64,000 bases of DNA from Haloactinopolyspora alba (GTDB lineage: Bacteria; Actinomycetota; Actinomycetes; Jiangellales; Jiangellaceae). The stretch's first letter is position 1. Each line of letters starts with the position of its first letter. Both the position numbers and the translations under genes were made by a program. The stretch is from contig NZ_PYGE01000025.1 in the NCBI RefSeq assembly GCF_003014555.1, positions 1 through 64,000 on the forward strand, given 5' to 3'. The notes beneath the pieces were generated by a model. That model was not told the origin of the DNA, did no database searches, and was given only the letters and a program-made list of their open reading frames with translations. Shown in pieces: positions 1 through 64,000 of the stretch.

Positions 1-137
1 CCCGGACACCACGCCGCATCACGCTCCACCAACGAGGCCGGCAACGGCGCATCGGGCGCATCGACCCAGGCGTCGACGCCCCACCCGCCCGGACCACCGT
101 CCGGCGCCTCGACCCCGTCACCCCAACCATCGATCAT
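1..137 (-). CDS. Partial N-terminus of an unidentified protein, possibly DUF222/HNH (13E12 repeat) family
   Basis: About 45 residues of a minus-strand reading frame start at ATG 137 and run off the left edge. They are rich in Gly, Asp, Pro and Trp and carry no diagnostic motif. The frame is open, and a near-match to the mycobacterial LexA box lies 14 nt upstream. In mycobacteria, members of the 13E12 repeat (DUF222 plus HNH nuclease) family are among the genes with such boxes, which is the only reason for the family guess. GTG codons at 146 and 158 are alternative starts, but the second lies inside the putative operator. Too little of the protein is visible to be certain. Confidence 0.35.
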   Translation of the reverse strand, partial: MIDGWGDGVEAPDGGPGGWGVDAWVDAPDAPLPASLVERDAAWCP

Positions 138-150
138 GCAACCCACGCTA

Positions 151-166
151 TCAGACACATGTTCGA
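151..166 (-). promoter_or_regulatory. Imperfect LexA (SOS) box
   Basis: On the minus strand the sequence TCGAACATGTGTCTGA matches the actinobacterial SOS box TCGAAC-N4-GTTCGA at 10 of 12 defined positions: the first half-site is perfect and the second is degenerate. It sits just upstream of the leftward partial gene starting at 137. Confidence 0.45.
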
Positions 167-345
167 ATCACCATCGTCTTCTGGCTCACCCGAGCCCACG
201 ACGGTCCTCATCCGCACGCGACGTGGCCAGCAAGAACCGTTGCTGTCGTCCGCACACATCCAGCGGACGTCAACCGCAGTGGCGCGTCCGCTACCGCTGG
301 GTTCGGCCGTGACGGGCGTAGTGCCTCGCCGCGCGGGCGGAACCC

Positions 346-804
346 ATGCCCGAGTCCCGTCCGCCGTTCCCGCCCTTCGACGAGGAATCCGCCCTGCAGA
401 AGGTCCGAGCGGCTGAAGACGCCTGGAACACCCGCGACCCGCATCGCGTGGCTCTCGCGTACACACCCGACTCCGTGTGGCGCAACCGCGACACATTCGT
501 CACCGGCCGGGACGAGATCGTCGACTTCCTCACTGCCAAGTGGGAACGCGAGCTTGATTACGTGCTGCGCAAGAGCCTGTGGGGGTTCCGTGGCCACCGC
601 ATCGCCGTCCGCTTCCAGTACGAGTCGCACGACCACGACGGCCTGTGGTGGCGCAGCTACGGGAACGAACTGTGGGAGTTCATCGAAACGGGCCTGATGA
701 GCCGCCGCGAAGCCAGTATCAACGACCTCCGTATCAGCCAGAGCGAACGCCGGTTGTTCGGCCCGCGCACCGACGACGAGGACGACGACGTCCCACTCCG
801 ATGA
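346..804 (+). CDS. DUF1348 (NTF2-like/SnoaL fold) protein
   Basis: A 152-residue cytosolic protein of the NTF2-like superfamily. The stretch with [39 protein letters not shown] and [12 protein letters not shown] (about residues 48-110) is the conserved core of DUF1348, and the length fits the family. No reaction is established for the family; other NTF2-like folds bind small hydrophobic ligands or act as isomerases or lyases. The stop codon overlaps the start of the following acetyltransferase by 4 nt, so the two are translated together. Confidence 0.85.
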
Positions 805-1580
805 ACGCTCGGACGACCGTCACGTACGGTACCCAGGTGCGTGAACCCGACCACGACGAAACCGCCCGTCTGCAGGCGCGGACCCTGTTCGTCGTCGGCC
901 CCGACGAGACGCTGGAGCGGGTCAACGACGTCGGCCGGCCCGCCGCGCCACGATGCTTCGTCTCGGTGACGTCCGGCGCCGTGCACTACTGGACGACGCC
1001 CGATCCGCCGGCAGCACTGACGAACGCCCTGCACGCGTGGCGAACCCGGGTACACCCGCCGCTGGACCTCGACGCTTTCACCGCACTGCCGGACGAGGTG
1101 GTGACCGCAGCCACCCCGTCGTCGGCTATCGGACCGAGCCTCTTCTCCGGTCCTGCCTACCGGTTCACACCCGAGTCCGCGCCGGCCGGCGAGCTTCCCG
1201 GCAACGTCCGTGTCGCCCAGTGCCCACCCAACTCCGCAGCCGTCCTACGCAGCGCTTTTCCCGAGCTCACGCCGATACTGACGCAGCGTGAGCCGGTGGT
1301 CGCGGCGTTCGACGGCGAACGGCCCGCCGCCGTGTGCTTCTCGTCGCGGACGGCGCCGGAGGCGTGTGAAGCCGGCGTCGAGACGCTGCCCGAGTACCGC
1401 GGCCGCGGATTGGCGACGGCGGTAACCGCGTACTGGGCGGAACTGGTGCGGGCCGGCGGACGCATTCCGCTCTACAGCACCTCGTGGTCGAACACGTCCT
1501 CGCAGGCCGTCGCCCGCCGCCTCGGCCTCGTCCGGTACGCCGCGACCCTGTCGCTCTACGCGCCCACGGAGCGGGTGTAA
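801..1580 (+). CDS. GNAT family N-acetyltransferase
   Basis: A 259-residue protein starting at ATG 801, which overlaps the stop of the DUF1348 gene. The C-terminal half carries the GNAT acetyl-CoA binding motif: [18 protein letters not shown] (about residues 193-210, with R-G-R-G-L-A), followed by a strand-helix with [16 protein letters not shown] that matches motif B (asparagine before the last helix). The N-terminal half is less conserved, as in two-lobed or FR47-like members. Substrate unknown. The gene converges on imuB. Confidence 0.8.
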
Positions 1581-1651
1581 CGGCTCAGCTATCGCCGCGG
1601 CGTCACCGATCAGCGCAGGCCGGACGTTCACGCCGTTCATCTCGCCGGACC

Positions 1652-3202
1652 TTACGCATAGACCGCCTCGGCCGACCATCGGCCCTGTTCGACGAGCAGC
1701 AGCCAGGCCCGGCCGTCGTCGGTGAGGACCTGCAGCCGGGCGAGACGGCGCCCTCGACGCGCGTCCCACCAGCGCTCCGACGCCGGCCACGGCCCGGTCC
1801 ACCCGGTGACGTCCAGCTCGGTGCCGTCGCCGAGCACCAGACGCACAGGCGGCTCGGGCACCACGGACCGCCCGCTCACCACCACCGCGACTCCTGTCGT
1901 GTCGAGAAGGTCCACCGGCTCGGGCTCCGGATGGACGACCGACGGCGCCGGGTCGGGAACCCGCCCGGGCCACGGCCGCTGAACCTGGGACGCAGGCTCT
2001 GTCGAGTCTCCCCAGGGCACCCGGGCCACCTGCGCTGCCGGGCCACGCCCGCCGGACGGAACCGGCCGGGTCACCGCGGCATGACCGAGCATGACCTGCA
2101 GCCGATCGGCGACCCTGGCCACGGCGTCGTCGACCTCGTGCCGGCCCCACAGCGTCAGCTGCCTTCCGGTGTCGACGACGAGCTGGTCCGGCGCCAGCCG
2201 CAGGAACGTGAGCTCCGCGGCGAGCTCACCCGAGGTCCGCCAGGCGTTCAACTGCCAGCGGACCCGTTCGGCCACCGCCAACCCGGACAGCCTGCCGTCG
2301 TGGCGCCACAGCCTCGACCGGCTGCGCCCGTCGGCGGTGACCGCTTCGATCTCGACCCGGGTGCAGGCCAGCCCACGCGCGGCGAGATTGTCGTGCATCC
2401 GGTCGGCCAAGCTCTTGGCGGCGAACACCGCCGGCTCGGACTGCGCCGTCGGCGGGTCGAACTCGAACTCGGCGCCGAGGTCCTCGCCGGGCGCTCTGGT
2501 GGCAGGCGCCCGCGCCTGCCGGCCCCAGGCCAGCCGGTGCGCCGCCTCGCCGTCGGCGCCGAAGCGGGCCAGCACGTCCCGCCCGGGCAGCGCCGCGAGG
2601 TCGCCGAGCGTGCGCACCCCCAGCCGGACGAGCACGTCGGTCAACTCCGGCATCTCCAGCACCGCCACCGGGTGCGGCGCGAGGAACGCCGCGGTGGACG
2701 CCGACGGCACCACCCGAACCCCCTGCCCACCGTCGTCGCCGCAGCTCTCGTCCCACGCGCGCCGCGCGGCGAGATCGGCCGCGAACGTCCCGTCCGCCAC
2801 TCCGACCGCGCAGGTGAACCCGGACTCGAGGACGGCGTCGCGGACCGTCGCCGCGACCGCGCCCTCGCCTCCGTAGTAACGCGCCGGCCCTCGAACCGGC
2901 ACGGCCGCCAGCCCCGGACGGATCACCTCGACCCGCGGGCAGGCCTCCTCCATTGCCGCGACCACCAGCTCGAACGCGCGCGCCTGACCGTCCGGGTCGT
3001 CGTCGTGGACGGCGACGTCCGGGCAGTACCGCTGGGCGTCGCGAAGCCGCTGGCCGCGCCGCACACCGGCCGCCCGCGCCGCGGCCGAGCACGCCACCAC
3101 CCGGCCCGACGCCACCACCACCGCCGCCTGCGCCGGATCGACACCGATGGCGATCAGCGGCCAGTCCGGACACCAGAGCACGAGCGCGCGGGCAAGCCCC
3201 AT
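1652..3202 (-). CDS. imuB: ImuB, catalytically dead Y-family polymerase homologue of the SOS mutasome
   Basis: A 516-residue protein. ImuB acts as an adaptor that links ImuA' and the error-prone polymerase DnaE2 to the beta clamp during damage-induced mutagenesis. The N-terminus has LVLWCPDWP where active Y-family polymerases have their metal-binding D-x-D-x-F motif, and the second acidic motif is also missing (VIRPGLAAVPV). Residues 348-353 read QLTLWG, the counterpart of the clamp-binding QLPLWG motif known in M. tuberculosis ImuB at nearly the same position. The C-terminus keeps the ERWWDARRGRRLARL block typical of ImuB. The ATG follows the imuA' stop codon without a gap (TAGATG), so translation is coupled. 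No dnaE2 is present in the window. Confidence 0.93.
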   Translation of the reverse strand: MGLARALVLWCPDWPLIAIGVDPAQAAVVVASGRVVACSAAARAAGVRRGQRLRDAQRYCPDVAVHDDDPDGQARAFELVVAAMEEACPRVEVIRPGLAAVPVRGPARYYGGEGAVAATVRDAVLESGFTCAVGVADGTFAADLAARRAWDESCGDDGGQGVRVVPSASTAAFLAPHPVAVLEMPELTDVLVRLGVRTLGDLAALPGRDVLARFGADGEAAHRLAWGRQARAPATRAPGEDLGAEFEFDPPTAQSEPAVFAAKSLADRMHDNLAARGLACTRVEIEAVTADGRSRSRLWRHDGRLSGLAVAERVRWQLNAWRTSGELAAELTFLRLAPDQLVVDTGRQLTLWGRHEVDDAVARVADRLQVMLGHAAVTRPVPSGGRGPAAQVARVPWGDSTEPASQVQRPWPGRVPDPAPSVVHPEPEPVDLLDTTGVAVVVSGRSVVPEPPVRLVLGDGTELDVTGWTGPWPASERWWDARRGRRLARLQVLTDDGRAWLLLVEQGRWSAEAVYA

Positions 3203-3883
3203 CTACGCCGCCCCCGCCGCTGTCCGCTCGCCGTCGACGGCGACGAGGTCCGCCGGACGTACCGACCCGTCCGGGCCGGGCAGCCACAGCCACGCGGACC
3301 GAGACCGACCACCTGCACCACGTCCCTCGGCCACGACCCGCACCCGCCGTCCGCGCAGGTGTCCGTGCCCCTGCCCCACCCCCGTCCACAGCGATGACTC
3401 GACCCGGAGGCGGGCCATGGCGCCCTCCCACGCACCGGCCACGACCAGGCAGGACCCGGACGTGCGCGCCAGCGCGGACAGCCGGCGCACCACCGGCGAC
3501 GGCGCTCTGGCGGGCGGGCACACCAGGACGACGTCAACGGCACCCAGCAACGCCGCCACCACGTCCACCCAGCGCTCCCCCGGCTCGTCGATCAGCAGCA
3601 TCCGCTCCGGATCGCAGCCCATGCCCGACGCCGCCGGCACCCCGAGGTCGGGCACGCCCACCACCGCACACCAGGACCCGGCCTGCGACGGCCCCGCCAT
3701 CAGGGCGAGCGCGAGCGCGCCGACGCCGTCGACCGTCACCACCTGGCCACGACGGAGCCCGGGAAGCACCGGCCGCAACGCCGGCAACGCCGGAAGGGAC
3801 GACTCTTCGAACCGCCGCACGTCCAGCCGGTCGGACACGTCCGCCAACGCCGCTTCGGCCTGCTCCAGCGATGGATCCCTCAC
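3203..3883 (-). CDS. imuA': ImuA', RecA-like partner of the ImuB/DnaE2 mutasome
   Basis: A 226-residue protein, short for RecA but normal for actinobacterial ImuA'. The fold resembles a RecA core: a strand with GLRRGQVVTVDGVGALALALMAG (about residues 42-63) sits where RecA has its P-loop but lacks the full Walker A lysine, and a Walker-B-like strand WVDVVAALLGAVDVVLVCPP follows. The GTG start at 3883 lies 11 bp from a perfect LexA box and the gene is followed directly by imuB, the standard mycobacterial-type imuA'-imuB cassette. Expected to be silent until LexA is cleaved after DNA damage. Confidence 0.88.
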   Translation of the reverse strand: MRDPSLEQAEAALADVSDRLDVRRFEESSLPALPALRPVLPGLRRGQVVTVDGVGALALALMAGPSQAGSWCAVVGVPDLGVPAASGMGCDPERMLLIDEPGERWVDVVAALLGAVDVVLVCPPARAPSPVVRRLSALARTSGSCLVVAGAWEGAMARLRVESSLWTGVGQGHGHLRGRRVRVVAEGRGAGGRSRSAWLWLPGPDGSVRPADLVAVDGERTAAGAA

Positions 3884-3893
3884 CCGACTATGA

Positions 3894-3909
3894 TCGAACG
3901 CACGTTCGA
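3894..3909 (-). promoter_or_regulatory. Perfect LexA (SOS) box upstream of imuA'-imuB
   Basis: TCGAACGCACGTTCGA is an exact match to the actinobacterial/mycobacterial LexA consensus TCGAAC-N4-GTTCGA and is fully palindromic in its half-sites. It lies directly upstream of the imuA' GTG start, with no rightward gene nearby, so it should control only the mutasome operon. Confidence 0.93.
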
Positions 3910-3984
3910 TTCAGTCAAGGTGGAGTGAGCCGAACTCTCGTGCGGCTCGGCGCGGGTCGGCGCGGCTCGATCAGGCGGACGAGC

Positions 3985-4500
3985 TCAGCAGTCGAACACC
4001 GACCAGCAGATCTCGTTGCGCAACCGCTGATCGTCGAGCACGAGCTCGCGGATCGCCTCCGGGAGCTGGTCACGCTGCCACCGGCACTCGCGACGCCCCG
4101 CGGCCGCACCCTCGCCCGTCGGCGCGGCGGCACGGGCGGCCTTGATCGCATAGGCGGCAGCGCCAAGCTCGTGCGCGGCGACGTGCGCGACGGCCCCAGC
4201 CTGACCAGCGGCGTAGGCGGCGTGCCGGGCGGCCCCACGCAGATCTCTCGCCGCGCCCATGGCGTGACCGCCGGCCGCGCGGGCCTGCATCATCTTCACC
4301 TCGCCACGCACCCAGGCGCGAGCATGCTCGATCGCCTGCCGCGGCCGCGGGTCCTCGGGCCGAGCCGACTCGAAAAGATCCAGTACGTGCTCCGCGCACG
4401 ACGCCGCCCACAGAGCGAGGAGATGGTGATCAGCATCGGTGAGGGTCCCACCGCGGCGGATCGTCACGAAGCGAGGGTCTCGCACTTTCGGGAGGATCAT
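3985..4500 (-). CDS. Imm5-like putative immunity protein
   Basis: A 171-residue, alanine-rich helical protein from ATG 4500, which has an AAGGGG Shine-Dalgarno 5-10 nt upstream. The frame stays open to 4641, but that extension would overlap the divergent VOC gene, so the shorter form is preferred. Features include LLALWAASCAEHVLDLFE near the N-terminus, the segment RPRQAIEHARAWVRGEV, repeated AARxAAxAAGxAGxxAHVAAHELGAAAYA helices and a C-terminal ECRWQRDQLPEAIRELV. This pattern is that of proteins annotated as putative immunity protein (Imm5-like). No partner toxin is visible beside it. Confidence 0.7.
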   Translation of the reverse strand: MILPKVRDPRFVTIRRGGTLTDADHHLLALWAASCAEHVLDLFESARPEDPRPRQAIEHARAWVRGEVKMMQARAAGGHAMGAARDLRGAARHAAYAAGQAGAVAHVAAHELGAAAYAIKAARAAAPTGEGAAAGRRECRWQRDQLPEAIRELVLDDQRLRNEICWSVFDC

Positions 4501-4624
4501 GGCGGGCCCCTTCGCCGACTCGTTGACAGCCGCCCGCCGAACGTACTCGGTGGGGCCGCCGTGAAACACTTCGATCACCGCGTGCCCTTCGGCGCACCCC
4601 GCTACTCGATCGGGAGGTCCTGAC

Positions 4625-5020
4625 ATGGCAAGCAAGTTCACCGAGATCGCGATCGACTGTGCCGACCCCGGCGGCCTCGCCCGGTTCTGGTGCTCGGTCC
4701 TCGACTACGAGGTGCACGGCGAGGACGAGGACGACGGGGCCGTCACGATCGGCTCCCCCATGGTCCCTGAAGGCAAGAACCGCCGTGGCCCGGTGCCACC
4801 GACGTTGACATTCGCACCCGTACCCGAGGGCAAGACCGTCAAGAACAGGCTCCACATCGACATCAACCCGACCGACCGGGAGCAGGACGAAGAGGTCCGC
4901 CGCCTGCTCGACCTGGGTGCCCGACACGCCGACGTCGGCCAGACGGGCGACGAGAGCTGGGTCGTGCTGGCCGACCCGGAGGGCAACGAGTTCTGCGTCC
5001 TTGCCGGCCGTCACCCCTGA
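4625..5020 (+). CDS. VOC (glyoxalase-like) superfamily protein
   Basis: A 131-residue protein made of two beta-alpha-beta-beta-beta modules. The first starts FTEIAIDCADPGGLARFWCSVLDYEV, the second holds NRLHIDINPTDREQDEEVRRLLDLGA and ends DPEGNEFCVLA, the signature of the glyoxalase-like domain (PF18029 type). Possible metal ligands are the His of LHIDI and the Glu of NEFCV. Substrate unknown. A good GGAGGT ribosome site precedes ATG 4625. It is read divergently from the immunity-like gene and faces a related VOC gene at 5057-5509. Confidence 0.85.
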   Translation: MASKFTEIAIDCADPGGLARFWCSVLDYEVHGEDEDDGAVTIGSPMVPEGKNRRGPVPPTLTFAPVPEGKTVKNRLHIDINPTDREQDEEVRRLLDLGARHADVGQTGDESWVVLADPEGNEFCVLAGRHP

Positions 5021-5056
5021 TCGCGGGCCGCACGCCGCACCGGACCGGGCCAAGCC

Positions 5057-5509
5057 TCACGGCGGCGCCGGAGCTGACGGCGGCGCCACGAAGATGCAGA
5101 ACGGATGCCCGGCGGGGTCGGCGTAGACCCGCAACGGCTCCTCCGGATCGTCGAAACGGTCGAGCAGCATCCGCGCCCCGAGCGCCACGGCACGCTCGTG
5201 CTGATCTCGCAACCCGTCCGCCGTCGGCACCGTCAGGTCGAGGTGCAGCTGCTGAGGCACCGGCCCCTCGGGCCACGTCGCCTCCGGCAACTGGTTCACC
5301 TGCTGGAACGCCACACTCGGCCGACCGGAGGAGTCACGCAACACCAGCCAGTCGGCTCCCGCGGGGTCCGGCTCGCCCGGCCCCGGCGGTTCGTCCCCCG
5401 GCCGGTACCGCAGGCCCAGCAACTGGCGGTAGAACTCCGCCAGCGCCCGCGCGTCGGTGCAGTCCAGCACCACCTGCCGGAGTTCCGGGAACTCTGCTCC
5501 GTCCGGCAC
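5057..5509 (-). CDS. VOC (glyoxalase-like) superfamily protein
   Basis: A 150-residue protein of the same fold as its neighbour: FPELRQVVLDCTDARALAEFYRQLLGL at the start, LHLDLTVPTADGLRDQHERAVALGA in the middle, DPAGHPFCIFV at the end. The frame is open far upstream, but GTG 5509 is preceded by AGGAGG at 8 nt and marks the family's normal N-terminus, so it is chosen as the start. The two VOC genes converge but differ too much to be a recent duplication. Function unknown. Confidence 0.85.
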   Translation of the reverse strand: MPDGAEFPELRQVVLDCTDARALAEFYRQLLGLRYRPGDEPPGPGEPDPAGADWLVLRDSSGRPSVAFQQVNQLPEATWPEGPVPQQLHLDLTVPTADGLRDQHERAVALGARMLLDRFDDPEEPLRVYADPAGHPFCIFVAPPSAPAPP

Positions 5510-5608
5510 GCCGGCCACCTCCTCGATTCCGCTGCTCCGTTCTTGACCGACATCCTGACGGTCCCCACTGACAACCGAGGACGGTACCGCCGCCGCTACA
5601 GTCGACCC

Positions 5609-7729
5609 GTGGTTTCCGAGCGATCGATCTCTGCGTTGACCTACCCACCCGCCCCGCGCGGCGACGACGCCGACATCCTGCACGGGCACACCGTGCCGGA
5701 TCCGTTCCGCACACTGGAGGATCCGGAGGCAGCGGCCACCCAGGCCTGGTCCCAGGCGCAGGACGTCCTGCTCAACGAGCACCGTGCCCGCTGGTCCTCC
5801 CGCGACCGGTTCCACGACCGGCTGGGTGAGCTGCTGCGCGCCGGCTCGGTCGGCACGCCGGTCTGGCGCGGGGACCGGGCCTTCCACACCCGGCGGCTGC
5901 CCGACCAGGAGCACGCGGTCCTGCTGACGATCGACCCCGACGGCACCGAACGCGTCCTCGTCGACCCCGTCGCCATCGACCCCGGCGGCACCACCACGCT
6001 CGACACCTGGCAGCCGTCCAAGGAGGGCGACCTGCTGGCGTACCAGCTCTCCGAAGGCGGCACCGAGGAGTCGTCGATCCGGGTGCTGGACGTCGCCACC
6101 GGCGAGATCGTCGACGGGCCCATCGACCGCATCCGGGTCTCGCCGCTGGCCTGGCTGCCCGGCGGCAAGGGCTTCTACTACGTCCGCCGCCAGCCACCGG
6201 GGTCGGTGCCGGAGGACGAACGGCAGTACCACCGCCGCGTCCGGCTGCACCGCCTGGGCACCGATCCGGAGGCCGACGTCGAGATCTTCGGTTCCGGCCG
6301 CGACAAGACCGACTTCTACGGGGTGTCGGTCAGCCACGACGGTCGTTGGCTGATCGTCACCGCCGCCCAGGGCACGTCACCGCGCAACGACGCATGGATC
6401 GCCGACCTCGAGGCGAGCCCGATCGACGAGCCCGCCCTGCGTCCGGTGGTCACCGGCCTCGACGCGCGCACCGCCCTGCGCATCGGCCGGGACGGCCGGC
6501 TCTACGTCAGCACCGACCTGGACGCTCCGCGCCGGCGGCTGGCCGTCACCGACCCCGCCACGCCCGCACCGGAGCACTGGCGCGACCTGCTGCCCGAGGA
6601 CCCCACCGCCGTGTTCGACGGCTTCGCCCTGCTCGACGGCCCCGAGCTGGACCGTCCCGTCGTGCTCGCGGCCCGCACCCGGCACGCCGTCGCCGAACTG
6701 ACCGCGCACGACCTCGCCACGGGCGCTGCCCTGCACACGATCGAGCTGCCCGGGCTCGGCAGCATCGGCGGGCTGTCCGAGCGCCCCGAGGGCGGGCACG
6801 AGTCGTGGTTCGGCTACACCGACCACACCACGCCGCCGGTCGTCCTGCATTACGACGCGCGCACCGGCGCCGTCAGCACCTGGGCCCGCAGCCCGGGCGC
6901 CGTCGACGTGCCCGCCGTGCGCTCCACCCAGGTCGCGTACCGCTCGAAGGACGGCACCGAGGTCCGGATGATCGTCATCTCACCGGCCGCGGAAACAGCG
7001 GACAGCACCGGCCCCCGGCCCACCGTCCTCTACGGCTACGGCGGCTTCGACATCTCGATGACCCCCGCGTACTCGGCGACGATCCTCGCCTGGGTCGAGT
7101 CCGGCGGAGTGTGGGCGGTCGCCAACCTCCGCGGCGGCTCCGAAGAGGGCGAGCAGTGGCACCGCGCGGGTATGCGCCAGAACAAGCAGAACGTGTTCGA
7201 CGACTTCCACGCCGCCGCGGAGTACCTGGTCGAGCAGGGCTGGACCACGCACGAGCACCTGGCCGTGTCGGGGGGCTCGAACGGCGGGCTGCTGGTCGGC
7301 GCCGCGCTGACCCAGCGCCCCGAGCTCTACCGCGCCGTCGTGTGCTCGGCACCGCTGCTGGACATGGTCCGCTACGAGCGGTTCGGGCTGGGCCGGTTGT
7401 GGAGTGACGAGTACGGCACGGCCGACGACGTCACCGAGTTCGGCTGGCTGTACGGCTACTCCCCGTACCACCACGTCCACGGCGGGGTCACGTATCCGGC
7501 GGTGTTGTTCACCGTCTTCGACGGCGACACCCGCGTCGACCCGCTGCACGCCCGCAAGATGGCCGCGCTGCTGCAGGCGTCGACCGCCGGGGACTCCGAG
7601 ACCCGCCCGGTGCTCGTCCGTGCCGAGGGCGACGTGGGGCACAGCGCCCGTGCCGTGTCACGGACCGTCGACCTCACCGCAGACCAGCTCGGTTTCCTCG
7701 CCGCCACGCTCGGTTCGGACCCGGCATGA
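5609..7729 (+). CDS. S9 family prolyl oligopeptidase
   Basis: A 706-residue serine peptidase. Residues up to about 420 form the beta-propeller and the rest the alpha/beta-hydrolase domain. The catalytic triad is visible: Ser557 in SGGSNGG, Asp640 in DGDTRVDP and His678 in EGDVGHSA, a spacing close to that of well-studied prolyl oligopeptidases. No signal peptide, so a cytosolic enzyme cutting short proline-containing peptides is likely. GTG 5609 gives the usual N-terminus (YPPAPRGDDADILHGHTVPDPFRTLED); longer in-frame extensions overlap the divergent VOC gene. The stop overlaps the next start by 4 nt. Confidence 0.93.
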   Translation: MVSERSISALTYPPAPRGDDADILHGHTVPDPFRTLEDPEAAATQAWSQAQDVLLNEHRARWSSRDRFHDRLGELLRAGSVGTPVWRGDRAFHTRRLPDQEHAVLLTIDPDGTERVLVDPVAIDPGGTTTLDTWQPSKEGDLLAYQLSEGGTEESSIRVLDVATGEIVDGPIDRIRVSPLAWLPGGKGFYYVRRQPPGSVPEDERQYHRRVRLHRLGTDPEADVEIFGSGRDKTDFYGVSVSHDGRWLIVTAAQGTSPRNDAWIADLEASPIDEPALRPVVTGLDARTALRIGRDGRLYVSTDLDAPRRRLAVTDPATPAPEHWRDLLPEDPTAVFDGFALLDGPELDRPVVLAARTRHAVAELTAHDLATGAALHTIELPGLGSIGGLSERPEGGHESWFGYTDHTTPPVVLHYDARTGAVSTWARSPGAVDVPAVRSTQVAYRSKDGTEVRMIVISPAAETADSTGPRPTVLYGYGGFDISMTPAYSATILAWVESGGVWAVANLRGGSEEGEQWHRAGMRQNKQNVFDDFHAAAEYLVEQGWTTHEHLAVSGGSNGGLLVGAALTQRPELYRAVVCSAPLLDMVRYERFGLGRLWSDEYGTADDVTEFGWLYGYSPYHHVHGGVTYPAVLFTVFDGDTRVDPLHARKMAALLQASTAGDSETRPVLVRAEGDVGHSARAVSRTVDLTADQLGFLAATLGSDPA

Positions 7730-8751
7730 TCACCGCCGCCGACCGGTTCACCGCCGACTGGTGGCACGACGTGCTGCTCGACGTGCCGCTGCGGATCGTC
7801 GCGCTACTGGTCGTCGCGTTCGTCGTCCGGTACCTGCTGCACAAACTGATCAACCGGCTTGTCGCCCGCACCGTCGACCGCAGGCCGCCGCAGGAGGTCC
7901 TGGGCTCGACGCACGCGGCCCGGATCGTCTTCGGCAGCACCGGCGCGTACTCCGAGCGCCGGTCGTTGCGCGCGGAGACCATGGGCTCGGTCTTCAGGAG
8001 CAGCGTGACCGTGCTCATCGGCGTGATCGTCGTCGTGATGATCCTGGACATCCTGGGCTACTCGGTCGGCCCGCTGCTGGCGTCGGCCGGCATCGCCGGT
8101 GTGGCCCTGGGGTTCGGCGCCCAGAACCTGGTCAAGGACTTCCTGGCCGGTGCTGCCATGCTGCTGGAGGACCAGTACGGCATCGGAGACGTCGTCGACA
8201 TGGGCGAGGCGTCCGGCGTGGTGGAAGCGGTCAGCCTCCGCGTGACGCGGCTGCGCGCCATCGACGGCACCGTCTGGTACGTCCGCAACGGCGAGGTCAT
8301 GCGCCTGGGCAACTCCAGCCAGGACTGGGCGCGGGCGGTCGTCGACGTCGGCGTCGCCTACGAGTCCGACACCGCCCGGGTGCGGCGGCTGCTCGAGGAG
8401 ATCGCCGTCGAGATGGCCGGCGAGGAGGTCTGGGCCGACCTCGTCCTGGAGGAGCCCGAAGTGTGGGGCGTGGAACAGCTGGCCGCCGACAGCATCGTCA
8501 TCCGGCTGGTGGTCAAGACGCGCCCGCTCGAGCAGTGGAAGGTCGCGCGCGAGCTGCGCGAGCGGATCAAGCGCCGCTTCGACGCCGAGGGCGTCGAGAT
8601 CCCGTTCCCGCAGCGTGCGTTGTGGATCAAGCAGGAGAGCCCGGACAGCGCCGCCGCGCCCAAGCCGCCCGCCGAGCAGTCGGAGGACACAGCGGACGAG
8701 CAGGTGCGCAAGGCCCTCCGCAACCCCGGGAAGGAGGCGGGCGGCGCCTGA
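7726..8751 (+). CDS. MscS family small-conductance mechanosensitive channel
   Basis: A 341-residue membrane protein. One transmembrane helix lies near residues 14-34, followed by a pair around 86-130 that ends in GIAGVALGFGAQNLVKDFLAG, the pore-lining helix signature of MscS channels. The beta domain follows (EDQYGIGDVVDMGEASGVVEAVSLRVTRLRAIDGTVWYVRNGEV) and then the alpha/beta vestibule. A polar C-terminal tail of about 50 residues is extra. It releases solutes on hypo-osmotic shock in characterised relatives. Its ATG overlaps the stop of the oligopeptidase gene. Confidence 0.93.
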   Translation: MITAADRFTADWWHDVLLDVPLRIVALLVVAFVVRYLLHKLINRLVARTVDRRPPQEVLGSTHAARIVFGSTGAYSERRSLRAETMGSVFRSSVTVLIGVIVVVMILDILGYSVGPLLASAGIAGVALGFGAQNLVKDFLAGAAMLLEDQYGIGDVVDMGEASGVVEAVSLRVTRLRAIDGTVWYVRNGEVMRLGNSSQDWARAVVDVGVAYESDTARVRRLLEEIAVEMAGEEVWADLVLEEPEVWGVEQLAADSIVIRLVVKTRPLEQWKVARELRERIKRRFDAEGVEIPFPQRALWIKQESPDSAAAPKPPAEQSEDTADEQVRKALRNPGKEAGGA

Positions 8752-8893
8752 CCCCGGACCGACCTCGGGCGCTCAAGGTGGGCGGACTCAGGCGGTGGGG
8801 CGGCTGATGCCGGTCAGGGTTCGGACGGGCATCGGCGAGGTACGAGCCGCGGGCGGGACCGGTATCGGCCGGCCCACCGCCGGACCATCGACC

Positions 8894-9319
8894 TCAGGCC
8901 AGGGCCGCGTCCAGGGTGATGGTGGTGCCCTTCAGCGCCTGGCTGACCGGGCAGCCCTCCTTGGCCGCCTCGGCGGCCGCGACGAAGTCGTCGGCGGACA
9001 TGCCCGGCACCACGCCGCGGACGGTGATCTTGATGCCGGTGATGCCCTCACCCGGCTGGAACGTCACGTCGGCGGAGGTGCCCAGCGACGTTGGCGGTGC
9101 ACCCGCGTCGGCGAGCTGCTTCGACAGCGCCATCGAGAAGCAGGACGAGTGCGCCGCGGCGATGAGCTCCTCCGGCGACGTCTTGCCTCCGGGCTCCTCG
9201 GCCCGCGCCGGCCAGCTGACGTCGTAGGTGCCCAACGCGGACGAGTCGAGCGTGACGCGGCCGCTGCCCTCGAACAGCGATCCTTCCCAGCGGGTCGTGG
9301 CGGTACGGGTGGTAGCCAT
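8894..9319 (-). CDS. osmC: OsmC family peroxiredoxin
   Basis: A 141-residue protein starting at ATG 9319, with AGAGGA upstream. OsmC/Ohr proteins reduce organic hydroperoxides with a pair of cysteines. Here Cys60 sits in the helix AAAHSSCFSMAL and Cys123 in EGCPVSQAL, at the expected distance. EELIAAAHSSC and the C-terminal strand are typical of the OsmC branch. The gene converges on mscS and is divergent from the truncated haemoglobin gene, sharing a 130-bp promoter region; both are plausible stress-defence functions. Confidence 0.92.
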   Translation of the reverse strand: MATTRTATTRWEGSLFEGSGRVTLDSSALGTYDVSWPARAEEPGGKTSPEELIAAAHSSCFSMALSKQLADAGAPPTSLGTSADVTFQPGEGITGIKITVRGVVPGMSADDFVAAAEAAKEGCPVSQALKGTTITLDAALA

Positions 9320-9449
9320 GAACAGTCCTCTCATGTACGGCATGCGCCAAGTTCCACGTGCACGCCCATCTTCTCGCGACGGGTCCGGCGCCCGTCCAGC
9401 GGCACCCGCACGTTTGCACGGCGCATGACGGCGCGGCGAGGATGGGCGG

Positions 9450-9839
9450 GTGAGCACCCGCCTGGACAACTTCTACGACGCCGTCGGCGGACACGAGACG
9501 TTCGCCCGCCTGGTCCACCGTTTCTACGAGGGCGTGGCCGAGGATCCGCTGCTGCGGCCGCTGTACCCGGAGGACGATCTCGGCCCCGCCGAGCAGCGCT
9601 TGCTGATGTTCCTCGAGCAGTACTGGGGCGGGCCCACCACCTACTCCGAGCAGCGCGGGCACCCGCGGCTGCGGATGCGCCACGCGCCGTTCGCCGTGAA
9701 CCCCGCCGCCCGCGACCGCTGGCTGCACCACATGCGGGTGGCTCTCGACGAGCTGGACCTCCCGCCCGTCTACCGCGACACGTTGTGGGACTACCTCGAG
9801 CGGGCGGCGTACTCCATGGTCAACACGTTCGAGGAGTAA
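9450..9839 (+). CDS. glbO: Group II truncated haemoglobin
   Basis: A 129-residue globin. Diagnostic residues of the GlbO group are visible: Tyr26 (B10) in VHRFYEGV, the [24 protein letters not shown] segment with proximal His78 (F8), and Trp91 (G8) in RDRWLHHM. Group II globins bind O2 and are linked to redox or nitrosative stress. Its start is a GTG. It is divergent from osmC. Confidence 0.93.
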
Positions 9840-9874
9840 CCCGCCGGGTCGATCCTGACCCTGCGTCGGTCACG

Positions 9875-9910
9875 GCGAAAGCCGCGGAGTACATTCCCGC
9901 GAAAGCCGCG
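9875..9910. repeat. Short direct repeat upstream of the ABC exporter operon
   Basis: GCGAAAGCCGCG occurs at 9875-9886 and again at 9899-9910, a 24-bp period, in the 132-bp gap between glbO and the first permease gene. The spacing would place both copies on one helix face over about two turns, as for tandem regulator sites. No regulator is identified. Confidence 0.4.
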
Positions 9911-9971
9911 AAACGTCGTGCCGCCCGCGAGCTCCTCGCCGGTGCGTGCCGCGCCGACGAGGAGAGGTCAG

Positions 9972-12599
9972 GTGTTCGGTAGCGCTCGTCTCGTCCGCCG
10001 CCGCGCCACCGGCCATCTCGGTGTGTCGCTGACGGCCGGCCTGACCGCGCTCGTGACCGCCGTGCTCCTGGTGTCGGCTGTGGTCCTGGCGCCGTCGGTG
10101 GCCGAGAGCGCGCTGGAACGCACACTCGACGACGCGGACGCGGCCGAGGCGAGCCTCGCCGGCAGCACCGGGCTGGACGGGCGCTGGACCGAGCTCGACG
10201 AGGACGTGCGCTCGGCCGCCGCGGACTCCGGTGTCGTCGGCGCGGTCACCGCGACGGTCATCGGCACCGCGTTCACCCTGCCCGGCACCGCCGACCGCAC
10301 ACGCGTCGCCGTGGGCTACGTCCAGGACGCCGGGTCGCGGGCGAGGCTCGACGCCGGCCGCTGGCCCGACGGCGGAGCGGCGGCCGCCGAGACGGTCGTG
10401 CACCGGGCGGCGGCCGACGAGCTCGGCCTCGAGCCGGGCGATGCGATCGAGGTGCGCCCGCTGACCGGCTCGGCCGGCCCGGTCCCGGTCACCGTCGTCG
10501 GCACCTACGAGCCCGACGCGCCGGGGCATCCGGTCTGGCGCGACTACGGCGCCGGCGTCCGCCCGGCCGGCGGCGACGGGTTCACCGTGCTCGGGCCGCT
10601 GCTGTTCGACCGCGACGACCTGCTGGACCGGGTGGTCGCGTCCTCGGCCACGGCGCAGTGGCTGCTGCCCCTGGACACCTCCGCGGTGACGCTGGGCAGC
10701 GCCGGGCACGCCGCGGACGCGTTGCGTGGGCTCACGTCGACGCTGTCGGACCTGCGCGCCGGTGAGGCGGGCCAGCAGATGGCCGTCACCGGCGACGTCG
10801 CCGCGCTGGTCGAGCGGGCGGACGACGCGGCCTCGTCGACGCGGGCGCTGCTGCTGGTGGTGGTCGCGATGCTCACCGTGCTGGGGGTCTGGGCGCTGGC
10901 GTTCACCGCGCGCCTGGTCGCGGTGCGCCGTGCCCCGGCGACGGCGCTGCTGCGGTCGCGCGGCGCGGGCGAGCGGACGGTGCTGCGCTGGTCGGCGCTC
11001 GGGACCGCGGTGCCCGCCGTCCTGGTGGCCGTGCTCGCGCCGCCGCTCGCGGACGCCGCGCTGGACGAGTCGGTGCTGACCGGCTCGGCGTGGGCGGTCT
11101 CCGTCGGCGTCGCGGCGCTCTGGCTGGTCATGATGGTCGCCGCCGACGTCCGGGCGGGGCGTTCCATGACCGGCGTGGTGGCCGACAGCTCCCGTCCGCG
11201 CCGCGCGGGCGCGCAGCGGGCCGGGCTCGACCTCGTGCTGCTGGCCCTCGGCGCGATCGCGCTGCAGCAACTGCGGCGCCCTCCGGAGGAGGCCTCCGAG
11301 GTGGTCCTGGTCGCGGCGCCCGCGCTGGTGGTGCTGGCCGGGGCCGTGGTGCTGATCCGCGCCCTGCCGTGGGTGGCCCGGGCGGCGGGCGCGGTGGGCA
11401 GCCGCCTCGCCGGCGCCGCCGCGATGCTGGGCGGGCAGGAGACCTCGCGGCGCACCACCCGGCACGTCGCCGCGAGCGTACTGGTCGTGCTGGCGGTGAC
11501 CGTCAGCGTGTTCGCCGCCACGACCCAGTCGACCTGGGAGACGTTCCGCGTGGACGGGGCCGAGGTCAGCGAGCCGGCCGACGTGCGCGTCACCACCGAT
11601 GGCGCCGGCGGTGAATCTCCGGACGAGAATCGCATGCTGCGGCTGCCGGGTGTCGAGCAGGCGATGCCGGTGGTGCGGACCGAGGTCCGCACCACCGGCG
11701 ACGTCACCGTGGACGTCGTCGGCGTCGACCCGCGGCGCGCGGGCACGACAGCGCGCTGGGACGCGCGGCTGGCCGGCGGACCGGCCGGGTCCAAGCTGGA
11801 ACTGCTCGGCGTCGGTGACGACGGCACCGTGCCCGCGCTGGTCACCTCCGGCCTCGCCGAACGGTTCGGCCTGTCCACCGGCGACGCCACCGACATCGAC
11901 CTCGGCGGGCCGGGACGGACGACGGTACGGGTCGCCGGCATCGTCGACGCGGTCCCCGGCACGACCGCCCCGAACGCGATGCTCACCGACGGTGCCGCGC
12001 TCGCCTCCGCACTGGACCGGCAGCGCCCCGACGAGTGGTGGCTCGCCACCACCGACGACGGCCGGGACGCCGCGACGGCTGCCGCGGACCTGCCCGGGGT
12101 CGTGGACACGGCCACCCACGCCGGGGCACGGCGGTTGGCCCTGAACGATCCGTCATCGGCCGGCGTGGGCACCGGGCTCACCGCCGGCCTGGGGTTCGCC
12201 GCCGTCTTCGTGCTCATCGGCGTCGTCGTGCACGCGCTGACGTCGTTCCGCGCCCGTGCCGGCGAGTACGCGGTACTGCGCGCCATCGGGCTCGACCGCC
12301 GCGGTGTCGCCGGGACGGTCGCGGTCGAGCACGCCGTGCTGCTCGGTTTCTCTACCGTCACCGGTCTGGGGCTCGGGCTGGTCGTGGCCTGGCTGGTGGT
12401 CCCGCACGCGGTCGGCGGGCTGGCCGGGCTGGCGCGGTCCTCTACGGTCCCGCCGCTGCACCTGGACGTCCCGTGGCCGATTGTCGGCGCGCTCGCCGCG
12501 GCGGTGGTGGCGCTGACGGTCGCGCTGATCGCCGTGCAGACCGCGCTGACCAGGCGCCTCGACGTCGCCGCGGTGCTGCGGGAAGGAGGCGGCGGGTGA
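9972..12599 (+). CDS. FtsX-like ABC transporter permease (first of pair)
   Basis: An 875-residue membrane protein of the MacB/FtsX type. An N-terminal helix at about residues 14-40 precedes a large extracellular domain. A three-helix FtsX block follows at about 290-400, then further helices and a second extracytoplasmic domain, and a C-terminal FtsX block from about 735 (VGTGLTAGLGFAAVFVLIGVVVHALTSFRARAGEYAVLRAIGLDRRG). GTG 9972 is preceded by GGAGAGG and gives the expected short cytoplasmic start. It is the first gene of a four-gene, fully overlapping operon with a second permease and two ATPases. Exported substrate unknown. Confidence 0.85.
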   Translation: MFGSARLVRRRATGHLGVSLTAGLTALVTAVLLVSAVVLAPSVAESALERTLDDADAAEASLAGSTGLDGRWTELDEDVRSAAADSGVVGAVTATVIGTAFTLPGTADRTRVAVGYVQDAGSRARLDAGRWPDGGAAAAETVVHRAAADELGLEPGDAIEVRPLTGSAGPVPVTVVGTYEPDAPGHPVWRDYGAGVRPAGGDGFTVLGPLLFDRDDLLDRVVASSATAQWLLPLDTSAVTLGSAGHAADALRGLTSTLSDLRAGEAGQQMAVTGDVAALVERADDAASSTRALLLVVVAMLTVLGVWALAFTARLVAVRRAPATALLRSRGAGERTVLRWSALGTAVPAVLVAVLAPPLADAALDESVLTGSAWAVSVGVAALWLVMMVAADVRAGRSMTGVVADSSRPRRAGAQRAGLDLVLLALGAIALQQLRRPPEEASEVVLVAAPALVVLAGAVVLIRALPWVARAAGAVGSRLAGAAAMLGGQETSRRTTRHVAASVLVVLAVTVSVFAATTQSTWETFRVDGAEVSEPADVRVTTDGAGGESPDENRMLRLPGVEQAMPVVRTEVRTTGDVTVDVVGVDPRRAGTTARWDARLAGGPAGSKLELLGVGDDGTVPALVTSGLAERFGLSTGDATDIDLGGPGRTTVRVAGIVDAVPGTTAPNAMLTDGAALASALDRQRPDEWWLATTDDGRDAATAAADLPGVVDTATHAGARRLALNDPSSAGVGTGLTAGLGFAAVFVLIGVVVHALTSFRARAGEYAVLRAIGLDRRGVAGTVAVEHAVLLGFSTVTGLGLGLVVAWLVVPHAVGGLAGLARSSTVPPLHLDVPWPIVGALAAAVVALTVALIAVQTALTRRLDVAAVLREGGGG

Positions 12600-15265
12600 G
12601 CGTCTGGACGCTGCTGCGGCGCTCGCTGCTGACCCACCGGCGGGCCGCGGTCGTGCTCGCACTGGTGGTCGCTGTCGGCGCAGCCCTCGGCGCGGGTGCG
12701 CCGCGCTGGATCGACGAGCGACTCGACCGGACCCTGCGCGACACCGTCGCGGAGTCCGGCTCGACGGCACGCGTGTCCGCCCGTGACACCGTCACCGCCA
12801 CGCCGGACTCCCTCGACGCGCGGATCGCCTCCCTGCGCTCGTCCGCCGGCGCCGAGCTCGGTGACCTGCTTGGCGCCGGACGCTGGTCGGTGCACAGCAC
12901 CGCGCGGTACTTCGTGACCCAGAACGGCGCCGTGGTCGACGACGGGCTGCGGCCGCGCCGTCTGGACGTCCGCTTCCCCGACGAGCTGACCGAGAAGGTC
13001 CGGGTCGTCGAGGGCTCGCCGCCGTCGGGCGTCACCGAGCAGGAAGGGTCGAGCGTCGTCGACGTGGTCGCCACCCGCCCGGTCGCCGAGGCACTCGAGC
13101 TCCAGATCGGGGACGTCGTCACGGTCGAGCGACGTCCGGTGACCGGTATCGCCGAGCCGCCCGACGCCGCGTCGGTTCAGCGCCCGGCGGTCCGGCTGAC
13201 CGGGCTGATCGAGCCGGCGGATCCGGACGACCCGTTCTGGGCCGACGCGCGCACCGCGGCCGAACCGGATCTCGGCGAGCCGGGCGCGCAGCCGCGTATC
13301 ACCACCGGGACGCTGCTGAGCGGTCCGGAACTGATGCAACCGTGGATCGCCGCGACCGGCGAGTCCGTCGACGCCGAGTGGCACGTCGCCATCGAGGCCG
13401 CCGCGGCCGACGCGTCGGAGCTCGACGCCGTCACCTCGCAGCTGCGGCGGCTGTCCTCGGCCACCATGTGGTCCAGCGGGCTGACCGACGTGCTCGCCGG
13501 CTACCCGGCGAAGCGCTCCGCCGCCGAGGGCGTCGTCGGCTTCGGGATCGTCTCGCTTGCCGCGCTGTGCCTGGCGCTGACCCTGCTGGCGGTGCGCTAC
13601 CTGGCCGAACGGCGCGCCGACGAGATCGCGCTGGCCCGGACCCGCGGAGCCGGCCGAGGCGCCCTGGCGCGTCTGCTGGCGCTCGACGCCGCCGTCGTCG
13701 CGGTGCCCGCGGCGGGCTTGGCCGCCGTCGCCGCCGTCGCCACCGTCGCCGGTGACGGCGGGACGCTCAGCGTGCTGCTGGCCGCCGCACCCGCCGCCGT
13801 CGCCACCGTCGCGCTGCCGCTCGCCGGGCTCCGTGCCGCGAGCCGCTCCCCCATCGCCTCGCCGGGCTCCGCCGCGCGAGCGGACACCGCGGCCGTCCGG
13901 CCGACGCCGCGCCGGCTCGTCGCGGAGGCCGCCGCCGTGGTCGTCGCCGGGCTGGCGCTGTGGCTCGCCGGCACCCGCCGGCCCGACGCCGGTGCCGATC
14001 CGGTCGTGTCGCTCACGCCGATCCTGCTCGCCGCGGCGACCGGCCTGGTGATCTTCCGGGTGGTTCCGTACCTGCTGGCCGCCGTCCTGCCGATGCTGCG
14101 CCGCGGTGACGCGGCCACGCCGTTCCTCGCGGTCACCCGCGCCGCGCGCGCTCCCGCGCATGCGGTCCTGCCGGTCATCGCGCTGCTCGTCGCCATCGGC
14201 GTGGCCACCTTCGGCGGGACGGTGCAGGCCAGCGTGGAGCAGGCACGGCAGGCCGCGTCGTGGAACGAGGTCACCGGCGACGCGGTCGCCGAGTCCGACG
14301 TGATCCGGGTGGATCCCGAGCGCATCGACGACATTCCCGGCGCCGACAGCGTCGCCACCGGGAACGTGTTCACCGCCCAGCGGCCGATCAACCTCGAGAA
14401 CGGGCGCGCCGCCGGCGTCGACATCCTGGCCGTCGACGTCGCCGCCTGGGACGACGTCGTCGCCGCCTCGCCGGAACGGCCCGAGGTACTCGAGGCGATG
14501 CGACGATCCACGGACTCCGGCGCGCCGGCGGCGGTGCTGAAGGGCAGCATCGACGTCGTCGGCGCCGGCGACCGCCTCGACGTCACGCTCGGCGACAGCA
14601 CCACCACCGTCGAGGTGGTCGAGACGTTCCAGGACGTGCCCGGCGCGACCTCCGGCACCACCCTGGTGGTGCCGATGGCGCCGGTGGCCGAGGCGATGCC
14701 CCCGTGGCCGAGCGTCGTCTACGTCAGCGGCGACGTCACGGCCGCCGGCGTCGCCCGCGCGCTGGAGATCGAGCCGGGCGTGGTCTCGACCCGGGCGGAC
14801 GCGCTCACCTCGCTCTACGGCGACAGCGTCCTGAACGCCGTGCTGACCGTGTTCCAGGTCGTCACCGCGGTCAGCGCGGTGCTGGCCGCCGCGGCCGCCG
14901 TCCTCGGCCTGGCCATCGGCGAACGCGCCCGCCTGCACGGGCTGTCGGTGCTGCGCACCCTCGGGCTGACGACGCGGCAGTCGGCCGCGCTCACGGCCGC
15001 CGAGGTGGTGCCGGTGTCGGTCGTCGCCGCGCTCGCCGGCATCGGCGTGGGCACCGGGACCGGTCTCGTCATCGCCGGCGCACTCGATCTGCCGGCGCTG
15101 TCCGGCGCGTTGACCGGTGACGCCCCCGCCGTCGCGAACCTGCCACAGGCGGCCGGCACCGCCGCGGCCGTGCTCGGGGTCGTCCTGCTCGCCGTGCTCG
15201 GTGCGGTCGTCGCCGTGCGGCGTGCCGGTCTCGGCGCCACCGTCCAGGCGGGAGAATCGACATGA
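12596..15265 (+). CDS. FtsX-like ABC transporter permease (second of pair)
   Basis: An 889-residue permease built like the preceding one: an N-terminal helix near residues 15-35, an extracytoplasmic domain, FtsX blocks around 310-420 (VGFGIVSLAALCLALTLLAVRYLAERRADEIALARTRGAG) and at the C-terminus (ERARLHGLSVLRTLGLTTRQSAALT). GTG 12596 overlaps the stop of the first permease by 4 nt and has GGAAGGAGG just upstream. The two permeases presumably pair as a heterodimer with the two downstream ATPases. Confidence 0.85.
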   Translation: MSVWTLLRRSLLTHRRAAVVLALVVAVGAALGAGAPRWIDERLDRTLRDTVAESGSTARVSARDTVTATPDSLDARIASLRSSAGAELGDLLGAGRWSVHSTARYFVTQNGAVVDDGLRPRRLDVRFPDELTEKVRVVEGSPPSGVTEQEGSSVVDVVATRPVAEALELQIGDVVTVERRPVTGIAEPPDAASVQRPAVRLTGLIEPADPDDPFWADARTAAEPDLGEPGAQPRITTGTLLSGPELMQPWIAATGESVDAEWHVAIEAAAADASELDAVTSQLRRLSSATMWSSGLTDVLAGYPAKRSAAEGVVGFGIVSLAALCLALTLLAVRYLAERRADEIALARTRGAGRGALARLLALDAAVVAVPAAGLAAVAAVATVAGDGGTLSVLLAAAPAAVATVALPLAGLRAASRSPIASPGSAARADTAAVRPTPRRLVAEAAAVVVAGLALWLAGTRRPDAGADPVVSLTPILLAAATGLVIFRVVPYLLAAVLPMLRRGDAATPFLAVTRAARAPAHAVLPVIALLVAIGVATFGGTVQASVEQARQAASWNEVTGDAVAESDVIRVDPERIDDIPGADSVATGNVFTAQRPINLENGRAAGVDILAVDVAAWDDVVAASPERPEVLEAMRRSTDSGAPAAVLKGSIDVVGAGDRLDVTLGDSTTTVEVVETFQDVPGATSGTTLVVPMAPVAEAMPPWPSVVYVSGDVTAAGVARALEIEPGVVSTRADALTSLYGDSVLNAVLTVFQVVTAVSAVLAAAAAVLGLAIGERARLHGLSVLRTLGLTTRQSAALTAAEVVPVSVVAALAGIGVGTGTGLVIAGALDLPALSGALTGDAPAVANLPQAAGTAAAVLGVVLLAVLGAVVAVRRAGLGATVQAGEST

Positions 15266-16179
15266 CGGCAACGGAGGCGAGCATGACCAGCCTGTCCGAC
15301 GGATACGACATCAGCTGCGACAACCTGGTCCGGATCTACCAGACCGAAGGCGTCGAGGTGGTGGCGCTGCAGGGGCTCGACCTCCTCGTCGAGCCCGGCG
15401 AACTGCTGGCCGTCGTCGGCGCCTCCGGCTCCGGCAAGTCGACGCTGCTGAACATCCTCTCCGGCAACGACGTGCCCACCGCCGGGCGCGCTCTGGTCGC
15501 CGGGCACGACCTGCTGGAGATGTCCGGGCGGGACCGCGCGGCGTACCGCCGCGACGTCGCGGGGTTCGTCTGGCAGCAGACCGCACGCGGCCTGATGCCG
15601 TTCCTGACCGCGGCCGAGAACGTCGAACTGCCACTGCTGATCGCGGGGACGCCACGGTCGCAGCGCAGCGCACGAGCCGGCGAGCTGCTGGAGCTGCTCG
15701 GCATCGCCGACTGCCGTGATCGGCGCCCGGGCGAGCTGTCCGGCGGTCAGCAGCAGCGCTGCGCCGTCGCCGTGGCCGTGGCCAACCGGCCGCGGGTGCT
15801 GTTCGCCGACGAGCCCACCGGCGAGCTGGACTCCGCCACCGGCGACGAGGTCTTCGCCGCGCTGCGCCGCACCAACGCCGAGCTCGGCACGACCGTGGTC
15901 ATCGTCACCCATGATCCGGACGTGGCCGGGCACGTCGACCGCACCGTCGCGATCCGCGACGGGCGCACCTCCAGCGAGGTGCGGCGCCGCACCGAGCTGA
16001 CCGCCGAGGGCCACGAGCGGATCGTGGCCGAGGAGTACGCCGTGCTCGACCGTGCCGGCCGGGTGCAGATCCCGCGCGAGTTCGTCGACCAGCTGGGGCT
16101 GCGCGACCGCGTCCGGCTCGAGCTGGAACCCGACCACGTCGGCATGTGGCCGTCCGGGCAGGAGGATGAACGCCGATGA
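15262..16179 (+). CDS. ABC transporter ATPase with C-terminal AbrB/SpoVT-like extension
   Basis: A 305-residue protein. Residues 1-235 form a LolD/MacB-type ATPase: Walker A GASGSGKST at 53-61, signature LSGGQQQR, Walker B VLFADEPTGELDS and H-loop VTHD. The last 47 residues, from about 259, read YAVLDRAGRVQIPREFVDQLGL followed by RDRVRLELEPDHVGMW, a swapped-hairpin AbrB/SpoVT pattern normally found in transition-state regulators and antitoxins. ATG 15262 overlaps the permease stop; ATG 15283 with GGAGG upstream is an equally good start. The extension may be a dimerisation or regulatory element. Confidence 0.85.
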   Translation: MTATEASMTSLSDGYDISCDNLVRIYQTEGVEVVALQGLDLLVEPGELLAVVGASGSGKSTLLNILSGNDVPTAGRALVAGHDLLEMSGRDRAAYRRDVAGFVWQQTARGLMPFLTAAENVELPLLIAGTPRSQRSARAGELLELLGIADCRDRRPGELSGGQQQRCAVAVAVANRPRVLFADEPTGELDSATGDEVFAALRRTNAELGTTVVIVTHDPDVAGHVDRTVAIRDGRTSSEVRRRTELTAEGHERIVAEEYAVLDRAGRVQIPREFVDQLGLRDRVRLELEPDHVGMWPSGQEDERR

Positions 16180-16862
16180 GTCCACTGGTCACCGTCGATG
16201 ACGTGGTCCGCACGTTCCGCCGCGGGCCGAGCACCGTGCACGCCCTCGGCGGAGTGTCGCTGTCGCTCGTGCCGGGTGAGCTCGTCGCGCTGGTGGGCCG
16301 CTCCGGCTCCGGAAAGACGACACTGCTCAACGTCGTCGGCGGGCTGGACCGCCCGGACGGCGGCGAGGTCACCATCGACGGCGAGAAACTCGGATCGATG
16401 GACGACGCCGGCCTGCAGCGCCTGCGCCGCGGACGCGTCGGCTTCGTGTTCCAGTCCTTCGGCCTGCTGCCGTTCCTGTCCGCCCGCGAGAACATCGGGG
16501 TGCCGCTGCGCATGCTGCGCACGCCCGCTACCGAGCGCGACCGCCGGGTCGACGAGCTGTTGCACGTCGTCGGCCTCGAGCCGCACGCCGAGCAGCGCCC
16601 CGGTGAGCTCTCCGGCGGGCAGCAGCAGCGGGTGGCCATCGCCCGCGCCCTCGCTCCGCGCCCCGGGCTGCTGCTGGCCGACGAGCCCACCGGCCAGCTC
16701 GACTCGGAGACCGGCCAGACCGTCGTCGGCCTGCTGCGCGACCTGGTGCACGACGCGTCCAGCGCCGCCCTCGTCGCCACCCACGACGAGACGCTGGTGT
16801 CCTACGCCGACCGGGTGCTGCACCTGCACGACGGCCGCATCGAGGCGGCCCCGCAGGACTAA
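16176..16862 (+). CDS. LolD/MacB-type ABC transporter ATPase
   Basis: A 228-residue stand-alone ATPase: Walker A GRSGSGKTT at about 41-49, Q-loop in VFQSFGLLPFL, signature LSGGQQQRVAIARAL, Walker B LLLADEPTGQLDS, H-loop ATHDE. It lacks the AbrB-like tail of its neighbour. Its ATG overlaps the previous stop by 4 nt, making it the fourth and last gene of the exporter operon. Two different ATPases with two permeases suggest an asymmetric complex. Confidence 0.93.
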   Translation: MSPLVTVDDVVRTFRRGPSTVHALGGVSLSLVPGELVALVGRSGSGKTTLLNVVGGLDRPDGGEVTIDGEKLGSMDDAGLQRLRRGRVGFVFQSFGLLPFLSARENIGVPLRMLRTPATERDRRVDELLHVVGLEPHAEQRPGELSGGQQQRVAIARALAPRPGLLLADEPTGQLDSETGQTVVGLLRDLVHDASSAALVATHDETLVSYADRVLHLHDGRIEAAPQD

Positions 16863-17389
16863 CCGGCCACCGGCGGCACCGCGCCGCGCTCGACGACGCC
16901 ACGGACGAACGCCGCCTGGCCCACGTGCTGGGCGTCCTCGTTCGCCACGCTCACCAGCCGGGCGCCGAGGGTCACGACCGGCGTCCAGGACTCGTCCACC
17001 ACCCGGTCCAGGTCGGCGTCGGCGAGCCGCTCGAGATACGACACCGTCCGCGCGTACGCCGCGTCGTGGTACCCGGTCAGCACATCCCCGGAGTCCACCC
17101 GCACCGCCGCGACGTCGTCACTGCCGTGTCCGAAGCCGGTGTCGAGCGGGTCGAACGGCAGCCCGAAGAAGTCGACCCAGCCCTCGGCGATCCAGGCCTG
17201 CCGGGTACCGGCCACGTCGGCCACGTGGTCGTCCTGAATCCGTGTCAGGTGCCACACCAGCCAGGCGATCGAGTTCGCCTGGCTGTCCAGCCGCACCGTC
17301 AGTTGCTCCGGAGACAGCCCGCCGACGGCGGAGTGGACGTTCTGCCGCACCCGGTCGAAGGCGTCGATCAGCACCTCGGAACTTCTCAC
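16859..17389 (-). CDS. DinB-like/DUF664 family protein
   Basis: A 176-residue four-helix protein of the DinB/YfiT superfamily, whose actinobacterial members include mycothiol-dependent transferases and other metal-binding enzymes. IAWLVWHLTRIQDDHV (His47), a middle His in GYHDAAYART and a late His in NEDAQHVGQAAFVRG form the usual three-histidine metal site. GTG 17389 has AGGAGA upstream. The stop codon overlaps the stop of the convergent ABC ATPase gene by 4 bp. Confidence 0.85.
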   Translation of the reverse strand: MRSSEVLIDAFDRVRQNVHSAVGGLSPEQLTVRLDSQANSIAWLVWHLTRIQDDHVADVAGTRQAWIAEGWVDFFGLPFDPLDTGFGHGSDDVAAVRVDSGDVLTGYHDAAYARTVSYLERLADADLDRVVDESWTPVVTLGARLVSVANEDAQHVGQAAFVRGVVERGAVPPVAG

Positions 17390-17425
17390 CTGAACGTCTC
17401 CTGTCAGTCGGGTCGCCTATGCACG

Positions 17426-18106
17426 GTGACTACCCTCGCTCTCGTGCAGTCGAACACATCGTGCCCCGGCCTGCATCCCCTGCACGACATGTACCTCGAC
17501 GCGTTCGAGGGTCGCTTCCCGCCGGCCGACGGCGCCGTGACCGTGCTCGGCCCGCCGGGTGACGGGCTGGAGTGCTCGGTCGCGTTCACCGGGCACGCCG
17601 TCGTGGCCACCGCGCTGCCGCCGGACGAGGTGGTGACGGCCGACGAGCCGGGCGCGGCCGGCCCGGACGGGTACGGCGGCTCGATGGCGCCGGACTTCCT
17701 GCGGCGCCTCGCCGGCCCCGACGGGTGGGTCGGCGTGATCGACCTGACGCTCGTCGCGCCCGGCCGCGGCGAGCCGTCCCTGCCGCGCCGCACCGACGCC
17801 GACGGGCACGACCGGGTGCGCCGTGCACGGGCGCTGCGCCGCAACGTGGACGTCTACGGCGACGACCGCGGCCTGTTGACGCTGGCCGACGGGCTCGCCG
17901 GACGCCGCGAGATCAGCATCGAGACCGAACCCGGCGGTGACGGACGTGGCCGGTCGCTGCTGACCGCCGCACTCGGGCACGTCCCCGCCGGGGAGCCGGT
18001 GTTCGCCGCCGTCAGCCCGGGCAACGCACGGTCGCTGCGGGCGTTCCTGGCGGCCGGGTTCGTCCCGGTGGGCAGCGAGGTGCTGCTGCGTCCCGGCCGC
18101 CGTTGA
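17426..18106 (+). CDS. GNAT-like acetyltransferase of unknown substrate
   Basis: A 226-residue protein. Its C-terminal third (GRGRSLLTAALGHVPAGEPVFAAV followed by SPGNARSLRAFLAAGFVPVGSEVLL) has the layout of GNAT motifs A and B, with the Asn-x-x-Ser helix and the GF-x-x-VG strand. The N-terminal part (HPLHDMYLDAFEGRFPPADGAVTVLGPP) resembles no family I can name. Start GTG 17426 is chosen; GTG 17444 is also possible. Read divergently from the DinB-like gene. Confidence 0.6.
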   Translation: MTTLALVQSNTSCPGLHPLHDMYLDAFEGRFPPADGAVTVLGPPGDGLECSVAFTGHAVVATALPPDEVVTADEPGAAGPDGYGGSMAPDFLRRLAGPDGWVGVIDLTLVAPGRGEPSLPRRTDADGHDRVRRARALRRNVDVYGDDRGLLTLADGLAGRREISIETEPGGDGRGRSLLTAALGHVPAGEPVFAAVSPGNARSLRAFLAAGFVPVGSEVLLRPGRR

Positions 18107-18143
18107 CGACGACGCCACCCACGGTGACTTACAGTGGTGTCCC

Positions 18144-19787
18144 GTGACTCAGGCTTCCCGCGACTGGTGGCGCGACGCGATCATCTACCAGGTCTACATC
18201 CGCTCGTTCGCCGACGGCAACGGCGACGGTGAAGGGGACATCGCCGGTCTCCGTGACCGGCTGCCCTACCTGCGCGACCTCGGCGTCGACGCGCTGTGGA
18301 TCAATCCCTGGTACCCGTCCCCGCTGAACGACGGCGGCTACGACGTCGCCGACTTCCGCGACATCGACCCCCGTTTCGGTGACCTCACCCAGGCCAAGGC
18401 GCTGCTGGACGAGGCGCACGGACTCGGGCTGCGGATCCTGCTGGACATCGTCCCCAACCACAGCTCGTGGGAGCACGCGTGGTTCAAGGAGGCGCTGGCC
18501 GCGCCGCCCGGATCCCCGGAACGGGCGCGCTACATCTTCCGCGACGGCACCGGCCCGAACGGCGACCAGCCGCCCAACAACTGGCGCAGCGTCTTCGGCG
18601 GTCCCGCCTGGGAACGCGTCACCGAACCCGACGGGTCACCCGGCCAGTGGTACTTCCACATCTTCGACGTCTCCCAGCCGGACTTCGACTGGTCCAACCC
18701 GGAGGTCCGCGCGGAGTTCCTGGACGTGCTCCGGTTCTGGTTCGACCTCGGCGTCGACGGCTTCCGCATCGACGTCGCGCACGGGATGGTCAAGGACATG
18801 ACCATGCCGGACCTGCCGTACGACGAGTCCGGGCTGCTGGACCGGCCCAGCATCGCCGACCACCCGTTCTTCGACCGCGAGGGCGTGCACGAGATCTACC
18901 GGGGCTGGCGTGAGCTCGCCGACTCCTACGACCCGCCCCGGCTCTACGTCGCCGAGGCGTGGGTGCACCCGCCGGAACGGCTGGCCCGCTACCTGCGCGA
19001 CGACGAGCTGCACAGCGCGTTCAACTTCGACTACCTCAAGTCGGCGTGGGACGCGCAGGACCTGCGCCGCTCGATCGACGAGTCGATCACCGTGCTCGCG
19101 TCCGTCGGCGCGCCGGCCACCTGGGTGCTCGAGAACCACGACGTCGAACGGGTGGTGACCCGCTACGGGCGGGGCGCCACCGCCGCCGGCGACGGCAGCG
19201 CACGGACCGCCACCGGCCCGGTCGACGAACAGCTCGGGCTGCGGCGCGCGCGTGCCGCAGCGCTGCTGATGCTGGCGCTGCCCGGCGGCGCGTACATCTA
19301 CCAGGGCCAGGAGCTCGGCCTGCCGGAGGTCCTCGACCTGCCCGAGGACTCCCTGCAGGACCCCGTGTGGGAGCGCTCCGGGCACACCGAACGTGGCCGG
19401 GACGGCTGCCGGGTGCCGCTGCCGTGGACCGTGGACGGCCCGTCGTCCGGGTTCGGGGCCGACGGCTCGTGGCTGCCGCAGCCGGCAGGCTGGGGCGCAC
19501 GCTCGGTCGAGGCGGCCGATGCCGACCAGGCGTCGCTGCTGCATCTCTACCGCGCGGCGCTGCGGACCCGTCGCGAGGTGGTGCCCGCGGCCGAGCCGTT
19601 GAGCTGGATCGAGGGGGTCGGCTCCGACGTGGTCGCGTTCCGGCGCGGCTCCGGGTTCGCGTGCGTCGTCAACCTCGGCGCCGAGCCGGCGGTGCTGCCC
19701 GAGCACCGTTCGATCCTGCTCACCAGCGCCGAGCTGACCGACGACGGCCGCCTGCCCGGTGACGCCGCCGCCTGGCTCGCACTCTGA
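18144..19787 (+). CDS. GH13 alpha-glucosidase (oligo-1,6-glucosidase type)
   Basis: A 547-residue glycoside hydrolase family 13 enzyme. It opens WWRDAIIYQVYIRSFADGNGDGEGDIAGLRDRLPYL, the typical alpha-glucosidase start. The conserved regions are present: DIVPNH, GFRIDVAHG with nucleophile Asp210, VAEAWV with acid/base Glu271, and ENHDVER with Asp333. No signal peptide, so it should act on short oligosaccharides in the cytoplasm. No sugar transporter or regulator lies beside it. Confidence 0.93.
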   Translation: MTQASRDWWRDAIIYQVYIRSFADGNGDGEGDIAGLRDRLPYLRDLGVDALWINPWYPSPLNDGGYDVADFRDIDPRFGDLTQAKALLDEAHGLGLRILLDIVPNHSSWEHAWFKEALAAPPGSPERARYIFRDGTGPNGDQPPNNWRSVFGGPAWERVTEPDGSPGQWYFHIFDVSQPDFDWSNPEVRAEFLDVLRFWFDLGVDGFRIDVAHGMVKDMTMPDLPYDESGLLDRPSIADHPFFDREGVHEIYRGWRELADSYDPPRLYVAEAWVHPPERLARYLRDDELHSAFNFDYLKSAWDAQDLRRSIDESITVLASVGAPATWVLENHDVERVVTRYGRGATAAGDGSARTATGPVDEQLGLRRARAAALLMLALPGGAYIYQGQELGLPEVLDLPEDSLQDPVWERSGHTERGRDGCRVPLPWTVDGPSSGFGADGSWLPQPAGWGARSVEAADADQASLLHLYRAALRTRREVVPAAEPLSWIEGVGSDVVAFRRGSGFACVVNLGAEPAVLPEHRSILLTSAELTDDGRLPGDAAAWLAL

Positions 19788-19850
19788 CTCTCGATCCTCG
19801 GTCCAGCTGAGAGACGACGGACAGGATCGCGACTCGCTTTTGCAGGAGGA

Positions 19851-19883
19851 TGACACGGGAGACAACTGTTGACCACCGTGTCA
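19851..19883. promoter_or_regulatory. Nested dyad-symmetric element between convergent genes
   Basis: TGACACGG (19851-19858) and CCGTGTCA (19876-19883) form an 8-bp perfect inverted repeat; the 17-nt centre contains the odd palindrome CAACTGTTG (19863-19871). It lies 64 bp 3' of the GH13 stop, between convergent genes. It could be a bidirectional terminator (no T-tract) or a regulator site. The rest of the 215-bp gap holds no gene. Confidence 0.4.
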
Positions 19884-20002
19884 ACTCCCGCAAACGACGA
19901 CCGTCCGCTGTGTGCAGCCGCACAGAACCAGCAACCCGCGCCCGGACAGGCGGCGCGAGATCTCGTCAACGCCCCGAGTGACCTGCCACCGCCCCGAGTG
20001 CC

Positions 20003-20647
20003 CTACAGCGCGAACAGGGCGGGGCCGCTGCGGGCCAGGACGGCGCCGTTGGGGGCGTCGAAGCGCCACCACGCGCCCGCCTCGCGGAGTACGACCTCAC
20101 TGTCGTCCGCGCCGGGCATGAAGCCGTACGACGAGGCGGCGTGCGCCAGCCGCAGCGGAACACCGGCGGCGAGCTCGCGGTCCCAGATCTCAGTCGCCAG
20201 GCCCTCGAGCGCGGCCCGGCCCGCTCGCGGCGACGAACCGTCCGCGACCTCGCCGGCGCGGGACTTGAACTCCTCGATGCCTTCGTCGACGCGGGCCACT
20301 ACCGCGTCGGTAGGCAGCCGTTGCAGCTCGGTCCACCCGGTGCGCGGCGGAAGGCTGCTGGCCCACCGCAGCGCGGGCAACGGCGGCGGCAGTTCCAGGA
20401 CGCCGCCGGCTCCCACGGCCCGGGCCGCGAGCGTCCCCGCCTCCACCACCACGTCGATCTCGGCAGGCTCGGCCAGGGCCACCGCTCGCAGGGCCAGAGC
20501 ATCGAACGGCGTCTCGGCGAAACAGCCGACGACGGCGCCGTACGACACGATGCGCACCACCGCGTCCGGCTCGAACGACGACACCCGGCGGGCGAACGTC
20601 GCCAGATCGGCAGCGGCGCCCGTTTGCGCCGGGACCAGGGACGTCAC
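20003..20647 (-). CDS. Conserved actinobacterial protein of unknown function, coupled to thioesterases
   Basis: A 214-residue soluble alpha/beta protein. It contains SFEPDAVVRIVSYGAVVGCFAETPFDALALRAVAL near the N-terminus, an ELPPPLPALRWASSLPPRTGW segment in the middle and a C-terminal WWRFDAPNGAVLARSGPALFAL. I recognise no catalytic motif. The GTG start overlaps the stop of the thioesterase gene 20644-21048 by 4 nt, and that gene is itself coupled to another thioesterase, so the three form one transcript. Confidence 0.7.
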   Translation of the reverse strand: MTSLVPAQTGAAADLATFARRVSSFEPDAVVRIVSYGAVVGCFAETPFDALALRAVALAEPAEIDVVVEAGTLAARAVGAGGVLELPPPLPALRWASSLPPRTGWTELQRLPTDAVVARVDEGIEEFKSRAGEVADGSSPRAGRAALEGLATEIWDRELAAGVPLRLAHAASSYGFMPGADDSEVVLREAGAWWRFDAPNGAVLARSGPALFAL

Positions 20648-21048
20648 GCGGCCTCCTCGACGAAGCGCTCTAGTGTGGCGCGCTCGTCGTCGCTGATCGG
20701 GCGCGGGCTCCCTGCGCTCACGTCGTAGGCCACGAGTGAGCCGGTGGCGCGGGCGAACAGCGTGGTCGCGTCGCTGACCTCGTAGGCCAGGTCGAACGAC
20801 GACGTGCCGATGCGGGTCACCCAGACGTGCACCTGCAGCGGTTCGGAGCGGAACGGCACCGGCGCCAGATAGTCGATGGACTGGTGCACGACGACCGAGC
20901 CCTGGTGCGGGGCGTCGCCGTAGGCCAGATGACGGTAGGCGAAGTCGACCCGCGCCTCCTGCAGGTATTCGGCGAACGTGACGTTGTTGACGTGCCCGAA
21001 CGCGTCGAGGTCGTCGAAGCGGACCGAGCACTCGTAGGTGTGCCTCAC
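20644..21048 (-). CDS. Hot-dog fold acyl-CoA thioesterase (4HBT family)
   Basis: A 134-residue protein with the 4HBT signature RFDDLDAFGHVNNVTFAEYLQEARVDF, in which Asp15 is the catalytic acid; the long helix and IDYLAPVPFRSEPLQVHVWV strand follow. Family members hydrolyse acyl-CoA thioesters. GTG 21048 overlaps the stop of the upstream paralogue by 4 nt. The two paralogues share the same motif but diverge elsewhere. Confidence 0.88.
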   Translation of the reverse strand: MRHTYECSVRFDDLDAFGHVNNVTFAEYLQEARVDFAYRHLAYGDAPHQGSVVVHQSIDYLAPVPFRSEPLQVHVWVTRIGTSSFDLAYEVSDATTLFARATGSLVAYDVSAGSPRPISDDERATLERFVEEAA

Positions 21049-21506
21049 GCGGCTGACCTCCCCGGCAACGGTCCGTCGGTCTCGAGAAACGACTCCAGCA
21101 CCAGCCGCTCCTCGTCGCTGACCCGGCGCGGGCGGGCGTCCTCGAGGTCGTACGGCACCAGGACGGTCGAGGCCACCGCGTAGACCACCCGCTCGCCGTC
21201 GCCGTTCACGTCCAGCACCTCGTAGCCCAGCGTGAACGATGCGTTGCCGATGGCGCTCACCCACGTCTCCACCCGCACCGCACCGGCACGAAACTGCAGC
21301 GGCGCGCGGTAGCCGACCTCGTGCCGGGCGACCACCACGCCTTCGGCCAGCTGCTCGGCGCCGTGACGCGGTGCGTGCACGAAGAGCATGTCCACGCGCG
21401 CCTCCTGCAGGTAGCGCAGGTAGACGACGTTGTTGACGTGGGCGAACGCATCCATGTCCGCCCAGCGGAGGGGGACGTGCGTGACGTGTCGAGGCACGCT
21501 CCCCAT
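21045..21506 (-). CDS. Hot-dog fold acyl-CoA thioesterase (4HBT family)
   Basis: A 153-residue paralogue of the next gene: RWADMDAFAHVNNVVYLRYLQEARVDM holds catalytic Asp19, followed by VGYRAPLQFRAGAVRVETWV. ATG 21506 is the first good start and the first gene of the three-gene transcript. It follows ettA on the same strand by 68 bp, so it may be co-transcribed with it. Confidence 0.88.
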   Translation of the reverse strand: MGSVPRHVTHVPLRWADMDAFAHVNNVVYLRYLQEARVDMLFVHAPRHGAEQLAEGVVVARHEVGYRAPLQFRAGAVRVETWVSAIGNASFTLGYEVLDVNGDGERVVYAVASTVLVPYDLEDARPRRVSDEERLVLESFLETDGPLPGRSAA

Positions 21507-21574
21507 CCTGCCGCACGCCGGAACGGCACACCCCGGCGGCCCGCTCGGGCGGGCGCCGGGGCCGCACCGTCGCG

Positions 21575-23251
21575 TCAGTCGCGGCTGAGCTTGCGGTAGG
21601 TCACGCGGTGCGGGCGAGCCGCCTCGACACCGAGCCGCTCCACCTTGTTCTTCTCGTAGGCCTCGAAGTTCCCCTCGAACCAGAACCACTTGGCCGGGTC
21701 CTCGTCGTCGCCTTCCCACGCCAGGATGTGCGTGGCGACGCGGTCGAGGAACCACCGGTCGTGCGAGGTGATGACCGCACAGCCGGGGAACTCGAGCAGG
21801 GCGTTCTCGAGCGACTGCAGCGTGTCGACGTCGAGGTCGTTGGTCGGCTCGTCCAGCAGGATCAGGTTGCCGCCCTGCTTGAGCGTCAGCGCGAGGTTGA
21901 GCCGGTTGCGCTCGCCGCCGGACAGCACGCCGGCCGGCTTCTGCTGGTCCGGTCCCTTGAACCCGAACGCCGCGACGTAGGCCCGGCTGGGCATCTCGAC
22001 CTGGCCGACCTTGATGTGGTCGAGCTCTTCGGAGACGACCTGCCAGACGTTCTTGTCCGGGTCGATCCCGGCCCGGGTCTGGTCGACGTACGACAGCCGG
22101 ACCGTGTCGCCGATGCGCAGGTTTCCCTCGTCCGGGCTGTCCGCGCCCACGATCATGCGGAACAGCGTCGTCTTACCGACGCCGTTCGGACCGATGACGC
22201 CGACGATGCCGTTCTTCGGCAACGTGAACGACAGGTCGCGCATCAGCGTGCGGTCGTCGAAGCCCTTGGTGACGCCCTGTGCGTCGACCACCAGGTTCCC
22301 CAGCCGGGGGCCCGGCGGAATCTGGATCTCCTCGAAGTCGAGCTTGCGCGTCTTCTCCGCCTCGGTGGCCATCTCCTCGTACCGGTCGAGACGAGCACGC
22401 TGTTTGGTCTGGCGCCCCTTTGCGTTGGACCGCACCCACTCGAGTTCTTCCTTGAGGCGCCGCTGGCGCTTGATGTCCTTCTGCCCCTCGACCTTGAGAC
22501 GCGTCTGCTTGGTCTCGAGGTACGTCGAGTAGTTGCCCTCGTAGCCGTGCACCCGGCCACGGTCGACCTCGGCGATCCACTGTGCGACGTGGTCGAGGAA
22601 GTACCGGTCGTGGGTGACGGCGATGACCGCGCCCGGGTAACGCTCGAGGTGCTGCTCGAGCCACAGCACGCTCTCGGCGTCCAGGTGGTTGGTGGGCTCG
22701 TCCAGCAACAGCAGATCCGGCTGCTCGAGCAGCAGCTTGCACAGCGCCACCCGCCGGCGCTCGCCACCGGAGAGGGTCGTCACGTCCGCGTCCGGTGGCG
22801 GGCACCGCAGCGCGTCCATCGCCTGGTCGAGCTGGGAGTCCAGCTCCCACGCGTTGCGGTGGTCGAGCTTCTCCTGCAGCTTGCCCATCTCTTCGAGCAG
22901 CTCGTCGGAGTAGTCCACCGCCATCTTCTCGGCGATCTCGTTGAACCGGGCGAGCATCGTCATGGTCTCGGCAACGCCCTCCTGGACGTTGCCGAGGACC
23001 GTCTTGTCCTCGTTCAGCGGCGGTTCCTGCGCGAGATAGCCGACCGTGGCCCCGGGCGCCAGCTGCGCCTCGCCGTTCGACGGCTGATCCTCGCCCGCCA
23101 TGATCTTGAGAATGCTCGACTTACCGGCACCGTTGGGCCCGACGACGCCGATCTTCGCTCCGGGGAGGAAGTACAACGTGACGTCGTCGAGGATGACCTT
23201 GTCGCCGTGGGCCTTGCGCGCCTTGCGCATGGAGTAAATGAATTCCGCCAT
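21575..23251 (-). CDS. ettA: EttA, energy-dependent translational throttle ABC-F protein
   Basis: A 558-residue ABC-F protein with two ATPase domains and no membrane segment. Domain 1 has GPNGAGKSS at about 39-47, LSGGERRR and LLLLDEPTNHLD. The linker (about residues 242-305, KVEGQKDIKRQRRLKEELEW) is the positively charged P-site interaction motif. Domain 2 has GPNGVGKTT, LSGGERNR and LILLDEPTNDLD. Length and the start MAEFIYSMRKARKAHGDK match EttA, which gates the first peptide bond on 70S ribosomes according to ATP/ADP. Confidence 0.95.
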   Translation of the reverse strand: MAEFIYSMRKARKAHGDKVILDDVTLYFLPGAKIGVVGPNGAGKSSILKIMAGEDQPSNGEAQLAPGATVGYLAQEPPLNEDKTVLGNVQEGVAETMTMLARFNEIAEKMAVDYSDELLEEMGKLQEKLDHRNAWELDSQLDQAMDALRCPPPDADVTTLSGGERRRVALCKLLLEQPDLLLLDEPTNHLDAESVLWLEQHLERYPGAVIAVTHDRYFLDHVAQWIAEVDRGRVHGYEGNYSTYLETKQTRLKVEGQKDIKRQRRLKEELEWVRSNAKGRQTKQRARLDRYEEMATEAEKTRKLDFEEIQIPPGPRLGNLVVDAQGVTKGFDDRTLMRDLSFTLPKNGIVGVIGPNGVGKTTLFRMIVGADSPDEGNLRIGDTVRLSYVDQTRAGIDPDKNVWQVVSEELDHIKVGQVEMPSRAYVAAFGFKGPDQQKPAGVLSGGERNRLNLALTLKQGGNLILLDEPTNDLDVDTLQSLENALLEFPGCAVITSHDRWFLDRVATHILAWEGDDEDPAKWFWFEGNFEAYEKNKVERLGVEAARPHRVTYRKLSRD

Positions 23252-23369
23252 AACGCTCCCAAGCTTAAGGCCTCCAGGGGGTGAGCGACGACCGATACCA
23301 CCCGGCGGTGGCGCAGAGACCGCGTCGCTGCCCTGCGCCACCGCGCTCACCCGCTCGGATACGGCAAAT

Positions 23370-24023
23370 TCACGCCGCATGTCCGGTGCGGGCGACCTCC
23401 GTGTCGGCACCGTCGGCCGTCGCCGGAACCGTGCCGGTGTCGCCGTCGCCGTCGTCGTCGCCGTCGGCGTCGGCGTCGGCCGTCGTCTGCTGTGCGGAGC
23501 CGTCGGCACCGCCGGGGATCGAACGTTCCCGCTGCAGTTCCGACACGTGGAACATCTCGCCGGTCGCCGGGTCCTCGATGACCTCGTCCTCGGCACGGGC
23601 GCGTTGCTCGGAGCGCAGCGCGTCGAGCGGGTCGCCGTCGTCGGTCCGGTTCAGCAGCTGCCGGCGCGTGCGGGTGAACTCGGCCGTGCCACGCACCAGG
23701 TCGTAGGCGACCGACCAGGCGTCGATCTCGGCGTCGGTGCGCTGGTTGCCGTTCGCATCCGTCCAGTCCTTGAGCTTCAGGCGCCCCTGGACCACCACCG
23801 GCTCGCCCTTCTTCACCGATTTCGCGACGTTCTCGGCCAGCGCCGGCCGCCAGCAGACGATGCGGTAGAACGACGGCTCGTCGTCCACCCAGCGCCCCGT
23901 CCGGCGGTTCAGGTACCGGCGTTGGCTCGCCAACCGGAAACTCGCGACTTCTTCCTTCCGGACCGGGACCGTCTGCACGTCGCTCGCGACGTTGCCGGTG
24001 ACGGTGACGGTTGCGTCGCTCAT
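23370..24023 (-). CDS. ssb: Single-stranded DNA-binding protein
   Basis: A 217-residue SSB. The OB fold covers residues 1-115: VTVTGNVASDVQTV, SFRLASQRRYLNRRTGRWVDDEPSFYRIVCW, LAENVAKSVKKGEPVVVQGRLKLKDW. Unlike replicative SSB it does not end in the acidic DDDIPF-type tip; the tail is an Asp/Ala-rich stretch ending GADTEVARTGHAA. It therefore looks like the second actinobacterial SSB paralogue (SsbB-like). ATG 24023 is chosen because AGGAGG lies 6 nt upstream; ATG 24044 is an alternative. Confidence 0.88.
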   Translation of the reverse strand: MSDATVTVTGNVASDVQTVPVRKEEVASFRLASQRRYLNRRTGRWVDDEPSFYRIVCWRPALAENVAKSVKKGEPVVVQGRLKLKDWTDANGNQRTDAEIDAWSVAYDLVRGTAEFTRTRRQLLNRTDDGDPLDALRSEQRARAEDEVIEDPATGEMFHVSELQRERSIPGGADGSAQQTTADADADGDDDGDGDTGTVPATADGADTEVARTGHAA

Positions 24024-24207
24024 GAGGGCCTCCTGAGTGCTCATGCCGTGTTTGCTCGGACGGGACGAGACTCGCGCTGTGTGGCCCTCACCGGAAGGCA
24101 CGATCACGGAAATGTGGACAACTCGGCGCTGCGCAGGGGCCTGTGGAAACCGGAGTCCGGCGCGGATGGACGGCGCCCCGGCACGGTTCGACGGTGGCCA
24201 TCACCAG

Positions 24208-24279
24208 GCGAGTGCACGCGTCACGAGGCCTGCAAGGGTGGTGACGCAGGGAATTCCATGCGGGACGTGATCATTCCCG
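24208..24279 (-). repeat. 72-bp structured intergenic repeat, copy 1
   Basis: This block matches the block at 34887-34958 (opposite orientation) at 68 of 72 positions without gaps. Read on the minus strand it contains an imperfect GCATGG-AATT-CCCTGC hairpin that overlaps a perfect 7-bp stem GCGTCAC/GTGACGC (24218-24224 and 24241-24247) with a 16-nt loop. It begins 6 nt after the stop codon of the GTPase gene 24286-25899, in the sense orientation of that gene. Confidence 0.85.
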
Positions 24280-24285
24280 AAGCGG

Positions 24286-25899
24286 TCAGGCGGAGCGGGC
24301 GCGGGCGAGTGCACGGTGGAACTGGCGGAACCGGGAGACCTCGGTGTCGACGGGCTCGACGACGACCTCGCCGGCGGTGCGCTCGACCACCTCGTGCAGC
24401 GTCTCCCGCACGGCCGCGGCCTGCCGGTCGGCGCCTCGCCGCGCCGCCACGAGGCCGCAGACCCCGACGACCCAGCCGACGAGGACACCTGCGCCGATGA
24501 CCAGCCACGGCAGCGCCACCCCCGCGACGTCGACAGCCGGCAGGTCCAGGCGCAACGCCTCCGGGCCCGCGGTGGTCAACTGCCATCCGGCGCCGGCCAG
24601 CACCGTCAGCAGCGCCGTCCACTGCACGAGGTTCAGCGTGCGCCACCACCCGGGCCGGGTTCCGATCCCCAGATCGGCGGCGGCCACGGCAGCGTCCAAT
24701 GCATCCGGGAACCGCTCGGCCGACGTCGCCGCGACGGCGCGCACGCTGTCGCGCCACGGCGCCGGCGTCTCGGACGCGGCGGCGTCACCGAACTCGCGCA
24801 CCGCCGTCGCCGCCCGGGCACGCTGCACCGAGGTCGGTTCCGGCAGGCCGGCGCGTTTCGCCTTCCGGCGCAGCCGCGAGATCCACCGCGTGGGCAGCCA
24901 GCCGGTGCTCGCACGGGCACGGAGCAGAAAGGAGCGCCCCGCCGCCCCGGCGACGACGTCGGCGCCGGAGGCCTCGAACAGCGAGTCGACCAGGCGCTCC
25001 CGGTCGGCCCCGGAGGTCGTGCTTCCGCGCGAGTCCTCCCGTGCGTCGTCCGGCGGCTGCCCGTCGACCCCGACCGCCACCGCGAACTGCTCCGCGATGG
25101 CCCGCGCGTCCGCCTCGGCCCGCTCCTCGACCGCACGGCGCTTGGTCACCGCGGTGCGGACCACGTCGACGAGCGCCTCGAGACCGTGTCCGGTCGCCGC
25201 CGACAACGGCACGATCGGCACGTCGGGCAGCCCGTCCTCGTCGAGAAGCGCACGCAGGTCGGTGACGCACTCGGCGACGTCGTCGTGACCGAGCCGGTCG
25301 GTCTGGTTGAGCACCACGACCGTCACCGCCTGGTGCGAGGACAACGGGCGCAGGTAGCGCTCGTGCACCGCGGCGTCGGCGTACTTCTGCGGGTCGAGCA
25401 CCCAGACGAACAGGTCGACCTGCTCGACCAGCCGGTCGACGGACTCGCGGTGCTCCTCGTGGGTGGAGTCGTGGTCGGGCAGGTCGAGCAGGACCAGCCC
25501 GTCCAGGTCGTCGGCCTCGCCGGAGTCGAGCACGCTCTCGCGCGACAGCTGCCGCTGCTGCGGCACGCCCAGCCATTCCAGCAGCGGCACCACGCCCTGC
25601 GTCCCCCACACGCACGCCATCGGCTCCGACGTCGTCGGCCGGCGCACGCCGACGCGCGAGAGGTCCATACCGGCGACCGCGTTGAACAGCGACGACTTCC
25701 CGCTGCCGGTGGCGCCCGCGAGGGCGACCACGGTGTGCTCGACCGACACCTCGCGACGCGCGCCGGCGTCGTCGAGCGCCGCCTGCACCGGCTCGGTGAG
25801 CTCGGCCGGCACCCGCCCGGCCGCGGTCGAGAGCACCTCCTCGAGCGCGCGCAGCCGCTGCGGAAGACTCACCCGTTCACGCTGCGGCCATGGCGTCAT
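24286..25899 (-). CDS. Dynamin-like/YfjP GTPase with C-terminal membrane helices
   Basis: A 537-residue protein. The P-loop is AGATGSGKSS at 61-70, switch I RRPTTSEP at 87-93, G3 LLDLPDHDS and G4 VVLNQTDRLG (a canonical N-x-x-D). Two hydrophobic helices near residues 425-445 and 455-485 (LPWLVIGAGVLVGWVVGVCGLVAA) suggest membrane attachment, and a helical tail follows. Its ATG overlaps the stop of the upstream GTPase by 4 nt. Such tandem GTPases near ssb/ettA occur in actinomycetes; their physiological role is not settled, but paired bacterial dynamins remodel membranes. Confidence 0.85.
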   Translation of the reverse strand: MTPWPQRERVSLPQRLRALEEVLSTAAGRVPAELTEPVQAALDDAGARREVSVEHTVVALAGATGSGKSSLFNAVAGMDLSRVGVRRPTTSEPMACVWGTQGVVPLLEWLGVPQQRQLSRESVLDSGEADDLDGLVLLDLPDHDSTHEEHRESVDRLVEQVDLFVWVLDPQKYADAAVHERYLRPLSSHQAVTVVVLNQTDRLGHDDVAECVTDLRALLDEDGLPDVPIVPLSAATGHGLEALVDVVRTAVTKRRAVEERAEADARAIAEQFAVAVGVDGQPPDDAREDSRGSTTSGADRERLVDSLFEASGADVVAGAAGRSFLLRARASTGWLPTRWISRLRRKAKRAGLPEPTSVQRARAATAVREFGDAAASETPAPWRDSVRAVAATSAERFPDALDAAVAAADLGIGTRPGWWRTLNLVQWTALLTVLAGAGWQLTTAGPEALRLDLPAVDVAGVALPWLVIGAGVLVGWVVGVCGLVAARRGADRQAAAVRETLHEVVERTAGEVVVEPVDTEVSRFRQFHRALARARSA

Positions 25900-27542
25900 C
25901 TGCCACCTTCCTGAGCCAGTTCGACCGTGGTCACGACGCTACGCAGCCCGTCCCCGGCCTCGATCGGCAGGTCCGCCAGCCGGTCGGTGAACCGGGCCGA
26001 ATCGGCCACCAGCACGGCCTCCACGCGCGTGGACAGGTCGGAGCGCGCCTGAGCGGCCAGCCGCCGGAGCGTCTCGTCGTCGACGACAGACGACAGTATG
26101 CGCCGTGCCACGGCCGCGGCACCGTCCGCCGAGTCCGGCGACACGGCGGCGATCGTCAGCGCCAGGGCGACACCCTCCACACCGTGCGGACGCGCCTGCA
26201 CGTCGTGGACGCCGGCGGAGCGGACCAGCTCGAGCACCGCCCTGCGCCACGCCCGCACCGCCTCGGCTGCCCGGTCGGAGAATCCGCGGCCCACCCGCGA
26301 CAGGTCGTCGTCGCCCAGCAGGGCCGCACCGGCCGGGTTCTCGCGCCACCGGTGGTCGGCCTGCGTGGCAGCCTGCTCGGCCTCGTCGACGACGAGCGCG
26401 GCGAGCGCGTGCTCCAGCGCCTCACCGACGTCGAGCGCCGGCTGCGGGCGCCCGCGCAGGAACGACACCGCCCGGCCGCGGAGCCCTTCGCCCCTGCCGG
26501 CGCGTGCGACGGTGCCGACGTACTCGCGCCACCTGGCCAGCGCCTCGCCGCGGACCAGGCTGCCGTCGCTCGCCGCGTCGTCGACGCGGGTCCGCGCGGA
26601 GCCGTAGGCACGGGCGACGTCGGACTCGAGCGCCGCACGCACCTCGCGTTGCCGGTCCGAGGCGTCGGCCAGCTCGCCCACCCGCCGTAGCACCTCGCCG
26701 ACGGCGCCGCCCAGTGTGCGCAGCACGATCTCGGTCCGCGCGGTGTCGTCGGCGGCCAGATCGTGCAGCCAGCCACGCACCGTCGCCGCCGCCGGGGCGG
26801 GCAGCAGGCCCTTCCCGTCCGGCGTCCCCTCCTCGACCACCAGCAACGGCGCGTCCCCGAGGCCGTGCCGGGTGAGCATGCTCGCGAGGTGGCCACGCAC
26901 TTCGCTGACCGCCTCGGGCGCCACCCGGTCCAGGACGACCGCGACCGCGGCGTGCCGGGCGGCGGCCGCTGCCAGCAGGTCCCACGGCACGGCGTCGGAG
27001 TACCGCGCCGCGGTGGTGACGAACATCCACAGGTCGGCGGCCTCCACCAGCTGCGTGGCCAGGGCGCGGTTCTCGGCCACGACCGAGTCGATGTCCGGCG
27101 CGTCCAGCAATGCGACACCGGCGGGCACGCCGTCGTCGGCGACGACGCGCAACGCGCCGCCCGCCCGGTCGTGGATCTCGACCCGGGGCAGGTCCGACAG
27201 CACGTGCTGCTCGTCGAACCACTCGGCGTCGTCGGGGTGGTGGATCAGCACCGGCGAACGGGTGGTGGGGCGCCGCACCCCGGTCTCCGTCACCGGACGG
27301 CCCACCAACGTGTTGACCAGTGTCGACTTCCCCGCGCCCGTAGAGCCGCCAACCACCGCCAGCAGCGGCGCGTCCTGGCGGTCGAGCCTGGGCAGGATGT
27401 AGTCGTCGAGCTGGGCGAGCGCCTGGCCGCGGGCCCGCCGGGCGTCCGCGACGTCACCGGACTCCAGCGGGAACCGCGTACTCGCGAGACGTCCGCGCAG
27501 AGCGGCGAGAGCATCGTGAATGCTCAGCTCAGCGGTTTCCAC
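25896..27542 (-). CDS. Dynamin-like GTPase, partner of the downstream GTPase
   Basis: A 548-residue soluble GTPase. P-loop GGSTGAGKST at 65-74, switch I RRPTTRSP around 90-97, and G3 DAPDIDS from 147. The expected G4 N/T-K-x-D is replaced by VVLDRVAPE, so guanine specificity may be altered. A long helical C-terminal part follows, without membrane helices. GTG 27542 is chosen because the conserved region starts immediately (LSIHDALAALRGRL); ATG 27611 in the same frame is an alternative. It probably works as a pair with the membrane-anchored GTPase next to it. Confidence 0.83.
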   Translation of the reverse strand: METAELSIHDALAALRGRLASTRFPLESGDVADARRARGQALAQLDDYILPRLDRQDAPLLAVVGGSTGAGKSTLVNTLVGRPVTETGVRRPTTRSPVLIHHPDDAEWFDEQHVLSDLPRVEIHDRAGGALRVVADDGVPAGVALLDAPDIDSVVAENRALATQLVEAADLWMFVTTAARYSDAVPWDLLAAAAARHAAVAVVLDRVAPEAVSEVRGHLASMLTRHGLGDAPLLVVEEGTPDGKGLLPAPAAATVRGWLHDLAADDTARTEIVLRTLGGAVGEVLRRVGELADASDRQREVRAALESDVARAYGSARTRVDDAASDGSLVRGEALARWREYVGTVARAGRGEGLRGRAVSFLRGRPQPALDVGEALEHALAALVVDEAEQAATQADHRWRENPAGAALLGDDDLSRVGRGFSDRAAEAVRAWRRAVLELVRSAGVHDVQARPHGVEGVALALTIAAVSPDSADGAAAVARRILSSVVDDETLRRLAAQARSDLSTRVEAVLVADSARFTDRLADLPIEAGDGLRSVVTTVELAQEGGR

Positions 27543-27656
27543 CCCGCAGATCTTGCCCGCTGACGGCGGTCGCGGCCAAGTCTCGTGGCCGCTTTGATGC
27601 CAATCGGTCATCTTCGGCCATCGCGGAGGGCACTGCCATGTGACATGGTACGGCTC

Positions 27657-28802
27657 ATGACCGTGGACCGTCTCCCCGAGGTCGTGGTGATCGGCGCCGG
27701 TGTCGTCGGTGCCGCGTGCGCCTGGTACGCGGCGCGTGCCGGGCTGCGCGTCACCGTCGTCGACCGCGGGCCGGTCGCCGGCGGAACGACGGGAGCGGGT
27801 GAGGGGAACATCCTCGTCTCCGACAAGCCGGCCGGCCCCGAACTCGAGCTCGCCCGGCTGTCGGTCCGGTGCTGGCGCGACCTCGCCGACGCGGTCGAGG
27901 GCTTCGAGTACGACCCGAAGGGCGGGCTCGTCGTCGCCGGCTCCGCCGCGGCGCTGGACGGGCTGCGGGCCACCGCGAGCGGACAGCGCGAACGCGGTGT
28001 CACGGCGACCGAGGTCCGGCCGGACGAGCTGCACGAGCACGAGCCGCACCTCGCCGACGATCTCGCCGGCGGCATGTACTACCCCGAGGACGCCCAGGTG
28101 CAGCCGGCCGCGGCCGCCGCGAGGCTGCTGCGCGACGCCCGGGCCCACGGCGCGGCCGTGCGGCCGAACGTCGAGGTCACCGGCGTGCTGCGCAGCCGGG
28201 ACGGGCTCGCTGGTGTGCGCACGTCCGCGGGTGACGTGCCGGCGGGGGCTGTGGTCAACGCTGCGGGCACATGGGGCGGCGAGATCGCGGCACTGGCCGG
28301 CGTCGACGTCCCGGTGCTGCCGCGGCGCGGGTTCGTCCTGGTGACCGAGCCGCTGCCGCCCGGGGTCGTCAGGCACAAGGTCTACGCGGCGGAGTACGTC
28401 TCGGACGTCGCCAGCGACGACGCGTCGTTGCAGAGCTCCCCGGTCATCGAGAGCACCGCCGCCGGCCCCGTCCTGCTCGGTTCCAGCCGCGAACGCGTCG
28501 GCTTCAACCGCACCCTCTCGGTGCCCGCGCTGCGGCGTATCGCCGCGCACGCGGTGCGGCTGTTCCCCGTGCTGGCCGGGGCGGACGTGCTGCGCGCCTA
28601 CCGCGGGTTCCGCCCGTACTGCCCCGACCACCTACCGGTCATCGGCCCCGACGCCCGTTGCCCGGGGCTGTACCACGCCTGCGGGCACGAGGGCGCCGGC
28701 GTCGGCCTGGCCGCGGCGACCGGGCACGTCGTCGCCCGGGCGCTCACCGGTCACCCGCCCGGCACCGACCCCACACCGTTTCTCCCGGAGCGTTTCGGAT
28801 GA
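27657..28802 (+). CDS. FAD-dependent D-hydroxyproline/D-proline dehydrogenase subunit (DadA/HcnC-like)
   Basis: A 381-residue flavoprotein with the dinucleotide-binding motif VVVIGAGVVGAACAWYAARAG at the N-terminus and the D-amino-acid oxidase fold. GTTGAGEGNILV and the C-terminal FRPYCPDHLPVIGPD and CGHEGAGVGLA match the small catalytic subunit of heteromeric D-hydroxyproline, opine or cyanide-forming dehydrogenases. The next two overlapping genes encode the [2Fe-2S] and second FAD subunits. It should oxidise the D-imino acid made by the epimerase at 31638-32639. Start ATG 27657; ATG 27645 is possible. Confidence 0.82.
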   Translation: MTVDRLPEVVVIGAGVVGAACAWYAARAGLRVTVVDRGPVAGGTTGAGEGNILVSDKPAGPELELARLSVRCWRDLADAVEGFEYDPKGGLVVAGSAAALDGLRATASGQRERGVTATEVRPDELHEHEPHLADDLAGGMYYPEDAQVQPAAAAARLLRDARAHGAAVRPNVEVTGVLRSRDGLAGVRTSAGDVPAGAVVNAAGTWGGEIAALAGVDVPVLPRRGFVLVTEPLPPGVVRHKVYAAEYVSDVASDDASLQSSPVIESTAAGPVLLGSSRERVGFNRTLSVPALRRIAAHAVRLFPVLAGADVLRAYRGFRPYCPDHLPVIGPDARCPGLYHACGHEGAGVGLAAATGHVVARALTGHPPGTDPTPFLPERFG

Positions 28803-29071
28803 GCGACACCTTCGACTTCGACGGCCGCGCGGTGCCGTTCGAGCCGGGCCAGACCGTCGGCGCGGCGCTGATCGCGGACGGCGTCCGGTCGTGGCGGACC
28901 ACCCGCGGCCGGGCCCGTCCGCGCGGCATCTTCTGCGGCATCGGCGTGTGCTTCGACTGCCTCGTGACCGTCGACGGCGCACCGAACCGGCGGGCGTGCC
29001 TGGTGCCCGCGACGACCGATCTGCCCGTGCGTTCACAGGAAGGGACCGGCCATGACGACCTCGACGTATGA
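28799..29071 (+). CDS. [2Fe-2S] ferredoxin-like subunit of the imino-acid dehydrogenase (HcnA-like)
   Basis: A 90-residue protein with a ferredoxin fold: VPFEPGQTVGAALIADGVRSWRTT, then FCGIGVCFDCLVTVDGAPNRRACL, which provides four cysteines for one [2Fe-2S] cluster. Its start overlaps the preceding stop by 4 nt, and its end overlaps the following gene by 20 nt. It is the electron-transfer (gamma) subunit of the three-part dehydrogenase. Confidence 0.88.
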   Translation: MSDTFDFDGRAVPFEPGQTVGAALIADGVRSWRTTRGRARPRGIFCGIGVCFDCLVTVDGAPNRRACLVPATTDLPVRSQEGTGHDDLDV

Positions 29072-30476
29072 CCTCGCCGTGGTCGGCGCGGGCCCGGCGG
29101 GGATGGCCGCCGCCGCGGCCGCGGGCGACGCGGGGTGCCGGGTCGCACTCGTCGACGCGGCCGAGCGGCCGGGCGGGCAGTTCTGGCGGCACCCGCCCGG
29201 CGGCATCGATCACGTCCGCGACCTGCACCACGATGTTCGGACGTTCCGCCGGCTGCACGCCCGGGTGCGCGGCACGGTCGAGCACCTGCCGGGGCACCAG
29301 GTGTGGACCGTCACGCGCGAGGACGACGCCTTCGGCCTGCACACCGTGCGCGACGGCGCGGAGGTCGTGTTCCGGGCTCGTGCGCTGGTGCTGGCCCCGG
29401 GGGCCTACGACCGCCAGCTCCCCTTCCCCGGCTGGGACCTGCCCGGCGTCTACACCGCCGGCGGCGCGCAGGCGCTGCTCAAGGAACATCAGGTCACGGT
29501 CGGCCGGCGGGTCGTCGTCGGCGGCACCGGGCCGTTCCTGCTGCCGGTCGCCGCCGGTCTGGCCGAGCGGGGCGTGAACGTGAGCGGCGTGTTCGAGGCG
29601 AACAGCCCCGGCGAGTGGCTGCGCCGCGGAGCGGGCGCGGTCCCGGTCGTGCGCTCGCCGCGGAAGCTGGCCGAAGGTGCCGGCTACGCGGCGGCCCTGG
29701 CCCGGCACCGCATCCCGTACCGGCCGCGGCACGCCGTCGTGGCGGCGCACGGCACCGACGAGGTCACCGCGGTCACCGTCGCGCGCCTGGACCGGTCCTG
29801 GAACGAGCTCGCGGGCAGCCGGCGGCGCATCCGGTGCGACGCCGTCGCCGTCGGCTGGGGGTTCGTCCCGCGCCTGGAGCTGCCCGCCGCGCTGGGCTGT
29901 CGCACGCGGGTCGACGTGGACGGTTCCGCCGTCGTCGACGTCGACGGGTTGCAGCGCAGCTCCGTACCGGACGTCTACGTCGCCGGTGAGGCCACCGGTG
30001 TCGGCGGCGCACAGTGGGCCGCGGTGACCGGTGAGATCGCCGGGCGGGCCGCCGCGGTGCGGCTGGGGTTTCCCTCGTCGTTCCCGGCGAGTGCGATGCG
30101 TCGCCGCCGGCACCTGCGCGCCTTCGCCACCGCGATGCACGCCGCGCACCCGGTCCGGGACGGCTGGCGCGACCGGCTGTCCGACGACACCGTGGTCTGC
30201 CGGTGCGAGGAGGTGACCGCCGGCGCCGTCACGCGGGCCGCGTCGGAGCTCGGCGGCACCGACGTCCGGTCCGTCAAGCTGCTCACCCGTGCCGGCATGG
30301 GCTGGTGCCAGGGACGCATCTGCGGCGACGCGACCGCGGGCCTGACTGCCGCTGCCGCCGGTGTCGACGTCGACCCGCGGGGGCACCTCGAGCGTCCCGT
30401 CGCGGTTCCCGTCCCGTTGGGCACCCTCGCCGCCGATCCGGCCGACGCCTCGCCCCGCGACGTCGACGTCACCTGA
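29052..30476 (+). CDS. FAD/NAD(P)-binding subunit with BFD-like Fe-S domain of the dehydrogenase (HcnB-like)
   Basis: A 474-residue flavoprotein. Residues 6-35 hold the first Rossmann motif (VVGAGPAGMAAAAAAGDAG) and about 150-175 a second one (VVVGGTGPFLLPVAAGLAERG). The C-terminal part from about residue 375 is a BFD-like [2Fe-2S] domain with CRCEEVTAG and GWCQGRICG. This is the large subunit of HcnB/OoxA/D-hydroxyproline dehydrogenase alpha type. AGGAAGGGACC precedes ATG 29052. The stop codon lies inside the first of three strong hairpins. Confidence 0.85.
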   Translation: MTTSTYDLAVVGAGPAGMAAAAAAGDAGCRVALVDAAERPGGQFWRHPPGGIDHVRDLHHDVRTFRRLHARVRGTVEHLPGHQVWTVTREDDAFGLHTVRDGAEVVFRARALVLAPGAYDRQLPFPGWDLPGVYTAGGAQALLKEHQVTVGRRVVVGGTGPFLLPVAAGLAERGVNVSGVFEANSPGEWLRRGAGAVPVVRSPRKLAEGAGYAAALARHRIPYRPRHAVVAAHGTDEVTAVTVARLDRSWNELAGSRRRIRCDAVAVGWGFVPRLELPAALGCRTRVDVDGSAVVDVDGLQRSSVPDVYVAGEATGVGGAQWAAVTGEIAGRAAAVRLGFPSSFPASAMRRRRHLRAFATAMHAAHPVRDGWRDRLSDDTVVCRCEEVTAGAVTRAASELGGTDVRSVKLLTRAGMGWCQGRICGDATAGLTAAAAGVDVDPRGHLERPVAVPVPLGTLAADPADASPRDVDVT

Positions 30477-30503
30477 TCAACTCCAACGTGGATCAGGTGA
30501 CGT
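30466..30503 (+). terminator. Strong hairpin overlapping the stop codon (hairpin 1 of 3)
   Basis: ACGTCACCTGATC (30466-30478) and GATCAGGTGACGT (30491-30503) form a perfect 13-bp stem with a 12-nt loop. The TGA stop of the dehydrogenase large subunit is inside the 5' arm. No U-tract follows, so it may be a structured 3' end rather than a classical terminator. Confidence 0.6.
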
Positions 30504-30527
30504 GAGCGACTGATTCAGCGGTGCTCT

Positions 30528-30573
30528 GTCACCTGATCGTTCCGCGTCCAGCGCGTGGACATGATCAGATGAC
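30528..30573 (+). repeat. Related hairpin (2 of 3)
   Basis: GTCACCTGATC (30528-30538) repeats the arm of hairpin 1 and pairs with GATCAGATGAC (30563-30573), one mismatch in 11 bp, across a 24-nt loop. Same motif and same orientation as the neighbouring hairpins. Confidence 0.6.
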
Positions 30574-30612
30574 GCCACTCGAGTGCTGAGCCGGCGTCCT
30601 TTGCGCACCTGA

Positions 30613-30646
30613 ACACCTGATCATCTTCACCGAGATGATCAGGTGT
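30613..30646 (+). terminator. Very stable hairpin (3 of 3)
   Basis: ACACCTGATCATCT (30613-30626) and AGATGATCAGGTGT (30633-30646) form a perfect 14-bp stem with a 6-nt loop, about 30 bp upstream of the palindromic operator before the deaminase gene. With the two preceding hairpins it separates the dehydrogenase genes from the rest of the cluster. Confidence 0.65.
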
Positions 30647-30677
30647 CGGAGGCCTGGTTGAGGACCATCCGCAGAGT

Positions 30678-30696
30678 GTGCAATATTACATTGCAC
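30678..30696 (+). promoter_or_regulatory. Palindromic operator, probably for the cluster's GntR regulator
   Basis: GTGCAATATTACATTGCAC is a perfect 7-bp inverted repeat with a 5-bp centre. It is AT-rich against its surroundings and lies 22 bp before the ATG of the deaminase gene. Its size and TGCAAT half-sites suit an FCD-type GntR protein, and one is encoded four genes downstream in the same operon. Confidence 0.75.
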
Positions 30697-30718
30697 TGAT
30701 GCTGGCGGGAGGGTCCGA

Positions 30719-31624
30719 ATGACAGCTGCCGACGTACGCGCGAAACCCTGGCACGGCGTGTTGGTCGCCACGGCGCTGCCGTTCCGTGACGACGCCTCGG
30801 TCGACCTCGACCGCTACGCCGAGCACGTGCGGTGGCTGGCCGACAACGGCTGCGACGGCGTCTGCCCGAACGGCTCCCTGGGCGAGTACCAGGTGCTCAC
30901 GCCGGACGAGCGCGCCGCCGTCGTCCGCACGGCCGTCGAGGCGGCGCCTGCCGGGTTCACCGTGATGCCCGGGGTCGGTGCCTACGGTGCGCGCGAAGCC
31001 CGGGCCTGGGCCGAACAGGCCGCCGAAGCCGGCGCACAGGTGCTGATGGCGCTGCCGCCGAACGCCTACCGCGGTGACGACCGCGCCGTCGTCGAGCACT
31101 ACCGCGAGATCGCCAAGGCCGGGTTGCCGGTCTCGGCGTACAACAACCCGATCGACACCAAGATCGACCTCCGGCCGGACCTGCTGGCGACGTTGCACGC
31201 CGAGGGCCTCGTGGTCGGCGTCAAGGAGTTCACCGGGGACCCGCGGCGGGCCTACCGCCTGGCCGAGACGGCTCCGGGGCTCGACGTGCTCATCGGCACC
31301 GACGACTCCGTGCTCGAGGTGGGCCTCGCCGGCGCCAAGGGATGGGTAGCGGGCTATCCGAACGCGCTGCCGCGTTCGTGCGTCCGGCTGTACCGCGCGG
31401 TACTCGCCCACGACCTCGACACCGCACTGCCCCTCTACCGGCAGCTGCACGGACTGCTGCGCTGGGACGTCGACACCGAGTTCGTGCAGGCGATCAAACT
31501 GTCGATGGACGTCGCCGGACGCTACGGCGGACCGTGCCGCCCGCCCCGCCAGCCTCTGCTGCCGAACGCCGAGCGCGACGTCCGGGAACGCACCGAGGCC
31601 GCGCTGGCCGCGGGCCTGACCTGA
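30719..31624 (+). CDS. DHDPS-family lyase, probable pyrroline-4-hydroxy-2-carboxylate deaminase
   Basis: A 301-residue class I aldolase-fold enzyme. Schiff-base Lys169 lies in VGVKEFTGD, Tyr141 in SAYNNP and the GSLGEY motif at 52-57 corresponds to G-T-T-G-E in dihydrodipicolinate synthase. In hydroxyproline catabolism a member of this family converts 1-pyrroline-4-hydroxy-2-carboxylate into 2,5-dioxopentanoate plus ammonia. The neighbouring epimerase and dehydrogenase support that assignment over lysine synthesis. GGGAGG precedes ATG 30719. Confidence 0.82.
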   Translation: MTAADVRAKPWHGVLVATALPFRDDASVDLDRYAEHVRWLADNGCDGVCPNGSLGEYQVLTPDERAAVVRTAVEAAPAGFTVMPGVGAYGAREARAWAEQAAEAGAQVLMALPPNAYRGDDRAVVEHYREIAKAGLPVSAYNNPIDTKIDLRPDLLATLHAEGLVVGVKEFTGDPRRAYRLAETAPGLDVLIGTDDSVLEVGLAGAKGWVAGYPNALPRSCVRLYRAVLAHDLDTALPLYRQLHGLLRWDVDTEFVQAIKLSMDVAGRYGGPCRPPRQPLLPNAERDVRERTEAALAAGLT

Positions 31625-31637
31625 GGGGATCGCGCCG

Positions 31638-32639
31638 ATGCGCTCCAGCCGCGTCTTCCACGCCGTCGACTCGCACACCGAGGGGATGCCGACGCGGGTG
31701 ATCACCGGCGGCGTCGGCGTCCTGCCCGGCGACACGATGTTCGAACGGCGCCAGCGCTTCGTCCGCGACCGCGACGGGCTGCGCCGGCTGCTCATGAACG
31801 AGCCTCGAGGTCACGCCGCCATGAGCGGGGCGATCCTGCAGCCGCCCACCCGGGACGACGCCGACTGGGGCGTGCTCTACATCGAGGTGTCCGGCTGCCT
31901 GCCGATGTGCGGGCACGGCACCATCGGGGTCGCGACCGTCCTGGTCGAGACCGGGATGGTCGACGTCGTCGAGCCCGTCACGACGGTCCGCCTCGACACA
32001 CCGGCCGGGCTGGTCATGGCCGAGGTGTCGGTGCAGGACGGGGCCGCCACGTCGGTGACCATCCGCAACGTCGCCTCGTACAGCCACCAGCTGGACGCGA
32101 CGGTGCACGTGCCCGGCTACGGCGACGTCACCTACGACCTCGCCTACGGCGGCAACTTCTACGCCATCCTCGACCTCGACCAGCTCGGCATCGATTTCGA
32201 CCTGTCGCAGAAGCAGCGCATCCTCGACGCCGGGCTGGCGCTGATGGACGCGATCAACGAGCAGAACGCGCCGGTGCACCCCGAGAACCCCGCCATCGAC
32301 GTCTGCCACCACGTCCAGTTCGTCGCACCCGGGTCGGACGCGAAACGGTCGCGGCACGCGATGGCGATCCATCCGGGCTGGTTCGACCGCTCGCCGTGCG
32401 GCACCGGCACGTCGGCGCGGATGGCCCAGCTGCACGCGCGTGGTGAGCTGGACCTGGACACCGACTTCGTGAACGAGTCGTTCATCGGCACCCGGTTCGT
32501 CGGCCGGCTGGTCGAGGCGACGACGGTCGGCGACCGCGCCGCCGTCGTCCCCACCGTGACCGGCCGGGCGTGGATCACCGGCACCGCGCAGTACATGCTC
32601 GACCCCACCGACCCGTTCCCGGAGGGATTCGTGCTGTGA
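31638..32639 (+). CDS. Proline racemase family, probable 4-hydroxyproline 2-epimerase
   Basis: A 333-residue enzyme with both catalytic cysteines of the epimerase branch: Cys91 in PMCGHGTIG and Cys254 in RSPCGTGTSA. trans-3-hydroxyproline dehydratases of the same family carry Thr at the second site, so this one is an epimerase/racemase. VDSHTEGMPTRVITGG is the conserved N-terminus. It should convert trans-4-hydroxy-L-proline to the cis-D form used by the dehydrogenase encoded upstream. It lies 13 bp after the deaminase gene. Confidence 0.88.
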   Translation: MRSSRVFHAVDSHTEGMPTRVITGGVGVLPGDTMFERRQRFVRDRDGLRRLLMNEPRGHAAMSGAILQPPTRDDADWGVLYIEVSGCLPMCGHGTIGVATVLVETGMVDVVEPVTTVRLDTPAGLVMAEVSVQDGAATSVTIRNVASYSHQLDATVHVPGYGDVTYDLAYGGNFYAILDLDQLGIDFDLSQKQRILDAGLALMDAINEQNAPVHPENPAIDVCHHVQFVAPGSDAKRSRHAMAIHPGWFDRSPCGTGTSARMAQLHARGELDLDTDFVNESFIGTRFVGRLVEATTVGDRAAVVPTVTGRAWITGTAQYMLDPTDPFPEGFVL

Positions 32640-33571
32640 ACCTGCCGTACCTGGACGCGACGACGCTCGCCGCGCGGCTGCCGGCCGTGGACGCTGCCCA
32701 GGCGATCGAGGACGTGCTGCGCGGCGGGTTCGATCCCGAGGCCGACCCGCCTCGCGGCATCACCGACGCGCCGTCCGGACAGTTCCTGCTAATGCCGTCC
32801 GCGACGGGACCGTGGGCCGGTGTCAAGCTCGCCACGGTTGCCCCGGGCAATCCGAGCCGAGGGCTACCGCGGGTGCAGGCCGTCTACGTCCTGATGGACG
32901 GGACGACGCTGACTCCGGTGGCGCTGCTCGACGGCACGGCGCTGACGTCCTTGCGCACCCCCGCCGTCTCCGCGGCCGCGGTGCGTCACCTCAGCCCGCC
33001 CGACGCGACACGGCTGCTGGTGTTCGGCACCGGCCCGCAGGCGTGGGGACACGTGGAGGCGTTGCGTGCCGTCCGTCCGGTCTCGTCGGTGACGGTGGTC
33101 GGCCGCCGCACCGAGCCCACCGACGAGTTCGTCCGGCGCTGCCGCGACGCGGGCCTGACCGCACGGGCGGGCGAGCCGGCCGACGTCGCCGGGGCCGACC
33201 TGGTGGCGTGCTGCACGACGGCGCGCACTCCCCTGTTCGACGACCACCAGCTCGCCGCACACGCCTGCGTCGTCGCCGTCGGCTCACACGAACCCGACGC
33301 CCGCGAGGTCGGCGGGCAGACCGTACGCCGCAGCACCGTCGTGGTCGAGTCACGCGCCAGCGCCGCACGAGAGGCCGGTGACGTCATCATGGCGGCCACG
33401 GAACAGGACCCCGCCGACGACGCCGACGTGGTGGACGCGACACTGGCGGAGCTGGTGACCGGCCGCGTGCGGGTGGCACCGGGACGGCCCACACTGTTCA
33501 AGAGCGTCGGGATGAGCTGGGAGGACCTCGCGCTCGCCGCCGCCGCACACGACCCCGGGGATCAGCCATGA
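32636..33571 (+). CDS. Ornithine cyclodeaminase/mu-crystallin family, probable pyrroline-2-carboxylate reductase
   Basis: A 311-residue protein of the OCD family. It has the Rossmann stretch RLLVFGTGPQAWGHVEALRAV, KLATVAPGNPSRGLPRVQAVYVLMDGTTLTPVALLDGTALTSLRTPA (substrate loop) and the late VAVGSHEPDAREV and ESRASAAREAGDV. Family members in hydroxyproline clusters reduce 1-pyrroline-2-carboxylate to L-proline with NAD(P)H. GTG 32636 overlaps the epimerase stop and is preceded by GGAGGG. Confidence 0.82.
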   Translation: MNLPYLDATTLAARLPAVDAAQAIEDVLRGGFDPEADPPRGITDAPSGQFLLMPSATGPWAGVKLATVAPGNPSRGLPRVQAVYVLMDGTTLTPVALLDGTALTSLRTPAVSAAAVRHLSPPDATRLLVFGTGPQAWGHVEALRAVRPVSSVTVVGRRTEPTDEFVRRCRDAGLTARAGEPADVAGADLVACCTTARTPLFDDHQLAAHACVVAVGSHEPDAREVGGQTVRRSTVVVESRASAAREAGDVIMAATEQDPADDADVVDATLAELVTGRVRVAPGRPTLFKSVGMSWEDLALAAAAHDPGDQP

Positions 33572-34242
33572 CCGAGCCGCGACCGCTGGGCCTGCCGTCG
33601 TTCGCGCCGCGCACCAGCTTGCGCGAGCAGGTCGCCGACGCCCTCCGAGCGGCGGTCGTCGCGGGCGAGATGGTCCCGGGCCAGGTGTATTCGGCGCCCA
33701 CACTGGCGGCACGGTTCGGCATCTCCGCCACACCGGTGCGCGAAGCGATGCTCGATCTGGCCAAACAGGGCCTGGTGGATGTCGTGCGCAACAAGGGCTT
33801 CCAGGTCACCGAGGTCTCCGGTGCCGATCTCGACCAGATCACCGAGATCCGGCTGCTGCTCGAGCCGCCTGCCGCCGCCGCGGCCGCCACGGTCGCCACC
33901 GAGGACGACGTCGCGGCGCTGCGGCCGCTGGCCCGGGCCATCGTCGACGCGGCCGCCGCTGGAGATCTGATCGCCTACGTCGAAGCCGACCGCGAGTTCC
34001 ACGTCCGGCTGCTGACCATCGGCGGCAACCCGCGGCTGGTCGAGATCGTCAAGGACCTGCGGGCCCAGACCCGCCTCTACGGGCTGGCCGGTCTGGCCGA
34101 ACGCGGCCACCTCGCCGACTCGGCCGAGGAACACCTGCGGATGTGCGAGCTGCTCGCCGACGGCGACGCGCACGGTCTGGAGAAGCTCGTGCGCATCCAC
34201 ATCGGCCACGTCCGGCACGAGTGGGCCGGCGACGACAGCTGA
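33568..34242 (+). CDS. GntR family transcriptional regulator (FCD type)
   Basis: A 224-residue regulator. The winged helix is at residues 8-72 (LREQVADALRAAVVAGEMVPGQVYSAPTLAARFGISATPVREAMLDLAKQGLV), followed by the all-helical FCD ligand domain with a metal-site pattern (EADREFHVRLL, later EEHLRMCELLADGD and a C-terminal HIGHVRHEW). Its ATG overlaps the previous stop, so it is the last gene of the catabolic operon. It probably represses the operon through the palindrome at 30678-30696 and responds to a hydroxyproline-derived ligand. Confidence 0.88.
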   Translation: MTEPRPLGLPSFAPRTSLREQVADALRAAVVAGEMVPGQVYSAPTLAARFGISATPVREAMLDLAKQGLVDVVRNKGFQVTEVSGADLDQITEIRLLLEPPAAAAAATVATEDDVAALRPLARAIVDAAAAGDLIAYVEADREFHVRLLTIGGNPRLVEIVKDLRAQTRLYGLAGLAERGHLADSAEEHLRMCELLADGDAHGLEKLVRIHIGHVRHEWAGDDS

Positions 34243-34323
34243 CCCGGGCCTTGCGTGCACGTCCGCGCGCCCACTCCGCTACGGTCGGCCGCGAGAAGGA
34301 TCACGCGCTGTTTTGGAGGATCG

Positions 34324-34869
34324 ATGTCGCTGGAACGACCGACCGCCCCCGACCCGTACACCATGCTCCCGGCCGTCGCCGGCATCGATGTGCGCAGTGA
34401 CGACGTCGCCGACGGCCAGCAGCTGGCGACCGAGCACGTCTTCGACGACTGGGGCTTCACCGGCGGCAACCAGTCGCCGCAGCTGAGCTGGTCGGGCGCG
34501 CCCGAGGGCACCCGCAGCTTCGCCGTCACCTGCTTCGACCCGGACGCCCCCACGCCGAGCGGATTCTGGCACTGGGCCGCGGTCGACCTGCCGGTGACGA
34601 CGACCTCGTTGCCGCATGGCGCCGGCGCCGCCGACGACTCCGGCCTGCCCGCGCCCGCGTACTCGGTGCGCAACGACACCGGTTCCACCGGTTACAGCGG
34701 CGCCGCTCCCCCGCCCGGCGACGTGCCGCACCGGTACTTCTTCGTCGTGCACGCCGTCGACGTCGAGAACCTGGGCGTCGGACCGGACGCGACGCCCGCG
34801 GTCGTGTCGTTCAACCTCGCCTTCCACACCCTCGCCCGCGGCATGATCGTCCCCGTCTACTCCCACTGA
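34324..34869 (+). CDS. YbhB/YbcL family (PEBP-like) protein
   Basis: A 181-residue phosphatidylethanolamine-binding-protein fold. GGNQSPQLSWSGAPEGTRSFAVTCFDPDAPTPSGFWHWAAVDLP and the later GYSGAAPPPGDVPHRYFFVVHAVD are the two conserved anion-pocket segments. No signal peptide. The biological role in bacteria is unclear. GGAGG stands 5 nt before ATG 34324. A 72-bp repeat starts 18 nt after its stop. Confidence 0.88.
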   Translation: MSLERPTAPDPYTMLPAVAGIDVRSDDVADGQQLATEHVFDDWGFTGGNQSPQLSWSGAPEGTRSFAVTCFDPDAPTPSGFWHWAAVDLPVTTTSLPHGAGAADDSGLPAPAYSVRNDTGSTGYSGAAPPPGDVPHRYFFVVHAVDVENLGVGPDATPAVVSFNLAFHTLARGMIVPVYSH

Positions 34870-34886
34870 CCGCCCCGGCGGCCGCC

Positions 34887-34958
34887 CGAGAATGATCACG
34901 TCCCGCATGGAATTCCATGCGTCACCACCCTTGCAAGCCTCGTGACGCGTGCACACGC
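34887..34958 (+). repeat. 72-bp structured intergenic repeat, copy 2
   Basis: The partner of 24208-24279 (68 of 72 identical, inverted). Here the first hairpin is the perfect palindrome GCATGGAATTCCATGC, and the second stem GCGTCAC/GTGACGC with its 16-nt loop is unchanged. It begins 18 nt after the YbhB stop in the sense orientation of that gene, the same relation as copy 1 to its gene. Confidence 0.85.
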
Positions 34959-35029
34959 CTAGTGATGGGGCAGCGGCTGGCGACGGGGCGGCGACGGCCA
35001 CGGGAGCGGGTCCGGCAGGATGGAGTCTC

Positions 35030-35584
35030 GTGGACAATCCGATGATCGGCACCCTGACCACGGTGCCAGCGCTGGACCGGCCCGACCTGCTCGCCGCCCC
35101 CGTCCGGGCCGCCCTCGACGACCGGCCCGACGGCACGGCGTACGTCGCCGAGATCGACCCCGGGCTCGCCGACACCGCCGAGTTCTGCGCGGCCTACGAC
35201 GTCGCGCCCGAGATCTCCGCCAACTGCGTCGTCGTCGCCGGTAAACGCGGCGACGACGTACGCATCGCCGCATGCATGGTGCTGGCCACCACGCGCGCGG
35301 ACGTGAACAACGTCGTCCGGCGCCGGCTGGACGCGCGCAAGGCGTCGTTCCTGCCGATGGACGACGCGGTGGCCGCCACCGGGATGGAGTACGGCGGGAT
35401 CACCCCGCTCGGCCTGCCCACGGACTGGCCGATCCTGGTGGACACCGCCGTCGCCGCGCTACCCTTCGCCGTGGTCGGCAGCGGGGTGCGGCACTCGAAG
35501 CTAGCGGTTCCCGGCGAGGTCCTCAGTGACTGGCCCGGCGCCGAGGTGGTCGACGGTCTCGGCGTCCCGATGCGGTCCAGCTGA
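35030..35584 (+). CDS. YbaK/aminoacyl-tRNA editing domain protein
   Basis: A 184-residue protein of the YbaK/ProX trans-editing superfamily, which removes wrongly attached amino acids from tRNA. ANCVVVAGKRGDDVRIAACMVLATTRADVNNVVRRRLDARKASFLPMDDAV has the family's strand-helix core and lysine region, and MEYGGITPLGLPTDWPILVDTAVAAL contains the G-x-x-x-P segment. GTG 35030 is preceded by GGAG; longer in-frame starts would lie inside the 72-bp repeat. It directly precedes the tRNA-Arg gene. Confidence 0.82.
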   Translation: MDNPMIGTLTTVPALDRPDLLAAPVRAALDDRPDGTAYVAEIDPGLADTAEFCAAYDVAPEISANCVVVAGKRGDDVRIAACMVLATTRADVNNVVRRRLDARKASFLPMDDAVAATGMEYGGITPLGLPTDWPILVDTAVAALPFAVVGSGVRHSKLAVPGEVLSDWPGAEVVDGLGVPMRSS

Positions 35585-35616
35585 CGTTCGACGACAATGG
35601 TCGCGCATCGCGTCCG

Positions 35617-35690
35617 GCGCCTGTAGCTCAGTCGGATAGAGCAGGAGCCTTCTAAGCTCTTGGTCGGGGGTTCGAATCCCTCCAGGCGCA
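35617..35690 (+). tRNA. tRNA-Arg (anticodon TCT)
   Basis: A 74-nt cloverleaf: acceptor stem GCGCCTG/CAGGCGC, D-arm GCTC-AGTCGGATA-GAGC, anticodon loop CTTCTAA giving TCT, T-arm GGGGG-TTCGAAT-CCCTC. CCA is not encoded. tRNA genes of this kind are common integration sites, and less GC-rich sequence follows. Confidence 0.95.
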
Positions 35691-36042
35691 CTCACCAGCA
35701 GAAACGCGCGACGACCGGTCGTCCTGGCTTGTAAGGTCGGGATGCCATCAATGCCGCACTCGCCAAAGGCCGGCGAGGGTCCGTCGCGTTCACATCGGCA
35801 GAACGCCCCGACGCGGACCTGTCACGAGCCGCGCCGGGGCGTCACCGGGATCGTCGGTGTCACCAGCACCTCCACCGGCACCCACCAGCCTAGACGGCGG
35901 GTTGACGACATGTCACGGCCACGTCACGCTGAAGGTCTAACTCAATAACTGGAGCCCATCCGGGTCAACCAGCACGTTTGGTTCCCGGATGACCGTCACC
36001 AGCGGCACTCGGGAACCCTGAGCAATCGGAGGATCTCCCCGA
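35691..36042. other. Intergenic stretch after tRNA-Arg, no convincing gene
   Basis: About 350 bp without a gene I can support on either strand. Open frames here lack conserved motifs and ribosome sites. The stretch contains one strong hairpin (35957-35991) near its right end. It begins the less GC-rich islet that reaches to about 37.1 kb. Confidence 0.5.
35957..35991 (+). ncRNA. Hairpin of unknown role
   Basis: CATCCGGG (35957-35964) pairs with CCCGGATG (35984-35991), and inside it AACCA (35967-35971) pairs with TGGTT (35979-35983) after a 2-nt bulge, leaving a 7-nt loop. It lies about 50 bp upstream of a small membrane-protein gene. It could be a terminator, a leader structure or part of a small RNA; nothing in the sequence decides between these. 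Confidence 0.35.
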
Positions 36043-36243
36043 ATGACCTGTCACGACGGTCGGCGGCACGCAACCAACGACCTGCGCCCCGACGAGTTCG
36101 AGGTGACGATGTTGCGTGTCGAGAGGTGGACCGAGATCGCGGTCCGGATCACCCGCAATGCGGCCAAGATCCTGACCATCGCCCTCGGAGCCGTCCTCAC
36201 CGGACTCTGGTCCCTGCACCAGGTCGTCGAGCTCTTCAGGTAG
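36043..36243 (+). CDS. Small hypothetical membrane protein
   Basis: A 66-residue protein with a polar N-terminus and one membrane helix (about residues 42-60, ILTIALGAVLTGLWSLHQVVELF). ATCGGAGGATC precedes ATG 36043 at a slightly long distance, and an intrinsic-type terminator follows 24 bp after the stop, which supports a real gene. I recognise no family. Confidence 0.5.
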   Translation: MTCHDGRRHATNDLRPDEFEVTMLRVERWTEIAVRITRNAAKILTIALGAVLTGLWSLHQVVELFR

Positions 36244-36267
36244 ACCGACGACCCGCCGGGAACGACC

Positions 36268-36295
36268 GACCCCGCCACCGCAAGGTGACGGGGTC
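36268..36295 (+). terminator. Intrinsic-type terminator hairpin
   Basis: GACCCCG (36268-36274) pairs with CGGGGTC (36289-36295) and CACC with GGTG after one C/A mismatch, leaving a GCAA tetraloop. No long T-run follows, as is usual in actinomycetes. It separates the small membrane protein gene from the phosphatase gene. Confidence 0.7.
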
Positions 36296-36388
36296 GTCGC
36301 GCGCCGTCCATGACGCCGAGCACTACGGTGTGGGTCGCCGTCGCGTGCTCCCGGACGGGCAGGGGACTACCAAACCTGAGGACCCCGA

Positions 36389-37012
36389 ATGAAGAACGTC
36401 TATGTCGTTACGCACCCAGAGGCCACGCACCACGTCGACGGCCTCGTCGGTGGCTGGTTCGACTCAAATCTGACGGATCGCGGAGCTGCGCATGCCCAGG
36501 CGATGGCGGACAGTCTCGCGGAACGGTTGGGTAACGCCACTGTCGAGGTCCATTCTTCCGACCTCCTCCGCGCTCGGCGGACCGCAGACGTTATCGCCAA
36601 GCGTCTCGATGCCAACATGACGATCGACACCGACCTGCGGGAAAAGTCCTATGGAGCGGCGGGCGGACGGCCCCAGGCATGGCTGAATGAACGGTTCATC
36701 CCGCCACCCGAGGTTGGCGAGCGGATGCGCCACGACGAAGGCGTCGAAGGTGCTGAGTCCCGGATGGACCTCGCTGTGCGGGCATACGCAGCAATGGAAC
36801 GCATCCAGGAAATGGCAGTCGAGAGCCAAGTGGTGGTCACTCACGGAGGAACGGCGACCTATCTCCTCGCGGCATGGATCGGTATGCCCATCGACGCGGC
36901 CGACCGGGTCCACTTCCGATTCACCTCTGGAGGAATCAGCCTGTTGCGCAAGGAGGATGTGTTTCACAGCCACCAGATCGTCCAGCTGAACGAGACCGGC
37001 CATCTCCGTTGA
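36389..37012 (+). CDS. Histidine phosphatase superfamily protein with variant N-terminal motif
   Basis: A 207-residue phosphoglycerate-mutase-like protein. The usual R-H-G-E catalytic start is replaced by VVTHPEATHH (the His is kept, the Arg is Thr). The rest is canonical: LTDRGAAHAQAMADSLAERL, the SSDLLRARRTADVIAKRL segment with its Arg, and a late VVVTHGG with the second catalytic His. The change at the first Arg may alter substrate binding. Codon use is visibly less GC-biased than in neighbouring chromosomal genes, and a tRNA-Arg gene lies 0.7 kb upstream, which suggests acquisition. Confidence 0.8.
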   Translation: MKNVYVVTHPEATHHVDGLVGGWFDSNLTDRGAAHAQAMADSLAERLGNATVEVHSSDLLRARRTADVIAKRLDANMTIDTDLREKSYGAAGGRPQAWLNERFIPPPEVGERMRHDEGVEGAESRMDLAVRAYAAMERIQEMAVESQVVVTHGGTATYLLAAWIGMPIDAADRVHFRFTSGGISLLRKEDVFHSHQIVQLNETGHLR

Positions 37013-37121
37013 CCATTCCCCGACGCTCACGACTCAGCGCTCCGGGATTCGCAGTCGCGGTATACGACACGAGTCGAAACCAGCTCGACCATCGGGTAGC
37101 CACCGCCACTCGCGTCGGGAG

Positions 37122-37712
37122 TTATTGCTTGGTCCACTCGCCGCAGCGCTGACTCTCGAAGTCCTGCCCCTCCTCCACCGTCACCTGCGGGTTGCCGCCG
37201 CCCGGAAGGCCGTTGCCGAGGATGTCGGAGCCGTTGGTTCCGGACGTGTAGATGCCCCAGTAGCAGTCGGACGAGACGCCGACGGCTCGGTACGTGCCGG
37301 GTTCCATGTCGGTTCCGACGATCCAGTAGCCGTCGGAGACGGTGTTGGCGGCTACGGCTTCCTCGGATTCGGTGATGGCGGTCTCCCGCTGGTCGAGTTG
37401 CCCGGCACGCTCGTCCAGTGCGGCCTCTCGCTCGTCCAGCTCCCCTGCCCTGGTTTCCAGAGCGGCCTCGCGTTCCGCGAGGTCGGACTCTCCGGCGTCG
37501 GCGGATTCGGCCAGCGAATCGCGCTCGCTGGTCACCTCTTCGAGCTGCCCGCGAAGGTCGTCGACCGCCGCGGCATCACCCGTGCCGCCCGTGTCACCGG
37601 ACGTGCCGATGCCCACGCCGACGAAGAACAGCAGGAACGCTGCCAGTGGCCAGACCCAGCGCCTCGGCTTCCTCGGTGTTGGCGGCGCGCTGGTGCTCTG
37701 CTCGTCGCTCAT
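37122..37712 (-). CDS. Membrane-anchored coiled-coil protein of unknown function
   Basis: A 196-residue protein. A short basic cytoplasmic N-terminus (PTPRKPRRW) precedes one membrane helix (about residues 19-37), then a coiled coil of about 70 residues rich in Glu/Asp/Ala with the repeat ELDEREAALDERAGQLDQRE. The C-terminal globular part (SDGYWIVGTDMEPGTYRAVGVSSDCYWGIYTSG) has two cysteines (Cys150 and Cys190) that may form a disulfide. This last domain is typical of secreted actinobacterial proteins. Function unknown. Confidence 0.75.
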   Translation of the reverse strand: MSDEQSTSAPPTPRKPRRWVWPLAAFLLFFVGVGIGTSGDTGGTGDAAAVDDLRGQLEEVTSERDSLAESADAGESDLAEREAALETRAGELDEREAALDERAGQLDQRETAITESEEAVAANTVSDGYWIVGTDMEPGTYRAVGVSSDCYWGIYTSGTNGSDILGNGLPGGGNPQVTVEEGQDFESQRCGEWTKQ

Positions 37713-37870
37713 GTTGTCGCCCCCCAAGTCGGTCGCCCGCGTGACGTCCGCGACGTCGCAGGCGGTACGTGACTGATGTCGGCCCGGCTCGGTGCCGGGC
37801 TTCGCCAGGACGGTCGCACCAACCCGGGACACAACGGCCGACGCACGTGGGGCCGTCGGCGTGCGCGATC

Positions 37871-38065
37871 TCAGGTGGTCACGGGTTCCCTGCGGAGCGC
37901 GACGGTCGCGCATGCCGCCGCGAGCAGCCACACGAGCGGGCCGGACAGGCCGCCGACCGGATCGACGTGGCCGGGAACGACCAGCACCGGCACGAACGTC
38001 ACGTCCACGACACCGAGCACGACGCGGTTGAGCCAGTACCCGAGTCGGCTGTTGACGCGGTTGCA
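37871..38065 (-). pseudogene. Possible remnant of a small membrane protein gene
   Basis: On the minus strand an open frame reads CNRVNSRLGYWLNRVVLGVVD, continues with hydrophobic and proline-rich residues and ends CATVALRREPVTT plus a stop at 37871-37873. It looks like the C-terminal two-helix end of a membrane protein, but no convincing start codon with a ribosome site is present upstream, where the decayed MarR fragment begins on the other strand. Interpreted as a truncated gene, with low certainty. Confidence 0.3.
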
Positions 38066-38067
38066 TC

Positions 38068-38214
38068 GTGACGGCTGCGCTCCGTGCCGTCCGTGAACTG
38101 CACAGCGCCACCGAGGCGATGTTCGACACGGTCGCCGACAACTACGGGATCAACCGCAGCGATCTGCGCTGCCTCGAGATCATCGAACGCGACGGCCCGC
38201 TGAGCCCGGGCCGG
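38068..38214 (+). pseudogene. Truncated MarR family regulator (N-terminal fragment)
   Basis: Starting at GTG 38068, about 49 residues (ALRAVRELHSATEAMFDTVA then NYGINRSDLRCLEIIERDGPLSPGR) match the dimerisation helix and first part of the winged helix of MarR regulators. The resemblance stops abruptly at about 38214, before the recognition helix, and the frame runs on into unrelated sequence that overlaps the DinB gene start. The gene is thus a 5' fragment without a DNA-binding wing. Confidence 0.65.
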
Positions 38215-38275
38215 CGCCCCCGATGCTCGGGAATGACCGTTCTGCCCCGACCGTCTGCCTCACTAGGGTGTGCAC

Positions 38276-38872
38276 ATGCCACCCGCCGAAACCACCTCCG
38301 CCCACGACGACAGCCGGTCCGACGACGCAGACCCCGTCCGGTCGTTCGGATGGCAGGACCTGTTCGCCCACCCCGATGACGACCCGCGCTCCGACGGCAG
38401 GCTCGACGGTGAACGCGCCACCCTCGTCGGCTACCTCCGGGACCAGCGACTGACCCTGGAGATGAAGTGCGCGGATCTCGACGCCGAGGCGCTGGCCCGG
38501 CGTTCGGTGCCACCGTCGACGATGTCGCTGCTCGGGCTCGTCCGGCACATGGCCGACGTCGAACTGCACTGGTTCCGTAACCGTCTCGCCGGGCAGGGCA
38601 TCTCCAAGCACTTCCGCGACGACGACGATCCGGACGGCGACTTCGACGACGCGGTCGCCGACCCCGGCGTGGTCGAGGAGGCGTGGCGGACGTGGCGCGT
38701 CGAGGTGGCCTTCGCCGAGCGGTTCGTGGACGATGCGCCGGACCTCGGCTTCGTCGGTCCGGAGGGCCACGTTCTGCGCGAGGTCCTGGTGCACATGATC
38801 GAGGAGTACGCGCGGCACAACGGGCACGCCGACCTTCTCCGCGAACGCATCGACGGCCGGATCGGCCAGTAG
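38276..38872 (+). CDS. DinB family protein (DUF664 type)
   Basis: A 198-residue helical-bundle protein. RATLVGYLRDQRLTLEMKCADLDAEALARRSVPPSTMSLLGLVRHMADVELHWFRNRL carries the first metal-ligand His (LVRHMADVE), and EVLVHMIEEYARHNGHADLLRERIDG carries the last one. Actinobacterial relatives are often annotated as mycothiol transferases, but the substrate is unknown. ATG 38276 with AGGGTG upstream is taken as the start; GTG 38270 is possible. Confidence 0.87.
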   Translation: MPPAETTSAHDDSRSDDADPVRSFGWQDLFAHPDDDPRSDGRLDGERATLVGYLRDQRLTLEMKCADLDAEALARRSVPPSTMSLLGLVRHMADVELHWFRNRLAGQGISKHFRDDDDPDGDFDDAVADPGVVEEAWRTWRVEVAFAERFVDDAPDLGFVGPEGHVLREVLVHMIEEYARHNGHADLLRERIDGRIGQ

Positions 38873-38892
38873 CGCCGCCCGGCGCCGACACG

Positions 38893-39273
38893 TTGGCGAT
38901 CACGAGCGACCGGCTGCAGAATGCCGTGGACACGTTGTGGGTGCTGCTGGCGGTCCTGATCTGGGCCGTCATCGTCACCTACGGGTACGGGCTGCTGGCT
39001 CTCGCCGCCAGCGAATACGGTGACGCCTGCGCGCCGGGACTCGCCGGCGACTCGCCCCGAATCGCGGATGTGCACTGGACGGTCGTACCGCCGCAGAAGA
39101 CGTGCGTTCTGGAGGACGGCACCACCCGCGACGTCGCCCCGGCACTGTCGAACCGGATCTTCGTGGGCGCACTCGCCTCTTCGGTCGTCTGCGCGGCGGT
39201 CGCCGTCCGCATCCGCAACGTCCTGAGAAGCCGCGACGCGGCCGAGGAGCAGCACGACACCGACGAACCGTGA
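38893..39273 (+). CDS. Hypothetical two-helix membrane protein
   Basis: A 126-residue protein from a TTG start at 38893. A first membrane helix lies near residues 12-36 (TLWVLLAVLIWAVIVTYGYGLLALAAS). A short outside loop with two cysteines (EYGDACAPG and PQKTCVLEDGT) follows, then a second helix near 90-106 (IFVGALASSVVCAAVAV). I recognise no family. It starts 20 bp after the DinB gene and may be co-transcribed. Confidence 0.55.
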   Translation: MAITSDRLQNAVDTLWVLLAVLIWAVIVTYGYGLLALAASEYGDACAPGLAGDSPRIADVHWTVVPPQKTCVLEDGTTRDVAPALSNRIFVGALASSVVCAAVAVRIRNVLRSRDAAEEQHDTDEP

Positions 39274-39303
39274 CCGTGCCGCTCCCCGGCCGCGCGCACG
39301 GCC

Positions 39304-40200
39304 TCAACTCGCCGTCGCCGACCCGGCCACGCGTGCACCCAGGAACTCGGCCAGGCCCGCCAGGTCGTCGGTGTTCAGGTGGTCGACGCCGGCCGCCACC
39401 AGCTCCGACCACAGCGCCTCCCGGGCCGGCGTCGGCCGGTCGGGCGTCGCCCAGAACCGCACCCGGTACCCGGCGTCGTGTGCGCGGGAGACGATCCGGC
39501 GCAGCTTCTCGCGTTCGGCGGCCGGCATCGGCCCGACGCCCTGCCAGGTGAAGTGGTTGTTCCAGTTGTCGCTGACCAGCGGCATGAAGCCGGCCGGCAG
39601 GCCACTACCGAGGTCGGCGAGACGCCCGTCGTAGCCGGCGAAGCGCAGCCGCTGCTCGCGCATGGTCGCGCGCGGGCGGTCCCCGCTGATCACCGCGGTG
39701 ACCGCCTTCTCCTGCACCCGCCCGCCGACGTACCGGGTCATCATGTCCTGGTATCGGCGCAGCGTCCGGTCGATCTCGGCGTAGGTGGCCTCTCCGGTGT
39801 TCTTGATGTCGATGAGCAGCTGCAACGATCCGTCCCAGCCCGGGTACACCGAGCCGCCGTTGTCGTGGACGATGTCGCGCAGCGGGTCGAGGTAGAGGGA
39901 TTCGAGGGTGCGGTCCGGGTCGACCTCCCATGCGTCGTGCGCGACGAGCAGTTCCCCGTCGACCAGCCAGACGTCGGCCTCGACGCTGGTGAAGCCGTGA
40001 TCGAGCGCGTCGAGCAGCGGCCGCTCGTGCTCGTAGTCGTTGTGGGCGTGGGCCTGGTCGAGCGGTTCGACCGACGACGTGGCGGCCGCCCCCACGGTGG
40101 CTACCGCGAGGGCGGCCGCGCTCACGAGGGGAACGGCCGCCAGGACCCGGGCGGTCCGAGTGAGGCGGGCAGGGCGGTGGATGCGGGGGTGGTTTCTCAT
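39304..40200 (-). CDS. Secreted PI-PLC/glycerophosphodiester phosphodiesterase-like protein
   Basis: A 298-residue protein with a basic N-terminus, a hydrophobic signal helix (VLAAVPLVSAAALAVATVGAAA) and a probable signal-peptidase site near AAA-TS. The mature part is a TIM-barrel phosphodiesterase: QAHAHNDYEHERPLLDALDHGFTSVEADVWLVDGELLVAHD has the paired His and the E-x-D metal ligands of the family, followed by LLIDIKNTGE and ending in RVRFWATPDRPTPAREALWSELVAAGVDHLNTDD. Probably exported and acting on phosphodiesters outside the cell. Confidence 0.85.
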   Translation of the reverse strand: MRNHPRIHRPARLTRTARVLAAVPLVSAAALAVATVGAAATSSVEPLDQAHAHNDYEHERPLLDALDHGFTSVEADVWLVDGELLVAHDAWEVDPDRTLESLYLDPLRDIVHDNGGSVYPGWDGSLQLLIDIKNTGEATYAEIDRTLRRYQDMMTRYVGGRVQEKAVTAVISGDRPRATMREQRLRFAGYDGRLADLGSGLPAGFMPLVSDNWNNHFTWQGVGPMPAAEREKLRRIVSRAHDAGYRVRFWATPDRPTPAREALWSELVAAGVDHLNTDDLAGLAEFLGARVAGSATAS

Positions 40201-40295
40201 GCCCCCGACGTTCAGCCGCCGTGACAACGAGTCGATGACGTGGTGTCGACCAGGCGACGGCGAGCCGTGGAACGGTCACCGACGCCGCCACGGGG

Positions 40296-41543
40296 TCAGC
40301 CGCTGACGCCGGTCAGTTCGTTCGGTGTCGCGGGCAGGCCGGTGGTGCTCGTGACCGTGCGGGACTCGAGGTCCACGGCGTGGATCTCGTCGGCGGCCGG
40401 CTCGGTGACGTACGCGGTGTGGCCGACGACGGTGAGTGTCGGCCGGGGCTGCTGCCACCGCATCGGTTCGGTCCACGGATCGACGACCGGGATCGACGTG
40501 GTGACCTCCGCGGTCGCCGGGTCGATGACGTGGATGGCGCCGTCGGTGCCGAGGACCAGCGCGGCGCCGTGCGGCCCACGTCCGAGGGACCGGAACGAGT
40601 AGCTCGTGCCCAGGTCGACGAGTCGCAACGTGCCGGAGCGGGTGTCGATCAGCGAGACCCGCTCCGGACGCTCGAGCTCGGCGTCGGGGTCCACCTTGTA
40701 GTCGCCGAGCACCACGGGCGACGCGTGCGAGCCGGCCTGGTTGCCGATGCGGCCGTACGGATCCGGGCTGTCGACCTTGGTGATGCGGCCGTCGCGGTAG
40801 ATCAGCACGCCGTTCTCGCACCCGAACAGTAGGGCGCCGTCGGCTGCCGGGGCCTCGCCGTGCACGCCCGCGCACTGCTCGTTGCGGGTGACCTCCTGCC
40901 CGTCGGCGTTGTGCACGACGATGCCGCTGCGGCTGTCCTCGTCGCCGAGGGTCGTCACCAGCTCACCGTTCTCGAGCTGCACGGCGACGCCGTGGTGTGC
41001 TTCCGCGGTGGTGTGGGTCTCGGTCTCCGGCCGCCCTTCGGCGAGTGCGTTCGGGTCGAAGATCTCGATCTTCCCGGACCCGTCGCTGAACAGGGCCGTC
41101 AGGCCGGCGTGGTGGACGACGTGCCCAGGATGGTCGGCCTCGAACTCGATGTCGGTCAGCGCCGGGTCCTGGACGTAGTGGTGTTCGTGGTCACCGTGCT
41201 CACCGCTCCACACGCCGGTGTCGATGACGCGGAACGCGTCGCCGACCGACCACAGCACGTGGCGTCCGTCGCCGGCCGGGTTGACGCGAGTGAATCCCTC
41301 GGCGTCGAACGTCTCGAGCACATCGAGTGTCTCGCCGTCGAGCACGAGCGCGCCGCCGTCGTACGTGGCCACCAGGCGAGGGGTGGCGTCGTCGGTCTCG
41401 CGTGGTTGTTCGGTCGGGGCCCCGGTCGAACCGGCGGACGGCGTTCCGGCGTCGTCGTCGGTGCCGCAGGCGGTGAGCGTCAGGGCGGCGATCGTCAGTG
41501 GCGCGGCGAGTACGCGCCGCGTCGGCATGGTGCGGAAGGTCAT
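40296..41543 (-). CDS. aztD: AztD-type zinc metallochaperone lipoprotein
   Basis: A 415-residue lipoprotein: signal helix LAAPLTIAALTLTAC with lipobox Cys26, then a beta-propeller. Residues 115-122 read EHGDHEHH, a flexible histidine loop like that used by AztD of Paracoccus to bind zinc and pass it to the AztC solute-binding protein. Further conserved His are in DHPGHVVHHAG and TAEAHHGVAVQL. No aztABC transporter genes are next to it. A Fur/Zur-like palindrome 12 bp upstream of ATG 41543 suggests induction under zinc starvation. Confidence 0.85.
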   Translation of the reverse strand: MTFRTMPTRRVLAAPLTIAALTLTACGTDDDAGTPSAGSTGAPTEQPRETDDATPRLVATYDGGALVLDGETLDVLETFDAEGFTRVNPAGDGRHVLWSVGDAFRVIDTGVWSGEHGDHEHHYVQDPALTDIEFEADHPGHVVHHAGLTALFSDGSGKIEIFDPNALAEGRPETETHTTAEAHHGVAVQLENGELVTTLGDEDSRSGIVVHNADGQEVTRNEQCAGVHGEAPAADGALLFGCENGVLIYRDGRITKVDSPDPYGRIGNQAGSHASPVVLGDYKVDPDAELERPERVSLIDTRSGTLRLVDLGTSYSFRSLGRGPHGAALVLGTDGAIHVIDPATAEVTTSIPVVDPWTEPMRWQQPRPTLTVVGHTAYVTEPAADEIHAVDLESRTVTSTTGLPATPNELTGVSG

Positions 41544-41555
41544 GGGATGAACATA

Positions 41556-41574
41556 AATGAGAATCATCCTCATT
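41556..41574 (-). promoter_or_regulatory. Fur-family (probable Zur) operator upstream of aztD
   Basis: AATGAGAATCATCCTCATT has perfect AATGAG/CTCATT arms around a 7-bp centre and resembles Fur-family boxes of the form nATGAnAATnATTnTCATn. It is strongly AT-rich in a GC-rich setting and abuts the aztD start. The zinc-related product makes Zur the most likely ligand. Confidence 0.75.
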
Positions 41575-41673
41575 CACAACCGGAGGCATTCGCCGACCGG
41601 CCGGACACGATCACGTGCGGCCGACTACGCTCGTCCCCACCCGCAGCACACAGCACGCCACGAGGAGCGCTTG

Positions 41674-42165
41674 GTGGCGAAACGCCGTCATGCCGGCCGC
41701 AGAGCAGCCGGACGCCCGAGCCCCGAAGAGCCAGCCTCCGGCGCGCCCGATTCGCACGACACGCGACACATGCCCGCCCCGACGGACGACGCAGCGGCCG
41801 CGAATCCGCCGTCCGCTCCCGACACGCCCGAGCCGGACGCGACGCCTCCGCCCACCGAGAACGAATCAGCCGGCACGCCCGGCACGGAGGGCAGGCGACG
41901 CGCGTCCGGACGCCGCCGGTCCTCGGCGACCGACGACTCCGGAACGCCGGACATCCCGTCGACCGTCGAAGTCGTCCTCTACGGCACCGTCGCCACCACC
42001 GTCGCGGTGGTGATCCTGCTGGTCAGCGGGCGGCCGTGGTGGCACGCCGCCGTGGTCGTCACCGTCGCCGTGGTCGTCGTCAGCACGCTCGCGTTCGCCT
42101 CGTCCCGGTGGGCGGCAACCACCGCCCGACAATCGGGGCGTGCCCGCCGACGCAGGCGCGAATAG
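41674..42165 (+). CDS. Hypothetical membrane protein with long disordered N-terminus
   Basis: A 163-residue protein. Residues 1-95 are Pro/Ala/Ser/Asp-rich and probably disordered, with basic patches (KRRHAGRRAAGR, GRRRASGRRRSS). Two adjacent membrane helices follow at about 100-145 (VEVVLYGTVATTVAVVILLVSG and HAAVVVTVAVVVVSTLAFA), and the tail is basic (ARRRRRE). GAGGAG precedes GTG 41674. Diverges from aztD. Family not recognised. Confidence 0.6.
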   Translation: MAKRRHAGRRAAGRPSPEEPASGAPDSHDTRHMPAPTDDAAAANPPSAPDTPEPDATPPPTENESAGTPGTEGRRRASGRRRSSATDDSGTPDIPSTVEVVLYGTVATTVAVVILLVSGRPWWHAAVVVTVAVVVVSTLAFASSRWAATTARQSGRARRRRRE

Positions 42166-42189
42166 CGGGTTACCCGTAGGGTGGTCGGC

Positions 42190-42828
42190 GTGAACAACGA
42201 CCGAATGGTGTGGATCGACTGCGAGATGACCGGGCTCGACCTCGAGCAGGACGCGCTCATCGAGGTGGCCGTCCTGGTCACCGACGGCGAGCTGAACGTC
42301 CTCGGTGACGGCGTCGACCTGGTCATCCGACCGCCCGACCTCGCCCTGAAGACCATGGGCGACGTCGTGCGCGAGATGCACACCGCCAGCGGCCTGCTCG
42401 ACGAGCTGGCGAACGGTGTGACGCTCGAGGACGCCAGCGCCCGAGTCATGGACTACATCAAGACCTACGTCCCGGAGCCGTCCAAGGCACAGCTCGCGGG
42501 CAACACGGTGCACATGGACCGGCTCTTCCTCGCCCGGGACCTGCCCGAGGTCGAGGCGTGGCTGCACTACCGCAACGTCGACGTCTCGTCGATCAAGGAG
42601 CTGGTGCGGCGCTGGTACCCGCGGGTCTACTTCGCCAGCCCGGACAAGACCGGCAACCACCGCGCTCTCGGCGACATCAAGGACTCCATCGACGAGCTGC
42701 GCTACTACCGGCAGACCGTCTTCGTGCCGCATCCCGGCCCCGACAGCCACCACGCCCGGGCCGCCGCCGTCGCGGTGAAGGATGCCGCCGTCGAGTCGCC
42801 GCGTCCGACGGACGAGACAACCGCCTGA
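42190..42828 (+). CDS. orn: Oligoribonuclease
   Basis: A 212-residue DEDDh 3'-5' exonuclease that degrades RNA dinucleotides, including pGpG from c-di-GMP. Motifs: WIDCEMTGLD (Asp and Glu), LAGNTVHMDRLFLARDLP (Asp) and KTGNHRALGDIKDSI (His and Asp). The C-terminal extension after YYRQTVFV is longer than in E. coli but usual in actinomycetes. GTG 42190 has GGTGG upstream; GTG 42181 is an alternative. It is the last host protein gene before the prophage. Confidence 0.95.
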   Translation: MNNDRMVWIDCEMTGLDLEQDALIEVAVLVTDGELNVLGDGVDLVIRPPDLALKTMGDVVREMHTASGLLDELANGVTLEDASARVMDYIKTYVPEPSKAQLAGNTVHMDRLFLARDLPEVEAWLHYRNVDVSSIKELVRRWYPRVYFASPDKTGNHRALGDIKDSIDELRYYRQTVFVPHPGPDSHHARAAAVAVKDAAVESPRPTDETTA

Positions 42829-42893
42829 CCCGTTCACGACCACGGCCCGACGGGCCGTATACTTGTCCAGCCGCGTCCGTACGGACGCGTCAT

Positions 42894-42966
42894 GGTGGGT
42901 GTAGCTCAGTGGTAGAGCACCTGGTTGTGGTCCAGGAAGTCGCGGGTTCAAATCCCGTCACTCACC
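42894..42966 (+). tRNA. tRNA-His (anticodon GTG), prophage attachment gene
   Basis: A cloverleaf with the extra G at -1 (42894) paired with C at the discriminator position, typical of tRNA-His. Acceptor GTGGGTG/CACTCAC, D-arm GCTC-AGTGGTA-GAGC, anticodon loop TTGTGGT giving GTG, T-arm GCGGG-TTCAAAT-CCCGT. CCA is not encoded. An integrase gene follows 101 bp downstream in the same direction, the usual arrangement when a phage has inserted into the 3' end of a tRNA gene. Confidence 0.95.
42930..42966 (+). other. Probable attL core (3' half of tRNA-His)
   Basis: The 3' half of the tRNA gene (anticodon 3' arm, T-arm, acceptor) is the likely crossover region, since the gene is intact and everything downstream is phage. 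The matching attR copy would lie beyond the right edge, so the core length cannot be fixed here. Confidence 0.55.
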
Positions 42967-43016
42967 CGAAAGAACTGGCAGGTCAACGGCCGGTTCTGAG
43001 AAGGACCGTAGCACCC

Positions 43017-43035
43017 GGCAACACCCTTGGCAACA
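43017..43035 (+). promoter_or_regulatory. Tandem GGCAACA repeats, candidate integrase arm sites
   Basis: GGCAACA occurs at 43017-43023 and 43029-43035, a 12-bp period, between the attachment gene and the integrase start. Tyrosine integrases bind short direct repeats (arm-type sites) in this position; the same sites could give autoregulation. Confidence 0.4.
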
Positions 43036-43067
43036 TTTGAGGGGCGTTGTCGGGCTATTGTGCGTTC

Positions 43068-44297
43068 ATGGCGAGCATTCAGGAGCGCCCAGGAGCCTCC
43101 GGCAACACCTCGTACAGGGTCATGTTCCGCATCGACGGCAAGCAGACGTCCGAGACGTTCGAGGACCAGGCGACCGCGCTCGAGTTCGCCGCGCTCGTCG
43201 ACCAGGCCGGCGGCGCGTCTGCGCGCCGTATCCGCGACGCACGCAGCGGCGAGGGTGTTGCCGCGGGCAACATCCCGACCCTGCGCGAGTTCTTCGACCG
43301 GTGGCAGAAGACGCGCACCGATGTGACCGAAGGCACAATCGCCGAGGACGCCAGGATGGCCGGCCGTTCGTGGATGCCGGCGTTCGGGGCCTGGCCGATC
43401 GACACGATCCAGCGCGACGACATCACGGAGTGGATCCAGAAGCGGCGCTACTCGACCACGCAGCGCGGCGAGCGGATCAGGTCCAAGACCGTGAAGAACG
43501 AGCACGGCCTGTTGAGCACGGTACTCACCGCGGCCGTGCCGAAGCACCGACCGGACAACCCGGCCCGTGGGATCACCATCCCGGACGACGTCCAGGAGGA
43601 GATGGTTTTCCTCACCCAGGCCGAGTTCTACATCCTGCTCTCCTACATCCCCGAGTACTGGCGCCCGCTCGTCACCGTCGCCGCGGCGACGGGCTTGCGG
43701 TGGGGTGAGCTGACCGCGCTGCGATGGATGGACGTCGATCTGGTAGCCACTCCCCCGCGCCTGACGGTGGTGCAGTCGTGGAAGCGCGGCGCGACGACTC
43801 GCGTCATCGGCACGCCGAAGACGAAACGCAGCCGCCGCACCGTGTCGCTGCCGCCGCGGGCCGTCGCCGCACTTCAGCCGCTGCAGGACAGGCCGGATGT
43901 GCTCGTGTTCCGCGGGCAGAAGGGCGGGCGCGTGCATCACCAGAACTTCCACCCCCGCGTGTGGCACCGCGCCGTCGGGCAGGCCAACGACCCGCGCGAC
44001 AAGAACGGGACCGAGCTCGTCGACGCGCCGCGAATCACGAAGCGCCCCCGCATCCACGACCTCCGCCACTCGCACGCAAGCTGGCTCATCAACGAGGGCG
44101 TCGACCTGTTCAAGATCTCGCGGCGGCTCGGGCACGAGTCGATCCAGACCACGACGGACACCTACGGTCACCTGCTGCCGGACCACCTCGAGGTGACCGC
44201 GGCCGCGGCCGAGGCCGCGCTGACGCCGCCGCTACTCCCCTCCCGCACCGCCCTCGAGGCCGCCGACGAGTTCGTCGTGGTCGAGGTCGATGAGTAG
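43068..44297 (+). CDS. int: Phage tyrosine integrase
   Basis: A 409-residue site-specific recombinase. Residues 1-50 form the arm-binding AP2-like domain (SYRVMFRIDGKQTSETFEDQATALEFAALV), 65-165 the SAM-like core-binding domain, and 180-380 the catalytic domain. Catalytic residues: Arg211 in ATGLRWGE, His330 and Arg333 in HDLRHSHAS, His354 region in LGHESIQTT and nucleophile Tyr366 in DTYGH. It lies directly beside tRNA-His, its likely target. Start ATG 43068; an upstream GTG at 43047 is in frame but less likely. Confidence 0.95.
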   Translation: MASIQERPGASGNTSYRVMFRIDGKQTSETFEDQATALEFAALVDQAGGASARRIRDARSGEGVAAGNIPTLREFFDRWQKTRTDVTEGTIAEDARMAGRSWMPAFGAWPIDTIQRDDITEWIQKRRYSTTQRGERIRSKTVKNEHGLLSTVLTAAVPKHRPDNPARGITIPDDVQEEMVFLTQAEFYILLSYIPEYWRPLVTVAAATGLRWGELTALRWMDVDLVATPPRLTVVQSWKRGATTRVIGTPKTKRSRRTVSLPPRAVAALQPLQDRPDVLVFRGQKGGRVHHQNFHPRVWHRAVGQANDPRDKNGTELVDAPRITKRPRIHDLRHSHASWLINEGVDLFKISRRLGHESIQTTTDTYGHLLPDHLEVTAAAAEAALTPPLLPSRTALEAADEFVVVEVDE

Positions 44298-44439
44298 CCG
44301 AGCGATCGGAAGCTAACAGATCGTGACAATTTCGCCCACTGCCGTTACTTCCCGTTGTGTCCGACCCCGGCGTAATGTGTGGGTTCTGTCGGCCTGGGGG
44401 CGGGCCGGGCCGGGGGATTCTTCGTGCGAGGGGCTAGGT

Positions 44440-44577
44440 ATGAACGTGAATGCCGTGGTGGGGACAGCGCTTGCCGTGGTGGCTGTCGCAGCGAGCTTCG
44501 AGGCAGGCAGGCGCGAGACCGTCCGACGCGAGCGACGGAGGGAGCAGCGTCAGCTACTCATCCTCGCTGCCATCTGA
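44440..44577 (+). CDS. Small single-helix protein
   Basis: A 45-residue protein: membrane helix at residues 3-20 (VNAVVGTALAVVAVAASFEAG) followed by a highly basic tail (RRETVRRERRREQRQ). GAGGGG lies 5-10 nt before ATG 44440. Its last 24 bp overlap the 3' end of the convergent repressor gene, so transcription of one could interfere with the other. Possibly a lysogeny-expressed membrane peptide; function unknown. Confidence 0.5.
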   Translation: MNVNAVVGTALAVVAVAASFEAGRRETVRRERRREQRQLLILAAI

Positions 44578-44853
44578 ACCAGCGTCCTGCACGCGTCGCC
44601 GCACCGTCGTGACCTCCTCAGCCTCGTGGATCACATCACGTGCCTTGATACCCAGCGCGCCGGACAGCATGTACAGCTGGTCGACGTCCATCTGCCGATC
44701 CCCCCGGAGGATCTTCGAGAGCTGCGACTGGGACACGCCGACCTGGTCGGCGATCTCGCCCTGGGTCCGCTTCGTCTCGCTGAGCGCGCGGCTGAGGACG
44801 GCCGCGATCTCCTTGGCGACGGGACTCGGTGCGCCTCTTCGTCCGGTTGGCAT
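44554..44853 (-). CDS. Prophage repressor-type HTH (XRE/Cro-CI) protein
   Basis: A 99-residue DNA-binding protein with an XRE helix-turn-helix at about residues 32-62 (RTQGEIADQVGVSQSQLSKILRGDRQM) and no peptidase or oligomerisation domain of the LexA/CI kind. It is transcribed leftward, opposite the early genes, from ATG 44853, next to two similar 18-bp operators at 44901-44955. That position is the classical immunity-repressor position. Induction would not go through self-cleavage. Confidence 0.82.
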   Translation of the reverse strand: MPTGRRGAPSPVAKEIAAVLSRALSETKRTQGEIADQVGVSQSQLSKILRGDRQMDVDQLYMLSGALGIKARDVIHEAEEVTTVRRRVQDAGSDGSEDE

Positions 44854-44900
44854 GCTCAGATCATGCCAACTCCCCGGTAGGTAGTCCAGAAAGACGCGAA

Positions 44901-44918
44901 ATAGCTCACATGAACTAG
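44901..44918. promoter_or_regulatory. Phage operator, imperfect copy
   Basis: ATAGCTCACATGAACTAG matches the perfect operator at 44938-44955 at 14 of 18 positions and shares its right half-site TGAACTAG. It lies nearer the leftward repressor gene, so it may serve autoregulation. Confidence 0.65.
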
Positions 44919-44937
44919 GGGGCACGTCTTGCATGAT

Positions 44938-44955
44938 CTAGTTCGTATGAACTAG
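44938..44955. promoter_or_regulatory. Phage operator, perfect palindrome
   Basis: CTAGTTCGTATGAACTAG has perfect 7-bp arms and a 4-bp centre and ends 10 bp before the ATG of the rightward Cro-like gene. Occupation by the repressor would block the early rightward promoter. Confidence 0.78.
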
Positions 44956-44964
44956 CTTGCTCAT

Positions 44965-45195
44965 ATGGACTACCCCCCCAGGGAGCGCGTCGCCGCCGAA
45001 GTGCTCGCCGAGCTGGCCCGCCGCCGTATCAGCCGGGCCTCGCTCGCGAATGGCACCGGCATCACGTACGTCACCCTGCAGCGCCGGCTGTCCGGGAAGC
45101 GCCCGTTCACCTACGACGAGCTCGCGGCCGTCGCCGAGTTCTTCGAGTTGCCCATCACCACGATCCTCGCTCGCGCCGAATCGGGAGTCGCCTGA
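44965..45195 (+). CDS. Cro-like small HTH protein
   Basis: A 76-residue helix-turn-helix protein: VLAELARRRISRASLANGTGITYVTLQRRLSGKRPFTYDELAAVAEFF. It is the first rightward gene, starting 10 bp after the perfect operator and divergent from the repressor. By position it is the Cro-type antagonist that favours the lytic programme. Confidence 0.78.
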   Translation: MDYPPRERVAAEVLAELARRRISRASLANGTGITYVTLQRRLSGKRPFTYDELAAVAEFFELPITTILARAESGVA

Positions 45196-45368
45196 TGCCG
45201 CGCCGGGGTCAGGGCAATGGCCGCGACGACCAGCGCAAGACGCTGGACAAGGCCGTCCGGAAGCTCGAACGCAAAGAACAGCGCCAGGACAAGCGCAGCG
45301 GCAAGCAGGGCAAGCCGGTCGGTGGCCTCGGTCGCACCATCCGCGACGGATGGAAGGACGGTGCGTGA
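45195..45368 (+). CDS. Small highly basic protein
   Basis: A 57-residue protein that starts MPRRGQGNGRDDQRKTLDKA, continues with Lys/Arg/Gln/Asp-rich residues and ends GLGRTIRDGWKDGA. Both ends are joined to neighbours by TGATG junctions (stop and start share a base), so it sits in a coupled transcript between the Cro-like and excisionase-like genes. No hydrophobic core; probably helical or disordered and nucleic-acid binding. No family recognised. Confidence 0.6.
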   Translation: MPRRGQGNGRDDQRKTLDKAVRKLERKEQRQDKRSGKQGKPVGGLGRTIRDGWKDGA

Positions 45369-45601
45369 TGCAGGAGCTGCTGACCCTCGACCAGGCCGCC
45401 ACGCAGCTGAAGGTCACGCCGCAGTGGCTGGCGAAGGCCGCACGGAAGGGCACCGTCCCGAGCCGCAAGATCGGCCGCTATCGCCGCTTCACCGACGCCG
45501 ACCTGGACGACTACCTCGAGCGCGCCCGCCAGGGCAAGGACCCGTGGAAGCGCAGCCCCCAGAGCGAATCGCGGCTCAAGCGAGGGAGGCGGTCCGCATG
45601 A
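45368..45601 (+). CDS. Excisionase-like (MerR/Xis winged-helix) protein
   Basis: A 77-residue protein with the helix-turn-helix of the excisionase family: MQELLTLDQAATQLKVTPQWLAKAARKGTVPSRKIGRYRRFTDADLDDYLERA. Such proteins bend attachment-site DNA and direct integrase toward excision. It is in the early rightward operon, so excision would be coupled to induction. Confidence 0.82.
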   Translation: MQELLTLDQAATQLKVTPQWLAKAARKGTVPSRKIGRYRRFTDADLDDYLERARQGKDPWKRSPQSESRLKRGRRSA

Positions 45602-45750
45602 ACCGTTACTACGACCACGGCGCCGGCCGCCGGATGGATCTCGAGCACGCGGACGAGCCGGTGTGGCCGGTCCTGGTCCTCGTCGTCGGCCTGCCGCTGG
45701 CGTTCGTGCTCCTGATCGGCGCGCAGATCGGGATCGCGGTGAGCCGGTGA
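45598..45750 (+). CDS. Small single-helix membrane protein
   Basis: A 50-residue protein with one membrane helix (about residues 23-46, VWPVLVLVVGLPLAFVLLIGAQIGIAV) after an acidic/basic N-terminus. Its ATG overlaps the excisionase stop by 4 nt. Function unknown; small membrane proteins in this position sometimes act in superinfection exclusion, which is only a possibility here. Confidence 0.6.
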   Translation: MNRYYDHGAGRRMDLEHADEPVWPVLVLVVGLPLAFVLLIGAQIGIAVSR

Positions 45751-45764
45751 CCGCTCCATAGACC

Positions 45765-45823
45765 CCGGGTGCGCCGGGTCGGAGGCGGAAGCCCCCCGAA
45801 GCCGATCCACTCGGCGCACCCGG
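45765..45823. repeat. Long inverted repeat in the early region
   Basis: CCGGGTGCGCCG (45765-45776) and CGGCGCACCCGG (45812-45823) are perfect 12-bp complements separated by 35 nt, in the 146-bp gap after the small membrane protein gene. The loop contains smaller possible stems. It could terminate the first early transcript or be a protein-binding or RNA-processing site; no T-tract follows. Confidence 0.6.
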
Positions 45824-45896
45824 TCGCCAGACAGACCAGTGCCCGCCGACCTACCGCGAAGCAGACGGCGAGCACCAGACGAGAGGAAGTGTACCG

Positions 45897-46085
45897 ATGG
45901 AGCACACACCGTCGAAGAAGACGGAAGCCGAGTATCACCCATACGCCGAGTGCCTCGAAGAAGGCTGCGGCTGGCGCGCCGAAATGTCGCCTGCTGCCCG
46001 TGATGCTGCCAAGCACCACGTGCGCGCCCCCGGGCACCACGCGCACGTAGTCACCACCAAGGTAGCCCTCTGGGGACCGCGATGA
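45897..46085 (+). CDS. Small phage zinc-finger-like protein
   Basis: A 62-residue protein with a potential metal site: Cys in ECLEEGCGW (two Cys five apart) and a His cluster in AKHHVRAPGHHAH. Similar small proteins are common in actinophages and in their hosts. GAGAGGAAGTG precedes ATG 45897. Its stop overlaps the next start. Confidence 0.65.
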   Translation: MEHTPSKKTEAEYHPYAECLEEGCGWRAEMSPAARDAAKHHVRAPGHHAHVVTTKVALWGPR

Positions 46086-46426
46086 GTGCGGCGGCGGTTC
46101 TGCTGGGTATCGCACTGGCCGCGGCTCTGATCGCCGGGACGTGGATGGCGCGCGGCCGTGTCGACCGGGTGATCCGCGACGGCGACACGATCATCCTCGA
46201 CGCGGTCTGGCAGGTCTGCGACGCGCTCGGCTGGCCCGGCGAGCTCGGCGGCCGGCTGCGCGAGGTCGTCGACGAGCAGCCGCACCAGCCAGTACCGGAT
46301 GCCTCGGAGATCGACGAGCCGGTGGTCGGTGGCTGGACCCCGCCGCGGGACTTCGTCCTGGACGAGCGCAACGAGCGCATGGTCCCGATCCTGCCCGCTC
46401 TCGAGCCGGAAGGGACCGCGTCATGA
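46082..46426 (+). CDS. Phage protein with N-terminal membrane helix
   Basis: A 114-residue protein: hydrophobic helix at residues 3-23 (AAAVLLGIALAAALIAGTWMA), then a soluble part containing GRVDRVIRDGDTIILDAVWQVCDALGWPGELGGRL and an acidic Pro-rich tail. Joined by 4-bp overlaps to both neighbours. Family not recognised. Confidence 0.6.
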   Translation: MSAAAVLLGIALAAALIAGTWMARGRVDRVIRDGDTIILDAVWQVCDALGWPGELGGRLREVVDEQPHQPVPDASEIDEPVVGGWTPPRDFVLDERNERMVPILPALEPEGTAS

Positions 46427-46770
46427 CCTACCCGAATCTGGCCGCCGGCATCCGCAGGCAGCACGTGCTCGACGAGATCGAGGACGAGCGCGACCGTCAG
46501 GACGCGAAGTGGGGCGAGCAGAATCACCGCGACGGCACCGTCGCGCAGCTCGAGGACCGCGCGATCAAGGCGCGGGACGAGCGCCGCGACGCCGCGGCCG
46601 GCGGCTACGTGACGTGGCTGCACATCCTTCACGAAGAGTTCTGGGAGGCGGCGTCACAGCCGGACCCGGCCAAGCTGCGCGCCGAGCTCGTCAAGGTGTC
46701 TGCCGTCGCTCTCGCGTGGGTCGAAGCGCTCGACCGGCGCGCCGCCTGGAAACGGGGTGAGCAGCCATGA
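46423..46770 (+). CDS. Phage helical protein, MazG-like/DUF type
   Basis: A 115-residue helical protein. VLDEIEDERDRQDAKWGEQNHRDG at the N-terminus and ILHEEFWEAASQPDPAKLRAELVKVSAVALAWVEAL at the C-terminus resemble phage proteins with a MazG-like four-helix fold (the E-x-x-E helix would be HEEFWEA). A nucleotide pyrophosphohydrolase activity is possible but not shown. Confidence 0.6.
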   Translation: MTYPNLAAGIRRQHVLDEIEDERDRQDAKWGEQNHRDGTVAQLEDRAIKARDERRDAAAGGYVTWLHILHEEFWEAASQPDPAKLRAELVKVSAVALAWVEALDRRAAWKRGEQP

Positions 46771-47150
46771 CTGCGCGCATCGTGACGCAGCCGGCGAAGC
46801 GTGGTGACCTGATCGCCGTTCTCCGGCAGCAGCGCACCCATGGCGCCGCGGGCGCGTCGACTGAGGACCAGATCGACGTCGGCGTGGTGACGAACATCTA
46901 CCGCGACGGGATGGTCAAGGCGTTCCGCCAGGTCGGCTGGAACGCGATCCGGCCCCTCGAGCACGTCGTCGGCTACGTCCAGCACTGGGTGATGCCGGCC
47001 ACGTCGATCGACGTCGGCGCGGCAGTCGAGATCGCGGCCGCGCACACCTACCCGAACTCGACTCAAACGATGCCGTTCGCCTCGCTCGACGAGCTGCGCG
47101 CGGCCATCCGCCCCTGCCTTCTCAACACCTCCACAGGAGTGACCGCATGA
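46767..47150 (+). CDS. Phage hypothetical protein
   Basis: A 127-residue soluble protein. It opens KRGDLIAVLRQQRTHGAAGASTEDQIDVGVVTNIYRDGMVKAFRQVG, which looks like a small SH3-like beta-barrel (a common start for phage proteins that modify host functions), and ends with a helical segment. Coupled by overlaps on both sides. No family recognised. Confidence 0.6.
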   Translation: MTARIVTQPAKRGDLIAVLRQQRTHGAAGASTEDQIDVGVVTNIYRDGMVKAFRQVGWNAIRPLEHVVGYVQHWVMPATSIDVGAAVEIAAAHTYPNSTQTMPFASLDELRAAIRPCLLNTSTGVTA

Positions 47151-47524
47151 CCCTCGCACCCAGTGCCGGCCCGATGGCGCCGGACCTCGACCTCGGCGCG
47201 TTCGTCGAGACCGTCGACACCTTCACGAACAAGAACGGCGAGGTGGTGATCACCCGCCACGAGAACGGCTGGACGGTCAAGGGTCGCAACTCGCGCACCG
47301 TGAGCCCGGGCCAGGAGTTCCTCGCCGAGATCAGCGACTGTACCGAGTGCCCGCGCCGGGAGAAGCCCGGCACCCGGAACTTCGGCCCGCGGCCGGTCTG
47401 TAAGACCTTTCACGCCTGGGGCGGGGACCACAGCACGAAGCATTTCACGCGGGACTACTGCCACGAGCTCGGTCACATCGATCGGGTCCAGGTCCTGGCC
47501 CAGAACGTGCTGAGGACGTACTGA
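47147..47524 (+). CDS. Phage hypothetical protein with cysteine motif
   Basis: A 125-residue protein. The middle has ISDCTECPRREKPGTRNFGPRPVCKTFHAW, a C-x-x-C plus Cys/His pattern that could hold zinc, and HFTRDYCHELGH near the end. The first half (VETVDTFTNKNGEVVITRHENGWTVKGRNSRTV) is beta-rich. Family not recognised. Confidence 0.6.
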   Translation: MTLAPSAGPMAPDLDLGAFVETVDTFTNKNGEVVITRHENGWTVKGRNSRTVSPGQEFLAEISDCTECPRREKPGTRNFGPRPVCKTFHAWGGDHSTKHFTRDYCHELGHIDRVQVLAQNVLRTY

Positions 47525-47868
47525 TGACGGCCGCGGAGATACCGGTCCCGACGGCCGTGAGCGTGCAGCCCGAGCCGGACGGGCGGCTGGCGCAGCTGCT
47601 CGGCGAGTACGACGCGGCGAAGGCGTGGGCCGATGAGGCGAACGCCCGGTTCGAGGCGGTGAAAGACGGCATCAAGGCCGAGCTCGCCGCCGCGGCGCCG
47701 GGCGTCGATCAGGTCGACGTCGCGAGCCCGTCGCTGCAGCAGCCGCTGCGGCTGGTGCACGTCGAGCGGTGGTCGCTGGACTCCAAGCGGATGAAGGCCG
47801 AGGACCCCGAGAGCTACGTGCGCTACGCCCGCAAGTCCGGCACGTGGCAGCTGCGTGCGGTGAAGTGA
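47524..47868 (+). CDS. Phage protein associated with the recombination nuclease
   Basis: A 114-residue protein. A helical first half (LAQLLGEYDAAKAWADEANARFEAVKDGIKAELA) is followed by beta strands and WSLDSKRMKAEDPESYVRYARKSGTWQLRAVK, a C-terminus commonly seen in actinophage proteins encoded just before the PD-(D/E)XK nuclease. It shares one base with each neighbour's codons, so it is co-translated with the nuclease. Confidence 0.6.
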   Translation: MTAAEIPVPTAVSVQPEPDGRLAQLLGEYDAAKAWADEANARFEAVKDGIKAELAAAAPGVDQVDVASPSLQQPLRLVHVERWSLDSKRMKAEDPESYVRYARKSGTWQLRAVK

Positions 47869-48689
47869 TGACGACGACACCGGCCGAGTTCATGGGAGCG
47901 GCGCCGGCGCCGATGAACGGGTCGTCGCCGTGGGCGTCGCGGTATGCGGCCGAGCTGCGCCAGATCGTGACCGGGCATGCCGTGCGGGCGCCGCGGAACG
48001 TGCAGAAGCATCTCGGGCCGTCGGAACTCGGCTCGGTGTGCGACCGCCAGGTGGCCGGGAAAATGGCCGGCCTGCCCACGACGAACCACGTCGCGGACCC
48101 GTGGCCGTCGATCGTCGGCACCGCGGTGCACGCGTGGCTGGCCGAAGCGTTCGAGGCCGAGAACACGCGCCGCGGGTTGCTGCGGTTCGTGACCGAGACG
48201 CGGGTCGTGCCACACCCGAACCACTCCGGCACCGCCGACCTGTACGACGCGGGCGAGCAGGCCGTGGTCGACCACAAGGTGCTCGGCGAGACGTCGATGA
48301 CCAAGGTCCGCGCATCCGGCGGGCCGCCGCGGAAGTACGTCGTGCAGCTGCTGCTGTACGGGCTCGGCTACCGCCGGCTCGGCCTGCCGGTGCAACGGGT
48401 GGCGCTGGCCGCCTACCCGCGCACCGCCGCGACCCTCGACGGTCTCTATGTCTGGGAGCGGCACTATTCCACCGCCGACGACGAGCTACTCACGGAGGTT
48501 TTCACCCAGACCGAATACCGCAAGCAATGGGCGGACGCCCTACTCGCGAATGCCGCTGCCCTGAATGACGTTCCGAATTCTCCTGACGACTCCGAATGCT
48601 ACTTCTGCCCGTTCTATCGACCGCAATCCGCCCGTGATCAAGGCCCGGGATGTCCGGGCACCGTCAACCCGAAAGGACCAGGTCAATGA
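47868..48689 (+). CDS. PD-(D/E)XK exonuclease (RecB/Cas4-like)
   Basis: A 273-residue nuclease. Catalytic motifs: GTADLYDAGEQAVVDHKVLGE (the D then D-x-K, with Asp of ADLY and Asp/Lys of VVDHK) and a QLLLYGLGYRRLGL helix (Gln motif). Cysteines at VCDRQ near the N-terminus and CYFCPFY and GPGCPG near the end (C-x-x-C plus C) resemble the Fe-S staple of AddB/Cas4-type nucleases. It probably resects DNA ends in phage recombination with the following proteins. Confidence 0.83.
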   Translation: MTTTPAEFMGAAPAPMNGSSPWASRYAAELRQIVTGHAVRAPRNVQKHLGPSELGSVCDRQVAGKMAGLPTTNHVADPWPSIVGTAVHAWLAEAFEAENTRRGLLRFVTETRVVPHPNHSGTADLYDAGEQAVVDHKVLGETSMTKVRASGGPPRKYVVQLLLYGLGYRRLGLPVQRVALAAYPRTAATLDGLYVWERHYSTADDELLTEVFTQTEYRKQWADALLANAAALNDVPNSPDDSECYFCPFYRPQSARDQGPGCPGTVNPKGPGQ

Positions 48690-49495
48690 CCTACCCGCAG
48701 CAGTTCCCTCAGTACCCCCAGTACCCGCAGCAGCCCGCGCCGCAGTACCCTCAGCCGCCGGCCCAGCCGATGGGTCAGCCGTATCCGCAAGCTCCGCAAC
48801 AGCCGCCGGCGCAGCCTCTCGCGAAGGGCTCGCTCGACGAGTTCTTCGGCCAGCCGTCCGCGGGCGGAGGTCCCGCGATCAGCTGGAAGGGCAAGCCGGA
48901 CGGTACGACGTACATCGGGATCGTGTCCCGCGAGGTCACGTCCGGCGACGTCCAGCAGGAGACCGACCCGCAGACCGGCCAGCCGAAAACCTACCGCGAC
49001 GGCCGTCCCCGTTTCGTCATGATCGTGCCGCTGCACGTGCAGGCCAACCAGGAGTTTCCCGAAGGGCAGGCCCGGTGGTACGTGCGTGGGCAGGCTCGTG
49101 ACGAGCTCGTCCGTGCGATGGCCGAGGCGGGTGCACCGTCGGGCCCGCCCGAGGCGGGCGCGGTCATCACCGTCACGCTGACCGGACGCCGTGGCAGCGG
49201 CGGCGGGATCCCGTCGAACGTGTTCGCGGTTCGCTACCAGCGGCCCGACGGCGCGACGGCTCAGCCGCCGGTCCCGCAGACCGAGCAGCCGGCACCCCAG
49301 CCGCAGCCCGCTCCCGTCCAGCAACCGCAGCCACAGCCGCAACCGCAACCGCAGTACGCCCAGCCTCCGGCACCGGCTCCGGCCGCTCCCGCGCCGCAGG
49401 CGCCGACCGCCCCGGCGCAGCCTGCTCCGGAAGGTCTCAGTGCCGAGCAGCAGGAGCTGCTGGCCAAGCTGACCGGTGGAGGTCAGGGGCAGTGA
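48686..49495 (+). CDS. Pro/Gln-rich phage protein with central beta domain, possible ssDNA-binding role
   Basis: A 269-residue protein. Residues 1-45 and 195-250 are low complexity (YPQ and PQPQP repeats). The centre (about 50-185: LDEFFGQPSAGGGPAISWKGKPDGTTYIGIVSREVTSGDV, then ARWYVRGQARDELVRAMAEAGA and AVITVTLTGRRGSGGGIPSNVFAVRY) is an all-beta domain of OB-like size. Its place between nuclease and helicase suggests a single-strand binding or recombination-mediator role. The tail ends in a helix (SAEQQELLAKL). Confidence 0.6.
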   Translation: MTYPQQFPQYPQYPQQPAPQYPQPPAQPMGQPYPQAPQQPPAQPLAKGSLDEFFGQPSAGGGPAISWKGKPDGTTYIGIVSREVTSGDVQQETDPQTGQPKTYRDGRPRFVMIVPLHVQANQEFPEGQARWYVRGQARDELVRAMAEAGAPSGPPEAGAVITVTLTGRRGSGGGIPSNVFAVRYQRPDGATAQPPVPQTEQPAPQPQPAPVQQPQPQPQPQPQYAQPPAPAPAAPAPQAPTAPAQPAPEGLSAEQQELLAKLTGGGQGQ

Positions 49496-51264
49496 CCACG
49501 ATCGCGGGTGAGCTGACCGCCGACGGCGAGCACATCGTGCTCGTCGCCGGTGGGTCGGACGTCGACGTCGCCGCGGCGGCCCGGCAGCTGAAGCTGCTGA
49601 CGCCGCTGATCTCGCAGTCGGACCCGCCCGGCGCGGTCACCCTGCCCGCGACGTGGCCCGCGGTCGTCCAGTTGACGCACGTCTACGGCGTCAGCTGGCG
49701 GCCCGGGCCGCGGCTGGTCGAGTGGACGCAGGAGGAGATCCGGCGCCGCAACGGGGGTGCGCCGGATCTCGCGTATACACCGCCGGACGGGCTGACGCCG
49801 TATCCGTGGCAACTCGAGGGCGCGCAGATGATCGCGTCGGTCGGGAAGGTGCTGCTGACCGACGAGCCCGGCACGGGCAAGACCATCACCGCAATCCTCG
49901 GCATCGTCGAGCGTGGCGGGCAGGACGATCCGGTGTGGCCGGTGGTGTGCGTCGTACCGGCGTCGGTCGTCGATCCGTGGGTCGAGGCGTGGCGAACGTG
50001 GGCGCCGGCCAGGCGCACAGTCGCCTGGCGCGGCACCCCGGCGCAGCGACGCAAGCTCGCCGGTACGGCCGACGTGTACGTTGCCAGTTACGACACCGCG
50101 CGCATCGACGCGCCACCCGAGGCGCACAGCCGCGGCGGCCGCCCCCTGCTCGACCTCGAGCCCGGCGCGGTGGTCGTCGACGAGTGCCACCTGATCAAGA
50201 ACCAACGGTCACTGCGCTCGCTCGCGGTGCGCCGGCTGACCCGGCACGCCGACACCGTCGTCGCGTTGTCGGGCACGCCGATCACCCACCACCCGGGCGA
50301 CCTGTGGCCGACGCTGGTCGCGCTCGAGCCGGCGGCCTGGCCGTCGCGTGAGCGGTGGGTCGACCGGTACTGCCAGAGCGTCTCCGGCGACTATGACGAA
50401 GAGATCATCGGGTTGCACCCGCACCGCGAGCCGGAGTTCCGCACCACGCTGCTCGGCGCCACCCGGCGTGTGGCGAAGGCCGACGTGCTCAGCCAGCTGC
50501 CGCCGAAGGTGTACTCGGTGCGCACGGTGGAGTTGCCGCAGGCGTGGCGCAAGATCTACGACGATGTCGAGTCGAAGATGCTCGCCGAGCTGCCCGACGG
50601 CGAGGAGCTGTCGGTCATGTCCGTGCTGGCTCAGCTCACGCGGCTGTCGCAGCTGGCCTCGGCGGCGGCGGACATCGCGGTCTCGACGGAGGTCGACGAG
50701 GACGGTGTCGAGCACGAGCACGTCACCGTCACGCTGAAGCGCCCGTCATGGAAGGTCGACGCGCTGCTCGAGGTTCTCGCCGAACGCCCCGGACAGGCCG
50801 TCGGCGTGTTCGCGCCGTCGCGTCAGCTCATCACGCTGGCCGGCGAGGCCGCGGCCAAGGCTGGCTACCGCGTCGGCTACGTCGTCGGCGGTCAATGCAT
50901 GACCGAGCGCACCGAGACCGTAAACGCGTTCCAGTCCGGCGAGCTCGACGTCATCTGCTGCACCACCGGCGCCGGCGGCGTCGGGCTCACCCTCACCGCC
51001 GCGCGCACCGCGGTGTTCCTGCAGCGACCGTGGTCGATCGTCGAGGCGATGCAGGCCGAGGACCGGTTCCACCGGATCGGCTCCGAACAACACGACTCCA
51101 TCGAAATCGTCGACGTCGTCGCCGCGCGCACCATCGACACCCGCGTGCGCGCCGTCCTGCGCGAGAAGGCCGGCCAGCTCGGCGACCTGGTCCAAGACCC
51201 ACGCATCGTCACCGAGCTGCTCGGCGGCACACCCGAATCCACGCCAGATCGAAAGGCGGCGTAG
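49492..51264 (+). CDS. SNF2-type superfamily II helicase/ATPase
   Basis: A 590-residue helicase. N-terminal extension of about 100 residues, then Q-like LTPYPWQLEGAQM, Walker A LLTDEPGTGKT (Lys130), DECH box at 230-233 with the SNF2-type VVDECHLIKN, motif III ALSGTPITHHPGDLW, and helicase C-terminal motifs AGGVGLTLTAART and QAEDRFHRIGSEQ. Phage SNF2 enzymes are usually linked to replication restart or recombination. The GTG start overlaps the preceding stop by 4 nt. Confidence 0.92.
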   Translation: MTTIAGELTADGEHIVLVAGGSDVDVAAAARQLKLLTPLISQSDPPGAVTLPATWPAVVQLTHVYGVSWRPGPRLVEWTQEEIRRRNGGAPDLAYTPPDGLTPYPWQLEGAQMIASVGKVLLTDEPGTGKTITAILGIVERGGQDDPVWPVVCVVPASVVDPWVEAWRTWAPARRTVAWRGTPAQRRKLAGTADVYVASYDTARIDAPPEAHSRGGRPLLDLEPGAVVVDECHLIKNQRSLRSLAVRRLTRHADTVVALSGTPITHHPGDLWPTLVALEPAAWPSRERWVDRYCQSVSGDYDEEIIGLHPHREPEFRTTLLGATRRVAKADVLSQLPPKVYSVRTVELPQAWRKIYDDVESKMLAELPDGEELSVMSVLAQLTRLSQLASAAADIAVSTEVDEDGVEHEHVTVTLKRPSWKVDALLEVLAERPGQAVGVFAPSRQLITLAGEAAAKAGYRVGYVVGGQCMTERTETVNAFQSGELDVICCTTGAGGVGLTLTAARTAVFLQRPWSIVEAMQAEDRFHRIGSEQHDSIEIVDVVAARTIDTRVRAVLREKAGQLGDLVQDPRIVTELLGGTPESTPDRKAA

Positions 51265-51266
51265 GC

Positions 51267-52052
51267 ATGGCGATCGCAATAGCTGCCAAGATCACGATTC
51301 TCAAGATGCTCGCCTCCGGCCGGGACGCGGAGTTCGTCGCCTCGGCTGTACCGGACGCCGGGCTGACTGCCAGCGGCGTGGAGCACCTCGGCGCGGAGCA
51401 CGGTTACCCGGACCGCGACAAGCTCGCATGGGCCGTAGACATCCTCGAGAAGCAGAAGCTCCGCGAGGCACGCGCCGAGGTGCCGCCGGCGAAGGCGTCC
51501 GCACCTGCCCGCCGTGTTCACGCCGCTGAGACGACCGGATTCCAGAATACGGCCTCGGACGTGAACCATGATCGACTGGATTCCAGTCGCCGTGAACCCG
51601 CGCCGCCGGCGGTCGACGAGCTGATCGCCCAGGCACGGGAGAGCGGCAAGGCGCGCACTCGCAACCTCGGCGCCAGGATCGAAGGCCTCGTCGACGACCT
51701 GCGTCGCCGGCTCGACTCCGAGGAAGAGGAGGCGCGGCAAGCAGCCGAGCGTGAGGCCGAGCGGACCGCCGCCCTCGAGGAGGTCCGCCGGCTCGAAGAG
51801 CAGCTTGAGGCGGCGCGGAAGAAGGCGCGGAAGTTCAAGAACGCTCCCGGTGGCAACGGCCGTGCCGCCGTCACCCGCTCACCGTCGGCCGAGTCACGCA
51901 CACCAGGCGGCAAGGCGGCCCAGGCCGCGCTCGACTACAACGCCGCCGAGGTCCGCGCGTGGGCACGCGAGAACGGCATCGAGTGTCCCACCCGCGGGCG
52001 GTTCTTACCCCGGGGTGTCGTCGACGCGTGGAGGGAGGCGACAGCGTCATGA
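51267..52052 (+). CDS. Phage Lsr2-like DNA-binding protein
   Basis: A 261-residue protein. The last 35 residues (NAAEVRAWARENGIECPTRG followed by RFLPRGVVDAWREA) match the AT-hook-like DNA-binding domain of Lsr2, the actinobacterial xenogeneic silencer, here with C-P-T-R-G-R in place of the common R-G-R loop surroundings. A long charged coiled coil (about residues 135-200, SEEEEARQAAEREAERTAALEEVRRLEEQLEAARKKARKFK) precedes it. The N-terminal 70 residues are helical. It may oligomerise through the coiled coil and compete with, or mimic, host Lsr2. Confidence 0.75.
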   Translation: MAIAIAAKITILKMLASGRDAEFVASAVPDAGLTASGVEHLGAEHGYPDRDKLAWAVDILEKQKLREARAEVPPAKASAPARRVHAAETTGFQNTASDVNHDRLDSSRREPAPPAVDELIAQARESGKARTRNLGARIEGLVDDLRRRLDSEEEEARQAAEREAERTAALEEVRRLEEQLEAARKKARKFKNAPGGNGRAAVTRSPSAESRTPGGKAAQAALDYNAAEVRAWARENGIECPTRGRFLPRGVVDAWREATAS

Positions 52053-52369
52053 CGTGCGTGGTCTGCGATCGCGCGATGCGGCCGAAACGCGCCACCCCCG
52101 CTGACTATCCGGGAACGGTGCCTCTCGGTCACCACGGCATGTGCAGCGGCTGTGCTCGTCGACGAGCTCGCGGCGTCTCCGGTCCCGCCGGCACCTACGA
52201 CCCGGCGTACGTGGTGGGAGAGGTTGACCACCTGATCGGCACCGACGAGCCGGACAACATCGCGCGCCGCCTCGGCTACGGCCACCTCGACTCGCTTACG
52301 AGCGTGCTCACGCGCCAGCACCGGCACGACTTGGTCGAACGACTCACGAGGACGGAGCAGCTCGCATGA
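52049..52369 (+). CDS. Phage zinc-ribbon protein
   Basis: A 106-residue protein. CVVCDRAMRPKRATPADYPGTVPLGHHGMCSGCARR has two C-x-x-C pairs 25 residues apart, a zinc ribbon. The second half (VVGEVDHLIGTDEPDNIARRLGYGHLDSLTSVLTRQHRHDLVERL) is helical and looks like a small helix-turn-helix domain. ATG 52049 overlaps the Lsr2-like stop. Possibly a transcription-associated factor. Confidence 0.65.
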   Translation: MTCVVCDRAMRPKRATPADYPGTVPLGHHGMCSGCARRRARGVSGPAGTYDPAYVVGEVDHLIGTDEPDNIARRLGYGHLDSLTSVLTRQHRHDLVERLTRTEQLA

Positions 52370-52382
52370 AGATCGTCGGAGT
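52363..52382 (+). repeat. 20-bp direct repeat, left copy, flanking the inserted cassette
   Basis: CGCATGAAGATCGTCGGAGT is identical to 52875-52894. It contains the first 17 nt of the resolvase gene. The left copy is followed by unrelated sequence, so the start of the gene was duplicated when the cassette entered. Confidence 0.9.
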
Positions 52383-52385
52383 GGG

Positions 52386-52820
52386 TCAGTCCAACTTGAC
52401 GGAGAACGTCTTTGAACGCTTGGTATCCGAGAGATCGGGCTCGCAGTGCCAGGTCACTGTAACTGCCGGATTGCGGCGAGCGTCTTCAACGCGGATCCAC
52501 AACCGCTCGAAATACCCCCGCGGGAACTCGCTGAACCGAGGGGTCTGGCCGTCCGGCAATTCGAACTGGATGCCGTACGCCGATCCGTTGCCCTCGTTCC
52601 GCACGTCGAATTCTCCGTTACCGCGTGATTCGGGCTGCAAGTCCACTTGCGTGCTTCGGCGGTCTTCCAGCGCAATTCTGTCGCGTTCTTTCTCGACTTC
52701 CAGCGCCTGTTCTCCGGTGCGTGCTGAGCGCTCGGCAGCATTTGCGGAACGCTTGGCTATCAAGATCGACGCGACGCCGACGATCCCGCCGACCATGCCG
52801 ATGATGTCTGCCCAGTCCAT
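52386..52820 (-). CDS. Inserted reverse-strand membrane protein gene (moron-type cassette)
   Basis: A 144-residue protein, the only clearly leftward gene in the early/late region. One membrane helix at residues 6-22 (IIGMVGGIVGVASILIA), then a short charged coiled coil (RSANAAERSARTGEQALEVEKERDRIALEDRRS), then a beta-rich domain with NEGNGSAYGIQFELPDGQ. Orientation N-out or N-in is not decided. Base composition and codons are visibly less GC-biased than in the neighbours. It is framed by a 20-bp direct repeat. Function unknown; such independently expressed cassettes often serve the lysogen. Confidence 0.75.
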   Translation of the reverse strand: MDWADIIGMVGGIVGVASILIAKRSANAAERSARTGEQALEVEKERDRIALEDRRSTQVDLQPESRGNGEFDVRNEGNGSAYGIQFELPDGQTPRFSEFPRGYFERLWIRVEDARRNPAVTVTWHCEPDLSDTKRSKTFSVKLD

Positions 52821-52874
52821 GAGGCAGACGGTAGCGGACAGCCAGGACGAAATTGAGCCAAACCGGTCGGTTAG

Positions 52875-52894
52875 CGCATGAAGATCGTCGGAGT
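52875..52894 (+). repeat. 20-bp direct repeat, right copy, at the resolvase start
   Basis: Identical to 52363-52382; here it continues into the intact resolvase gene (ATG 52878). The interval between the two copies is 512 bp. Confidence 0.9.
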
Positions 52895-53339
52895 CGACCC
52901 GGGCCCGGTGCCTGGCATCGTCGCGTTGCTGGTCGACCGTACCCACATCACCGAGGTGCACGTCGCGCAGTGCTCGCCGGTGCTGGCGCTCGACGTGGTG
53001 AAGCTGCTGCTGGACGACGGCCCGCCGGCGCTCGTCGCCGTCGAGAAGTTCGTCGTCAGACAGCGCGCCGCGCGCTCACGTAGGCCCGACGCGGGCGAGG
53101 TCACCCGCGAGCTGATCGGAGCGATCGCCGACGTTGTGCTCGGCACCGACGACCGAATGGTCCAGCGCCCGGCCGCTGCGGTGAAGCCGTGGGCCACCGA
53201 CGAACGTCTCGACGCCGCCGGGCTGCTCACCACCACGAAGGGCATGCGCCACGCCCGCGACGCAGCCCGGCACGCCCTGTACGCCGCGGTCCGCGACGGC
53301 GGACTGCCCGATCCTCTGAGCCGAAAGGGCCATGCATGA
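52878..53339 (+). CDS. RuvC-like Holliday junction resolvase
   Basis: A 153-residue RNase H-fold nuclease. MKIVGVDPGPVPGIVALLVD carries the first catalytic Asp (D7), VAVEKFVV the Glu, and RHARDAARHALYAAV near the end the final acidic residue. Size and motifs match phage RuvC-like resolvases that cut branched DNA before packaging. Its stop overlaps the start of the replication protein gene. Confidence 0.82.
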   Translation: MKIVGVDPGPVPGIVALLVDRTHITEVHVAQCSPVLALDVVKLLLDDGPPALVAVEKFVVRQRAARSRRPDAGEVTRELIGAIADVVLGTDDRMVQRPAAAVKPWATDERLDAAGLLTTTKGMRHARDAARHALYAAVRDGGLPDPLSRKGHA

Positions 53340-56300
53340 CACCAGACCAGATCGAGGCCCTGAACGTCGCGCGGGCGCTGGCTTCGGCCGGCGTCCCGAT
53401 CTTTGTCGCGTACCCGGACGAGACCGAGCCGACGGGGTACAAGCTGCCGCCGCGGTGGCAGGACACCAGACCGGACCCGGCCGTGGTCGAGGTGTGGCGG
53501 CCGGGCATGGCGCTGTGCGCGGTGATGGGCTGCGGGCTCGACCTCGTCGACGTCGACCTGTACAAGGGCGCCACCCTCGACGCGATCGACGCCAAGCTGC
53601 CGACGTCCTACGGCTCGGCGGTCAGCGCCTCCGGCGGGGTGCACTCGTTCGTCCGCTCGATGGGCGTGCGGTCGAAAAACGGCGTGCTGCCCGGGCTGGA
53701 CATCAAGGCTGGCGCCCCGGACGGGCGCGGCCGCGGCTTCGCGTTCATCGCGCCGACGGTGCGGGTGTCGAAGTCGACCGGCCAGCCGAGCGCCTACCGA
53801 TGGGTGCAACCACCCGATCTGGCGCGGCTCGCGCAGTCCGGCCACGACCAGTCCGGCCACGACCAGTCCGGCGCCGCGCTGGCGCGGATGCTCGCCGAAC
53901 CCGCGCACACCGACACAACCGGCACGGTCGAGGACTTCATGAAGACCGGGCCGTGGCAGTCGCTGACGGCGAACCCGGAGGCGTTCTTCGCCGACGGCCG
54001 GAACAACGGGGTCGCGAAGCTGGCCGCCGCGCTGCGGGGGCGTGGCGGCTGGCAGTCCGACGACGCGGTCGCGGTGATGTACGCGCGAGTGTGGCCGCTG
54101 ATCGACCAAACCGCCGGCGGGCACGAGTTCACCGCGGACGAGTTCGAGTCGACGATCCGCGCGGCGTGGCGGCAGTACCCGGACGGCGCCGAACAGCGCG
54201 CCGTCGAGGCCGAGACGCCGCCGGATCCGGAAGCGCCGCAGCCGAACCCGGGCCGGTACTTCACCGAGAAGGGCAGGCTCAAGCCGAAGACCCTCGCCGG
54301 TGACGTCATGTACCTGGGCCCGTTGGCCAAGGGCGTCGACGACCGGGTGTGGCGCTACGCCGACGGCGTGTGGCGCCCGGCACCGGACATCATCCGCGAC
54401 CGCGCCACCCACCTGCTGGGCGAGCGGTACTCGGTCACGGCCACCGGCGCCGCGAGAGACATCGTGCTGGCCAACGTCACCGAGATCACATGCGATCCCG
54501 TCGAGCCGCTGATCAACTTCCGCAACGGACTGCTGGACTGGCGCACCGGCACCCTGCACCCGCACGACCCGGCCGTGCCGTCCACCGTGCAGCTGCCGAT
54601 CGACTACGCACCGGACGCCGCCGCGCCGCACTTCGAGCGGTTCCTGTCGCAGGTCGTGCCGGCCGACATGGTCGAGCTGGCGTGGGAGCTGATCGGCTAC
54701 CTGATGTACTCCGGCAACCCGCTGCACAAGGCGGTCATGCTCACCGGGCACGGCCGCAACGGCAAGGGCACGTTCCTGCGCGTCATCACCGCGCTACTCG
54801 GCCGGGCGAACATCACCAACGTCAGCCTGCACGACCTCATGAACACCCGCTTCGCGACGGCGTCGCTGTTCGGGAAGCTCGCCAACATCGCCGGTGACAT
54901 CGACGCCGGCTACCTCGAGAACACCGCCACGTTCAAGGGCATCACCGGCGGCGACACGATCTCCGCCGAGCACAAGGGCCGCGACCGGTTCGACTTCACG
55001 CCGTGGGCCGTGCCGGTGTTCAGCGCGAACAAGATCCCGGCCTCGGCCGACACCACGGCCGGCTACCTGTCCCGCTGGTTGGTGGTGCCGTTCCCGCACT
55101 CGTTCGCCGGCCGCGAGGACCGCCACCTCGGCACGCGGCTGCAGTCACCGGACGAGCTCGCCGGCATCGCCGCCCGCGGGATCGCCGCCCTGCCGCGGCT
55201 GCTCGAACGCGGTGACTTCGAGGAGACCGAATCCGGCAGCACCGCGATGGCCGAGTTCGTCCGCCGCGTCGACCAGGTCCGCACCTGGCTGCACGACTGC
55301 ACCGACCTCGACCCCGCACACCCGTGGGTCGGCCGCACCGACCTGTACGAGGCGTATAAGCGGTGGGCCGCACGCGACGGCCACAAGCCCGTCAAGGCGT
55401 CGGAGTTCTACGACCGGCTCGAAGCCGCCGGCGCCGAACCGGCCAAGGTCCGCGGAGTACGCGGCTTCAGAGGCATCCGGATCACCGATCAAGGGTGGGC
55501 ACAGGGGGCAGCGCTCACTGCACCGAGTCTGACCGGCGACAACGCAAATCAGGGGGCAGAGGGGGCGGGCAATCCGAACTGGAATTCGGCTCAGGAATCC
55601 GGCGACATCCAGGGGGCAGGTGCTCGGCCCGCATCTGCCCCCGCACCTGCCCCCTCGCCCCCGAAAGACCCAGATGTTGCGGACAGCGCAACAGATGACT
55701 CCCGGGGGGCAGACGCACCTGCCCCCACCTTGACCGGCGAAAACGACACCCAGGGGGCAGAGGGGGCAGATACTCCCTACCCCCCGCACGCGCGCGGGCG
55801 TGTGAGAGACGAAAAAAAGCGGGTAGGGGCTGTACCTGCCCCCTCTGCCCCCTTGATCAACAAGGATTCGGCGCACTCGGCGCGAATCACCGCGACCCTG
55901 CTGGGTGACCCGCCGCCGGCCGAGTCGGAGCAACCAAGCCCGAAAGCCGCAGCCCGGGCGGCGGCGCGGGAAGCCGCCGTCGCGGACGCAGCCGGCGCCG
56001 ACGTGGCCTTACCCGCGGTGGTGGTGCGCGATGGCACGACCACACCGATCCAGCTCACGCAGGCCGCCGAGCTTCTCGCCACCGTCACGACCGCCGGGCA
56101 GGCGCTCACTGTCGATGTCGAGACCACCGGCTTCCCGGTCGGGCACGCCGAGTACGCGCTGCGAACCGTCCAGCTGGGTACCGCTGACTTCGCCGTTGTC
56201 CTCGACGCGACCGACACAGGGCAGGCTGAGGCCGCGCGCACGGCGCTCGCGGCCGCGGCGCGGTTGCACGCGCACTCCGCGACCGCGGATCTGGTGCCGC

Positions 56301-57832
56301 TCGCGCACGCCGGACTGATCGACCCCGGCGCTGGCTGGGAGCGGATGCACGACACGGTCATCCCGGCCAAGCTCGCCGACCCTGCCTCGACCGGATCCGA
56401 TCCCGGGCTCAAGCAGCTCGCCGGCGCCGTGCTCGACGAGCGCGCCACGGCGCCGGGCGCCGACGACGCCCGCACGGCATTGTTCAAGGCCGGGAAATGG
56501 CTCACCAACACCAAGGCCGACACCCCGGCCGAGCGGTCCGGCTGGGCCCAGGTCAACCCGGCATGCGCGACCATGGTCCGCTACGCCGCCTCCGACGTCC
56601 TCGACACCGCCGCCCTGGCGCTCGAGCTGCCACCGGTGCAGCCGGGCGTACTCGAGCGCGAACGCACGGCGCAGCGCATGACCGCCCGCGTCGCGCACCA
56701 CGGTCTGCGCATCGACGGCGAGAACGTCGAGCAGCTGCACGCCGAGCACACCGCGGCCCGGGCCGCGGCCGCCGGGCGGGTGGAGGCATTCGGCGTCGAT
56801 AAGCCCGGCAGCGGCCAGCAGCTCGCCGCGAAGCTGATCGAGCTCGGCGCCGAACTCCCGCGTACGGCCACCGGCCGGCCCTCGGTGGCCGAGGGAGTGC
56901 TCGAGCCGATGCGCGGCACCGCGGGCGCGGTCGGCGAGCTGGTCGCGGCCGTGCTCGACTACCGCCACCACGACACCGCGCTGGGCACGTTCCTCGAGCC
57001 TTACCGCCAGCTCGTCCAGCACGGCGACGGCCGCGCCCGCCCCACGGTGTACACGCTCGGCGCCGACACCGGCCGCATGTCCTGTGTGCGGCCGAACCTG
57101 CAGCAGGTCCCTCGAGAAGGTGGGTTCCGGTCCTGCATCACCGCCGACCCCGGCATGATGCTGATCTCGGCCGACTTCTCCAGCGTCGAGATCCGGGTGG
57201 CCGCGGCCCTGTCCGGCGATCCGAACCTGCGGCGGATGCTGCTCGACGAGGAAGCCGCCCTCGCCGCTGACCCGACGGCCAAAGTCGGCCTGCATTGGGA
57301 GATCGCCCGGCAGGTGTGGGGCCCGGACGCAACCAAGGCGCACCGCTACGTGGCGAAACGCGTCGTGTTCGGTCGGATCTACGGCGGCGGTATCCGCACC
57401 CTCGCCGCCCAGGCCGGCGTGCCCGAACCGGTGGCCGCGGCCGCCGTGGACGCGCTCGACTCGATGCTGCCCGGCCTCGCCGAATGGTCTCGGCTCACCC
57501 GCGACGCGGTCAGCAACGGCAGCACGCGATTCCAGACCCACTCCGGCCGGACCATCCACCTACCGCAGCGCAACCCGCACAAGGCGCCCAACTACTGCAT
57601 CCAGGGCACCGCGCGGGAGCTGCTCGTCGACGCGCTCATCAAGTGGCAGGACACACCCTGGGGCGACCGCGTCCTACTGCCCGTGCACGACGAGCTCGTG
57701 GTCATGGTGCCCGAATCGGACGCCAAAAGCGCCGCGGACGCCCTCGTGACGTGCATGGAGACCGAGATCGGCGGCGTACGCATCGCCGCAGACCCCAGCA
57801 CACCCTCCTACGCCTGGGACGACGCGGCATGA
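53336..57832 (+). CDS. Primase-polymerase / SF3 helicase / 3'-5' exonuclease / family A DNA polymerase fusion
   Basis: A 1498-residue replication protein in one frame. Residues 1-290: archaeo-eukaryotic prim-pol domain (metal motif D69-L-V-D72-V-D74; GFAFIAPTVRV). About 300-760: D5-like N-domain and SF3 helicase with Walker A GHGRNGKGT at 471-479 and the GGDTISAEHKGR and VFSANKIP segments. About 765-900: low-complexity linker. About 915-1090: DnaQ-like exonuclease with D927-x-E929 in DVETTGF. 1100-1498: polymerase A, with motif A DFSSVEIR at 1280-1287, motif B Lys1341 in KRVVFGRIYGGG and motif C H1451-D-E. All catalytic residues are present. A tandem SGHDQ repeat lies near residue 165. The linker contains an in-frame slippery site. 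Confidence 0.9.
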   Translation: MTPDQIEALNVARALASAGVPIFVAYPDETEPTGYKLPPRWQDTRPDPAVVEVWRPGMALCAVMGCGLDLVDVDLYKGATLDAIDAKLPTSYGSAVSASGGVHSFVRSMGVRSKNGVLPGLDIKAGAPDGRGRGFAFIAPTVRVSKSTGQPSAYRWVQPPDLARLAQSGHDQSGHDQSGAALARMLAEPAHTDTTGTVEDFMKTGPWQSLTANPEAFFADGRNNGVAKLAAALRGRGGWQSDDAVAVMYARVWPLIDQTAGGHEFTADEFESTIRAAWRQYPDGAEQRAVEAETPPDPEAPQPNPGRYFTEKGRLKPKTLAGDVMYLGPLAKGVDDRVWRYADGVWRPAPDIIRDRATHLLGERYSVTATGAARDIVLANVTEITCDPVEPLINFRNGLLDWRTGTLHPHDPAVPSTVQLPIDYAPDAAAPHFERFLSQVVPADMVELAWELIGYLMYSGNPLHKAVMLTGHGRNGKGTFLRVITALLGRANITNVSLHDLMNTRFATASLFGKLANIAGDIDAGYLENTATFKGITGGDTISAEHKGRDRFDFTPWAVPVFSANKIPASADTTAGYLSRWLVVPFPHSFAGREDRHLGTRLQSPDELAGIAARGIAALPRLLERGDFEETESGSTAMAEFVRRVDQVRTWLHDCTDLDPAHPWVGRTDLYEAYKRWAARDGHKPVKASEFYDRLEAAGAEPAKVRGVRGFRGIRITDQGWAQGAALTAPSLTGDNANQGAEGAGNPNWNSAQESGDIQGAGARPASAPAPAPSPPKDPDVADSATDDSRGADAPAPTLTGENDTQGAEGADTPYPPHARGRVRDEKKRVGAVPAPSAPLINKDSAHSARITATLLGDPPPAESEQPSPKAAARAAAREAAVADAAGADVALPAVVVRDGTTTPIQLTQAAELLATVTTAGQALTVDVETTGFPVGHAEYALRTVQLGTADFAVVLDATDTGQAEAARTALAAAARLHAHSATADLVPLAHAGLIDPGAGWERMHDTVIPAKLADPASTGSDPGLKQLAGAVLDERATAPGADDARTALFKAGKWLTNTKADTPAERSGWAQVNPACATMVRYAASDVLDTAALALELPPVQPGVLERERTAQRMTARVAHHGLRIDGENVEQLHAEHTAARAAAAGRVEAFGVDKPGSGQQLAAKLIELGAELPRTATGRPSVAEGVLEPMRGTAGAVGELVAAVLDYRHHDTALGTFLEPYRQLVQHGDGRARPTVYTLGADTGRMSCVRPNLQQVPREGGFRSCITADPGMMLISADFSSVEIRVAAALSGDPNLRRMLLDEEAALAADPTAKVGLHWEIARQVWGPDATKAHRYVAKRVVFGRIYGGGIRTLAAQAGVPEPVAAAAVDALDSMLPGLAEWSRLTRDAVSNGSTRFQTHSGRTIHLPQRNPHKAPNYCIQGTARELLVDALIKWQDTPWGDRVLLPVHDELVVMVPESDAKSAADALVTCMETEIGGVRIAADPSTPSYAWDDAA
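55500..55860 (+). repeat. Dense GGGGGCAG / CTGCCCCC repeats in the helicase-polymerase linker
   Basis: Within about 360 bp the octamer GGGGGCAG appears at least six times and its complement CTGCCCCC about five times, with the pair cagGGGGCAGAGGGGGC occurring twice. They encode the recurring QGAEGA and PAP segments of the linker. The complementary copies allow alternative RNA hairpins and make the region prone to recombination. Confidence 0.75.
55813..55819 (+). promoter_or_regulatory. Candidate -1 programmed frameshift site (A AAA AAG)
   Basis: The codons GAA-AAA-AAG of residues 826-828 form the heptamer A AAA AAG in exactly the reading phase used by E. coli dnaX. It is followed after 6 nt by a GGGGC...GCCCC hairpin (55826-55842). 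In the -1 frame 29 codons follow before TGA 55906-55908. A run of seven A is exceptional in this GC-rich DNA. Confidence 0.6.
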
Positions 57833-58584
57833 ACAGGGGAGCCAACGTGACCGAGCAGACCGACCAGGGCCGGCCGTGCATCGTCTGCGGCCGGCGCCCA
57901 CTCGCTGAGGACGAGCTGCAGACGCACGTCCACTGCATCAACACTATCCGGCGCCAGACGATCACCATCGTCGATCTGTACGCACTCCTGTCCGCCGCGA
58001 TCATGACCCGCGCCGGCGCCGCGCCGCCGCTCGACCCGACCGGGATCCGCGGCGACAACGACCACATCCCGGGCGGCGACGCACTCGTCATGCTCGCCGG
58101 CGGGTCCGGGCGCTGGCACTACGACGACCGCACCGAGGTCGACTCCGTTGTGGGCAACCTCGCGCGCTGGGAGGACGACTGGCGCGAGCACTTCGGCCTC
58201 GGTGCCAGCCGAGTAAAGGCGACGCTCACCGGGGTGACCGGGTTCCTGCTGGACAACCTCGCCCGCGCCGCGCAGTGGCACCCCGCGTTCGACGAGTTCG
58301 CCACGGACGTGCATGTCCACCACGCCGCCATAACGCGCCTTACCGGCCACGGCGACCCCACCGAGCGGGGAGCGCCCTGCCCCTACTGCGGGCGGAGGAT
58401 CATCCGCCGCTACATCGACCCCGACCCATGCGATCCCGAGTGCGAGCACACCGGAGACGGCCACGACCAGGGAGGACGCCGAGATGAGTGGGTATGCTCG
58501 AACCGTGAGTGCCGATACGTCTTCGACGATGACCAGCACCGCATGGCCGTCTGGCAAGCCTGGCAGCTCAAACGGTCGGGCTGA
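57829..58584 (+). CDS. Phage zinc-binding protein
   Basis: A 251-residue protein with two zinc ribbons: CIVCGRRPLAEDELQTHVHC near the N-terminus and CPYCGRRIIRRYIDPDPCDPECEH then CSNRECRYVF near the C-terminus. The middle is helical (VVGNLARWEDDWREHFGLGASRV). ATG 57829 overlaps the polymerase stop, but GTG 57847 has AGGGGAG 5 nt upstream and is an equally good start. Perhaps a transcription or DNA-metabolism factor; family not recognised. Confidence 0.65.
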   Translation: MNRGANVTEQTDQGRPCIVCGRRPLAEDELQTHVHCINTIRRQTITIVDLYALLSAAIMTRAGAAPPLDPTGIRGDNDHIPGGDALVMLAGGSGRWHYDDRTEVDSVVGNLARWEDDWREHFGLGASRVKATLTGVTGFLLDNLARAAQWHPAFDEFATDVHVHHAAITRLTGHGDPTERGAPCPYCGRRIIRRYIDPDPCDPECEHTGDGHDQGGRRDEWVCSNRECRYVFDDDQHRMAVWQAWQLKRSG

Positions 58585-58762
58585 CGCCGAGGCGATCGCG
58601 TGGCTGCTCGGCGTCCGGCCCAACACGGTCCGAATGTGGGCCACCCGCGGTGCGATCGACCGCGCCGGCACCGACCACCGTGGACGCACGCTCTACGACG
58701 TCGAGCAGGTCCTCGCCGTGGCGACGACACGCGGGTACGGCGCGAGTTGTGTAGCTGCTTGA
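58484..58762 (+). CDS. Small HTH (MerR-like) protein
   Basis: A 92-residue protein whose second half is a winged-helix/MerR-like helix-turn-helix: AEAIAWLLGVRPNTVRMWATRGAIDRAGTDHRGRTLYDVEQVLAV. GGAGG lies 8 nt before ATG 58484, inside the end of the preceding gene (101-bp overlap in another frame). It is the last gene before the terminator at 58800, so it may control the early-to-late switch. Confidence 0.65.
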   Translation: MSGYARTVSADTSSTMTSTAWPSGKPGSSNGRADAEAIAWLLGVRPNTVRMWATRGAIDRAGTDHRGRTLYDVEQVLAVATTRGYGASCVAA

Positions 58763-58799
58763 CCTCGTGTGACACTTGGGCCTGACGAAGTATGTCTGA

Positions 58800-58821
58800 A
58801 GCCCCGCCGAGGTGCGGGGCT
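58800..58821 (+). terminator. Intrinsic terminator between early and late modules
   Basis: AGCCCCGC (58800-58807) and GCGGGGCT (58814-58821) form a perfect 8-bp stem with a 6-nt loop, followed by TTTCG. It ends the early transcript 38 bp after the HTH gene and separates replication from packaging genes. Confidence 0.85.
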
Positions 58822-58841
58822 TTCGCACGCCGGGGGTGAGC

Positions 58842-59015
58842 ATGGCTCACCAGATCGTGATCCGCCCCGGCCAGGCCATCACCTACCGGGCGCCCTGCCC
58901 AGGCTGCGGCGCCGAGGCTGAGTGGGAACACCAGCGCGCAGCGATGGCACACGACGAGTGGGACCGGGACACCACCGGCCCGGATACGTACGTCATCCGC
59001 TGCCCCTGCCCGTAG
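58842..59015 (+). CDS. Small phage zinc-motif protein
   Basis: A 57-residue protein, starting at ATG 58842 with GGGGGTGAG upstream. APCPGCGAEAEW and a C-terminal IRCPCP give a C-x-x-C plus C-x-C arrangement that could bind one zinc. First gene of the late module. Function unknown. Confidence 0.6.
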   Translation: MAHQIVIRPGQAITYRAPCPGCGAEAEWEHQRAAMAHDEWDRDTTGPDTYVIRCPCP

Positions 59016-59024
59016 GAGCCGGAC

Positions 59025-59411
59025 ATGCCCCGTGCCTGGTCCCCCTGCTCCACCCCTGGGTGTCCCGAGGTCACCCCCGCTGGGGTGTCCCGGTGTGAGG
59101 ACTGCATGCAGGAGGCGGAGCAGCGCAGGGGCACGTCAGCGCAGCGAGGCTATGCAGGCAAGGGCCACCGGGCCTTCCGCCGTGGGGTACTCGCCATCCA
59201 CCCCTGGTGTGCATGCCCAGGGTGTACCGCCCACCCGTCCGGGCCGTGCGGTCAGCGCAGCACTGACGCTGACCACTGGCCGAAGAGCAGGCGTGACCTG
59301 GTAGCCCAGGGCCTCGACCCAAACGATCCGGCTCATGGTCGTGGCCTGTGCCATGGCTGCCACTCGAGGGCGACCGCCGAGCATCAGAGCGGCGGCTGGA
59401 ACGCGCGGTGA
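59025..59411 (+). CDS. HNH endonuclease
   Basis: A 128-residue phage HNH nuclease. Two zinc-binding cysteine pairs are visible (CSTPGC and CEDC in the first half, CACPGC later), and the HNH core is TDADHWPKSRRDLVAQGLDPNDPAHGRGLCHGCHSRATAEH. HNH genes next to terminase are common in siphoviruses, where the nuclease assists the large terminase at cos or headful packaging. Confidence 0.88.
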   Translation: MPRAWSPCSTPGCPEVTPAGVSRCEDCMQEAEQRRGTSAQRGYAGKGHRAFRRGVLAIHPWCACPGCTAHPSGPCGQRSTDADHWPKSRRDLVAQGLDPNDPAHGRGLCHGCHSRATAEHQSGGWNAR

Positions 59412-59599
59412 CGACCAACAGGCAAGCCTTTGACCTGCGACGATGCGAACCGACGTGATCGACTTGCCTCGAGTCGCGGGCCGCTGACCTGCGGCGATGG
59501 GTGGGGGGTGACCCCCGAGCCGACGGCCCGCTGGACCGCCGGGGAGGGAATTCGCTGGCGCCGCAGGTTGGAGCTTTCTGATCAGGGGGTGGCGCGACG

Positions 59600-60199
59600 A
59601 TGGCGAAGACTGGCCCGAAGCCTCACCCGCCGCTGCAGGTCGTCCGTGAGGGCAACCCGGGCAAGCGACCCGTACGTGAGGGCGCGAAGGCGCCGCCGGT
59701 TGGCGTCGACGACTTGGCCGAACCGGACTGGCTCGAGTGGTTCCCGAAGGGCCGCCGGCCGTCGCGGCCGCGGAAGCCGCCGAAGTCCGCCGGCGGTGAC
59801 GAGCACATCGCGTACCAAATGAAGCTTCGGGACTGGAAGATCGGTGTGAACGCGGTCGACGGTGCGAACCGGTGTCGGCAGCACGCATCGGACGAGTGGC
59901 GCCGGGTCGTTCCGGTGTTGGCGCGCGCGGCTGGGCTCGGCAACGTGGACATGGCCGTCGTCGTGGACTACTGCGTCACGGTGGCTCGGCTGATTGAGTG
60001 CGAGCGGCGCCTGTCTGTCGAGGGCCTCATCGTGATGGGGCAGCGCGGCGAGTGCCGAAACCCTCTGACCACTGTCGCGACTCAGTACCGGACCCAGCTC
60101 AAGGCCTACATCGGCGAACTCGGCCTGTCGCCGTCGTCCCGCGGCCGGATCGAGCCGCCCGGAGACGACGACGATGACGGCGACGACGGGTTCGACTGA
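59600..60199 (+). CDS. Terminase small subunit (P27 family)
   Basis: A 199-residue protein. MAKTGPKPHPPLQVVREGNPGKRPVREGAKAPP is the characteristic P27-type N-terminus, followed by an acidic/basic spacer and a helical domain (ASDEWRRVVPVLARAAGLGNVDMAVVVDYCVTVARLIECERRL), and a Glu/Asp-rich tail. It recognises the packaging site and hands DNA to the large subunit. The 188-bp gap before it holds no gene and may contain the cos/pac site. Confidence 0.88.
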   Translation: MAKTGPKPHPPLQVVREGNPGKRPVREGAKAPPVGVDDLAEPDWLEWFPKGRRPSRPRKPPKSAGGDEHIAYQMKLRDWKIGVNAVDGANRCRQHASDEWRRVVPVLARAAGLGNVDMAVVVDYCVTVARLIECERRLSVEGLIVMGQRGECRNPLTTVATQYRTQLKAYIGELGLSPSSRGRIEPPGDDDDDGDDGFD

Positions 60200-61892
60200 T
60201 CTCCCGGTCCCGCGGGACGCGCTGCTCGAGCTCGGGCTGACGGACGAGCAGATCGACGAGGCTGTCGAGTCGGCGCCGCTGGTTCTGGCGTTCCAGGCCG
60301 ATCGGCACCCGGGTGCGTACTTCGACGTCGACCGGGTCGCGAAGGCGCTGCGCGCACTGGCGTCGTTCAAGCACACGAAGGGCCGCTGGGCCGGCCAGCC
60401 GATGCGACTCGGCCAGGGCCTCGCGCCTTGGCAGGTCGTGTGGTTCCTCGCCCCAGTATTCGGGTGGGTCTGCCACGACGACGAGGTCGACGCGGTCGTG
60501 CGCGTCATCCGCACAGCGTGGGTCGAGGTCCCGAGGAAGAACGGCAAGTCGACGATCTCGTCGGGCGTGGCGAACGTGCTGCTGCTCGCCGACGGCGAGG
60601 CCGGCGCCGAGGTCTACGCCGCGGCCGGCTCGCTGGACCAGGCCGGCCGGGTGTTCGAGGACGCCCGCCGCATGTGCCTGACGTCGCAGGCCGCACGGTC
60701 TCGCGTGAAGGCACTCGCGCGCGTGCTCACCGTGCCGAAGACGGGCGGGATCCTGCGGGCGCTGTCGCGGATCGCCGAGGCCGCGCACGGGCTGAACGTG
60801 TCCGGCGGGGTGATCGACGAGGTTCACGTTCACAAGTCTCGGCACCTGGTCGACGCGATCGAGACCGGCACCGGCGCCCGCACGCAGCCGCTGATCGTGT
60901 TCATCACGACCGCGGACGAGGCCCTTGAGGGCTCGATCTACGACGAGAAGCACTCCTACACCCGCAAGGTCGCCGAACGGGTCGTCGATGACCCGTCGCA
61001 CTACGGCGTGATCTGGGCAGCCGACGAGGGCGACGACCCGTTCGCCGAGGAGACGTGGCGCAAGGCCAACCCCGGACTCGGTGTGTCGCCGACATTGAGC
61101 TACCTGCGCAAGGAAGCCAACAAGGCACACACGACCCCGTCATACTTCCCGACGTTCTGCCGGTTGCACCTGAACCGGCGGATGCGGGACTCCACCCGGC
61201 TGATCGACGTCGGTGAGTGGGATGCCTCTGCCGGCATGGTCGATCTGTCGACGGTGAACGGTCAGCGAGCGTGGGGTGGGTTGGACCTGTCTGCCGTGTC
61301 GGACTTCACGGCATGGGCGATGGTCGTCGAGTCCAAACAACGGGACGTCGACCTTGAGTTCTTCTGGCGGTTCTACGTGCCCGAAGATCGCGTCGAGCAC
61401 TTAGCTCGGCATCTGCAAGTGCCGCTGGCGAAGTGGATCCGCGAGGGCTTCGTCACCGCCACCGAGGGCAACGTGATCGACTATGCGGCGATCCAGAGGG
61501 ACGTGCTCGCCGACTGTCGCCACGTTGACATGCAGCGGATCTCTTACGACCGGATGTTCGCCGGGCAGATGGTCCAAGAAGTCGACGCCGAGCTCCGGGG
61601 AGTCGACGTCGTTCCGGTGGCACAGACGTTCCTCGGCCTGTCGCCGGGGATCAAGGAGCTGCTCCGGCTGCTGGGCGAGAGGTCCAGTCGCAACGGCGGC
61701 AACCCGGTAGCGCGGTGGATGGCTTCGGTTGTGGAGTCCAAGGACGACGGCCAGGACAACCTGAAGCTTGTCAAGCCCGAACGGCATACGTCGCAGGCTC
61801 GGATCGATGGTATTGCCGCGCTCGTCAACGCCCTCGACGGCTACGTCCGCCGTCCCGTCAAGACCCGGCAGAAGGCCGTCGTCATGAGGTAG
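60174..61892 (+). CDS. Terminase large subunit
   Basis: A 572-residue packaging motor. ATPase: Walker A EVPRKNGKS (Lys125), Walker B GGVIDEVHVH (Asp215, Glu216) and the coupling motif VFITTADEA. Nuclease: GGLDLSAVSDFTAW (first Asp cluster near residue 366), a YDRMFAGQM segment and a late SVVESKDDGQDNLKLVKPERHTSQARIDGIAALVNAL. It starts at ATG 60174, overlapping the small subunit gene by 26 bp. Confidence 0.94.
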   Translation: MTATTGSTDLPVPRDALLELGLTDEQIDEAVESAPLVLAFQADRHPGAYFDVDRVAKALRALASFKHTKGRWAGQPMRLGQGLAPWQVVWFLAPVFGWVCHDDEVDAVVRVIRTAWVEVPRKNGKSTISSGVANVLLLADGEAGAEVYAAAGSLDQAGRVFEDARRMCLTSQAARSRVKALARVLTVPKTGGILRALSRIAEAAHGLNVSGGVIDEVHVHKSRHLVDAIETGTGARTQPLIVFITTADEALEGSIYDEKHSYTRKVAERVVDDPSHYGVIWAADEGDDPFAEETWRKANPGLGVSPTLSYLRKEANKAHTTPSYFPTFCRLHLNRRMRDSTRLIDVGEWDASAGMVDLSTVNGQRAWGGLDLSAVSDFTAWAMVVESKQRDVDLEFFWRFYVPEDRVEHLARHLQVPLAKWIREGFVTATEGNVIDYAAIQRDVLADCRHVDMQRISYDRMFAGQMVQEVDAELRGVDVVPVAQTFLGLSPGIKELLRLLGERSSRNGGNPVARWMASVVESKDDGQDNLKLVKPERHTSQARIDGIAALVNALDGYVRRPVKTRQKAVVMR

Positions 61893-61903
61893 GAGGTCCG
61901 CTC

Positions 61904-63331
61904 GTGGCTGTGCCCTCGGAACCTCTCGAGTGGGTGGATTATCTGACGCGTCGGCATGACGCGGAGATCGGTGAGTTGGAGCAGCTGGACCGCTATTACG
62001 ACGGCACCCAGCCACTGACTTACATGCACCCCGAGGTGATGCGAGAGGTGGGCGAGCGGATCAAGCAGGTCGTGATCGGCTGGCCGCAGCTGATCGTTGA
62101 TGCGATCGAGGAGCGTCTCGACGTCGAGGGTTTCCGGCTGCCGGACGAGGACGAGGGCGACGACGAGCTGTGGCGCGTGTGGCAGGCCAACGACATGGAC
62201 GAACAGACCCAGATCGGCCATGTCGACGCGCTGACGATGCGCCGCTACTACGTCGCGGTCGGGACGAACGAGAACGACGCGAACACGCCGCTGGTGACGG
62301 CGGAATCGCCGCTCGAGGTGTTCGCCGACATCGACCCGCGAACCAGGAACACGCGGGCGGCACTGCGGCGAATCCACGAAGAGGACACGACCGCGCGGGT
62401 CAACGAGAAGTACGCGACGCTGTACCTGCCGGACGAGACGATCTGGTACGACTGGGCCGGCGGCTGGCGCGAACAGGATCGCGATCAGCACGGCCTCGGC
62501 GAGGTTCCGGTCATCCCGGTGGTGAACCGGGCGCGGCTGCAGGCGAACCGCCGCGACCGGTCGGGCCGGTCGGTGCGGTACGGCGCGTCCGAGCTGGCAC
62601 CGATCATCCCGCTGTCCGACGCGGCGAACAAGATCGCCACCGACATGATGCTCGGCAGTGAGTTCGTCGCGATCCCGCTGCGCGGCCTGTGGGGCGTCAC
62701 CCCGGACGACCTGGTGGACGAGGACGGGAACAAGCTGACAGCGATCCAGGCCCTCCTGGGGCGCCTGCTGACTCTGGCTGATCCGGAAGGCAAGCAGTTC
62801 GAGTTCCCCGCCGCGGACCTGTCGAACTTCCACAACACGATCAATCAGCTCGCGAGGTTGGTCGCGTCGCTGGCGGGCCTGCCACCGGACTACATGGGTC
62901 TGGCCACCGACAATCCGCCCTCGGCGGAGTCGAGGCTGGCCGGCGAGATCCGGCTGATCAAGCGCGCGGAGCGTAAGCAGCGGGCGTGGGGCGGCTCGTA
63001 CGAGAAGGTCGGCCGCCTGATCCGCAAGATGCAGACCGGTGAGGAGTTGGATCCGCGCTATGAACGGCTGGAGACGGTATGGCGCGATGCATCGACACCA
63101 ACCGTCGCGCAGTCCGCGGACGCGGCGGTGAAGAAGTACCAGACGAAGCCGCGGCCGGTCGTTCCGCTGCGCCAGACCCGCGAGGACCTCGGCTACACCG
63201 ACGCGCAGATCCGTCGCATGGAGGCTGAGGACGAGCAGGAGCTGCAGCGTGACCCGGTTGGAGTGATCGCACAGGGCATCGCCGGCAGCGACACGGGTGG
63301 GTCGGATGGCGATCCCGGCCCCGTCGACTGA
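61904..63331 (+). CDS. Portal protein (SPP1 gp6-like)
   Basis: A 475-residue portal. The N-terminus ELEQLDRYYDGTQPLTYMHPEV and VIGWPQLIVDAIEERLDVEGFRLPD is the wing of SPP1-like portals. The crown/stem region follows with LARLVASLAGLPPDYMGLATDNPPSAESRLAGEIRLIKRAERKQRAWGG. GTG 61904 is chosen because AGGAGGT lies 7 nt upstream. It starts 11 bp after the large terminase stop. Confidence 0.92.
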   Translation: MAVPSEPLEWVDYLTRRHDAEIGELEQLDRYYDGTQPLTYMHPEVMREVGERIKQVVIGWPQLIVDAIEERLDVEGFRLPDEDEGDDELWRVWQANDMDEQTQIGHVDALTMRRYYVAVGTNENDANTPLVTAESPLEVFADIDPRTRNTRAALRRIHEEDTTARVNEKYATLYLPDETIWYDWAGGWREQDRDQHGLGEVPVIPVVNRARLQANRRDRSGRSVRYGASELAPIIPLSDAANKIATDMMLGSEFVAIPLRGLWGVTPDDLVDEDGNKLTAIQALLGRLLTLADPEGKQFEFPAADLSNFHNTINQLARLVASLAGLPPDYMGLATDNPPSAESRLAGEIRLIKRAERKQRAWGGSYEKVGRLIRKMQTGEELDPRYERLETVWRDASTPTVAQSADAAVKKYQTKPRPVVPLRQTREDLGYTDAQIRRMEAEDEQELQRDPVGVIAQGIAGSDTGGSDGDPGPVD

Positions 63332-64000
63332 CCGTTATCGGCAGCGGCAGACACTGAGCCGCGAGCTCGTCACCGACGGCCGCAGGGCGTGGCGGCAGCT
63401 CGCCACCGCCGACATCACCGGGTCGTGGCGCGCCGCGATGCCGCGCCTCATGGTGACGCTCACCGGCGCGCAGCTCGCTGCCGCTCGCGGATCAGACGAG
63501 TATGTGTCCGCCGCGCTGGCCGAGCAGGGCGCCGACGTGGATCCGGCCGGTCAGGTCGTGCCTCGCAGCCTCGCCGGCACTGCCTCCGACGGGCGTCCGC
63601 TCGACACGCTGCTGGACCAGCCGAGGATCACGACCCTGACGGCGCTATCGCAGGGCGCGACCACCGACCGTGCGCTCGCGTCCGGGTGGGCGGAGCTGGA
63701 GATGATCCTGCGGACCGAGGTCGCCGACGCCGGCCGTGTCGCCGACGGCGTCGCGATCGCATCCCGGCCGAACACGGGCTGGGTGCGGATGATCCAGGGC
63801 AAGACGTGCGGCCGGTGCGCGATCCTCGCCGGGAAGTGGTTCGCATACAACCGAGGCTTCGAGCGTCACCCACGGTGTGACTGCGTGCACATCCCGTCGC
63901 GCGAGGCCACCTCCGGTGACCTCACCACCGACCCGCGGCGCTACTTCGACAGCCTCACCGAGACCGAGCAGAATCGCCTGTTCGGAGCGACCAACGCGCA
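63306..64000 (+). CDS. MuF-like minor head/capsid morphogenesis protein (partial)
   Basis: An ATG at 63306, overlapping the portal 3' end by 26 bp, opens a frame that runs to the right edge (231 codons visible). The translation starts MAIPAPSTDRYRQRQTLSRE and contains MIQGKTCGRCAILAGKWFAY followed by NRGFERHPRCDCVHIPSREA, the Cys/His-rich signature of actinophage MuF-like minor head proteins encoded right after the portal. The N-terminal part is helical. The protein continues beyond the window. Confidence 0.85.
   Translation, partial: MAIPAPSTDRYRQRQTLSRELVTDGRRAWRQLATADITGSWRAAMPRLMVTLTGAQLAAARGSDEYVSAALAEQGADVDPAGQVVPRSLAGTASDGRPLDTLLDQPRITTLTALSQGATTDRALASGWAELEMILRTEVADAGRVADGVAIASRPNTGWVRMIQGKTCGRCAILAGKWFAYNRGFERHPRCDCVHIPSREATSGDLTTDPRRYFDSLTETEQNRLFGATNA

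Follow-up and report, generated by a model that had tools for sequence, protein, structure and literature searches.

The REP repeats of the GTAG and CGTC super-families are high-copy palindromes of 20-40 bp that carry a tag at one end (PMC3733652). Singly or paired in inverted orientation, they are found mainly 3' of genes, where the neighboring ORFs run in tandem or converge, and those of the CGTC super-family have no dedicated transposase (PMC3733652). The YPAL/RU-2 and ERIC/RU-1 elements are small, palindromic, MITE-like intergenic repeats that fold as RNA, and for YPAL an effect on how stable the transcript upstream of it is has been proposed (PMC2229807).

In the following, we describe a repeat of the actinobacterial family Jiangellaceae, two copies of which lie in the window, i.e. 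the whole stretch of 64,000 nucleotides of Haloactinopolyspora alba DNA that was analyzed. It resembles the REPs in its high copy number, its fixed tag at one end, its occurrence as singles and inverted pairs, and its intergenic location 3' of genes, and it shares with the CGTC REPs the absence of a dedicated transposase. The near-invariant tag, however, is AATGATCAYGT rather than GTAG or CGTC, the unit is ca 77-86 nt long instead of 20-40, the spacing to stop codons is tight, and the TGA of the element itself is reused as a stop. With YPAL and ERIC it has in common that it is small, palindromic, MITE-like, intergenic and folds as RNA, but it has no apparent target duplication, a different sequence and a host of another phylum, and its orthologous sites are partly common over the distance of a genus. 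Despite these likenesses we do not file it in the REP or YPAL/ERIC families, since it carries neither the GTAG nor the CGTC tag and no RAYT accompanies it in 22 Jiangellaceae genomes. We regard it as a new lineage within a familiar type of repeat and not as a new kind of system; a literature search did not find the family described. We will argue that, with a probability of roughly 55%, it is a REP/MITE-like dispersed palindromic family that serves as a portable gene-end hairpin, that is, as a terminator or as a barrier to 3' exonucleases.

The initial annotation of the window had reported a 72-bp structured repeat in two copies, matching at 68 of 72 positions without gaps, and blast returns the same figure (94.4% ungapped identity). 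The hairpin GCATGG-AATT-CC(A/C)TGC and the stem GCGTCAC/GTGACGC that it named are both present, with two bases common to the two, and its starts indeed fall less than 20 nt past a stop codon (6 nt for copy 1 and 17 nt for copy 2). Its bounds, on the other hand, have to be moved. An alignment of 42 genome copies shows a conserved unit of ca 77 nt that begins AATGATCACGT and ends CCTNGTGAYG; the unit therefore starts 4 nt inside the annotated 5' end, at AATGATCACGT, and extends ca 9 nt beyond the annotated 3' end, to CCTNGTGATG. With the corrected start, the distance from stop to tag is 10 nt for copy 1 and 21 nt for copy 2. Along the coding direction of the upstream gene, each of the copies has the order AATGATCACGTCCC-GCATGGAATTCC(A/C)TGC-GTCACCACCCTTGCARGCCTC-GTGACGCGTGCACWCGCCTRGTGATG. 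Pfam also agrees with the earlier naming of the two upstream genes. The features are as follows, with the bounds of the units taken from the 42-copy alignment and model R1.

24199..24275, minus strand: copy 1, full unit, 77-nt core (model R1, 83.1 bits; a few more 3' nucleotides may belong to it)
24265..24275, minus strand: copy 1, 5' tag AATGATCACGT, containing TGA; near-invariant in 47 aligned copies
24246..24261, minus strand: copy 1, hairpin 1, GCATGGAATTCCCTGC (from the sequence; helix columns 16-20/25-29)
24218..24247, minus strand: copy 1, hairpin 2, GCGTCACC...GTGACGC (from the sequence; helix columns 30-41/46-57)
24199..24208, minus strand: copy 1, 3' boundary motif CCTGGTGATG (alignment conservation), mostly beyond the interval first annotated
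24286..25872, minus strand: gene upstream of copy 1, dynamin-like GTPase (Pfam Dynamin_N/MMR_HSR1); 10 nt from the end of its TGA to the tag
34891..34967, plus strand: copy 2, full unit (model R1, 86.1 bits)
34891..34901, plus strand: copy 2, 5' tag AATGATCACGT (sequence, tag scan, alignment)
34905..34920, plus strand: copy 2, hairpin 1, GCATGGAATTCCATGC (sequence, fold)
34919..34948, plus strand: copy 2, hairpin 2 (sequence, pair counts)
34958..34967, plus strand: copy 2, 3' boundary motif CCTAGTGATG (sequence, alignment)
34324..34869, plus strand: gene upstream of copy 2, phosphatidylethanolamine-binding protein, PEBP (Pfam PBP); 21 nt from the end of its TGA to the tag

A scan of the window with model R1 finds these two copies only. 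The window also contains what appears to be a prophage at tRNA-His (42895-63998), which extends past the window end; a tyrosine integrase (43068-44297) after the tRNA-His is accompanied by an SNF2-like helicase, small and large terminase subunits and an SPP1-like portal, and the model scan places no copy of the repeat in this region.

The genome of 5.5 Mb holds ca 80 copies of the repeat. Searched by blast against its own assembly, copy 1 gives at least 40 copies with E<=4e-19, and the tag pattern AATGATCAYGTNCNNCA has 80 exact matches as compared to 0 for the reversed-pattern control. These two results place the repeat far beyond chance. A known RNA family was rejected, as Rfam at gathering score finds only two tRNAs in the window and, even at E<=10, nothing across copy 2. 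A plasmid or phage origin was likewise rejected, with no match in the plasmid or phage collection; a scan of viral contigs with a short 17-mer (14 specified bases) returned 114 stretches, which are taken as chance matches. The GTPase protein was also scanned against named genomes, and no relative was confirmed among them.

The position of the copies relative to genes is the central piece of evidence. Genes around the fetched copies were called with a purpose-written simple codon-usage caller, for which stops are reliable and starts approximate. When the 11-nt tag is counted in the loci fetched from the same genome, allowing up to one mismatch, 93 matches are obtained. Of these, 70 face a stop codon and 21 a start codon; for one, the fetched DNA contains no neighboring gene, and the remaining one falls within a gene. 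This last match (L383:2205, ACTGATCACGT) is a one-mismatch chance match with no element behind it, and the number of repeat copies inside genes is hence zero. The distance from tag to stop has a median of 10 nt and lies between -5 and +26 nt in 65 of the 70 stop-facing cases. When each copy is re-placed in its own intergenic gap with random orientation, a close stop-facing arrangement (<=26 nt) is obtained for a mean of 30 copies and at most 40 in 2000 runs, as compared to the observed 62 of 88. Orientation gives a weaker signal than distance, with 67 of 88 facing a stop against a simulated mean of 59. In gaps between tandem genes, 32 copies are in sense and 16 in antisense (p=0.03), and several of the copies are palindromic.

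The relatives behave similarly. In the Jiangella set, which consists of loci from the tag pattern, mostly of Jiangella asiatica, and includes a few chance loci of other bacteria, 102 of 151 tags face stops, the distances have a longer tail (median 27), and tandem-gene gaps hold 32 sense and 14 antisense copies (p=0.01). In other relatives the count is 47 of 61. The fixed relation to upstream genes that was initially claimed thus holds, genome-wide and in relatives, for adjacency to the stop codon and for its tight spacing, but the orientation is biased only about 2:1. Copies in coding sequence or in random orientation had been named as evidence against the claim; none is found in genes, and the orientation is biased, though not fixed.

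In 19 of the 70 stop-facing cases of this genome the stop codon of the gene is the TGA of AATGATC, i.e. it is supplied by the tag. The Jiangella set shows this in 20 of 102 cases and the set of other relatives in 9 of 47, and in L383 a single 44-bp palindrome provides the stops of two converging genes. Proteins that terminate in the tag mostly end within a few residues of the C-termini of their orthologues, which indicates that the element is located where the gene natively ends and does not truncate it.

The repeat occurs in several forms, namely the asymmetric unit, a 44-bp palindrome, an 86-bp palindrome and inverted pairs of ca 189 bp. The 44-bp palindrome of L384, for example, has a 20-bp stem with a folding energy of -35.3 kcal/mol (z -10.6), and 86-bp palindromes are found in L022 (z -7.3), L068 and L075. 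Several inverted pairs of 189-190 bp have a GGCAAGCGCTTGCC-like center in genomes G007 and G009, and this central palindrome is common to pairs from different species (L073, L074, L045, L051, L053 and L056). At L393:2001-2077 and L022:2460-2545, the inner hairpin appears to have the reverse of its usual orientation, as though it had been turned around on the spot. TIR-like ends are present in the 44-, 86- and ca 189-bp forms and absent from the asymmetric form of the window.

As RNA, the asymmetric copies fold with a mean z of -2.8 relative to dinucleotide shuffles (n=72). The type found in the window (CCG type) is weaker, with a mean z of -1.95 (n=39 copies), and can be called moderately structured. 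The two window copies, folded as 85-mers, have z values of +0.8 and -1.45 and are not clearly better than shuffles. A hairpin directly after the coding sequence, as in an intrinsic terminator, is accordingly seen for the repeat family and is weak for these two copies. Excess structure is absent from the 70 nt downstream of the element (mean z 0.05, mononucleotide shuffles), and no second gene-end hairpin is therefore evident. No U-tract or T-run follows the hairpin at copy 2, and none is evident in the listed copies.

It is important to point out that intrinsic terminators of actinobacteria can lack the U-tail and consist of a GC-rich hairpin just past the stop without a T-run, and that ordinary terminators are not homologous to one another. 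The repeat is like these U-less terminators in its GC-rich hairpin just past the stop without a T-run, but differs from them in its conserved primary sequence. The earlier reading as an mRNA 3'-end element is supported, as far as position and structure can tell; the folds of the window copies are not exceptional. Such an element may act as a terminator, a processing signal or a stability signal.

Across genera, 47 sequences align without gaps over 77 columns with the near-invariant 5' tag. In two helices of this alignment 75.8% of the cells are paired, as compared to 27-41% when the helices are slid, and double changes number 72 where shuffling gives 37; the same counts would be expected from dyad symmetry of the DNA itself. 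Some pairs are compensatory (e.g. 18-27, 31-56 and 41-46). RNAalifold does not find a cross-genus consensus fold, and a cross-species mutual-information screen was set aside, as differences between species dominate it. A conserved structured RNA that is released from 3' UTRs by processing and acts in trans or in the manner of a riboswitch would fit the gapless alignment, the tag and the compensatory pairs. However, Rfam has no match, a common consensus fold is missing, the host genes are unrelated, and dozens of near-identical copies exist along with palindromic variants, so that we regard this option as very improbable. Another option is a protein-binding site at the DNA level (nucleoid or gyrase, as proposed for enterobacterial REP/BIME), which is kept between genes where promoters are undisturbed. 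The perfect dyads TGATCA, GGAATTCC and CCTGCAGG do recur in the element, and a species-specific consensus could mirror co-evolution with a binding protein, but such a site leaves the stop spacing of 0-26 nt and the reuse of the TGA unexplained, and we consider it improbable.

The genome of the window belongs to another genus of Jiangellaceae than Jiangella. The scan with the tag pattern was positive for J. asiatica, J. rhizosphaerae, J. ureilytica, J. endophytica and J. aurantiaca. Covariance-model matches, whose counts are inflated where palindromic copies match on both strands and for which scoring stops at 150, occur in 18 of 22 Jiangellaceae genomes and in all six genera; three species of Jiangella and one of genus g6 have none. 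The number of tags per species ranges from 80 to 268 in some and is 0 in congeners. Outside the family, only three of 148 genomes drawn from the class gave matches with E<=1e-6. These three contain repeats of similar architecture (L436, L439, L446 and L448 in G070; L435, L438 and L445 in G048; L437 and L440 in G113) whose tag is TTGACCACGT or closely resembles it, and several of these repeats lie 3' of genes; an 88-bp palindrome is found in L446. The TTGACCACGT-type repeats, found in two other actinobacterial families, are probably relatives of the Jiangellaceae repeat.

We now turn to the comparison of orthologous gene ends. Between G000 and J. asiatica, with pairs defined as reciprocal best matches among the fetched loci, the element is present at both ends in 6 cases, at one only in 9 (3 and 6) and at neither in 33 (Fisher p 0.004). 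The complete genome G013 has two clear elements and one relic at 13 orthologues of element-bearing genes, as compared to 2 of 12 controls. Taken together, the sharing in the first comparison and the weak second one indicate that sites are partly shared, with much turnover. Elements at shared sites are mostly no more similar than is general between the species (e.g. 0.59-0.64 vs a mean of 0.55-0.58, the means being those of species pairs other than the ones with J. asiatica), with exceptions of 0.87 and 0.82 within Jiangella. The 3'-end element is thus kept at some orthologous genes across genera, usually with the sequence typical of the species. Four such gene ends were inspected in Jiangella species devoid of the element, and one of them has, at the same place, an unrelated strong hairpin ca 10 nt past the stop.

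A bolder scenario is that of a dedicated stop-plus-terminator cassette in several actinobacterial families, in which the ends of the palindrome can carry the stops of both flanking genes, and which would be replaced or homogenized in place at orthologous ends by a process that does without a RAYT, be it gene conversion or a trans factor that co-evolves with the element. We hold this to be doubtful.

Mobility of the repeat is suggested by its dispersal and its patchy copy number. Unlike the RAYT-associated GTAG REPs, it has no Y1/RAYT transposase at its side: Y1_Tnp (PF01797) is absent from 22 of 22 Jiangellaceae genomes and present in 5 of 14 control genomes, and a RAYT-mobilized REP was rejected on this ground. 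Between 16 inward-facing tag pairs 400-4000 bp apart, translations judged by eye contain no transposase-like ORF; on this reading, the 16 intervals hold ordinary host genes or no called ORF, and an autonomous transposon enclosed by such copies was set aside. No target site duplication is apparent by eye in the inspected flanks, and a pair of empty and filled sites was not found.

The main rival is a purely selfish MITE/REP-like element without host function, for which the 3' position reflects target choice and the footprint of purifying selection. Such an element would insert in or next to gene-end hairpins, or survive only there. It would account well for a copy number that falls from more than 100 to zero within one genus, for the TIR-like ends, for the merely twofold orientation bias in tandem-gene gaps, and for the lack of sharing at the majority of the orthologous sites that were compared in G013. 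It does not sit easily with the very tight stop spacing, the use of the tag TGA as stop in more than a quarter of cases, the lack of excess structure left downstream, the sites common to different genera, or the fact that neither a target duplication nor a transposase was found. We judge it possible but rather unlikely.

The portable gene-end hairpin is favored by position, stop-codon reuse, palindromy and the lack of a second hairpin. The dispersal among species, the hairpin at the orthologous end of an element-free Jiangella gene and the significant site sharing were also counted for it. Counted against it were the missing T-run, the weak window folds, the lack of a consensus fold, the 2-3 of 13 sites in G013 vs 2 of 12, and the fact that no empty/filled site pair, target duplication or linked transposase was found. 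In this mechanism, the upstream mRNA, or both mRNAs between convergent genes, would carry the element as the 3' end, and the palindrome in the RNA would fold to hairpins that stop RNA polymerase, block 3' exonucleases, or both. Copies would spread and be homogenized within each species by a route that does not involve a Y1/RAYT transposase of these genomes; copies arriving at transcript ends would be retained.

The repeat represents a REP-like actinobacterial family whose placement relative to stop codons is measured to the nucleotide and that lacks the RAYT which explains the GTAG REPs. With it, the idea that a dispersed repeat may act as a signal at gene ends can be put to the test, and its shared sites with species-specific sequence bear on how such repeats spread and stay alike.
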